A stretch of 31,528 bases of DNA from a virus: positions 1-31,528 of the IMG/VR virus record IMGVR_UViG_3300025120_011683. One strand, written 5' to 3'. Of this stretch, positions 1 to 31,528 are shown piece by piece. Under the pieces are notes generated by a model that had not been told where the DNA came from, did not search any database, and saw only the letters and a list, made by a program, of their open reading frames with translations. A program made the translations under genes and the position numbers. Every line of letters begins with the position of its first letter. Positions within the stretch are counted from its first letter, which is position 1.

Positions 1-486
1 CCCCATCACCGTCACTATCTGCGGATTCGTTAGGATCATTGGGAAACGCATCTCCTCCATCCCCGACTCCGTCTCCATCACTATCATCTTGTTCAGATGG
101 ATCGTTAGGGAATGCATCAGATTTGTCGCCTTTACCATCACCATCAGAGTCATCCTGTTCATCAGGGTTGTTAGGGAAGGCATCTGAATTATCTCCTCTT
201 CCATCATAATCTGAATCTTCATATTCGTCAGGATCATCATCAAAAGGATCTTGATTATTCCCTACGCCATCACCGTCAGCATCTGCCCATTCACTTCCAT
301 CATTGGGGAAAGCGTCAGTTTTGTCACCAGTTCCGTCTCCGTCACTATCATCTTGTTCGTTAGGGTCATTAGGGAAAGCATCTTGGTTATCCCCTACACC
401 GTCTCCGTCACTATCGTCGGATTCATTTGGGTCATCAGGGAAAGTATCTGTATTGTCACCTATTCCATCTCCATCAGAATCTACAG
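1..486 (-). repeat. 66-bp tandem repeats encoding TSP3-like calcium-binding motifs
   Basis: Seven complete 22-residue units plus the start of an eighth lie in the frame of the giant gene. Each has the pattern DSDGDGxGDxxDAFPNDPxE followed by two variable residues. The DxDxDG core is the calcium-binding signature of thrombospondin type 3 repeats. Units differ at several positions (for example DADGDG and DSDYDG), so they are diverged rather than freshly duplicated. The array continues past the left edge. A related but irregular unit, DEDGDGVPDGEDAVPNDP, lies separately near 750-800. Confidence 0.85.
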
Positions 487-3400
487 ATTCATTGGCATCA
501 TAAGGAAATTCATCTTCTTTATCTATGACTCCATCTTCGTCAGCATCCTCATCCCGATCTTTTATTCCGTTTCTATTTTCATCAGGATCTGGATAATTTG
601 GATCTCTAATCCACATAGAAGATACCGTGCCAGTAGCAGGATTTCCGTCATAATCGTACGGATCGAATCCTATGAAAATATGCCCTTCCGTAGGAGAATC
701 AGGGTCAGTATCAGTTTTATTGTTATATCTAGGGTCATTAGGCACGGCATCTTCTCCATCAGGTACACCATCTCCATCCTCATCGTTCGTAGGGTCTCCG
801 TCATTGCCTCCACCAAAAGCTCGTTCATACAATCCCTGCCTTGTTACCCCCTTGTAAAATCCCGTTTGAGGTGGGGCATTACCACCTGAACCATCATCAC
901 CTGAACCATCATCACCTGAAGCATCATCTCCCGAAGCATCATCTCCCGAAGCATCATCACCTAAGGAATCATCATCTAAGGAATCATCTCCTGAAGAATC
1001 ATCTCCTGAAGAATCATCACCTGAAGCGTCATCACCTGAAGAAGAATCACCTAAGGCATCATCACCTGAGGGATCATCACCTGAAGCATCATCACCTGAA
1101 GAATCATCTCCTGAAGAATCATCATCTAAGGAATCATCTCCTAAATTAACATCTGGGATAGGGACATTTACATCTATGCCAATTGGAGTTAAATCAATTT
1201 TAGTATCAGACTCTTGATAATCAGCATCATTAGTATTTTCTAATATTATTTCATTTACGGTTTCTTCTGTTGTATTATTTGGGTTAACCTCAACCTTTGG
1301 TGGCAAGGTAACTTCTTCAAAATCTGAAATGTCTACCTCTAAAAAATCATCAGTATCATTTTCGGTTTTCCATTTTTTTTCAGTATCATCCCAATATATG
1401 TCCTGAATCAGGGTCAATGTACCCGAGGGGATTGTATTACCAGTAGAAGGGGAGGTATCACCCGCTCTGTATGACGATACAGGGTAATTTGCTATTTCAT
1501 ATCTCTGAGTTTCTGGATTCCATTTTGCATCATTGATTTTTGGACCTAAGAAGTATTCAACAATAGGAGAGTTTCTTATTGCATCTGGTATGGCATCAGA
1601 ATCATCATACAGCAAAGATCCCGCTATTGCTACCGTATGACCCACAATACTAGTTACTAATCCTGCCCATCCTGCTTGCATTTCTTGTCCTGTAGGTGGT
1701 GATGGTATTGTTGGATCTCCTACATCTACTTGAAGGGTATCATCAGGAGTACCAAGGTTAAAACCATCATCACCGAAATTATCATCAATAATAGTCCCAG
1801 AATCTTCTTCGACTGGAGTTCCAAAATCTAAATCATTGCTCTCATCAAATGGTATACCCTCGTACTCACTTCCGTAATCTAATACCCGTTCTCCCTCATC
1901 TTCTCGGTTGTTTTGATTCTTATCAATATAAGCGTAATCTCCACCTTCATCACCTACGACAACATAATTAGGCAAAGAACCAGCATCATATGTAAAGTCA
2001 TCATTAACCTCTACATTTGAAAATGCACCTTCATTGTATTCGCCTGTATAGGGAATATCAGTTTTATAACTTCTAACAATTCCTGAAATTTGTTCATCCG
2101 ATACATCAACATAATCCAATTTGACCCTATCCATTGTATCGCCACTAATCACAAATCCTCCGCCTACATCTATATTACCATTCGCATCTTGGAAGGATGA
2201 TAGCATTGCATATGCTTCTGTATCTGTTATGCCATCTGTTATGCCTACTCCAAAATTGTTTCTAAGCAATGAATCTATTTTAGATAGACCATAATCTTCA
2301 AGTGATTGACCATTTAAAGTTTGCATTAGACTGGTCAATCCTTGTTCTTCTGGGTCACGAAGGAAATCGTCAAATAAATTCCTTATTGGATTTATATCAT
2401 TTGCATCTTCAAGATTAGCGGGATCTATTCCTTTTCTCTCTAGGTAGTTATACCAATCGGAAGCATTCTTAGGTCCTAAAATATTTCCTATTTCACCAAT
2501 TATATCAGATGGGAATTTGTATTGTCCAGTATTTGGATTTATTCCTATAGCCTCTCCGCCAGATAATAATTGGTCTGATAAAAATTGACTAATTACGGGA
2601 GATATTAATCTCTGCATTCCAGCACCAGCACTTTGGATTGCATTTTTAAATGGTTCTATTAATGCCCCTAATCCGCTCTTTTCTTGCTTGGGCGATGTTT
2701 TATATTGTTCTGCATACTCGTCAAATACTCCTTCGTCAATATACCCTTGTATCTGATCATATGTTGCTCCAGATGTGAATTGATCAAATAAAGATTCAAA
2801 TATATTTTCACCCCCTTGAGCCTTACCTAGGTTGTCTGGAGTTAAAGCAACTACAGCTTGATTGGGGTCTATGAATGGAGCTAGCCAAGCTGTTTTATCT
2901 GCTAAATTAGAAAACCAAGATTCTCCTGTTTCTGGATTTGTTGTAGCTTTATCTATGAATCCTGCTAATGCACCTACTACATTTATATTAGGAAGATTGA
3001 TTGCAACATCTGTATTACTTCCTGTCATATCTCCTATTGTATTGACAATGGCATTTAGCCCTTTCTCGAATGTATTTATAAGGAAATTAGCTCCATACTC
3101 CATTGCTAATGCCTGAGCACCTCCACTACCTTGTGTAACTGCATCGAATATCATAGCACCTAATCCAGCAGAATTATTCTTTTCCATATCTGCTGTGATA
3201 ACATTATCACCACCTAGGTCTATTTCTTTAAATTTATTAACAATTTCTTCAGCTTTTTCTTGACCAAAATTGGGGTTGAACAAATAGTCATTTAATAATA
3301 CATTACTTCCTTGTCCTTCGGGAGTTGTAAACTCTCCACGATATTCATCTGATCTGACATAATCCTGTAAGACCTTGTCTAAATCTACAATTGTCTTATC

Positions 3401-4342
3401 TATTCCTTCTACAATAACTTTAAGACCAGCATCATACTCTTCGTCAGTCATAAATCCCCTAAATCTGCGGATTCTATTTTTATTCTCGTAGGCTCTTTTT
3501 TCTGCAAATCGATCATTGAGATTCTTTTTAAAACCGTCTAATTTTTGTTTTCTAGTATAAAAGATTGGGTGAGTAGGACTATTAGGATCGAGGTCGCTAG
3601 CAGGAGTCGCATCAAAAACCTCTAAGAAATCTAATAACTCTTCTTTTAAATATTCATTTGTAAAAGAATCATCAATTATAGCTTCGTCAATATCATGAGC
3701 CAACAATAGATTATTCCATCTATCCATTTCATTTATATCATCTTGATTAATGAAAGATTGACTATCGGCAGTAACTTCAAAATCGTCAGCAATATAACTA
3801 GCCATATCTTCGCCACTTCTCCAAGCGTCAACCATATCTTCAGTTATTGCTGACGAATCAGGTGGCTCTATGCCTTCCCCCTCCAGATAGTCTTGATCTA
3901 AATATTCTCTTGTAAAAACATTTCCTGTTTCATTGTATTCATCTATCGCCTCCTGACCACCTATAGAATACAGTACGGCATCGGGGTCATATCCACCTAG
4001 GGTTAACTCATCGGAAAAATCTGCATCGAAATCAAATCCTCCATCAGGATCATAATCTTCAAGGATACCATACATATCATTGAGTTCGTCAAAGTCTAAG
4101 TCAAAATTTGTATAATCATTACTGCCTTGATTGAATGGATCATAGGTCATTATATCATCGATATAACTATCAAAGTCGAAATATACATCATATCCCTCTT
4201 CAACATAACCTCCTTGGTTTTGGTAATCGCTTAGACTTCCTCCCCCAGGGGAATCTATATGAAGTATAAACCTATTCTTAACTAGGTAGTTAAAAATAAG
4301 TCTATCTAATTTATATCCTAGACTTTTTAGGATTTTAAACAT
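1..4342 (-). CDS. Giant virion-associated protein with C-terminal acidic and TSP3-like repeats (3' end outside window)
   Basis: From the ATG at 4342 the frame stays open for about 1,447 codons and leaves the window at position 1 without a stop. The ATG shares one base with the TAA of the upstream fibre-like gene (TAATG). Residues 1-20 are basic and amphipathic. Residues 30-310 are very acidic and rich in Asp and Tyr. A long mixed helical part follows, with one hydrophobic stretch near residues 890-911 that could insert in a membrane. Residues 1068-1154 are tandem SGDD-type pentapeptides. From about residue 1286 to the edge run 22-residue DSDGDG repeats like thrombospondin type 3 calcium-binding repeats. 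The position after tail genes suggests a tail, adhesin or ejected protein. I do not recognise the main body as a named family, so the function is inferred from context and repeats only. Confidence 0.75.
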   Translation of the reverse strand, partial: MFKILKSLGYKLDRLIFNYLVKNRFILHIDSPGGGSLSDYQNQGGYVEEGYDVYFDFDSYIDDIMTYDPFNQGSNDYTNFDLDFDELNDMYGILEDYDPDGGFDFDADFSDELTLGGYDPDAVLYSIGGQEAIDEYNETGNVFTREYLDQDYLEGEGIEPPDSSAITEDMVDAWRSGEDMASYIADDFEVTADSQSFINQDDINEMDRWNNLLLAHDIDEAIIDDSFTNEYLKEELLDFLEVFDATPASDLDPNSPTHPIFYTRKQKLDGFKKNLNDRFAEKRAYENKNRIRRFRGFMTDEEYDAGLKVIVEGIDKTIVDLDKVLQDYVRSDEYRGEFTTPEGQGSNVLLNDYLFNPNFGQEKAEEIVNKFKEIDLGGDNVITADMEKNNSAGLGAMIFDAVTQGSGGAQALAMEYGANFLINTFEKGLNAIVNTIGDMTGSNTDVAINLPNINVVGALAGFIDKATTNPETGESWFSNLADKTAWLAPFIDPNQAVVALTPDNLGKAQGGENIFESLFDQFTSGATYDQIQGYIDEGVFDEYAEQYKTSPKQEKSGLGALIEPFKNAIQSAGAGMQRLISPVISQFLSDQLLSGGEAIGINPNTGQYKFPSDIIGEIGNILGPKNASDWYNYLERKGIDPANLEDANDINPIRNLFDDFLRDPEEQGLTSLMQTLNGQSLEDYGLSKIDSLLRNNFGVGITDGITDTEAYAMLSSFQDANGNIDVGGGFVISGDTMDRVKLDYVDVSDEQISGIVRSYKTDIPYTGEYNEGAFSNVEVNDDFTYDAGSLPNYVVVGDEGGDYAYIDKNQNNREDEGERVLDYGSEYEGIPFDESNDLDFGTPVEEDSGTIIDDNFGDDGFNLGTPDDTLQVDVGDPTIPSPPTGQEMQAGWAGLVTSIVGHTVAIAGSLLYDDSDAIPDAIRNSPIVEYFLGPKINDAKWNPETQRYEIANYPVSSYRAGDTSPSTGNTIPSGTLTLIQDIYWDDTEKKWKTENDTDDFLEVDISDFEEVTLPPKVEVNPNNTTEETVNEIILENTNDADYQESDTKIDLTPIGIDVNVPIPDVNLGDDSLDDDSSGDDSSGDDASGDDPSGDDALGDSSSGDDASGDDSSGDDSSGDDSLDDDSLGDDASGDDASGDDASGDDGSGDDGSGGNAPPQTGFYKGVTRQGLYERAFGGGNDGDPTNDEDGDGVPDGEDAVPNDPRYNNKTDTDPDSPTEGHIFIGFDPYDYDGNPATGTVSSMWIRDPNYPDPDENRNGIKDRDEDADEDGVIDKEDEFPYDANESVDSDGDGIGDNTDTFPDDPNESDDSDGDGVGDNQDAFPNDPNEQDDSDGDGTGDKTDAFPNDGSEWADADGDGVGNNQDPFDDDPDEYEDSDYDGRGDNSDAFPNNPDEQDDSDGDGKGDKSDAFPNDPSEQDDSDGDGVGDGGDAFPNDPNESADSDGDG
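880..1141 (-). repeat. 15-bp tandem repeats encoding SGDD pentapeptides
   Basis: About 17 copies of a 15-bp unit encode pentapeptides such as SSGDD, ASGDD and SLGDD, with one DALGDS variant. The result is a stretch of almost pure Asp, Ser and Gly, highly acidic and surely disordered. It separates the body of the giant protein from the TSP3-like repeats, so a flexible linker or stalk is the simplest reading. The unit count can change by slippage and could also be misassembled from short reads. Confidence 0.85.
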
Positions 4343-5121
4343 TATCGACCGAATACAGTATAATGTATAAATGTAGCACCCGCTGTATGGTTTACTACTA
4401 ATTCTGCTAATGTTAAATTATTAATATATGCAACATTGCCTGCACTAAAAGAACCAGTTTTTTCAAATGATACAAGTGCTCCATAAACAGCATTTCCAAA
4501 ATCCGAACTAACTGCAGAAAAATCTATAGTTGTTGATGTATCACTACCACTACTTGGTGCTATAGCTCCAGACTTTACAACTAAACCATTTGGCAATAAA
4601 CAAGTTTCGTGCCTTGCTCCATTTCCATCAGCAGACCCTCCTGTCACAGCAGAAGGAGTAAAACCTGCTAGTTTAACTGCATCTGAGTCCACATATGCTT
4701 TGATTGATTGTTGTGTAGCACCTCTGGCGTTAGATCCACCAGCAGTATTATCATTATCAAGCATATCATCATTATCGAATAATGCACCATTTGCTCCAGA
4801 TGCACCTATCACCAATAATGTTTCTGATACATTAGCGGGGTCAGTTCCGCTTAAATTTGCTAACATCTTTCCATCATTCACTTGCTCTATTTTAGCTAGT
4901 GTAACATTATTGTTAATGATATTATCAGTATCAATAGTTCCATTTCCAATATTAGCACCCTGTACTACGCCTACGCTCAATACACCAGATCCACTAACTG
5001 TCATGGTTGATCCATCAACCGAGTCTGATGCTATTGATGCACCACCTATAATATTAGTTAATGTCGTTGCAGTAACTTGATCTCCGCTACTGAAAGTTTG
5101 TGTTGTTGATAATTTAGCCAT
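4342..5121 (-). CDS. Tail fibre-like structural protein
   Basis: This 259-aa protein is rich in Gly, Ser, Thr and Asn, with short beta-type repeats (ASDSVDGSTMTVSGSGVL) in its N-terminal half. Near residues 138-148 it has TQQSIKAYVDS, a motif that often ends the shaft of phage fibres just before a receptor-facing domain. The C-terminal 100 residues look like a compact beta domain (NAVYGALVSFEKTGSF). Its start overlaps the stop of the tail nozzle-like gene by one base, and its stop overlaps the giant repeat gene. Host recognition is the likely job. The fibre call rests on composition, motif and place; the receptor is unknown. Confidence 0.6.
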   Translation of the reverse strand: MAKLSTTQTFSSGDQVTATTLTNIIGGASIASDSVDGSTMTVSGSGVLSVGVVQGANIGNGTIDTDNIINNNVTLAKIEQVNDGKMLANLSGTDPANVSETLLVIGASGANGALFDNDDMLDNDNTAGGSNARGATQQSIKAYVDSDAVKLAGFTPSAVTGGSADGNGARHETCLLPNGLVVKSGAIAPSSGSDTSTTIDFSAVSSDFGNAVYGALVSFEKTGSFSAGNVAYINNLTLAELVVNHTAGATFIHYTVFGR

Positions 5122-7388
5122 TATATTGCGGATTCTGTTGATTTAAATGTTGATGCTCCTGAAGCTTTAATAATTTTAATTTTAGGTCTTCCTGTAGTTG
5201 GTGTTATTACAAATTGAAATCCATATCCTCTGAGGTTTCCTATTCGTCCACGAATTGATATATCCTCGCCTGATGGCAGAAACTCATTGTTATTAAAACC
5301 TTTTAAAGACCCTAGTGTTTTTGTATTATCTAAATTTTCAGTAATGCCTTGTATTGTAAAGTTTGATGACAACTCATCTGATGATTGGCATTGTATTTCA
5401 AATGAGTTCCACTTCTTCCTATCTATTGTACCAGCATTGTAAAGCCTTGTAGTAATTTGGCTATCAATAGAAACTCGCTGGACATCCTGACCGACTTGAC
5501 TTATTATCAAATCAACATCATTTGTAGATCCTTCGAGTTGATGAACTCCGCCTAATGAGTTTACTACATATACTGCTCTATCAGATCCTTCACCTGCTAC
5601 TATCATATTTTGTATTTCAAAATCTATAGCATTGCCTGTTGTGGATACATTCCCAAAGGTATCAACAGATTCCCATTGTTTATTTAAAAAGTTATATACT
5701 AATAATGCATTATTCCCAGTTGCAGTAACGGAATTTCCATCAATATCTGTATAATTTAAAGGAACAGCAATATAGTATCTATTATTGAAATATACCGCTA
5801 CCGACTTATCCCATAATGATTTATTTATATTTTCTATAGTTTCATTTATAGATTCTGACAATGGAACTTCATTTCCTCTAAGATTATATAAATCTTGGAA
5901 GGATGCACCATAGATGCCATTATCGGAAAGAAATATAACATTATTTCCAACTTGGACTACAGACTTTCTTGATACCAATCCTAGTTCGGATGTTATTAAT
6001 TCCCTTTTAGTTCCCGTAAAGTTTACTGAGTTTATGCCTGTTAGTGCATGGATAGATTTACGATTAAATAATAATAGTTGGTCTTCCGCAAATGAGAACA
6101 TTCCTACTAGACTATCATTTACTCCACTTTCTGTAGTTGAAAGTTTAGAAAATGGTCTATCGAATTTATCGGGTCTTTTGGTAGATGATACGACTATTTG
6201 ATCATCTATATTCCTAGCGGTAAAACTATCATCTGAAGCATCAACTTCATAATCAAATGGGCATACAAGCCTAAAGCTATGTGCTACCGCATATGGTGGT
6301 GCAGGCATATGTATATATCCACCACCTACTGACACTCTTGACATAACCTTTATTGCTACACCATTTCCCGCTCCAGCAGTTCCAACATTTAACGCTTCAG
6401 CAAAAAAAGAAAAATTAGTATCTGATACTTCAGCTACTGAGTATACTTCTTCATCTGATAATGATGTTCCTCCTTTATCGACTATAATTACTTCATCTCC
6501 TACTTGTAGTGGTGCATTAGCTGAAGCATTAGCAATAGTAATGGTAACCTTTCCATCTATAATTGTGCAATCATTTGTGACTGACTTTAATTTAGGTTGA
6601 GTAAAAGTTCCCGATTCGACTTTTTCGAATGTCGGTGTAGATGCTAAATTTCCATCAAACTCTAGTGCAGTTAATCCATCTCTAAATATGAATACTCGAT
6701 CAAATGCTTGTATAAGATCTACGCTAGATGATATTTGAACTCCCGCTGGGTATGTTATTTCCGTTGATGATTGATCGGATAGTTTAATAGCAAACGCTTT
6801 TGTATTTCCCGCTAGTATGATATATTCTTCTCCATTGTTATATGGATCTGAAAAATTGCAAGACCCATGCACTTGGGTAACCAACGCATCTTGTAAGAAT
6901 GGAGCACCTATAGTACAAGCACCTGTAGCAGTTCCTCCTAGCCCAGATAGACCCGTAACCTTAAATACCTCACTACTTACATCGGTAAAAGTACCCCTAT
7001 AATTACCTTGAGTAAATCCAGTAATCCCAGCAGGAACAGTAATGCCCACTAAATCGGAACTACTAAAACCCCATTGTGTGCTTTTAGTAAAAAGTAGTTC
7101 AGTTGTTGATGAGCCTCTGAAAACAGAGGTGGTACTTTCGTTGCTATAGACTCTAAATGGCAATGTAAGTGCCGAACTAGAATCTAATACTAGAGGGGCT
7201 TTGGTTAAGGTTACACCCTTTCTTGACTGTGCAACTCCCTCTAGGTCAAATCTAAAATTATTAGAACCTACCAGTATTCCAGAATTTAAAGAATCTGCCT
7301 TTAGCCTATTGTTGAATCCCATAAAGGATGTATCGAATACATCCAATAATTTATCATCAAACTCTCCATATCCATCATACCTAGACAT
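5121..7388 (-). CDS. Tail nozzle/hub-like structural protein
   Basis: This 755-aa protein is mostly short beta segments. It contains the stretch ELGLVSRKSVVQVGNNVIFL followed by SDNGIYG, near residues 467-493, a pattern typical of beta-propeller tail nozzle proteins of podoviruses (T7 gp12-like or P22 gp10-like). Another propeller-like segment is LLLFNRKSIHALTGI just before it. It sits downstream of the head-tail adaptor genes and directly before a fibre-like gene, where nozzle proteins are usual. It would form the distal tail tube and carry the fibres. The family assignment is from remembered pattern and gene order; a structure-based search is needed to decide between the T7 and P22 types. 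Confidence 0.55.
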   Translation of the reverse strand: MSRYDGYGEFDDKLLDVFDTSFMGFNNRLKADSLNSGILVGSNNFRFDLEGVAQSRKGVTLTKAPLVLDSSSALTLPFRVYSNESTTSVFRGSSTTELLFTKSTQWGFSSSDLVGITVPAGITGFTQGNYRGTFTDVSSEVFKVTGLSGLGGTATGACTIGAPFLQDALVTQVHGSCNFSDPYNNGEEYIILAGNTKAFAIKLSDQSSTEITYPAGVQISSSVDLIQAFDRVFIFRDGLTALEFDGNLASTPTFEKVESGTFTQPKLKSVTNDCTIIDGKVTITIANASANAPLQVGDEVIIVDKGGTSLSDEEVYSVAEVSDTNFSFFAEALNVGTAGAGNGVAIKVMSRVSVGGGYIHMPAPPYAVAHSFRLVCPFDYEVDASDDSFTARNIDDQIVVSSTKRPDKFDRPFSKLSTTESGVNDSLVGMFSFAEDQLLLFNRKSIHALTGINSVNFTGTKRELITSELGLVSRKSVVQVGNNVIFLSDNGIYGASFQDLYNLRGNEVPLSESINETIENINKSLWDKSVAVYFNNRYYIAVPLNYTDIDGNSVTATGNNALLVYNFLNKQWESVDTFGNVSTTGNAIDFEIQNMIVAGEGSDRAVYVVNSLGGVHQLEGSTNDVDLIISQVGQDVQRVSIDSQITTRLYNAGTIDRKKWNSFEIQCQSSDELSSNFTIQGITENLDNTKTLGSLKGFNNNEFLPSGEDISIRGRIGNLRGYGFQFVITPTTGRPKIKIIKASGASTFKSTESAI

Positions 7389-7637
7389 TTAACAATTCCA
7401 TGCCTTTCTAGACCAATAATTAGCAGAGAGTTTACCCTTGCCTCCTTTTATTCCACCACTTCTAGCACAATAACTTTTCTTAGCATCAGGGTTAGATTTC
7501 TTAATACTCATATTAGCATCACCGAATCTTATAATTTTTTCTTCACCTCCTGAGCAAGCTTTAACTACAGACTTCTTGCCACCTTGGACATCTCGCCTAG
7601 GTGCATTGCATTTCATCTTGTCTTTATTTATGCTCAT
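7389..7637 (-). CDS. Small basic conserved phage protein (KCNAPRR family)
   Basis: This 82-aa, Lys/Arg-rich protein has an N-terminal KCNAPRR motif, a central IIRFGDANMSIKKSNPDAKK segment, and a C-terminal KLSANYWSRKAWNC. Proteins of this plan (nucleic-acid-like charge, RFGD motif, aromatic YWS..W end) recur in many podovirus and marine phage genomes beside tail genes, but I know no proven function. Four cysteines (K-C near 9, A-C near 28, Y-C near 57, N-C at the end) could bind metal or form disulfides. It ends just before the ATG of the nozzle-like gene. Confidence 0.7.
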   Translation of the reverse strand: MSINKDKMKCNAPRRDVQGGKKSVVKACSGGEEKIIRFGDANMSIKKSNPDAKKSYCARSGGIKGGKGKLSANYWSRKAWNC

Positions 7638-7643
7638 TGCTTA

Positions 7644-7814
7644 TTAAGCCTTAGCTTTAGCCTTAGCTGTTTTAGATAAGTCGCTTAGGTGATATAGTTT
7701 CCTAGACGATTTAGTGTGTGTTTTGCCAGAATGGACACTACCGTTGGTCATTTTGTGCATACCACCAGTGTGTTTTGTTCCATCTCGAAAATAGTGTTTT
7801 ACCCCTTTAGCCAT
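7644..7814 (-). CDS. Tiny basic phage protein (VKHYFRDGTKH family)
   Basis: The protein is 56 aa: a start MAKGVKHYFRDGTKHTGGMH, then a HSGKTHTKSS segment, a LYHLSDLSK segment and a KAKAKA tail. It is strongly basic and His-rich. Similar small proteins are common in phage structural operons, so it is likely real although short. Its ATG overlaps the TAA of the preceding tiny gene (TAATG), which points to translational coupling. No function is known to me. Confidence 0.7.
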   Translation of the reverse strand: MAKGVKHYFRDGTKHTGGMHKMTNGSVHSGKTHTKSSRKLYHLSDLSKTAKAKAKA

Positions 7815-7939
7815 TACTTTTTCTTTTTGGGAAATCCAGCCTTCATGTTTGCATAGGCTTTAGGTGAAATGGTAGATTTCTTTTTTGATCTAGATTTACC
7901 AGCACTTCTTCTCTTATTTATATTTTCATATAGACTCAT
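7814..7939 (-). CDS. Tiny basic phage protein (MSLYENINKR family)
   Basis: This 41-aa protein begins MSLYENINKRRSAGKSRSKK and ends MKAGFPKKKK. I recognise the MSLYENI...KAGKSRSKK...MKAGFP pattern as one that recurs in marine and other podovirus-like genomes within the same small-gene cluster. The stop and the next ATG share one base. It carries almost no acidic residues, so DNA, RNA or capsid-interior binding is possible, but this is inference. Confidence 0.7.
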   Translation of the reverse strand: MSLYENINKRRSAGKSRSKKKSTISPKAYANMKAGFPKKKK

Positions 7940-7941
7940 AA

Positions 7942-8025
7942 TTAAGCTTTCTTTCTTTTAGTATTAATAACATTGGGTCTTTCTTTTATACCCATACACT
8001 TTGTACAACAGTTACTGCTGTGCAT
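7942..8025 (-). CDS. Tiny Cys-rich basic ORF, 27 aa
   Basis: The frame MHSSNCCTKCMGIKERPNVI ends with a basic tail and fits exactly between its neighbours: its ATG overlaps the TAA of the upstream tiny gene and its stop lies 2 bases before the next ATG. It has a CCxxC cluster that could hold a metal. A second in-frame Met at residue 11 would give a 17-aa product. Length makes it uncertain, but the perfect tiling argues for translation. Confidence 0.45.
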   Translation of the reverse strand: MHSSNCCTKCMGIKERPNVINTKRKKA

Positions 8026-8162
8026 TACATCAATCCTCTACGCATATTGGATCTTTGCCTTGCTTGTCTTTCGATAGAAGAAACGGGCATTCTCCCTTTA
8101 GGAACTACCCTAGGTCTAGGTCTTCTTCCAGACATATTAACATTGGGTTTCATATTTCTCAT
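8025..8162 (-). CDS. Tiny Arg/Pro-rich basic ORF, 45 aa
   Basis: The product starts MRNMKPNVNMSGRRPRPRVV and ends RRGLM, with 11 Arg. An AAAGGG lies about 6 bases before the ATG and can serve as ribosome-binding site. The ATG overlaps the TGA of the upstream gene and the stop overlaps the next ATG. It is one of five consecutive tiny basic genes. No known function. Confidence 0.55.
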   Translation of the reverse strand: MRNMKPNVNMSGRRPRPRVVPKGRMPVSSIERQARQRSNMRRGLM

Positions 8163-8245
8163 TTTTTACCCTTTTTCATTGCCCGTCCTTTAGTCTTAGA
8201 TGGTCTTCCGACTTTACTTCCGTATGTTCCTTTTCCTTGTGGCAT
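8159..8245 (-). CDS. Tiny basic phage protein (MPQGKGTYGSKVGRP family)
   Basis: The 28-aa product is MPQGKGTYGSKVGRPSKTKG followed by RAMKKGKK. The MPxGKGTYGSKVGRP start is a pattern I have met in many phage structural operons. A longer frame reaching back to 8368 exists but its extra part overlaps the membrane protein gene and looks unrelated, so I take the ATG at 8245, which is preceded by the AATATTATG context shared with the capsid genes. Function unknown. Confidence 0.65.
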   Translation of the reverse strand: MPQGKGTYGSKVGRPSKTKGRAMKKGKK

Positions 8246-8262
8246 AATATTATATTTGTTTA

Positions 8263-8652
8263 TTAGTTTATTTGTGATGATCCAAAGTAGAATCCTACGA
8301 TGGCTGAAAGTGTATTCCTTACTTCGCTTAATACGACATATCCAGAAAGGGTTTCCCATGTTGACCATTCAAAGAATAAAAAAGATTTATTTTCTAATAT
8401 TGTTAATCCTTCTTCATTGAATGCCATCATTAAAGGAACTATAACCAATGCAAATAATATTGTTATAACTATAGTTCTCCTAACAAATACTCCACCTACT
8501 CTAGCTGATGCTTTATCCGCACTAGAATCAGCCATATTTTGTTTTTCTAGCATAGACTGTACAGCCTTGCCCTGTGCATCTACCAAAGTGCCTATAAGCT
8601 TAAATATAAAGCCCATAAGACTGCCCATTGCAAGTGATTGTATTTCGTTCAT
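8263..8652 (-). CDS. Membrane protein, candidate holin of the three-TM type
   Basis: The protein has 129 aa. Residues 8-25 (MGSLMGFIFKLIGTLVDA) are moderately hydrophobic, residues 59-78 (RTIVITILFALVIVPLMMAF) are a clear membrane helix, and residues 98-124 (WETLSGYVVLSEVRNTLSAI then VGFYFGS) form a third. The ending IVGFYFGSSQ resembles the close of the GTA-type 3-TM holin family (PF11351). It overlaps by 4 bases a second, smaller membrane protein gene, giving a holin-like pair in the late operon. No endolysin is seen in the window, so lysis is likely but unproven; a virion membrane protein is the alternative. Confidence 0.5.
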   Translation of the reverse strand: MNEIQSLAMGSLMGFIFKLIGTLVDAQGKAVQSMLEKQNMADSSADKASARVGGVFVRRTIVITILFALVIVPLMMAFNEEGLTILENKSFLFFEWSTWETLSGYVVLSEVRNTLSAIVGFYFGSSQIN

Positions 8653-8798
8653 TTTAGTATTTTATATATAGCTATTGCTGTATGCACAATTGTCATAATT
8701 GAAGCAATGCCTGCTAAAAATAAACTTATATCCATCAGTCCCCAAGATGCTAATACTCCCATAAATGATATTCCTAATCTGTCTATTAAACCGTCCAT
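8649..8798 (-). CDS. Small two-helix membrane protein, 49 aa
   Basis: The product starts MDGLIDRLGISFMGVLASWG and continues with LMDISLFLAGIASIMTIVHT and a short end. Two hydrophobic stretches (about 8-20 and 23-45) suggest a small integral membrane protein. Its TGA overlaps the ATG of the 129-aa membrane protein, so the two are probably translated together. Candidates are holin, antiholin or spanin-like helper; sequence alone does not choose. Confidence 0.6.
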   Translation of the reverse strand: MDGLIDRLGISFMGVLASWGLMDISLFLAGIASIMTIVHTAIAIYKILK

Positions 8799-8802
8799 TG
8801 TG

Positions 8803-9189
8803 CTATGTTGTTAATTCTGTTATTACTAATTGTGTTCGTTCTGATATATAAGATGTATCTACTGCAAATTTAGCATTTTGTATTAAACGATGATCAAAAT
8901 AATTTTGTGCTTCCTCTGTTAACCTATGAGCTTTACCAGCTACTATGTTAGCTTGTGTTGGAGCTGTTCCATCTATAGTATAAAATACCCTTTGCTTTCT
9001 AGCAACATTCGTACTAGGAGATATTACTTCAACTAAACAAAATTGCGTTTTTCTAGAAAAATCCTTAACGGTTTTTACACTAAAATCATCAGTTTTTTCC
9101 CATGTCCTAAAGTGCCTAGGACCATTAGACCTAATAGGGCGTTTAGTAGGAGATAAGCATTCTTGCCTATTTGTCTCAAATATATTCAC
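8803..9189 (-). CDS. Small structural protein, paralogue of the next upstream gene
   Basis: The 128-aa product has no internal Met and starts at GTG (9189). The N-terminal 45 residues are basic and polar; the rest is beta-rich, with FYTIDGTAPTQANIVAGKAH and an ending FAVDTSYISERTQLVITEL. The second half matches the plan of the adjacent 109-aa protein (VDG...AG..Y.F...L...AKF......A..Y.SEL), so the two look like an old duplication. Placed among tail-adaptor genes, a virion role such as decoration or tail accessory is likely. I do not recognise the family. Confidence 0.6.
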   Translation of the reverse strand: MNIFETNRQECLSPTKRPIRSNGPRHFRTWEKTDDFSVKTVKDFSRKTQFCLVEVISPSTNVARKQRVFYTIDGTAPTQANIVAGKAHRLTEEAQNYFDHRLIQNAKFAVDTSYISERTQLVITELTT

Positions 9190-9219
9190 AATTAACTATT
9201 TTTTTTTAGTTAGTCAATT
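9190..9219. other. Inverted repeat with an 8-T (or A) loop between paralogous genes
   Basis: TAACTA (9193-9198) pairs with TAGTTA (9207-9212) around a run of T on this strand. It spans the end of the 109-aa gene and the start region of the 128-aa gene. It could slow transcription or block the GTG start, but the stem is only 6 A+T-rich pairs, so it is a weak candidate. Confidence 0.25.
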
Positions 9220-9535
9220 CAGATGCATACATTATTGCAGTAGCAGAATTACCAGTAGTTGCTTTGAATTTAGCTGTTGCTACCAAATCTTTATTAAAAT
9301 AATATTGATTTCCAGCAAATAATCTATGCGATATTGCATTGTTTACTGCACTACCATCTACGGTAAAGGAAACGCCATTGCCAATTACGGAAATGAATAT
9401 CACTTTGGTTTCTTCCTTGAAGTCGCCAAAAGTATATGTGTCGGTAGATCCTGAACCAGTATGGGGGATGCTAATTGTTTGTGATGTTGCACCTCTGGTC
9501 GGTACATTATATCTATTTACGGTATAAGAGTTCAT
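9206..9535 (-). CDS. Small beta-rich structural protein, 109 aa
   Basis: The protein starts MNSYTVNRYNVPTRGATSQT and continues with alternating beta segments, including TYTFGDFKEETKVIFISVIG and SFTVDGSAVNN. The C-terminal 55 residues match the second half of the neighbouring 128-aa protein. The ATG comes directly after the stop of the adaptor gene with one base between. It is most likely a virion component; the exact role is unknown. Confidence 0.6.
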   Translation of the reverse strand: MNSYTVNRYNVPTRGATSQTISIPHTGSGSTDTYTFGDFKEETKVIFISVIGNGVSFTVDGSAVNNAISHRLFAGNQYYFNKDLVATAKFKATTGNSATAIMYASELTN

Positions 9536-9536
9536 A

Positions 9537-10595
9537 TTAACGGGATTGTCTATTTACATAGGTTGAAAATTTTCTTGTAGCATTATTGCTGTTACTTATT
9601 ATATCATTGCGTTCAAGCTGTAAATCAAGTGAGCCTTTTCCTATCTCCTCCTCAAAGGTTGCCTTCTGATGTTGTCCATCCATACGCAAGAAATCGGCAT
9701 ATGAGTTATGTGCTATAAAACTAAAGAACTCTTCTGGTACAGCTTCTGTGGATGCAGTAAAATCGCTTGATGTAGTAAATGGAGTAAATGTTTTCTTATA
9801 TGTTACAAATACTGAATTATCAGCAGTATTACCAATATTTAAAATATGAGCACCATCTAGATCAACATAAAAATCGTATTCTAGTGATGAATCATTTACT
9901 AATGCTAACTTCCTATGCACTCTTAAAAATTCACCTATAGTATTTTTTTGTATTACATTAAAAAATAATTTTTCATTAAATGGTATAAAGTTGTCTAGTG
10001 GTGTAATTACAAAATTACCTTCTACTGGGGCATTTAAACTATTATCTGAAAATGATACTAAATGTGCATATGGAAGCTCTTTTGTAGAATCGGTTATACT
10101 ATCGACTCCCACCACATCGATACTTTGATATAAATTAGCACCAGTAGTTGATAACCCCACCAAATTGGTAGATGGATTTGTAGTGCTACCTCCGACTGCG
10201 TTACCTTTTTTTAAAACAAAATCTCCATTATATGTTGTTGTATCTTTAAATAGTACATATGCAAAACTAACATCAGAAGCTATAAAATCTATAGTCGAAT
10301 ATACTGGAGAATCTCCAAACATTCCTACCCATAAAAAATCCTTTGTAATACTAGATGCTTTAGGAGCGGTTGCATCTCCACTTGGATTAAATGTAATTGT
10401 ATATTTTTTAGGTTGAAGATATCTCAACTCAGATGGGACTAAATATCTAACCCAATTTTGTGATTCATTATATGCTTGAAGATATCTTCGATTTATAAAT
10501 CGTGATATATCTGATTGTTCATCAGATGTAAATTGGTTAACCCCAGCTAAGGACTTAATTAAATTAAATAAATCTGCATATGTCCTGTTTTGCAT
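9537..10595 (-). CDS. Head-tail adaptor / tail accessory protein
   Basis: The 352-aa protein begins with a helical part, MQNRTYADLFNLIKSLAGVN, and FINRRYLQAYNESQNWVRYL (near 34-53). This N-terminal signature is typical of podovirus adaptor proteins that dock beneath the portal. A beta-rich middle (TITFNPSGDAT, LEYDFYVDLDGAHI) and a helical end with SYADFLRMDGQHQKATFEEE follow. It lies between the capsid genes and the tail nozzle gene, which is the expected place. Its start shares one base with the stop of the upstream gene. The call is from pattern and order; no catalytic motif is expected. Confidence 0.55.
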   Translation of the reverse strand: MQNRTYADLFNLIKSLAGVNQFTSDEQSDISRFINRRYLQAYNESQNWVRYLVPSELRYLQPKKYTITFNPSGDATAPKASSITKDFLWVGMFGDSPVYSTIDFIASDVSFAYVLFKDTTTYNGDFVLKKGNAVGGSTTNPSTNLVGLSTTGANLYQSIDVVGVDSITDSTKELPYAHLVSFSDNSLNAPVEGNFVITPLDNFIPFNEKLFFNVIQKNTIGEFLRVHRKLALVNDSSLEYDFYVDLDGAHILNIGNTADNSVFVTYKKTFTPFTTSSDFTASTEAVPEEFFSFIAHNSYADFLRMDGQHQKATFEEEIGKGSLDLQLERNDIISNSNNATRKFSTYVNRQSR

Positions 10596-10906
10596 TATAT
10601 CTTATTCGGGGATAAGTCAGAGAAATTTCTCTGATAATATTGTAAAAATTCTTTAGAATGAACAGTATCATGTCCATACTTATTTGTAAGTCGGAAGAAC
10701 TCTCTAGCTGGCATTGTAGCTACGCATTTACCCAATACAGGGTGAGTTTTACCTTTTTGCTCATGTGCTTCCTTCTTAGCGATTCCAACTCGCTCTTCTT
10801 CTGTACGCTTTTCAATCTCAAAGCCATTCATAATTTCTTTCATGAATGCGTCTTCGACTTCTCCATCTGTAATATTTCGAGGAATATCTGTAATAATATC
10901 AACCAT
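10595..10906 (-). CDS. Conserved small phage protein, 103 aa
   Basis: I start this gene at the ATG at 10906 (MVDIITDIPRNITDGEVEDA) because a longer frame would begin at TTG inside the terminator hairpin. The first half is acidic and helical. The second half holds GKCVATMPAREFFRLTNKYG and HDTVHSKEFLQYYQRNF, a pattern I associate with small proteins found between capsid and adaptor genes in many phages. It is the first gene after the terminator. Function unknown. Confidence 0.65.
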   Translation of the reverse strand: MVDIITDIPRNITDGEVEDAFMKEIMNGFEIEKRTEEERVGIAKKEAHEQKGKTHPVLGKCVATMPAREFFRLTNKYGHDTVHSKEFLQYYQRNFSDLSPNKI

Positions 10907-10918
10907 AATTTTTAAGTT

Positions 10919-10942
10919 AAAAGGGAGGGGGCTTTCGCCCCC
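10919..10942 (-). terminator. Rho-independent terminator after the capsid genes
   Basis: On the minus strand GGGGGC, a GAAA tetraloop and GCCCCC form a perfect 6-bp G+C stem (10927-10942), followed by TCCCTTTT. In this A+T-rich genome such a stem is exceptional. It lies between the capsid-associated gene (ending 10955) and the adaptor set, so it probably lowers expression of tail genes relative to capsid genes. Confidence 0.75.
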
Positions 10943-10954
10943 CACCAAATTTAA

Positions 10955-11413
10955 TTAACTAACCTGACGACCTGCGACAGAATCTATATCAAGAATTTGA
11001 AAAAAGATTTCAATATCACCAGCAGTGAATGTACTAACATTCGCTCCTGTTGCTGTGAAGTTAAAATCGATGTTATCATCAACCGCATAGACTTTGCCTA
11101 TCATTCCTGCTTCAGCATCGACTGCATCAGGACCATAAGCGTTGCCAGTTGTGAATATTTTTTCTGCATCAATATATCCGTCATCGTTTGTTCCATCTCC
11201 TACATCTATAATAAGATTAGAACCACCACCACCAGAAAAGGCAGTATGCAATTTATAGGCTACTCCACGAACTTGTTGTCCAGCTTTAATGGCTAGACTT
11301 ATAGTTTGTGTGGTAGCTGATGCTGTTAAGTCAGCATGAGTTAAACGAATTGAATCGGTATAAGTAGCAATCTCTTGGATTGATTTACTGTTTTTAAGTG
11401 CTTGTGTACTCAT
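10955..11413 (-). CDS. Capsid-associated protein, candidate decoration protein
   Basis: The 152-aa protein starts MSTQALKNSKSIQEIATYTD and is otherwise beta-rich, with SLAIKAGQQVRGVAYKLHTA, then SGGGGSN, NLIIDVGDGTNDDGYIDAEK and a DIEIFFQILDID end. It lies directly downstream of the major capsid gene, is followed by a strong terminator, and has the best ribosome-binding site of the late block (AGGAGG, 11 bases before the ATG), all suggesting an abundant virion protein. Head decoration is inferred from this position. I am not certain of the family. Confidence 0.55.
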   Translation of the reverse strand: MSTQALKNSKSIQEIATYTDSIRLTHADLTASATTQTISLAIKAGQQVRGVAYKLHTAFSGGGGSNLIIDVGDGTNDDGYIDAEKIFTTGNAYGPDAVDAEAGMIGKVYAVDDNIDFNFTATGANVSTFTAGDIEIFFQILDIDSVAGRQVS

Positions 11414-11432
11414 AATATTATAAACCTCCTAA

Positions 11433-12473
11433 TTACTGTGTGATTTTACCATGTGCTTGTGGGTGATATACTCCTAATGTTAGAGAGCAATCAACATATC
11501 CACGCTCACCACCACCTAAATTAGGTAGACGAGTTGAGCCCATAGGGATTAGTTCGTGAACACCATAGTATTCAGGATTAACGATATAACCATCATTGAA
11601 GGTAGTTCCGCCTGCAATAGTTGCTGGAGCAGTATCTGGATTCATGTTGACGATTGAAACACGACCGAAATCAGACTCATAGATCTCAACACTCAACTTA
11701 ATAGTTGTAGAGTTGCCATCATAGTTCACATTACGAAGTGATGCATTATTAAGACCATCAGCACCAGTACCAACATTTCCAACGAAACGAGCAAAGTTAG
11801 AGATTGTCTTACGAAGACCTGTATCTGCAACTAATGTTAAGTTTTGTGTAGAACCAGTATGACGATAGATCGTTGAGATGATATCATTAAGATCGGACTC
11901 TTGGAATGAAGTAGGAGTAGCACTTGAGATATCAAATACTTGACCTGCATCTGGGCGGTAGTTTTCTGGAGTTGCAGGAGCACTATCTGTTTGTGCACCT
12001 GTTTGAATCCATTTACCTAATCCACGCATTTTATAAGGAGTGCTTGATCCATTCTCAATGGATGCATCACCATTTCCGATTAATGTAGCTTCAACATCTC
12101 GTTTAAGTTCACGAATTGCTTTTGCTTCAGCTTGGGCAATCTTCGCAGGACCTACAGAGTCAACAGCATCCTGTAAATCGGATACCATATAATCTCTACG
12201 GAACTTTTGAACATAGTTACCAAGACGAGCACGACCACTAAATTTGTCTGTAAAGGCAGTAACATCTGCACCTTCCGAGATACCTGCGGTAACTGGGGAT
12301 GCTAATTCATCGACTGTCCATTCAGCAAATGTAGCTGAGGCTTTCTGCTTTGAAGCAGATGAAAGGACTGGAGTTTCTTCTGGGGCGAGAATTGTTAAGA
12401 CATCTGTCAAATCCTCACGATTAGAAACAGCAGAACCTGTATTTGTAGTATCAAATGTATTTGAAAACGACAT
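11433..12473 (-). CDS. Major capsid protein, SU10/DUF5309 type (HK97 fold)
   Basis: The 346-aa product has an N-terminal signature REDLTDVLTILAPEETPVLS followed by SASKQKASATFAEWTVDEL. This is the pattern of the SU10-like major capsid family (DUF5309), which adopts the HK97 fold. Next come an E-loop-like part (GRARLGNYVQKFRRDYMVSD) and a long helix with AQAEAKAIRELKRDVEATLI near residues 112-131. The end holds MGSTRLPNLGGGERGYVDCS. No delta domain is visible; a separate scaffold gene lies just upstream. Length, position and motifs agree, so this is one of the firmest calls. Confidence 0.85.
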   Translation of the reverse strand: MSFSNTFDTTNTGSAVSNREDLTDVLTILAPEETPVLSSASKQKASATFAEWTVDELASPVTAGISEGADVTAFTDKFSGRARLGNYVQKFRRDYMVSDLQDAVDSVGPAKIAQAEAKAIRELKRDVEATLIGNGDASIENGSSTPYKMRGLGKWIQTGAQTDSAPATPENYRPDAGQVFDISSATPTSFQESDLNDIISTIYRHTGSTQNLTLVADTGLRKTISNFARFVGNVGTGADGLNNASLRNVNYDGNSTTIKLSVEIYESDFGRVSIVNMNPDTAPATIAGGTTFNDGYIVNPEYYGVHELIPMGSTRLPNLGGGERGYVDCSLTLGVYHPQAHGKITQ

Positions 12474-12490
12474 AATATTTTACTTTCTAT

Positions 12491-13567
12491 TTATTTATTT
12501 TTTAACTGTTGTGTTCTGAGAGTAATATAATCACTTATTGAGCCATTTGTTTTATATTGCTGGCTAAGATTTTGCATTTTCTTAGCTGATACTGTTTCAG
12601 TTTTTTCAGATCGAGATGCAGTTGGACCACCTTTAGGGGGTGTTAATGTTGGGGATTTTCCACCATCTGATATAGGTTTACGACCATACATAGATTGTGT
12701 AGCATGAGCTAGTATATATGGCATTTGTGCACCTACTTCAGGATTTCTCATCAATGGTTTTAATCTCTCATCACTTAACATAGCAATATACTTTTTATGC
12801 ATTTCGCTATCCTCTTTTCCAACCCAAGGAAGATCTTTTTGAGCTTGTTCTATAAGTTGTTTTTTAACAACTCCAGCCTCATGTACCTTCTTGAGCTTTT
12901 GCATCTGTGCAGGAATAAACTTTTTGAGCATATTCTGAGAATGTTTAAGACTTTTTCTAACATCCGCTTTAGTTAAATCTTTACCCTTAACTGTAGCGAC
13001 TGTTTCATCTATTCCATAATCTCCTTTCTCAAAAAGCAAATCTTCAGCCCATTCTACTACTTCTCTAGCTGTTTTGGCTTGAGATTGCAGTTTCTTGGGA
13101 TCAGTTATTTTAGCTAGTGGATTATTTCTTACAACAGGAACTTCTGGTTTTTGATTTTGCATTTCCTGCATCTTGGCTTCCATAGCCTTGACACGCTCTT
13201 CTGCTTCCTTCCTTCTTGCTGTAAGTGCTCCAAATCTAGCGACTGCACGACTTCCGAGTTTCTCAGATATTTCTTTGAGATCCTCGTCAGACATTTCGTC
13301 TAAATTAAACTGTGAAAGAGCTTCTTCGGAAACTGGTTCTTTAGCTAATTCTTCTGTATTACTCTTTTCTACAGTTTCGTTAGCTTCGTTACTAGTTTCT
13401 TCAACAACTGGGGATTCTTCTTTAGGTGCTTCTGCTTGTTCAGCATTTTCAACTACTTCCGAATTACCCAAGCGTCTGTTGACAAAATCAGACGCTGATA
13501 TATTTGACTGTACCGTAGGGATTGTTTCAACTCCACCCTCGATAGGAGCTGTGATTTCTTCTGACAT
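12491..13567 (-). CDS. Scaffolding protein
   Basis: The 358-aa protein is highly charged and lacks globular beta pattern. Residues 1-110 are acidic and disordered (rich in Glu, Val, Ser, Asn). A coiled-coil segment near 112-145 includes TARRKEAEERVKAMEAKMQE. A basic helical part follows (QAKTAREVVEWAEDLLFEKG), and the last 60 residues are Lys/Ser/Thr-rich. This plan, and the place just upstream of the major capsid gene, are those of phage scaffolds that guide procapsid assembly and leave before packaging. The Lys-rich C-terminus would be the capsid-binding end by analogy. Confidence 0.75.
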   Translation of the reverse strand: MSEEITAPIEGGVETIPTVQSNISASDFVNRRLGNSEVVENAEQAEAPKEESPVVEETSNEANETVEKSNTEELAKEPVSEEALSQFNLDEMSDEDLKEISEKLGSRAVARFGALTARRKEAEERVKAMEAKMQEMQNQKPEVPVVRNNPLAKITDPKKLQSQAKTAREVVEWAEDLLFEKGDYGIDETVATVKGKDLTKADVRKSLKHSQNMLKKFIPAQMQKLKKVHEAGVVKKQLIEQAQKDLPWVGKEDSEMHKKYIAMLSDERLKPLMRNPEVGAQMPYILAHATQSMYGRKPISDGGKSPTLTPPKGGPTASRSEKTETVSAKKMQNLSQQYKTNGSISDYITLRTQQLKNK

Positions 13568-13629
13568 AATATTTAACGCTATTAACGCCCAGCGATGGCG
13601 ATGTTTTATTTTAACATACTATGCAAGCC

Positions 13630-13851
13630 CTAATCTATAAACTGACTATGTCTCTTTTTGAGTTCGTCATATTTACACATAACTAAGATTTGATCATATG
13701 ATAAAATTTTGCCTGAAATCTGTTGTATATCCTCCGTAGAGGATTCATGTAACTCACTAATGCATTCTTCTCTTAATGAAGTTATTAGAGTTAAGAATTG
13801 TGCGAACTGATGGTGATTACCTAAATCTTTGAGTATTTTTTCTATATCCAT
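13630..13851 (-). CDS. Small helical protein between portal and scaffold
   Basis: The 73-aa protein starts MDIEKILKDLGNHHQFAQFL and is all-helical, with ISELHESSTEDIQQISGKIL in the middle. Its start overlaps the TAA of the portal gene by one base. Short helical proteins with the pattern LxxHxxFxxFxxxLxxxREExIxxL...GxIxxYxxIL are common next to portal genes in podoviruses, with no proven role. The 62 bases after it, up to the scaffold gene, contain a duplicated TTAACGC but no clear terminator. Confidence 0.65.
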   Translation of the reverse strand: MDIEKILKDLGNHHQFAQFLTLITSLREECISELHESSTEDIQQISGKILSYDQILVMCKYDELKKRHSQFID

Positions 13852-15941
13852 TATTGATTCATATTTTGTGTATTCATTTGCCCCATAGCAGAAGGATCAG
13901 TTCCTATTCTGCCTATTTGTGCATTCTGTGCTTGAGTCTGCATAAACTGATACTGTTGTACATACTTTTGGAATCTAGCTTGGAAAGCTTGATCGCCCTG
14001 TAGTCTTTGTGCAACATCAGGTTGTTGTGCATAGTTTCCTATAATCTCCATTGCCATTTGTGCACCATTAGGTCTAGCAGGAACTTCAATACCAGCAAAT
14101 ATTTTAGCTAGGTCATCGGTAACATTCTTAACCATCTCTTGTTGTGCAACCTCAGCAGGTTGTAGGATACTATCAGCTAGTACAGGATCAATAGCATTAG
14201 CCATAGATTCTAGTAATAGATCGATATTAATTCGATTCGATCTATCTAGAGATGTTAGGTTTACTATTGATTGTAGCTTTTTCTCTTGCGACTCTGGGTC
14301 ATTGTTTAATACATCATATGTAATAATAACATCAAAATCCTCATTGGCATCTCCCTTGGAAAAATTAACAGCATCTGGAGCACCAGTAACTTTAAAAAAT
14401 ACATTATCTGGTCCAAATCTCTGAAAACACTTAAAGCACATTTTTAGTACATTAGCACTATGCTCTAAGTATTTATCTACTAGGAATTGTCTACGAACCT
14501 TAGATAATGGATTCTCTACATCTAGCCCGACTAATGCATTTGCTTGATTTTCTAATGTTTGTTCGATCTCTATAGATCCATTAGGTGCTGGCGGTGTAGG
14601 ACCAAACTCTAAATCTCCTTTTCTCCTATATGGTATCATCCTAGCTGGACCATAGTCCGTAGGTGCTTGACCAATGGGGTGCATAATTGGAGGTAAAGTA
14701 GCTAAACTATTCCTGTCTACTCTTGAGTCTCTTTCTACTTTTACTTGATTTTGTATACCCCTCAGTAGATCAGGAACAGTTGTAGTATCATAAAGTCTTT
14801 TACTATCTTCAGATAGTTTAGTGACAACAACTGGAAAGTCTTCATAGCCATTCATTAACTCGAACTTAGCATATCCTCGGACATTATCATTGCCAGAAAA
14901 CTCCTTGTGGAAAATTGTTTCATATATGCCTTCTGCACCATCTTCTTTGTCAACTAACCTTTGGTAGCAATGTACAACCTCAATTAGTTCATTAGCTTCA
15001 TATGCATTATCGGTTAGTGATATAGATCTACGACCTTCTTGTTCTCTTTCAATGCTGTCGATATTAACACCACGATATTTAGATATCATGAGCTCAACAA
15101 ATCCCGCATCCCATCCGTCTGTAATAACTTTATTTTCTAGCTCTTGAGCTGTATAGTAAGTTCTCCAGAAACAATATGGTGCTCTCTGTGGATCTGTTAC
15201 ATATGGCGGAAAAAAGAAGTCACCATCTGGGGCTAATGTTTTAACCTCTGGTGCATCTATCTGTCTTCTGACTACTGGTAAATCCGCAACGCCATCTTTC
15301 CTTAACTGCTTTAAAGCCTTAATAGCTCTTTTCTCGTTAATATTAGGAAAGTATTGTTTGAATCCTTCTATGATAATATCATCCGATCCTTCATCCATGA
15401 GTAGGTCACCCATCTCTGGAGACATCTCATATATTTGATTCATATCTAATTTCTGTACAAATGTACGATCCTCTCGTAACCATCCTACATATGTTATCAA
15501 TATCCCTCTTTCTAAAAGATAGTTAGCTCCGAGCTCCATCTCTTTGTTGAATCTAGGAATATATCCAGATGATGTCATCCATTTTAAAAATGATGATACC
15601 AGTTTAGCTCTAGCTAAGTCACCTACATTAACAGGAAATGCCTTAACATTAGATCTCTGTAATGATGTAACAAACATAGATACTAACTTAGTAATCCTTT
15701 CGTCAATAGTATGAGCCTCCATGTCGGATGCACCTTCCCAAGGGAATGCGTCAGCTCCGTGCTTTCTATGGTCACGAGACTTGCCTGCCCACCAATTTCG
15801 TCTATCATCATATGATGTTCGACATAAATCAAAGTAAGCCTCTAGTTCCGTAACTGTTTGATCATATGAATATCTCAAAGTGTTGACATCGGGCTCATCA
15901 CTTAGGTATGTTAAAGAGTTGGAAATATTTTCGTTGTCCAT
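13851..15941 (-). CDS. Portal protein
   Basis: The 696-aa protein has an N-terminal YDDRRNWWAGKSRDHRKHGA followed by DAFPWEGASDMEAHTIDERI (about residues 44-84). The FPWxGASD...DE pattern is typical of large podovirus portals. The remaining length (helical wing, stem and crown) and a Gln/Asn-rich C-terminus (YAQQPDVAQRLQGDQAFQAR) fit a 12-subunit portal through which DNA enters and leaves. It follows the large terminase in gene order. The C-terminal 60 residues are Gln-rich and coiled, as in barrels of P22-type portals. Confidence 0.75.
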   Translation of the reverse strand: MDNENISNSLTYLSDEPDVNTLRYSYDQTVTELEAYFDLCRTSYDDRRNWWAGKSRDHRKHGADAFPWEGASDMEAHTIDERITKLVSMFVTSLQRSNVKAFPVNVGDLARAKLVSSFLKWMTSSGYIPRFNKEMELGANYLLERGILITYVGWLREDRTFVQKLDMNQIYEMSPEMGDLLMDEGSDDIIIEGFKQYFPNINEKRAIKALKQLRKDGVADLPVVRRQIDAPEVKTLAPDGDFFFPPYVTDPQRAPYCFWRTYYTAQELENKVITDGWDAGFVELMISKYRGVNIDSIEREQEGRRSISLTDNAYEANELIEVVHCYQRLVDKEDGAEGIYETIFHKEFSGNDNVRGYAKFELMNGYEDFPVVVTKLSEDSKRLYDTTTVPDLLRGIQNQVKVERDSRVDRNSLATLPPIMHPIGQAPTDYGPARMIPYRRKGDLEFGPTPPAPNGSIEIEQTLENQANALVGLDVENPLSKVRRQFLVDKYLEHSANVLKMCFKCFQRFGPDNVFFKVTGAPDAVNFSKGDANEDFDVIITYDVLNNDPESQEKKLQSIVNLTSLDRSNRINIDLLLESMANAIDPVLADSILQPAEVAQQEMVKNVTDDLAKIFAGIEVPARPNGAQMAMEIIGNYAQQPDVAQRLQGDQAFQARFQKYVQQYQFMQTQAQNAQIGRIGTDPSAMGQMNTQNMNQ

Positions 15942-15971
15942 TAGCGTTTAATTATATCATACATATCAAAT

Positions 15972-16358
15972 CTATTTTTGTCTTTCATATATTGATGGTG
16001 GTTGAGCATAGTGATATGTAGTTATACCCCTGTCTTCATGTGCATCTAAATAGATAAATTTACCTATTAATTTACCCTGTAATAAATGTGGAACTCTGAC
16101 AGGAACTTTCATAGGAATCTCCCGAATGAATACCATAACAAATCGATGATTGGGAGCTTCAGATAATACTTTACCTCTATACCTTATGGGCATAGGGCTA
16201 TTAGAATCTAAGATCTCTTGCCCTTCATCCGATATCCAAGTATTCTTACCTTTGCCAGTAATCATCTCTTCGGTTAATTTATGTGTAGCTATTTCATTGG
16301 CTTCCTCAAATGGAATGCCTAGCTCTTCTGCTATTTCTGTTAATCTTTTTTTTGCCAT
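15972..16358 (-). CDS. Small conserved protein between terminase and portal
   Basis: The 128-aa protein starts MAKKRLTEIAEELGIPFEEA, a helical segment resembling the N-terminal domain of initiation factor IF2 or a short HTH. The second part is beta-rich (MPIRYRGKVLSEAPNHRFVM then VFIREIPMKVPVRVP). Its ATG is coupled to the stop of the large terminase gene. A binding role in packaging or head assembly is possible from position only. The IF2-like resemblance is just in the first 25 residues and should not be read as a function. Confidence 0.6.
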   Translation of the reverse strand: MAKKRLTEIAEELGIPFEEANEIATHKLTEEMITGKGKNTWISDEGQEILDSNSPMPIRYRGKVLSEAPNHRFVMVFIREIPMKVPVRVPHLLQGKLIGKFIYLDAHEDRGITTYHYAQPPSIYERQK

Positions 16359-18013
16359 TAATATCCTCCTTTGCCCCTTATTGTTGTAGTAAGGCTGTGT
16401 TTATCTTGATGGTCTGGTCCATCTCCTCCGTTTGACATACGAAGATAACGAATCAGATCGAAAAAATCTTTAAGTGCTTCGTCATTTTTACCATTGGAGT
16501 TATAATTAATTAAACTATCTATAAGATTGCCACAATCCTCGTGGATGTAGCACAGGGGACTATTGGATTGATCTATCTCCACATTCGGATTGTAACTGAA
16601 CCAATCATCTAGGGATGCAATTCCGACTGCTTCCATTCTACCATCCGATGGTATGAAGTGCATATCATAGTCATAGAAGGATGTGAATAGATCATCATTA
16701 TCCTCATTCTCTCTAGCAAAGTAACGACTATCACCAATACGCTCGAATACTTCTATATCTATATCCTCCTCTATTTGCCTAAATAGATCTGCATATCCCT
16801 CTACATTATATCCAATTTTTTTAGAAGCTGGACCATATCGCCACTTAGGTTCTCCAAAGAGTGCCCATTCCCCGTGTGTATTACGGTCAGGGAACTCACT
16901 CCTAATATAGATCTCACCTTTAGCATTAACTCCAGCCCAAATTGCAGAGTAGTTTCTTGCTCCTGCTGGGTCAACCACTTGATAACAAGTAAATTTGGAC
17001 TTATCAGATATATCAGGAAAGGTTCTTCCGTATTTATTGGGCTTCGATGAGAGTACATTTACTTCTGGGGTGAATAGTGGCAATAGAGATGTCATTGACC
17101 TAACGGGTACACCATATGCTCTGACGAGTATTTCTTCTTCAGTCCTGCCACGGAGGTCTTTAGCTATTCTATCATATCCTCCAAATGGATTTTCATCGGT
17201 ATGGAGATAACATATAGAGGCATCCATCTGTGGACTATATTGTTTTACTGGTAGATCTCTATTGAGAAGCTCTGCCCTTCTGGTCTCAAGAGTCTCTGAT
17301 CCTTTTAGGTACTCCGATATAAATGGCGTATAGCCATCAATGGGTGTAAATCCAATAAGTAGCTTAGAATCTCGTGTTGCTAAACGGAAACGCAATGTAT
17401 TGACTAAGGTAGCATCGCCTAGGTACTCATCTAACCATGCACCAATATTTAGGTATGTAGGATTTTTAAATCCAAACTCGAATCCCTCTAGGATAGTCTG
17501 GTTATTAGTGAACTGCGTATATGTCTTGAAATCAACCCTAGTCTTTGTATCAGGGAAGATAAAGGAAGATCCAGTAAATCCATTCTGCATACTATAGTTA
17601 ATATAACCATCTATCGATTTAGTCTTCTTTTTAAATTCTTTAGGCATCATCTCCCAAATGGCTGACTGCTGGACTTTGACTGAGGTATCCGCATTCTGAC
17701 TAAAGCAAACAATATGCCCATTTTCCGATTTGGTAACAGCCTCCATGACTATCTTCGCACACCCAGTAGTCTTACCAGATCTATTACCACCTAGTGTTAG
17801 ACACTCATTATACTTAGTTAAGCCTGATCGTATCCGATCCCAGCCATTGAGGTCAAAGCCATGATATAAAGGATCAATTATACTATCCTCTATACGCTTC
17901 TCATGAAGCCTATGCATATCAGATAGTAGCTTAGGGTCATTCTTAGCTAGTAGTAGTATATCCTCATCAGAGGGAATACTCAGAAAGGGGTGTTTAGAGA
18001 AGCTTATTTCCAT
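16358..18013 (-). CDS. terL: Terminase large subunit
   Basis: The 551-aa protein is the packaging motor ATPase and nuclease. Walker A is GGNRSGKTT (75-83). Walker B is the hydrophobic run LNIGAWLDE with D195 and E196. The coupling segment is LLIGFTPIDGYTP (218-230). The nuclease domain starts with VVDPAGARNYS, where D348 would be the first metal ligand of the RNase H-like fold. Length and motif spacing fit the family. It overlaps the preceding small gene by one base and is followed by the portal group. The packaging strategy (headful or site-specific) cannot be read from this. Confidence 0.9.
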   Translation of the reverse strand: MEISFSKHPFLSIPSDEDILLLAKNDPKLLSDMHRLHEKRIEDSIIDPLYHGFDLNGWDRIRSGLTKYNECLTLGGNRSGKTTGCAKIVMEAVTKSENGHIVCFSQNADTSVKVQQSAIWEMMPKEFKKKTKSIDGYINYSMQNGFTGSSFIFPDTKTRVDFKTYTQFTNNQTILEGFEFGFKNPTYLNIGAWLDEYLGDATLVNTLRFRLATRDSKLLIGFTPIDGYTPFISEYLKGSETLETRRAELLNRDLPVKQYSPQMDASICYLHTDENPFGGYDRIAKDLRGRTEEEILVRAYGVPVRSMTSLLPLFTPEVNVLSSKPNKYGRTFPDISDKSKFTCYQVVDPAGARNYSAIWAGVNAKGEIYIRSEFPDRNTHGEWALFGEPKWRYGPASKKIGYNVEGYADLFRQIEEDIDIEVFERIGDSRYFARENEDNDDLFTSFYDYDMHFIPSDGRMEAVGIASLDDWFSYNPNVEIDQSNSPLCYIHEDCGNLIDSLINYNSNGKNDEALKDFFDLIRYLRMSNGGDGPDHQDKHSLTTTIRGKGGY

Positions 18014-18258
18014 TACTCTTCTTTATCATCCCTATCTTCCTCGACCTCTTCCCAGTCGATCTCGATCTCATCCTTATTCATCTCTGCTACAGTCTCACGA
18101 CATAGTGCCTTACCTATATAGTAGTTACTATAATCATACTTTAATGCCTCATCACTATCTATAACAACTATAGCCCAGTTAGTAAAATGCTCAGAGAGGA
18201 TAGCTTTAGCCTTATCAAAGGCTTCTTCCTCATGTGGACTCATTCTAATCCTCGCCAT
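18013..18258 (-). CDS. Acidic small protein between terminase genes
   Basis: I start at the ATG at 18258 (MARIRMSPHEEEAFDKAKAI), which has AGGA 6 bases upstream, rather than the in-frame TTG at 18264. The product is 81 aa with a helical first half, a short beta segment WAIVVIDSDEALKYDYSNYY, and a very acidic end (DEIEIDWEEVEEDRDDKEE). It overlaps the end of the small terminase gene by 14 bases and shares one base with terL. No family recognised; a terminase cofactor is possible from position. Confidence 0.6.
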   Translation of the reverse strand: MARIRMSPHEEEAFDKAKAILSEHFTNWAIVVIDSDEALKYDYSNYYIGKALCRETVAEMNKDEIEIDWEEVEEDRDDKEE

Positions 18259-18805
18259 CTTCAATCCTTTCAGCCTCTTTGATCTCGCTTAACCTAATCT
18301 CTACCGCCTTGATGGTATCTCTATAATCATCCTGCGTATGCACCTTTCTCTCCTCAGATATGTTAGATACCTCTCCACGGGCTGTGAGAGCCTCTCTAGA
18401 GGCATTTGCCATTGCGATGGATAGATCCTTCAAATCTTTGACTGTAGGCTCTATATCACCCATTTCTAATCGATTACGGATAATATTAGTTAAATCCTCT
18501 GACAGAGATGTCATGTTAATGTAATTCTTAGCAGATAGCTTACCTCCTAATTCACGGAACTGATTCTTATAATCCGCATAATCTACCAATGTATTGATAA
18601 TAGTATCACGATCTAGCTTATACTTCTTTACCATCATCGTCTGGGATACACCCGTAGAGAAAAGATATAGTATCTTAGCTACCTTCTCAGGATCATACCT
18701 AGATAAAGACTTAATACCTTCGATTTCTTTCTTCTGGGCTATATCTTGTATAGCACCATTAATAGAGGATGAAAGTACCTCTTTAGTTTCTTTACCATTT
18801 TCCAT
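18245..18805 (-). CDS. Probable terminase small subunit
   Basis: The 186-aa protein has an HTH-like part near residues 42-75 (EKVAKILYLFSTGVSQTMMV then KKYKLDRDTI), a central helical oligomerisation-type stretch, and an acidic C-terminus. It is the first gene of the late block and lies one small gene before terL. DNA recognition plus helical hairpins plus this place are the usual marks of TerS, which selects the phage DNA for packaging. The ATG at 18805 has no clear Shine-Dalgarno site. TerS sequences are too variable for a firmer call by eye. Confidence 0.6.
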   Translation of the reverse strand: MENGKETKEVLSSSINGAIQDIAQKKEIEGIKSLSRYDPEKVAKILYLFSTGVSQTMMVKKYKLDRDTIINTLVDYADYKNQFRELGGKLSAKNYINMTSLSEDLTNIIRNRLEMGDIEPTVKDLKDLSIAMANASREALTARGEVSNISEERKVHTQDDYRDTIKAVEIRLSEIKEAERIEDGED

Positions 18806-18849
18806 TATGGTAAAACCTATACCCTATATAATATATGTCAATAATAAAT

Positions 18850-18855
18850 AGTATA
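18850..18855 (-). promoter_or_regulatory. Candidate -10 element for the late operon
   Basis: The minus strand reads TATACT here, 45 bases upstream of the small terminase ATG. This would start RNA near 18843 and leave a 38-base leader. The matching -35 position is weak. A TTGACA (18836-18841) lies too close to the gene for a normal promoter. A phage- or host-specific activator could be needed. Confidence 0.3.
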
Positions 18856-19010
18856 GGTCTTTCTTTTTTGGAATATGAGTATCTAAGCCCTATCAAGGAC
18901 TAATTTTTTTAAACCCTACCTTATATATAGATATAAAAAAAATAAAAAAAAAATATAACCCCCTCCTCCCCATAGTGGAGTCGATAAGTAAATCTAATGC
19001 TAGGAATTAA

Positions 19011-19024
19011 TGATATTAATATCA
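19011..19024. promoter_or_regulatory. Palindrome TGATATTAATATCA, operator candidate
   Basis: This is a perfect 14-bp palindrome outside any gene. A near copy with a different central pair (TGATATAAATATCA) lies at 22928-22941 upstream of the AAA+ gene, at the other end of the same module. The pairing of both sites suggests one DNA-binding protein acts at both, but A+T-rich palindromes also arise by chance. Confidence 0.4.
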
Positions 19025-19039
19025 CGATCGAAAAAAAAA

Positions 19040-19077
19040 TGATCCTGATTAAAAAAAATTCATGCGATTCAGGATCA
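19040..19077. repeat. 9-bp inverted repeat TGATCCTGA / TCAGGATCA
   Basis: The arms 19040-19048 and 19069-19077 are perfect inverted copies separated by 20 bases. The same core TCAGGATC returns in the inverted repeat at 19550-19574, upstream of the 112-aa gene. No U-run follows, so it is not a classic terminator; a protein-binding or cruciform site is more likely. Confidence 0.5.
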
Positions 19078-19146
19078 AATGAGAAAATCTTTCAGGCAAA
19101 TTCAACCCATCTTAAGGGAGAGAAAAGGCTTAGATTTAGACATAAA

Positions 19147-19184
19147 AAAAAGCCCTTAGAATTGCTTCTAAAGGCTTTTGATTT
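19147..19184 (-). terminator. Bidirectional terminator after the 112-aa gene
   Basis: AGCC plus TTAGAA (19151-19161) pairs with TTCTAA plus GGCT (19166-19176) with one mismatch and a 4-base loop, and the stem is flanked by A-runs and T-runs on both sides. It starts directly beyond the TAA of the 112-aa gene and would stop leftward RNA; the T-run on the plus strand allows function in the other direction too. Confidence 0.75.
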
Positions 19185-19185
19185 T

Positions 19186-19524
19186 TTAGCTTATCCTTTC
19201 CCCGTATTTACCAATCTCCGCTCCTGTGCAATGGTCTAGATTGAATTGCTTAACGACTGCTTCGACATGGTTGGAAATGTGAGAGAGATCTTTTGGATCT
19301 AGCTTTATTTGATTCCCTTCGGTCTCCTGATCGATTGTATTTTCTAATAAGGAGGCTTCTATGAAGCGGTCTTTATCAAAGTTTCTATTATCGATTTTGA
19401 GATATTCTAAGAGATTATATTTAAACCGATCTTTTAGAATAATGATTCCCTTATCTGAATTGAATTCGATAAGGTTATCTGCGATTAACTTTGATAATGC
19501 GTTGTAATGTTTTCTACTTAACAT
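19186..19524 (-). CDS. Small conserved phage protein, 112 aa
   Basis: The protein starts MLSRKHYNALSKLIADNLIE and has NLLEYLKIDNRNFDKDRFIE near residues 37-56. This MLxxKHYxAL...L..YLKxDNxxFDxxxFxEA plan is known to me from many phage early or accessory genes without function. The C-terminal 45 residues are polar and less typical. It stands alone: a terminator follows it, and an inverted repeat (19550-19574) sits 26 bases before its ATG and could control it. Confidence 0.6.
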   Translation of the reverse strand: MLSRKHYNALSKLIADNLIEFNSDKGIIILKDRFKYNLLEYLKIDNRNFDKDRFIEASLLENTIDQETEGNQIKLDPKDLSHISNHVEAVVKQFNLDHCTGAEIGKYGERIS

Positions 19525-19549
19525 GATTTTTTATATTTGGTTTTAATGT

Positions 19550-19574
19550 GAGATCTTGAGTCATTCAGGATCTC
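19550..19574. promoter_or_regulatory. Inverted repeat upstream of the 112-aa gene, operator candidate
   Basis: GAGATCTTGA (19550-19559) and TCAGGATCTC (19565-19574) are inverted copies with one mismatch that becomes a G-U pair in RNA; the spacer is 5 bases. It lies 26 bases before the ATG on the minus strand, so it could be an operator or a hairpin in the leader. Its core TCAGGATC is shared with 19069-19077. Confidence 0.45.
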
Positions 19575-19807
19575 GAAAAATCTATTCATGTCGGAGAAGG
19601 AAACTGTGAAAGAACTGACAATAATAATTACAAAATGGTTTCTTTTTGCAATATCTAAATTTCAGACCTGGGAGCAAAAAATATCACGCCCAGGTATAAA
19701 AAATATCATAGCCAGAAATCGCTCTAAAAATCTGAAAAATTTCAGAAAAAAAATAATAATTTTTATATATATTTATATATATTATGATCATTATTATATT
19801 GATATCT

Positions 19808-19845
19808 AGGCAAGGCAATCAGGCGAGGCAACCTAGGCAAGGCAA
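19808..19845. repeat. Three iteron-like copies of AGGCRAGGCAA
   Basis: Copies start at 19808, 19821 and 19835 (spacing 13 and 14 bp). The middle one has G instead of A at the fifth base. They directly follow a 59-base A+T block. They are G+C-rich against a strong A+T background, which argues for selection. Confidence 0.55.
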
Positions 19846-19855
19846 TGGTATCAAA

Positions 19856-19886
19856 AAAAGCCTCTAAGGATGTCTCAGAGGCTTTT
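19856..19886 (-). terminator. Terminator of the AAA+/VWA operon
   Basis: AAAAGCCTCT (19856-19865) and AGAGGCTTTT (19877-19886) form a perfect 10-bp stem with an 11-base loop; on the minus strand the hairpin is followed by a run of seven T. It lies 23 bases beyond the stop of the VWA gene. Confidence 0.85.
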
Positions 19887-19908
19887 AAATGATATTATGA
19901 TAACTTAC

Positions 19909-21477
19909 TCAGGCTTTCTTCATGGAATACTCCAAAAGCCTTTTGGCTAAACTTATGGGAGATGTATCAATAAACGATTTGGTAAAATACTGATCGCAAT
20001 ATCTTCGAATTTTTGAAACTTGAGATTTTTCACATATGCATGAAGCAATAAGATTAATTCCTCTCCTCCGATATGATTCTTCATTAGGAATATTTCCTGT
20101 GAGATATCCATCAGTAAAAAGTAAAACTAAATCCTGCGGTTTTAAATCAGAATCATATTTCTTTAGATTATTGTCGAAGTTTTCATGATTACCGCATGGC
20201 TCTAATTCCATTAATTTAGATATGCTATGATTTGTGATATCATAATTATATGCATTGTAAGAAATGATCATTTTAAGATCTATTATATTTCTTTCATTCA
20301 ATAATTTTAATGCTCCTAGAAATTCCTTTCCTCCTAAATGAAGAAATGTATTTCTCATTGATCCGCTAAAATCTACAAAGCAAATCATTTTCAATTTACT
20401 GCCTGTTTTTCTATAGGATCTAAAAGCGTTTTCTAGACGCGTTATAGCATTTTTAATATAAAGCCTAGAGCCACTTGTCGAAATCGCATTTCTGACTGAA
20501 TAAGCCTTCTTACATATCGGTCTAAGCGAGCTAAAGATTCTATTAGTTAATGATCTTTCACCTTCAGTTATTCCAAAGCCTCTATTATCAATATTATCAT
20601 AATCAATATTGGAAGTGATTCCCTTATCTGAATTAACATTTCCAATTTTTGAACCTGCCTTCTTTTTCTTATCTTCATTTCCATGAATCTTATTTTGTCC
20701 TTCATAATGATTTGGAATTTCAGACCCGAAAGTAGATATCCATCTCTTAATAATATCCGCCTTAACAAAAATATTATCCGCTTCACAGTATTCACGATAA
20801 TATTTTATAATTGCTAATCTAGAATTTATTTCAGACGGGCGTTGAATACTATTCATAAAAATCACCTTTTCCTTTAGACCCGAATTGAATTTAAGCTTAG
20901 GCAAGAATCGAGTTAGGTTGCCTGATTTGGAATTAGTCATGCGATACATGGCTTCTTTCAACTTAAGAGTATAAAGAGCCTCTGAAGCATTGTCAGACTC
21001 TTCGGGGATATCCATATATCTATGCCAAAAGAATTTTCCAAACTGCGGAAAATCATTAACGATTTTATATTCAATATTACAATCTTCGAAAAGATTAAAT
21101 AAACTAAATGGAATATTAAATTTCTTTAATTCTCCTATTAGCTTTTCTGAATCTCTTTCAGTATAAAGAGCATGTCCTAATTCATGCCTATAAACTTCTT
21201 TCAGAAAATTGGTAGTTAAAGATAATGAATTTTTAGTTTTAACATTTACATATGAATGAATTTTTTCAGTCGAAGTTATGTAGTGTTTTTTGTCATTCAT
21301 ATCATATCTCCAATTGAAAGAGTCGTCTGACGAATCATGCTTAAAAATAACTTTTTCGCTATTAATGTTAGATGAATTTGTTAGTAGAAATCTTGCTATT
21401 CCTGATAACTTTTTATTCCTATAAAAGATTCTTTTATGAGCATTTCTAATGCATTGATATATGTCTGAAATTTTCAT
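19909..21477 (-). CDS. Metallopeptidase-like plus VWA domain protein, partner of MoxR-type ATPase
   Basis: The 522-aa protein has two recognisable parts. The first carries HELGH at residues 98-102, preceded by the helix TTNFLKEVYR, and a downstream NLFEDCNIEY (128-137), whose acidic residues could supply the third ligand of a zinc peptidase. The second is a VWA domain: MICFVDFSGSM with D369, S371 and S373 of the MIDAS metal site, and LLFTDG with D456. A polar Asn/Lys-rich linker (about 255-300) joins them. DUF2201 and CobT-like proteins pair a putative metallopeptidase with a VWA domain next to a MoxR or CobS ATPase, exactly as here. Whether the peptidase is active is unknown. It starts one base from the ATPase stop, so the two are one operon closed by a strong terminator. 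Confidence 0.7.
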   Translation of the reverse strand: MKISDIYQCIRNAHKRIFYRNKKLSGIARFLLTNSSNINSEKVIFKHDSSDDSFNWRYDMNDKKHYITSTEKIHSYVNVKTKNSLSLTTNFLKEVYRHELGHALYTERDSEKLIGELKKFNIPFSLFNLFEDCNIEYKIVNDFPQFGKFFWHRYMDIPEESDNASEALYTLKLKEAMYRMTNSKSGNLTRFLPKLKFNSGLKEKVIFMNSIQRPSEINSRLAIIKYYREYCEADNIFVKADIIKRWISTFGSEIPNHYEGQNKIHGNEDKKKKAGSKIGNVNSDKGITSNIDYDNIDNRGFGITEGERSLTNRIFSSLRPICKKAYSVRNAISTSGSRLYIKNAITRLENAFRSYRKTGSKLKMICFVDFSGSMRNTFLHLGGKEFLGALKLLNERNIIDLKMIISYNAYNYDITNHSISKLMELEPCGNHENFDNNLKKYDSDLKPQDLVLLFTDGYLTGNIPNEESYRRRGINLIASCICEKSQVSKIRRYCDQYFTKSFIDTSPISLAKRLLEYSMKKA

Positions 21478-21478
21478 A

Positions 21479-22816
21479 TTAAACTCCTCCTTTCACATCA
21501 AAATGATGTTCAGTTATTTTGCCGATTGTATCGGCTAATTCCTTAACTGAATCTTCTAAAGTATCACCCGAATCAGGATTCCACACTGTGCAATCGTCGA
21601 TTGAATGGAATACTAGATTATTCCATAATTCCTTAAATGTATTATCGCTTAAGCTTTCTACGCTGGCTTTCAGATTTCTGAAATCAATCGGATATTGCAA
21701 TGCTCCTTTTAAAACTAAATCTCTAGATTTTTCCATCAATTCGGCAAATGCATTTAAGAAATTTATTGATGTAAATTTATCAATATCATTAATTTCATAT
21801 GAATCTAAAATTGATCGACAAGTTGCCTTCGCAAATCCTTTTGTGAAGTTGAATCTTATCTTTCTGAATCGACTCCAAAAAGCTTGGATTGGTAATTCTG
21901 AAGTAAGATTTGCACCCGATATGATATGCAAATTTTTTGCATTTGCTTCAATCACTTCTAGGCTTCCATTTTCATTTTTTCGCGTAGTTAATCTATACCA
22001 TTTTTCTTTAACTCCGTTAACTTCTTTTTCAAATCCATTTAGGAAAGTTAAAAGAAATGCCTGAGTGTTTTCATTCCATCTTAGAATTTCATCTAAGAAT
22101 AATAATACTGATTTATTATTAGATGCGGATCTCATGGCTTGAGATAATATCCCGTCGACATTAACAAATCCTGTTCCGCTAGAATCGGGAATAATATTTC
22201 CTAACAATGTGGTAATTTCGTCAATATCACTTGAACAATTATGCTCTAGGAATTTATCATAAGTAGATCCTAGGATTCTAATTGAATGAGATTTTCCAAA
22301 TGAAGGAGGAGATAATAACATGATATTTGTATTCGCTTCGCAATTTGGAGAATAGTATTTTGTTACTGCCTCTAGCATCCGATTATCACCTGATATTTTT
22401 GCCTGAATAACTTTTATATTTTTTTGAATAGTAGGAGTATTTAATGCTTTAACAATTTCATTAACTTCAGATCCTAAATCTTTAGTATATGTTTTTTGCT
22501 CATTAATCTGTTCCTGAATATCACTTATTTTATTTAGGATTTTTGATTCATCAATATTTGGATTATTTTGATTTCCTAATGCTTTAGTCAAATCCGCTAA
22601 GGCTTTTTCTACTGAATTGGTTTCAGTAGGCTTAGGCTTAGCATTTAGATTTCTCTTATTATCCGCTTCAATAATAATTGAATCGCAATCATTGGAGTTA
22701 AGAGAATTTGTATCGGATGAAGTGATATCGGTGATATCTCCGTCTTTTATGTATTCTCTGATTAATTGTCTTTTTTCGACAACTGACATTATATCTAATT
22801 CGGTATTTGTATTCAT
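21479..22816 (-). CDS. MoxR/CobS-like AAA+ ATPase
   Basis: The 445-aa protein has a disordered, coiled N-terminal part (1-145, with LNKISDIQEQINEQKTYTKD) and an AAA+ core. Walker A is SPPSFGKS (169-176), Walker B LLFLDE (238-243), sensor 1 SGAN (300-303), and FWSRFRKI (313-320) holds the arginine-finger region. MoxR-family ATPases act with VWA proteins as chaperones that insert cofactors or remodel complexes; CobS/CobT cobaltochelatase is one case, and CobS-like genes are common in marine T4-like phages. A cobalt role is not supported here because no cobalamin genes are visible. An AGGAGGAG site precedes the downstream VWA gene, so both proteins should be made in quantity. Confidence 0.75.
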   Translation of the reverse strand: MNTNTELDIMSVVEKRQLIREYIKDGDITDITSSDTNSLNSNDCDSIIIEADNKRNLNAKPKPTETNSVEKALADLTKALGNQNNPNIDESKILNKISDIQEQINEQKTYTKDLGSEVNEIVKALNTPTIQKNIKVIQAKISGDNRMLEAVTKYYSPNCEANTNIMLLSPPSFGKSHSIRILGSTYDKFLEHNCSSDIDEITTLLGNIIPDSSGTGFVNVDGILSQAMRSASNNKSVLLFLDEILRWNENTQAFLLTFLNGFEKEVNGVKEKWYRLTTRKNENGSLEVIEANAKNLHIISGANLTSELPIQAFWSRFRKIRFNFTKGFAKATCRSILDSYEINDIDKFTSINFLNAFAELMEKSRDLVLKGALQYPIDFRNLKASVESLSDNTFKELWNNLVFHSIDDCTVWNPDSGDTLEDSVKELADTIGKITEHHFDVKGGV

Positions 22817-22915
22817 AATTTTTAATTTTGGATTAATATTAAGATTCTATTGAATCGCTTTGATAAAAAATACATTTGAGCAAATCTTTCAAGATTTAAA
22901 TTTTTTTCTAGAAGC

Positions 22916-22942
22916 ATGATATTTCGGTGATATAAATATCAT
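22916..22942. promoter_or_regulatory. Operator candidate with three TGATAT half-sites
   Basis: ATGATATTT (22916-22924) and AAATATCAT (22934-22942) are perfect inverted 9-mers with a 9-base spacer. The spacer adds another TGATAT, so half-sites occur at 22917, 22928 and (inverted) 22936. The inner pair gives TGATATAAATATCA, almost the palindrome of 19011-19024. It lies 100 bases before the AAA+ ATG. Confidence 0.45.
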
Positions 22943-22987
22943 AATGGCAATTTGAAAAAAAGCTTGCATTTTTTTTTAAAAAAAAAT

Positions 22988-23024
22988 AAAATATCTACAT
23001 CCCCTATAAGGATGAAGATATTTT
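22988..23024 (-). terminator. Leftward terminator inside the divergent region
   Basis: AAAATATCTACATC (22988-23001) pairs with GATGAAGATATTTT (23011-23024) with one mismatch. On the minus strand the hairpin is followed by TTTTATTTTTTTTT. No leftward gene lies just before it, so it would stop antisense RNA from the early side and insulate the MoxR/VWA operon. Confidence 0.6.
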
Positions 23025-23039
23025 AAAAAATAACTCATA

Positions 23040-23088
23040 CGGCAGTTCAACTCAAAATTTTCACGGCGGTTCAACTCAAAATTTTTCA
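23040..23088. repeat. Two tandem copies of a 24-25-bp repeat upstream of the early operon
   Basis: Copy one (23040-23063) and copy two (23064-23088) share CGGCRGTTCAACTCAAAATT; the second has one extra T. They end 36 bases before the first early ATG and abut a TTGACA, a place typical of activator or repressor sites. Confidence 0.65.
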
Positions 23089-23089
23089 T

Positions 23090-23095
23090 TTGACA
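23090..23095 (+). promoter_or_regulatory. Candidate -35 element of the early operon
   Basis: TTGACA here directly follows the tandem repeats. The best downstream A+T hexamer, TAATCA at 23111-23116, gives a 15-base spacer, shorter than usual, and leaves almost no leader before the ATG at 23125. The match may be accidental. Confidence 0.25.
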
Positions 23096-23124
23096 TAAAT
23101 GGAATATCAATAATCATCAAGGAA

Positions 23125-23502
23125 ATGTCCAAATATTTTTTCAGAAAGGAAGTAGCATCCGTCTTTGGTGTCAACGAGGCGATTGTATTAGAGATGATAC
23201 ACTTTAGGATCACTAAGTCGAATCATGTTGCAAATGGTCGCAAGTGGTGGTACGGATCTGTACGACATATCACATCTCATTTTCCATTTTTTTCGGAGAA
23301 GCAGGTATGGCGTATCATGAATAGTCTTGAGAAGCAGGGAGCATTGATTGTATCTAACTACAATAAAAAGAAGTATGATAGAACAAAGTGGTATTCAGTT
23401 ACAGAAAAAGCCTTATCCCATTTGGTAAAACCAATACCCTATGTAAATAATAATAATAATAATAATAAAGAATTTAAAATACCTACATACAAACCATTAT
23501 AA
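23125..23502 (+). CDS. Winged-helix replication protein candidate
   Basis: The 125-aa protein is a winged helix: AIVLEMIHFRI (19-29), WWYGSVRHITSHFPFFSEKQ (41-60) as helix-turn-helix, and VWRIMNSLEKQGALIVSNYN with a basic wing. The C-terminal 20 residues hold seven Asn (an AAT run). This plan resembles the N-terminal domain of phage O/DnaD-type initiators, and it is the first early gene with DnaB in the same operon. It lacks the usual C-terminal domain that binds helicase. It could equally be a regulator. The AAGGAA directly touches the ATG, closer than normal spacing. Confidence 0.55.
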   Translation: MSKYFFRKEVASVFGVNEAIVLEMIHFRITKSNHVANGRKWWYGSVRHITSHFPFFSEKQVWRIMNSLEKQGALIVSNYNKKKYDRTKWYSVTEKALSHLVKPIPYVNNNNNNNKEFKIPTYKPL

Positions 23503-23504
23503 CT

Positions 23505-24233
23505 ATGCATATATACGATTATACGGATAACAATAATCCTTTTTTGTCAGATGAAACATCGATAACATCGATTAGAAAGAATGAAAGTTTATACCCATCA
23601 GTTACAACAATACTAAAAGTTATACCTAATCCATTTTTAGATAAATGGAAATGCAGTAAGTTTGTAGAGTTAGCTAGGAAATATCCTAACAAGTGTCCGC
23701 AAGAAATATCAGATTTAGCATGGGGCAGAGTAGAAGATCCTAAAGGTAATGTATTACCATCGTCCGAGTTCGGAACAATAGCACATAAGTGCTTAGAAGA
23801 TATGATCAATGGGGATGATATAGATCGTGATTGGGCAGAATTTTTATTCAATGCCTATATGGAGATCGATAAATTATACCTTTCTGATATGAATCCTGAA
23901 TATTTAGCATATGACCAAGATCTCAGAGTAGCAGGTACGATAGATTTGTTGGCTAAGATGGATGATAAATATGTATTATTAGATTATAAATTCAGGAACT
24001 GTAAAGGTAAGGGCAAATTCTATGATAGTGATTGTTATCAACTTTCTATCGAATCATTTTTTATACAACAAGAATTTAAACTGACATATCTACCTAAAAT
24101 TTGTAGTATATGTGTAGATGTAAATACGGGTTTACCTTATTTCAAATGGTGGTCTAAAAATAAACTTGACAGGGGTATACAAGTATTCTTAGATGCACGA
24201 GAACTATATTTTAGTTTAAATAATCTAAATTAA
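23505..24233 (+). CDS. PD-(D/E)XK exonuclease, RecB/Cas4-like
   Basis: The 242-aa protein has the order of a RecB-family nuclease: PSVTTILKVIPNPFLDKW (31-48), GTIAHKCLE (90-98) as motif I, VAGTIDLL with D147, LLDYKFR with D160 and K162 as the D-x-K core, and YDSDCYQLSIESFF with Q179. All catalytic positions look intact. Such phage enzymes trim DNA ends for annealing recombination or degrade host DNA. With ERF in the same operon, end resection for single-strand annealing is the likely job. No Cys cluster of Cas4 type is seen, so an iron-sulfur cluster is unlikely. Confidence 0.75.
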   Translation: MHIYDYTDNNNPFLSDETSITSIRKNESLYPSVTTILKVIPNPFLDKWKCSKFVELARKYPNKCPQEISDLAWGRVEDPKGNVLPSSEFGTIAHKCLEDMINGDDIDRDWAEFLFNAYMEIDKLYLSDMNPEYLAYDQDLRVAGTIDLLAKMDDKYVLLDYKFRNCKGKGKFYDSDCYQLSIESFFIQQEFKLTYLPKICSICVDVNTGLPYFKWWSKNKLDRGIQVFLDARELYFSLNNLN

Positions 24234-24244
24234 TCCAAATAATT

Positions 24245-24385
24245 ATGAAAATAAAATATCCACAAAAAGTATTAAATGAATTAGTACATATAGCACATGA
24301 GTTGCTACAACAAGGAGATGATTCTCTTTTAAATCATATCACTACCGCTATGCAGATTACAGAAAGCGAGTTGTCCAATGGTTGA
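24245..24385 (+). CDS. Small helical ORF, 46 aa
   Basis: MKIKYPQKVLNELVHIAHEL continues to ITESELSNG. It fits between the nuclease gene and the next small gene, whose ATG it overlaps by 8 bases. It is too short for family recognition; composition is helical and neutral. Confidence 0.5.
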   Translation: MKIKYPQKVLNELVHIAHELLQQGDDSLLNHITTAMQITESELSNG

Positions 24386-24569
24386 GTTTAATTTAAACGA
24401 CATACAGGACTGCCTCTGTGACTTACACGACGTAAGAAAAAAGTTGCCAAGCAATATACTAAATAGTGCAAAGGATAACGACGGGACTGAAACAACGATC
24501 CTAGATTGTTTAGATAATGTAATAGGAAAATTAACAATCGTAGAAGAAAGCGAGGCAGGCAATGAGTAA
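24378..24569 (+). CDS. Small acidic ORF, 63 aa
   Basis: The product starts MVEFNLNDIQDCLCDLHDVR and is acidic and helical with three Cys. It overlaps both neighbours by 8 bases, the usual compact phage style. The opposite-strand frames here are shadows. Function unknown. Confidence 0.55.
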   Translation: MVEFNLNDIQDCLCDLHDVRKKLPSNILNSAKDNDGTETTILDCLDNVIGKLTIVEESEAGNE

Positions 24570-24834
24570 CCATAAAAATTGGAGAGTATATTTACTTGAG
24601 CGAGAGGGCGAACGAGAATATGTATCCGACAATATAATTGTTAGCTTCCAAGAAAAAGTGACCGAGGCAATGGCATTGTCTAGTGCTATGTTGCATTTTG
24701 ATACTCCTCTAGTGCTAAATGGCACAGATAATCCTGATGGCGATCCTGAGCTTAGTGTAATGCCAATATCAAGAGAGACTGATATGAAAGTATTAAAAAG
24801 ATATTTTTACATTTTTGTAATGAAAAAAAAATGA
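24562..24834 (+). CDS. Hypothetical protein, 90 aa
   Basis: The protein starts MSNHKNWRVYLLEREGEREY; a beta N-terminus is followed by a helix VTEAMALSSAMLHFDTPLV, a pattern seen in small phage proteins of unknown role. It ends MKKK, where a run of nine A is followed by TGA that overlaps the ATG of the next gene (ATGA). Confidence 0.55.
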   Translation: MSNHKNWRVYLLEREGEREYVSDNIIVSFQEKVTEAMALSSAMLHFDTPLVLNGTDNPDGDPELSVMPISRETDMKVLKRYFYIFVMKKK

Positions 24835-25340
24835 ATATATTTTGTATAGATAAAGATCCGATTCAATCGGCAAAGTGGCTATGCGATCAGCATTGCAATA
24901 AGATGGTATTAGAATCAGCACAGATGGTTGCTAATTGTTTTCCAACAGAGGCATTGGAAGATGCTCCTAAGACACAAAATGGAACAACTAGAAAATATTC
25001 TTATTGGAAACATCCTTGCTCAATTTGGGCTAGGGAAACTATGGGCAATCTATCTTGGCTTTTACTTCATTCCTTAGAGATGGAAGAAGAGCGTAAAGAT
25101 AGAGGATATAATCCACACTTTTCAGCCGACTTTCTCAAGTGGGCTTTACACAATATGGTTAGATCTAGTAATGATTCTAGTCCTGAACAAACTGATTTCG
25201 CTATCGCAATAGCAGATGATAAATATTGCAGAAAATTATCTTACTTTGATGAATTAGATGCAATAGGCAAATACAGGCTTTACTACAAGTACGATAAACC
25301 TTTCGCTACTTGGAAACAAAACAAACCCAAATGGATATAA
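24831..25340 (+). CDS. Conserved phage protein, CDxHxxKMxLESAQM family
   Basis: The 169-aa protein starts MNIFCIDKDPIQSAKWLCDQ then HCNKMVLESAQMVANC, and later has YWKHPCSIWARETMGNLSWL. Both patterns recur in a family that is widespread in phages. Some databases attach a pyrimidine-dimer glycosylase name to such proteins, but I cannot support that from the sequence. Many conserved His, Cys, Trp and Asp suggest an enzyme. Translation is coupled to the preceding gene. Confidence 0.6.
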   Translation: MNIFCIDKDPIQSAKWLCDQHCNKMVLESAQMVANCFPTEALEDAPKTQNGTTRKYSYWKHPCSIWARETMGNLSWLLLHSLEMEEERKDRGYNPHFSADFLKWALHNMVRSSNDSSPEQTDFAIAIADDKYCRKLSYFDELDAIGKYRLYYKYDKPFATWKQNKPKWI

Positions 25341-25342
25341 AA

Positions 25343-25564
25343 ATGAATGATAAAGAAATATTAGACGAAATAGCTATAAGGCTAGAAGCAACAGTTGACA
25401 TGGATTCGGAAATCCAACTTGAGGGCGGAGAAAGCGTAGACAAATTGACGCTTGACACATCTCAGGAAGTGGCAAAATATTGCTCTAAGCTTTTATATTT
25501 TATATGGCAACAGAGAATACAAGCACAGAAGTTAAACAAAAAAACGAGAGTGATTACTGTTTAA
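25343..25564 (+). CDS. Hypothetical acidic protein, 73 aa
   Basis: I choose the ATG at 25343 (MNDKEILDEIAIRLEATVDM), just after the stop of the previous gene; an ATG at 25331 would add four residues, and a longer TTG start is unlikely. The first half is acidic and helical, the end basic (KLNKKTRVITV). Function unknown. Confidence 0.5.
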   Translation: MNDKEILDEIAIRLEATVDMDSEIQLEGGESVDKLTLDTSQEVAKYCSKLLYFIWQQRIQAQKLNKKTRVITV

Positions 25565-25752
25565 ATCAAATAGATATGGCTATGAAAGCTGTATCTATTT
25601 TATATTTTAAGGCTAAAAACTCGGATGATAATATCAGCAATGGTATATCATCTGAGTCTTGGCTTGAAAATTTAAATTATCTAGGAAACCTAATAAGACA
25701 AAAAAATGCTACCTCAAGATCCTCAGGAGAGAAAGAACATTCCGATATATAG
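25504..25752 (+). CDS. Hypothetical protein, 82 aa
   Basis: The product starts MATENTSTEVKQKNESDYCL and contains IDMAMKAVSILYFKAKNSDD. It overlaps the preceding gene by 61 bases and the next by 47, more than usual, so one start may be wrong. A polar N-terminus precedes helices. Function unknown. Confidence 0.45.
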   Translation: MATENTSTEVKQKNESDYCLNQIDMAMKAVSILYFKAKNSDDNISNGISSESWLENLNYLGNLIRQKNATSRSSGEKEHSDI

Positions 25753-25975
25753 CGGTTTTATTAATTATTTTCCTGATGCTATCATAGAAGTTACTAAACT
25801 TTCTGTAGCAGGATCTAAGCAACACCATCCTGATGCTAAACTCCATTGGGATAAATCTAAATCAGGTGATGAACTAGATGCTTTGATGCGACACTTGTTG
25901 GAAAAAGATTGGGCTTCCGTAGCATGGCGAGCTATGGCAAATTTACAAAGGGAGATAGATGAGAATGTCGAATAA
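25706..25975 (+). CDS. MazG-like nucleotide pyrophosphohydrolase domain (DUF5664 type)
   Basis: The 89-aa protein is all-helical. It carries RKNIPIYSGFINYFPDAIIE (9-28), GSKQHHPDAKLHWDKSKSGD (36-55) and ELDALMRHLLE. The P-x-Y-x-G..xYFPDAxxEV, QHxP...LHWDxxKS and D-ALxRHL motifs are those I associate with DUF5664, a family related to dATP/dGTP diphosphohydrolases such as MazZ of the cyanophage S-2L. It likely hydrolyses a (d)NTP and so tunes the nucleotide pool. Modified-base synthesis is a known context, but no purZ is visible here. Confidence 0.65.
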   Translation: MLPQDPQERKNIPIYSGFINYFPDAIIEVTKLSVAGSKQHHPDAKLHWDKSKSGDELDALMRHLLEKDWASVAWRAMANLQREIDENVE

Positions 25976-26168
25976 GTATGAAATTATTTATAGGCATTTC
26001 GATATGCATCCCGATTATCGTGGATATCATCTCAAATGGGCTAGGGATAAAGCACAGGCAGTAAGTTATATATGTCCTACCAAGCCTAACAAAGATGGTG
26101 TAGGAAAAACTAAGAAAGGTGCAAGAATACAAATATTAGAAGTAAATGAAATACCTGCCACAGAATAA
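25959..26168 (+). CDS. Small basic hypothetical protein, 69 aa
   Basis: The product starts MRMSNKYEIIYRHFDMHPDY and is basic. AGGGAG lies 4 bases before this ATG, favouring 25959 over the ATG two codons later. It overlaps the end of the previous gene by 17 bases. Function unknown. Confidence 0.55.
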   Translation: MRMSNKYEIIYRHFDMHPDYRGYHLKWARDKAQAVSYICPTKPNKDGVGKTKKGARIQILEVNEIPATE

Positions 26169-26193
26169 AATAAAAGAATACAGGGAGGAAAAT

Positions 26194-26595
26194 ATGCCTA
26201 AAAGTTGCCCTATATTTAAAGTAAAGATGAACTATCCTGTATTGGATCATTGCCATAGGAATTACAAAGTTCGTGCAGTTATTGACAATTATGCTAATTT
26301 ATTTTTAGGCAAAATAGAAAATGCTTTTGATAGATTTGGAAAATCTTCAGATTTATCCTTGACAGATGTTTTGCGGAATGTCATTGTCTATTTAGAAAAT
26401 AAGCAACCTGATATATTACATCCCGTAGGATTCAGGCAGATGACCAAACATTTCAAAAACCAAAGTAAGGATCGCCAAATTATGTTAATGAAGCAAGAAG
26501 GCATTGAGAAGGAAGATATTGATACTTGTCAAAATTCCCATGATAGACTTTCACTATATAGAATAACCATAAAAGAAAAATGCAAAAATATATAA
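26194..26595 (+). CDS. Endonuclease VII-like protein
   Basis: The 133-aa start at 26194 is chosen because GGGAGGA lies a few bases upstream, whereas the longer frame from 26146 has none. The N-terminus MPKSCPIFKVKMNYPVLDHC and then HRNYKVRAVIDNYANLFLGK match recombination endonuclease VII (PF02945): LDHCH (17-21) holds the catalytic D-x-H pair and N35 is the conserved Asn. Such enzymes cut branched DNA before packaging. The usual two zinc CxxC pairs are not both present, as in other short phage versions. It precedes the ERF gene. Confidence 0.65.
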   Translation: MPKSCPIFKVKMNYPVLDHCHRNYKVRAVIDNYANLFLGKIENAFDRFGKSSDLSLTDVLRNVIVYLENKQPDILHPVGFRQMTKHFKNQSKDRQIMLMKQEGIEKEDIDTCQNSHDRLSLYRITIKEKCKNI

Positions 26596-27038
26596 ACCAA
26601 AAACTCGGATCTATACAGACCGATATAAAATGCGGAAAGAGTAATTATAATTCTTTTGGCAAATACGGATACAGAAGCACAGAAGATATATGTGAGGCTG
26701 TAAAACCATACGAAACAGAACATCAAGTTACATTCATATTGTCCGATGAGATGATAGAGATTGCTAACAGAGTATATGTTGAGGCTACTGCTTCTATTAC
26801 TTGTAATGTTTCAGGAGAATACATAGCAGTAAAAGCTTCAGCTAGAGAGCCTCAGGTAATAAAAGGAATGTCTGAGATGCAAATAACGGGAGCTACTGCT
26901 TCTTATGCAAGAAAAAGAGCCTTAGCGGGACTTCTACTCTTGGACGATACTCAAGATGCTGATGGATTTAACAAACACGATGATAAATCGGTAGAAACAA
27001 ATGATAACAATCAAAATGGAGAAGACGACTTACTATGA
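26580..27038 (+). CDS. ERF-family single-strand annealing protein
   Basis: The 152-aa protein has SNYNSFGKYGYRSTEDICEA (20-39), the usual N-terminal ERF motif, a strand-rich middle (EIANRVYVEATASITCNVSG), and MQITGATASYARKRALAGLL (101-120), the conserved GxxxSYxRRxALxGLL core. The end is acidic and disordered. ERF proteins anneal complementary single strands in phage recombination and end repair. It overlaps the preceding gene by 16 bases and the next by 4. Confidence 0.85.
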   Translation: MQKYINQKLGSIQTDIKCGKSNYNSFGKYGYRSTEDICEAVKPYETEHQVTFILSDEMIEIANRVYVEATASITCNVSGEYIAVKASAREPQVIKGMSEMQITGATASYARKRALAGLLLLDDTQDADGFNKHDDKSVETNDNNQNGEDDLL

Positions 27039-27280
27039 GCGAATATGTGCAAAAAGAAGGAACAGGGGCATCCTTTAAAAATAAGAAAAAGACCTCAGAT
27101 AAATCACCCGTATTGTTAGGTACTATAACAATACCTGCGGAAATGGCAGGCAAGAAAGTTAATATGGCTTCTTGGATGAATGAAAAGAATGGGGATAAAT
27201 ATTATTCCCATAAGCTTAGTCTAATTCAGGAAAAGCAAGCTGAGACTACATCTGTAGAGCTCAATGAAGATCCTTTTTGA
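27035..27280 (+). CDS. Small protein with SSB-like acidic tail
   Basis: The 81-aa product has a Lys-rich part (GASFKNKKKTSDKSP), beta-type VLLGTITIPAEMAGKKVNMA and ASWMNEKNGDKYYSHKLSLI, and ends in VELNEDPF. The acidic tip ending Pro-Phe is like the interaction tail of bacterial SSB. Translation is coupled to the ERF gene, and single-strand annealing proteins are often paired with SSB. The core is too short for a full OB-fold, so SSB-like partner is only a proposal. Confidence 0.5.
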   Translation: MSEYVQKEGTGASFKNKKKTSDKSPVLLGTITIPAEMAGKKVNMASWMNEKNGDKYYSHKLSLIQEKQAETTSVELNEDPF

Positions 27281-27316
27281 TTCATATATATAATCACCCA
27301 TTACCTACACCCACCT

Positions 27317-28105
27317 ATGAAAGCTAAAATAAACCGATTATTTTGGGATATCGAAACCTCTCCGAATGTCGGTTTATTTTGGCAATCTGGGTATAAATTA
27401 AATATCTCCCATGACAGTATTGTTCAGGAGAGAGCAATAATGTGTATATGTTATAAGTGGCAAGGCGAAAGAAAAGTCCATGCCATTGAATGGGATAAAG
27501 GCGATGATAGAAAGATGATAGAAGATTTTATCGATATCCTTTCTATAGCTGATGAAACTGTAGCACATAATGGTGACAATTTTGATATTAAGTTTTTCAA
27601 CTCTAGGGTCATATTTCACGACTTAGTTCCACCTAGACCATGTAACTCAGTCGATACTCTTAAGATAGCTAGGAGAAAATTTAGGTTTAACTCTAACAGG
27701 TTAGATTATCTAGGCAAATATCTGTTTGGCGATGGCAAGATACATACATCCTTTCAATTATGGAAAGATATTCTTCTTAATAATTGTAAGAAGGCTATGA
27801 AAGAAATGGTTAGATATTGCAAAAAAGATGTTTTATTACTTGAAAAAGTATACAAAAAATTATCTAATCATGATGAGCATAAAACCCATGTCGGGATGCT
27901 AAATGGTAATGATGGATGGAGTTGCCCCGAGTGCGGATCTACAAATGTAAATAGAGATGGCATTAGGGTATTAAAAACATCTAAAAAATATAGAATGAGA
28001 TGCAGATGTTGTGGCAGAGTATATCTAGTTTCACAATCCAATGTAAATAAATATAATGAGTACAAAAAATTCGAAAGCCCTGAGCGAAGAAGAGCAAAAA
28101 TTTAA
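27317..28105 (+). CDS. DEDDy 3'-5' exonuclease with C-terminal zinc ribbon
   Basis: The 262-aa protein starts with FWDIETSPN (9-17; D11 and E13), has VAHNGDNFDIKFF (82-94; D90), and YCKKD (167-171; Tyr and D171). These are the DEDDy motifs of RNase H-fold exonucleases (YprB/DnaQ type). Residues 203-232 form a zinc ribbon: CPEC and, 22 residues on, CRCC. No polymerase domain follows. It may proofread, process RNA or DNA ends, or replace the editing function of the host polymerase. It overlaps the next small gene by 50 bases. Confidence 0.75.
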   Translation: MKAKINRLFWDIETSPNVGLFWQSGYKLNISHDSIVQERAIMCICYKWQGERKVHAIEWDKGDDRKMIEDFIDILSIADETVAHNGDNFDIKFFNSRVIFHDLVPPRPCNSVDTLKIARRKFRFNSNRLDYLGKYLFGDGKIHTSFQLWKDILLNNCKKAMKEMVRYCKKDVLLLEKVYKKLSNHDEHKTHVGMLNGNDGWSCPECGSTNVNRDGIRVLKTSKKYRMRCRCCGRVYLVSQSNVNKYNEYKKFESPERRRAKI

Positions 28106-28277
28106 AGAATGCATCCAAGGCATTGAAGTCTTAAAAGACTTAACATACAGTTTATCCGAGAGTAGATTTGACGAAACAAATTCTATACTTGTCCAATCCA
28201 TAAAACAAACATCTAGGCACTTAGAAACCCAAATGAAGCAACTATATGAAAGAATCAGAATTACCAAATTCTCCTGA
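28056..28277 (+). CDS. Small helical protein, 73 aa
   Basis: The product starts MSTKNSKALSEEEQKFKECI and is helical throughout. It overlaps the exonuclease end by 50 bases and the dnaB start by 32. A helicase-loader role could be guessed from position but there is no motif, so it is left as unknown. Confidence 0.5.
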   Translation: MSTKNSKALSEEEQKFKECIQGIEVLKDLTYSLSESRFDETNSILVQSIKQTSRHLETQMKQLYERIRITKFS

Positions 28278-29565
28278 GGCTGAGAGAATCCTACTATCTT
28301 GTTGTTTACGAGATAACGAATCATTCGAGGAGGCTATGTCTATAGTCGATATCGAAGATTTCTATTATGAGAATAATAAAATTCTATTCTCATCAATGTC
28401 TAAACTATTTAGTGATAATAAACCAATCGATGAATTATCAATCAGCGAAGAACTAAAATCTAGAAATGCTTTAGAGGAAGTAGGCGGATTTGAATATATA
28501 TATAGTATACAGGATGCTACCGCTACATCACTACAGAACAGATCATCGGCTATAATTGTAAAAGAGAACTCTAACAAGAGGCAATTAATCAGAACATCAA
28601 GGTTAGCCATCGAGAGTATAGGCGAAGGAATCGATTACCAAACTGTATTGGGTGATATAGAGAAAGGCTTAGATAATCTAGATTCAAATTTACAACAGAA
28701 TACAAAGCTAGGCGATAATGTAGATTCTTTTATATCTAATATAAACCGAATGAAAGATGGGACATATCAATCCCACAAGTTACCGACAGGTATACCGCAT
28801 TTAGATGAGAAACTACCTGAAGGCGGAATTGGTCGTGGCGAAGTTATGGTGATATCAGCCCCAACATCATGTGGCAAATCACAGTTAGCACTCAATGTTG
28901 CACTCAAAGCGGGTATTACTGACGGAAGGGGTGTGGCTATATTTTCATTTGAGATGCCATCGGAGCAGATAATGAAGAGGATGACGCAAATATCATCGGG
29001 TAAAAACATATCTCATAGCCTAAGCAAGTTAGATGAGGCTAGGAATAAAGACTTTATACAGATCGATAAGTCTATCGAGAAGCTAAAAAGTGCTAATATT
29101 CATGTTGTTAATTATGTTAAATCTATTGTAGAGCTAAAGGCTAAATGCAGGCAACTCAAGAGAAAGAACTTAATAGAGTTAGTTGTCATAGATTATCTAC
29201 AATTAGTACCATGGGATCGTAGGATGTCTAAATGCGATGGCATTGCCGAAGTATCACATGGAATAAAGCAAATGGCAATGGAACTAGATATACCCGTTTT
29301 GTTATTGGCACAGATAAACAGAGAGGGAGCTAAGAGCGGAGAGCCTACGATTTATAACCTAAAGGATTCGGGCGATGTAGAGAATGATGCTGATATTATA
29401 TTGATGATGTATCCAAAAAATTCTGACTTAGCACAGTCCAAAAAGCTTGACAGTAATGGCAGACCATATGTAGAATTGAAGTACAAATTAGTTAAAAACC
29501 GAGAAGGGGAAAAAGATGTCGGAGGAATTTTTGTATTCGACAACTATGTTGGAAGATTTTTATAA
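28246..29565 (+). CDS. dnaB: Replicative DNA helicase, DnaB family
   Basis: The 439-aa protein starts with the usual N-terminal domain (LPNSPEAERILLSCCLRDNE), a linker helix, then the RecA-like motor. Walker A is SAPTSCGKS (204-212), Walker B VVIDYLQL (313-320), and FSFEMPSEQIMKRMTQISSG follows Walker A as in DnaB. QINREGAKSGEPTIYNLKDS then GDVENDAD form the conserved C-terminal motifs. It unwinds the fork as a hexamer on the lagging strand. No separate loader is identified; the winged-helix protein at the start of the operon could serve. Length is close to bacterial DnaB. Confidence 0.9.
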   Translation: MKESELPNSPEAERILLSCCLRDNESFEEAMSIVDIEDFYYENNKILFSSMSKLFSDNKPIDELSISEELKSRNALEEVGGFEYIYSIQDATATSLQNRSSAIIVKENSNKRQLIRTSRLAIESIGEGIDYQTVLGDIEKGLDNLDSNLQQNTKLGDNVDSFISNINRMKDGTYQSHKLPTGIPHLDEKLPEGGIGRGEVMVISAPTSCGKSQLALNVALKAGITDGRGVAIFSFEMPSEQIMKRMTQISSGKNISHSLSKLDEARNKDFIQIDKSIEKLKSANIHVVNYVKSIVELKAKCRQLKRKNLIELVVIDYLQLVPWDRRMSKCDGIAEVSHGIKQMAMELDIPVLLLAQINREGAKSGEPTIYNLKDSGDVENDADIILMMYPKNSDLAQSKKLDSNGRPYVELKYKLVKNREGEKDVGGIFVFDNYVGRFL

Positions 29566-29570
29566 TTTAA

Positions 29571-29634
29571 GGGGATGAGAGATGTCCGTAAGGCTCTCTA
29601 CTTGTTTGCTTCATTTTCAAGTTTGGACATCCCC
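29571..29634 (+). ncRNA. Compact three-way-junction RNA candidate after dnaB
   Basis: GGGGATG (29571-29577) pairs with CATCCCC (29628-29634). Inside, AGAGA/TCTCT (29578-29582 with 29595-29599) is capped by CC-GTAA-GG, a GNRA tetraloop, and ACTTG/CAAGT (29600-29604 with 29618-29622) closes a 13-base loop. All three helices meet with no bases between P1-P2 or P2-P3 and 5 bases between P3 and P1. GATGTCC (29581-29587) can instead pair with GGACATC (29625-29631), an exclusive alternative. It starts 5 bases after the dnaB stop and is followed by a short T-run (29641-29645). Function unknown: terminator, switch or stable RNA. Confidence 0.45.
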
Positions 29635-29648
29635 ACATTATTTTTAAT

Positions 29649-29831
29649 ATGAAAAATACACCGAAAAGAAAAGTCCTATCACTAGAAGAGATCGAAACTA
29701 GAATCCACCTCTATCGAGATGAGTCTAGAACTATATCACATAGGGTCGATGCACTAAGCGATAGAAGAAAAGAAATCAATGTTAAGATAAAAGAACTAAA
29801 GCAAATGGCTACCTACCTAAAGGGGAAGTAA
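29649..29831 (+). CDS. Small coiled-coil protein, 60 aa
   Basis: The product starts MKNTPKRKVLSLEEIETRIH and is one long basic-acidic helix with DRRKEINVKIKELKQMATYL at the end. It is the last rightward gene; its end overlaps the end of the leftward gene by 23 bases, tail to tail. Function unknown. Confidence 0.5.
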   Translation: MKNTPKRKVLSLEEIETRIHLYRDESRTISHRVDALSDRRKEINVKIKELKQMATYLKGK

Positions 29832-31528
29832 GCATTTCATTCATATTGTTCATATCTTGATTTACTTGATTCTGAGTTTGCATAGCTCGGTTTTCCATAG
29901 CTTGCATTCTACCGACATTACCTATACTTGAGGCTTCTTCCGTTAGGAACTGAAGTAACTCTGCATTTGTCGTAGCATCCCTCATTAATGCATCTCCCAT
30001 ATCGTTAGATGCTAACATATATGGAAGTACCTTTGACATCCTATCAGCTACAACTAAAGGATCATCATGATATTTAATCCTAGGGAACATCTTTTTCAAT
30101 ACAGGCGTAGTCGCTAATCTGCCATATATTTTATTCATTACCGCAGGGAATAACTCATTGAATACGATTGTATTTGCACCACCTGAGAATACGACTCTGC
30201 CACCTGCATCTCTTTGTGCAGACTCTTTACTGAATTTTAGTATATTAGAACTATCTTTTATATTTCTTACTGTGGTCTTACCCAATATGGCTTCTGCATT
30301 TTTTAAAATTGGACTACCATCTCTTAGTAGCGATAGCATAACATTTGGATTAAAGATACTTTTATCTGAACTGTACTGAGCACTATCTAGATTTTTCTTT
30401 GCCATGTATTCTAGCCTTGATATCACGGATGCTCTGACTGAATCCTTTACTGTATCAGGCAATTCCCCCATGTGCTTCTGAAACATTTTTAAGGTAGCTT
30501 TATCAGCCTGTAGTAAATATTCCGCAAACATCTCTGGTTGCATTGTATACTCAGGATCATCTATCATCTTTTTTACCATCTGGTTGGCATGAAATCTTTT
30601 AGCCCTTATCTGTAGTTTTTGCTCTCTAATAATCCTATCACCTATCTTTTTGACTTGAGTAGGCGTAGATGCTTGCATCAAACTAGCTAAATCTTTTTCG
30701 TCAATATCAAGTATTCTTGATGGATTTTGTTCTGCTAGTTTATTTATATTCCTAATTTGTGCATCTACTTGTTTGGTTATATCTTTAGTTATGACACCCT
30801 GAGCATTCCTTTCACCATATAGCTGTCTAAGTATATTCGTATCAGTTTTAATTTGTGCTCCAGAATTAATAGATATCACGCCATCAGCACCATTATTCTG
30901 CATATATCTTTTTCTTAGAGTACTAATTGCCTGTGCTCTATCATTTGGATCTAAGAGCTTAATATATCTTTCTATGCTATCTGGGTTACTTAAAAGATTA
31001 TCTAGTGCTGTAGATCCTCCCATCTTGAACTCGCCATTATGCAGATAACCCTTACCCTTATTAATAATATTCCCATCAAATAAATTAAAGAATGGAAGAT
31101 AGCTTTTATTGTAGTAACTATTTGCATCTAATAACTGTGCTCCAGCCTGACTTCCTTTTTTGGCTGATGAATATACACCAGCTTTGTTTTTATTCAATAA
31201 AGGTTTATTTCTTACATCTCTTAATCCATTGGAAAAACTCTCTGAAAATATTTGAGCCTGTGTCTTATCAGTTGATTTACCAGCATAGTTTGCATCATCG
31301 GCATATCTCTTGATGATAGAATCTAGTTGATTGAATGATATTCCAATTTGCTTACCTTCAGGTACTTTAGTCTGTAGCGACTTAGGTAATAATGCTCTCT
31401 GCCCCGCAGGTAGGTTTGCAACTCCTGATGGCAATACTTTTTTCTTTACTACTTCTTTCTCTAGTATTTTTAATGTTTTATAGCTCGTTCCTAATAGACT
31501 ATTAAGGTTTCCTAGTAGTAATTGTTCT
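29809..31528 (-). CDS. Probable internal virion protein (5' end outside window)
   Basis: The frame is open from the right edge; an internal ATG at 31434 exists but the preceding 31 codons are also open (EQLLLGNLNSLLGTSYKTLK), so the true start is outside. About 570 residues are seen. They are almost entirely helical, Gln/Asn/Lys-rich and without membrane spans, with LLDPNDRAQAISTLRKRYMQ and MVKKMIDDPEYTMQPEMFAE as examples. The end is Gln/Asn/Met-rich (AMQTQNQVNQDMNNMNEML). Large helical proteins of this kind in podoviruses are ejected into the host with the DNA. I recognise no lysozyme or protease domain. If the genome is circular or permuted it belongs to the late block. Confidence 0.5.
   Translation of the reverse strand, partial: EQLLLGNLNSLLGTSYKTLKILEKEVVKKKVLPSGVANLPAGQRALLPKSLQTKVPEGKQIGISFNQLDSIIKRYADDANYAGKSTDKTQAQIFSESFSNGLRDVRNKPLLNKNKAGVYSSAKKGSQAGAQLLDANSYYNKSYLPFFNLFDGNIINKGKGYLHNGEFKMGGSTALDNLLSNPDSIERYIKLLDPNDRAQAISTLRKRYMQNNGADGVISINSGAQIKTDTNILRQLYGERNAQGVITKDITKQVDAQIRNINKLAEQNPSRILDIDEKDLASLMQASTPTQVKKIGDRIIREQKLQIRAKRFHANQMVKKMIDDPEYTMQPEMFAEYLLQADKATLKMFQKHMGELPDTVKDSVRASVISRLEYMAKKNLDSAQYSSDKSIFNPNVMLSLLRDGSPILKNAEAILGKTTVRNIKDSSNILKFSKESAQRDAGGRVVFSGGANTIVFNELFPAVMNKIYGRLATTPVLKKMFPRIKYHDDPLVVADRMSKVLPYMLASNDMGDALMRDATTNAELLQFLTEEASSIGNVGRMQAMENRAMQTQNQVNQDMNNMNEMLTSPLGR

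Follow-up and report, generated by a model that had tools for sequence, protein, structure and literature searches.

A divergent phage pair of a MoxR/CbbQ-type AAA+ ATPase and a metallopeptidase-VWA protein, a putative protein-remodelling metalloprotease

The DNA analyzed here (hereafter, the window) is a 31.5-kb viral record from a small marine phage, in which genes for a terminase, a major head protein, a DnaB helicase, Erf and endonuclease VII were recognized. Between a rightward replication block (from position 23125) and a leftward terminase block (from 18805) lie two leftward genes, separated by 1 nt, which encode an AAA+ ATPase and a partner protein with an N-terminal metallopeptidase-like domain and a VWA domain (Table 1). 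An earlier note, made from the sequence alone, had described this two-gene leftward unit, and the unit and every motif named for it were found in the sequence at the residues listed below. The same note had credited the pair with its own terminator and with operator-like sites. The terminator was borne out, as a hairpin directly 3′ of the pair had an energy of −21.9 kcal/mol (z, −6.8) and none of 200 shuffles was as good. The operator-like sites stood only in part: two 23-nt repeats do exist, but the ATPase gene is approximately 220 nt away from them and the divergent replication gene approximately 40 nt, and sigma-70-like sites occurred at chance level (23 found versus 25.4 expected). Short direct repeats with the core CGGCAGT were conserved at this place in the window and at 9698–9751 of the related contig L002, directly upstream of the replication initiator gene, and possibly represent an operator or an origin element. 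At the position equivalent to the intergenic hairpin of the window, L002 and L003 have a hairpin of another sequence. Just beyond the terminator of the pair, at 19808–19846, several AGGCAAGGCAAT-like repeats adjoin a very AT-rich tract.

Table 1. Features of the ATPase–partner locus in the window
Feature	Position	Strand	Basis or remark
MoxR/CbbQ-type AAA+ ATPase, P0002	21479..22816	-	445 aa; motifs and NorQ/CbbQ profile match
Metallopeptidase-VWA partner, P0001	19909..21477	-	522 aa; motifs, VWA fold, phrog_459 homology
Intrinsic terminator of the pair	~19855..19889	-	Hairpin with T-run
Intergenic region, pair versus divergent replication genes	22817..23124		Promoter-like sites no more frequent than by chance
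Two 23-nt direct repeats (ACGGCRGTTCAACTCAAAATTTT)	23039..23085		Nearer replication gene; related repeats in L002, L003
Hairpin with A/T runs at flanks	22987..23025		Between divergent genes

The ATPase contains Walker A (SPPSFGKS, residues 169–176), Walker B (LLFLDE, ending at 243) and sensor 1 (SGAN, ending at N303) motifs. G174, K175, D242, E243, N303, R316 and R380 were invariant in 14 relatives, and the roles of Arg316 and Arg380 (arginine finger and sensor 2) were assigned by position. Profile comparison with the PDB retrieved NorQ (E 7e-6) and CbbQ (E 3e-5), and the Pfam AAA_5 model scored just under the cut-off for the window ATPase and over it for the relatives. Judged by its sequence, the protein is an AAA+ ATPase of the MoxR/CbbQ–NorQ class. 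JetA and VapE were discarded as identities because the matches were weak and confined to P-loop or coiled-coil regions. An AAA-ATPase of Microbacterium phage Cece was likewise set aside as a different gene, since it has rIIA/rIIB-like neighbors and no adjacent VWA partner.

The partner carries the motifs HELGH (98–102), EDCNIE (131–136), DFSGS (369–373) and FTDG (454–457). Among 13 phage partners, the invariant positions were H98, E99, H102, the FxLxNLFEDxxIE segment, F149, W151 and a few hydrophobic residues, together with the MIDAS set D369, S371, S373, M374, T455 and D456. Adding bacterial partners (approximately 20% identity) left essentially only HExxH, NLFEDxxE, MIDAS and a few aromatic or aliphatic positions; in the resulting alignment of 14 phage and bacterial relatives (approximately 20–40% identity), the residues invariant from phages to bacteria were H98, E99, H102, N128-L129-F130-E131-D132, E136, D369, S371, S373, T455 and D456. 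A zincin-type motif set is therefore present, consisting of HExxH and a conserved acidic residue (Glu131 or Glu136) that could serve as the third metal ligand, and its conservation argues for a functional peptidase site. The N-terminal part of the partner was homologous to the phrog_459 peptidase (profile match, E 4e-5), and hhalign aligned the N-terminal domain alone with a probability of 96.5–97.8%. The window partner fell into no Pfam family, although the partner profile weakly matched Midasin; Cadherin_3 and Lipoprotein_20 were rejected as sub-cut-off Pfam hits that were inconsistent among members. DUF2201 and CobT, two of the families named in the earlier note, did not hold up, as neither the CobT models (PF06213 and PF11775) nor the DUF2201 putative metallopeptidase model (PF13203) matched in the window in searches in which the positive controls, including Caulobacter CobT, did match.

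An AlphaFold model of the partner built from a 13-sequence alignment had a mean pLDDT of 78 and superseded an unusable model built from three sequences (pLDDT 41). The MIDAS fold on which the note had staked its reading is predicted in this model, in addition to the DxSxS...T...D motif. In structural comparison, the VWA half came closest to Rea1-MIDAS (Z 16.8) and to NorD from the NorQD complex (Z 15.9), both VWA partners known for this class of ATPase, and ordinary VWA domains scored lower (Z up to 13.7); the alignments with Rea1-MIDAS and NorD begin ahead of the VWA core. The structural matches span residues 312–522 only. The N-terminal region is modelled as strands (42–69) followed by the HExxH helix (85–105), and no solved structure corresponding to the peptidase half was among the matches listed, an absence that should not be read as a sign of a new fold. 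Foldseek comparison with viral VWFA proteins gave a match (E 7e-11) that spanned much of the length with a low TM-score.

The first family-specific scans yielded two relatives only, and a scan with the partner alone yielded none; the family opened up when L015 was added to the alignment. When viral contigs were scanned, about twelve others from the window's phage group (L002, L003, L015/L016, L095, L096, L099, L104, L100, L101 and L109–L111) proved to carry the pair, and L018, a contig that ends inside the partner gene, was also counted in this group. The ATPase gene invariably preceded the partner gene and, in contigs that include the flanks, the pair stood upstream of TerS–TerL and pointed away from the replication initiator. 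Random loss of one gene, which the earlier note had taken as counting against its claim, was not seen among the relatives whose sequence covers both flanks, none of which lacks a partner gene. Two relatives at approximately 60% identity kept both genes in the same order, and dN/dS between these two was 0.125 for the partner and 0.078 for the ATPase, indicating purifying selection. By comparison, TerS, repI and exo gave 0.019–0.068, and the gene at 24831–25340 gave 0.164. No positive selection on the pair was found at these values (0.13 and 0.08). Since the order is kept in relatives, dN/dS is low and the motifs are invariant at approximately 20% identity, the pair is more than a chance association. 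Identity to the window across the relatives fell from 89% to 69% for TerL, to 28–30% for the partner and to approximately 40% for the ATPase, indicating that the pair is old in the slot and changes faster than most of its neighbors. The unrelated phages L102, L103 and L105 also carry the pair, in each case near terminase genes.

Phage C75C1 and its metagenomic sisters, in which TerL is approximately 73–76% identical to that of the window, do not have the pair. Their virion proteins are homologous to those of the window (portal, approximately 70%; MCP, 67–68%), and because the portal and head proteins are kept in phages without the pair, it is not generally needed for this virion type. The slot in the sisters is occupied by amidoligase and gamma-glutamyl cyclotransferase genes on the opposite strand (C75C1, L009 20149–22830; L055, L058, L079 and others) or by an ArdC-like gene, methyltransferases or small ORFs. 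On the TerL tree the three slot states required only four changes (12.6 on average after shuffling, and never so few in 200 shuffles), which indicates that the slot content is clade-stable and not randomly exchanged. An ArdC-like antirestriction protein, named by eye, is encoded in the matching accessory slot of L049 (2829–3770).

A genome scan located the pair in Sulfurimonas and other Campylobacterota, Variovorax, Novimethylophilus, Agitococcus and one proteobacterial bin. It is rare in bacteria: 11 of the 228 genomes of one family carried it, as did 2 of 299 in one order and 1 of 399 in another, and these counts take in the seed genomes. When 15 loci were compared, the ATPase and the partner were the only genes common to them, in agreement with the earlier description of a self-contained two-gene unit kept as a pair; a third gene shared by all loci, as the VMAP component of a VMAP ternary conflict system would be, was not seen in this comparison of gene content. 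Pairing is near-constant but not intact throughout, as in bacteria the partner gene is broken into pieces next to an intact ATPase gene in L144 (7291–8780) and the ATPase of L143 is very divergent; the two genes are separated by other ORFs in L116 and L140. No virion genes were recognized in the bacterial pair loci. Phage and bacterial partners formed separate clades (96/95), thereby indicating that these phage copies are no recent pickups from these bacteria. Several of the bacterial copies (L113–L120 and L138–L145) adjoin TIR, caspase-WD40, IetA-like or TraG/TraD-like genes. The conflict-like neighbors as a whole comprised a TraG/TraD-like ATPase with a WYL regulator, TIR, an IetA-like AAA protein, caspase-WD40 and Type IIG restriction, and they are taken only as a lead towards a defence role of the bacterial pair. 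It is likewise genomic context that speaks for defence or counter-defence, one of the roles suggested in the earlier note.

The pairing of an ATPase with a metallopeptidase-VWA protein is already known in phages, and the window branch, with an adjacent AAA+ gene and a vWA gene bearing an N-terminal HExxH domain, is a new divergent variant of it. Records of marine T4-like phages with the phrog_459 "peptidase" number in the hundreds (tblastn matched 463), and in those examined its gene is a direct or near neighbor of CobS, in the stretch from gp46/47 to gp45/44. Marine T4-like phages such as HTVC008M (gp107/gp108), S-PM2 and Syn9 have both parts in this arrangement, and their peptidase has corresponding motifs (HEVGH...NVIEDxRI(E/D) and DWSGS) and an N-terminal domain that can be aligned with that of the window partner. 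They differ from the window in that the peptidase comes first, the genomic place is another one, and the peptidase is approximately 740–785 aa long with a long acidic linker. A search of the literature for transcription-timing data on the homologous cyanophage genes found none. The MoxR and vWA-metallopeptidase pair of jumbo phages, for which Iyer et al. (2021) proposed a role in virion assembly (PMC7824862), has in group 2.2 the same architecture as the window pair, the two being likened by description; it belongs to jumbo phages, whereas the window clade consists of small phages with relatives of approximately 38–39 kb.

Other authors have read such genes as cobalamin genes. Liu et al. regarded the cyanophage peptidase as a CobT that had been annotated in error and suggested a role in producing cobalamin (PMC8651126), and CRP-810-type Roseobacter phages are likewise annotated with cobS/cobT (PMC11288001). 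CobS–CobT resembles the window pair in combining an AAA+ protein with a VWA partner and, in true CobST, in the ATPase-first order, and a phage-plasmid "CobT" is like the window partner in that its motifs (HEVAH and NALEDVFIE) are intact. In true CobT, however, HDARVH replaces HExxH, and the window partner matches neither Pfam CobT nor CobT_C, consistent with the earlier statement that it is not an ordinary cobalamin gene. In the loci compared (L122:2177-4585, L121:2771-4666, L123:2696-4618), the Pfam CobT N-domain was matched both by the phage-plasmid protein with intact HExxH (E 4e-38) and by the degenerate true CobT. CobT and the phage proteins therefore appear to belong to a single superfamily, with loss of the peptidase motif on the cobaltochelatase branch. 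CobT may thus have descended from a metallopeptidase-VWA protein, and the published "CobT" and "metallopeptidase" readings may be reconcilable in this way. The link to true CobT holds only via this phage-plasmid protein with its Pfam CobT match; when the zincin alignment was compared directly with true CobT, the profile match was not significant (probability, 1.8%).

Among solved structures, NorQ–NorD and Rea1/Midasin come nearest to the VWA half, and by sequence NorQ/CbbQ is nearest to the ATPase. The known targets are cNOR for NorQ–NorD and pre-60S ribosomes for Rea1/Midasin, and neither system is known to have an HExxH domain. In NorQD, a VWA finger docks in the ATPase pore and force is exerted on the linker of the partner, a mechanism whose generality is presumed by the authors (PMC13036017). 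Motifs, profiles and relatives agree with the earlier assignment of the window pair as a MoxR/CbbQ-type AAA+ ATPase with a metallopeptidase-VWA protein. For this pair, with its recognizable domains, three strictly conserved active sites, near-constant pairing and purifying selection, we postulate that it probably acts as an ATP-driven, MIDAS-guided protein-remodelling metalloprotease on a host or competitor target. By analogy with the systems above, the ATPase would assemble into a MoxR-type ring, on which the VWA domain of the partner and the segment preceding it would dock as NorD does on NorQ; the MIDAS metal site would grip the target, ATP hydrolysis would move the partner and strain or unfold the target, and the N-terminal HExxH domain would cut it. 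This mechanism is favored because of the invariant active sites, the Rea1-MIDAS/NorD and NorQ/CbbQ matches and the gene adjacency in relatives, and as a candidate mechanism it is well supported at the residue level. The target would more likely be a host or competitor complex around the replication phase than a virion protein, considering that virion-homologous sisters do not have the pair, that bacterial loci contain no recognized virion genes, and that T4-like and phage-plasmid pairs are placed among replication genes. The co-orientation of the pair with the terminase and late genes in the window clade counts against a non-virion target, since it is compatible with virion work.

The function of "peptidase + CobS" is disputed in print, between a vitamin B12 enzyme and a chaperone-protease for virion assembly. 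In the latter role, which we regard as unlikely here, the pair would remodel and trim structural proteins of the phage. Such a role has been put forward for jumbo phages, and an analogy is offered by Acidianus two-tailed virus, in which a MoxR-VWA pair builds the tail; ORF892 of this virus was among the weaker matches to the partner model in a virus-structure library. The pair adjoins TerS–TerL in the same orientation in the window clade and adjoins terminase genes in L102, L103 and L105; in these three phages, however, it is divergent from the terminase, and the sister phages retain clearly homologous head and packaging genes without it. The distant branch keeps the protease and MIDAS residues as almost its sole invariant positions, and this invariance, the small size of the phages and the bacterial homologues in loci without recognized virion genes weigh against the B12 reading and somewhat against the virion reading. 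A CobST-like cobaltochelatase motor that borrows host CobN and raises cobalamin output is very improbable for the window pair: the reading has been published for viral CobST, the AAA+/VWA logic is the same and phage-plasmid homologues strongly match Pfam CobT and CobT_C, but the window partner matches neither model although the Caulobacter control does, HExxH is invariant in the window family where true CobT has HDARVH, and no B12-linked gene was recognized among the window genes searched.

We think it unlikely, too, that the HExxH site binds metal or substrate without cutting, so that the pair would only remodel complexes in the manner of NorQD or RavA–ViaA. The HExxH domain can lose catalysis, as exemplified by DQEVAKY in an Acinetobacter plasmid homologue and by HDARVH in true CobT, which tells against the protease reading, and the MoxR-VWA pairs studied so far function without a peptidase domain (PMC13036017). 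Glu99 and the histidines are nevertheless invariant in all 14 aligned members, and metal binding alone would not require Glu99. It is less likely still that the pair is a stand-alone conflict module, serving as patchy immunity in bacteria and as a phage weapon against host defences or rival phages, in which the ATP-driven, MIDAS-guided protease would destroy a key complex of the invader or host; the phage slot would then be one also used for other accessory cargo in sister phages. With regard to the metalloprotease that we favor, the compact two-gene system makes the disputed function testable by single residues (E99, D369 and K175). In the unverified record of Pseudoalteromonas phage XG4 (L011 3884–6126), a VWA ORF, a separate metallopeptidase ORF and a CobS-like ORF follow one another, and this splitting of the domains could be due to gene fission or to a sequencing error.
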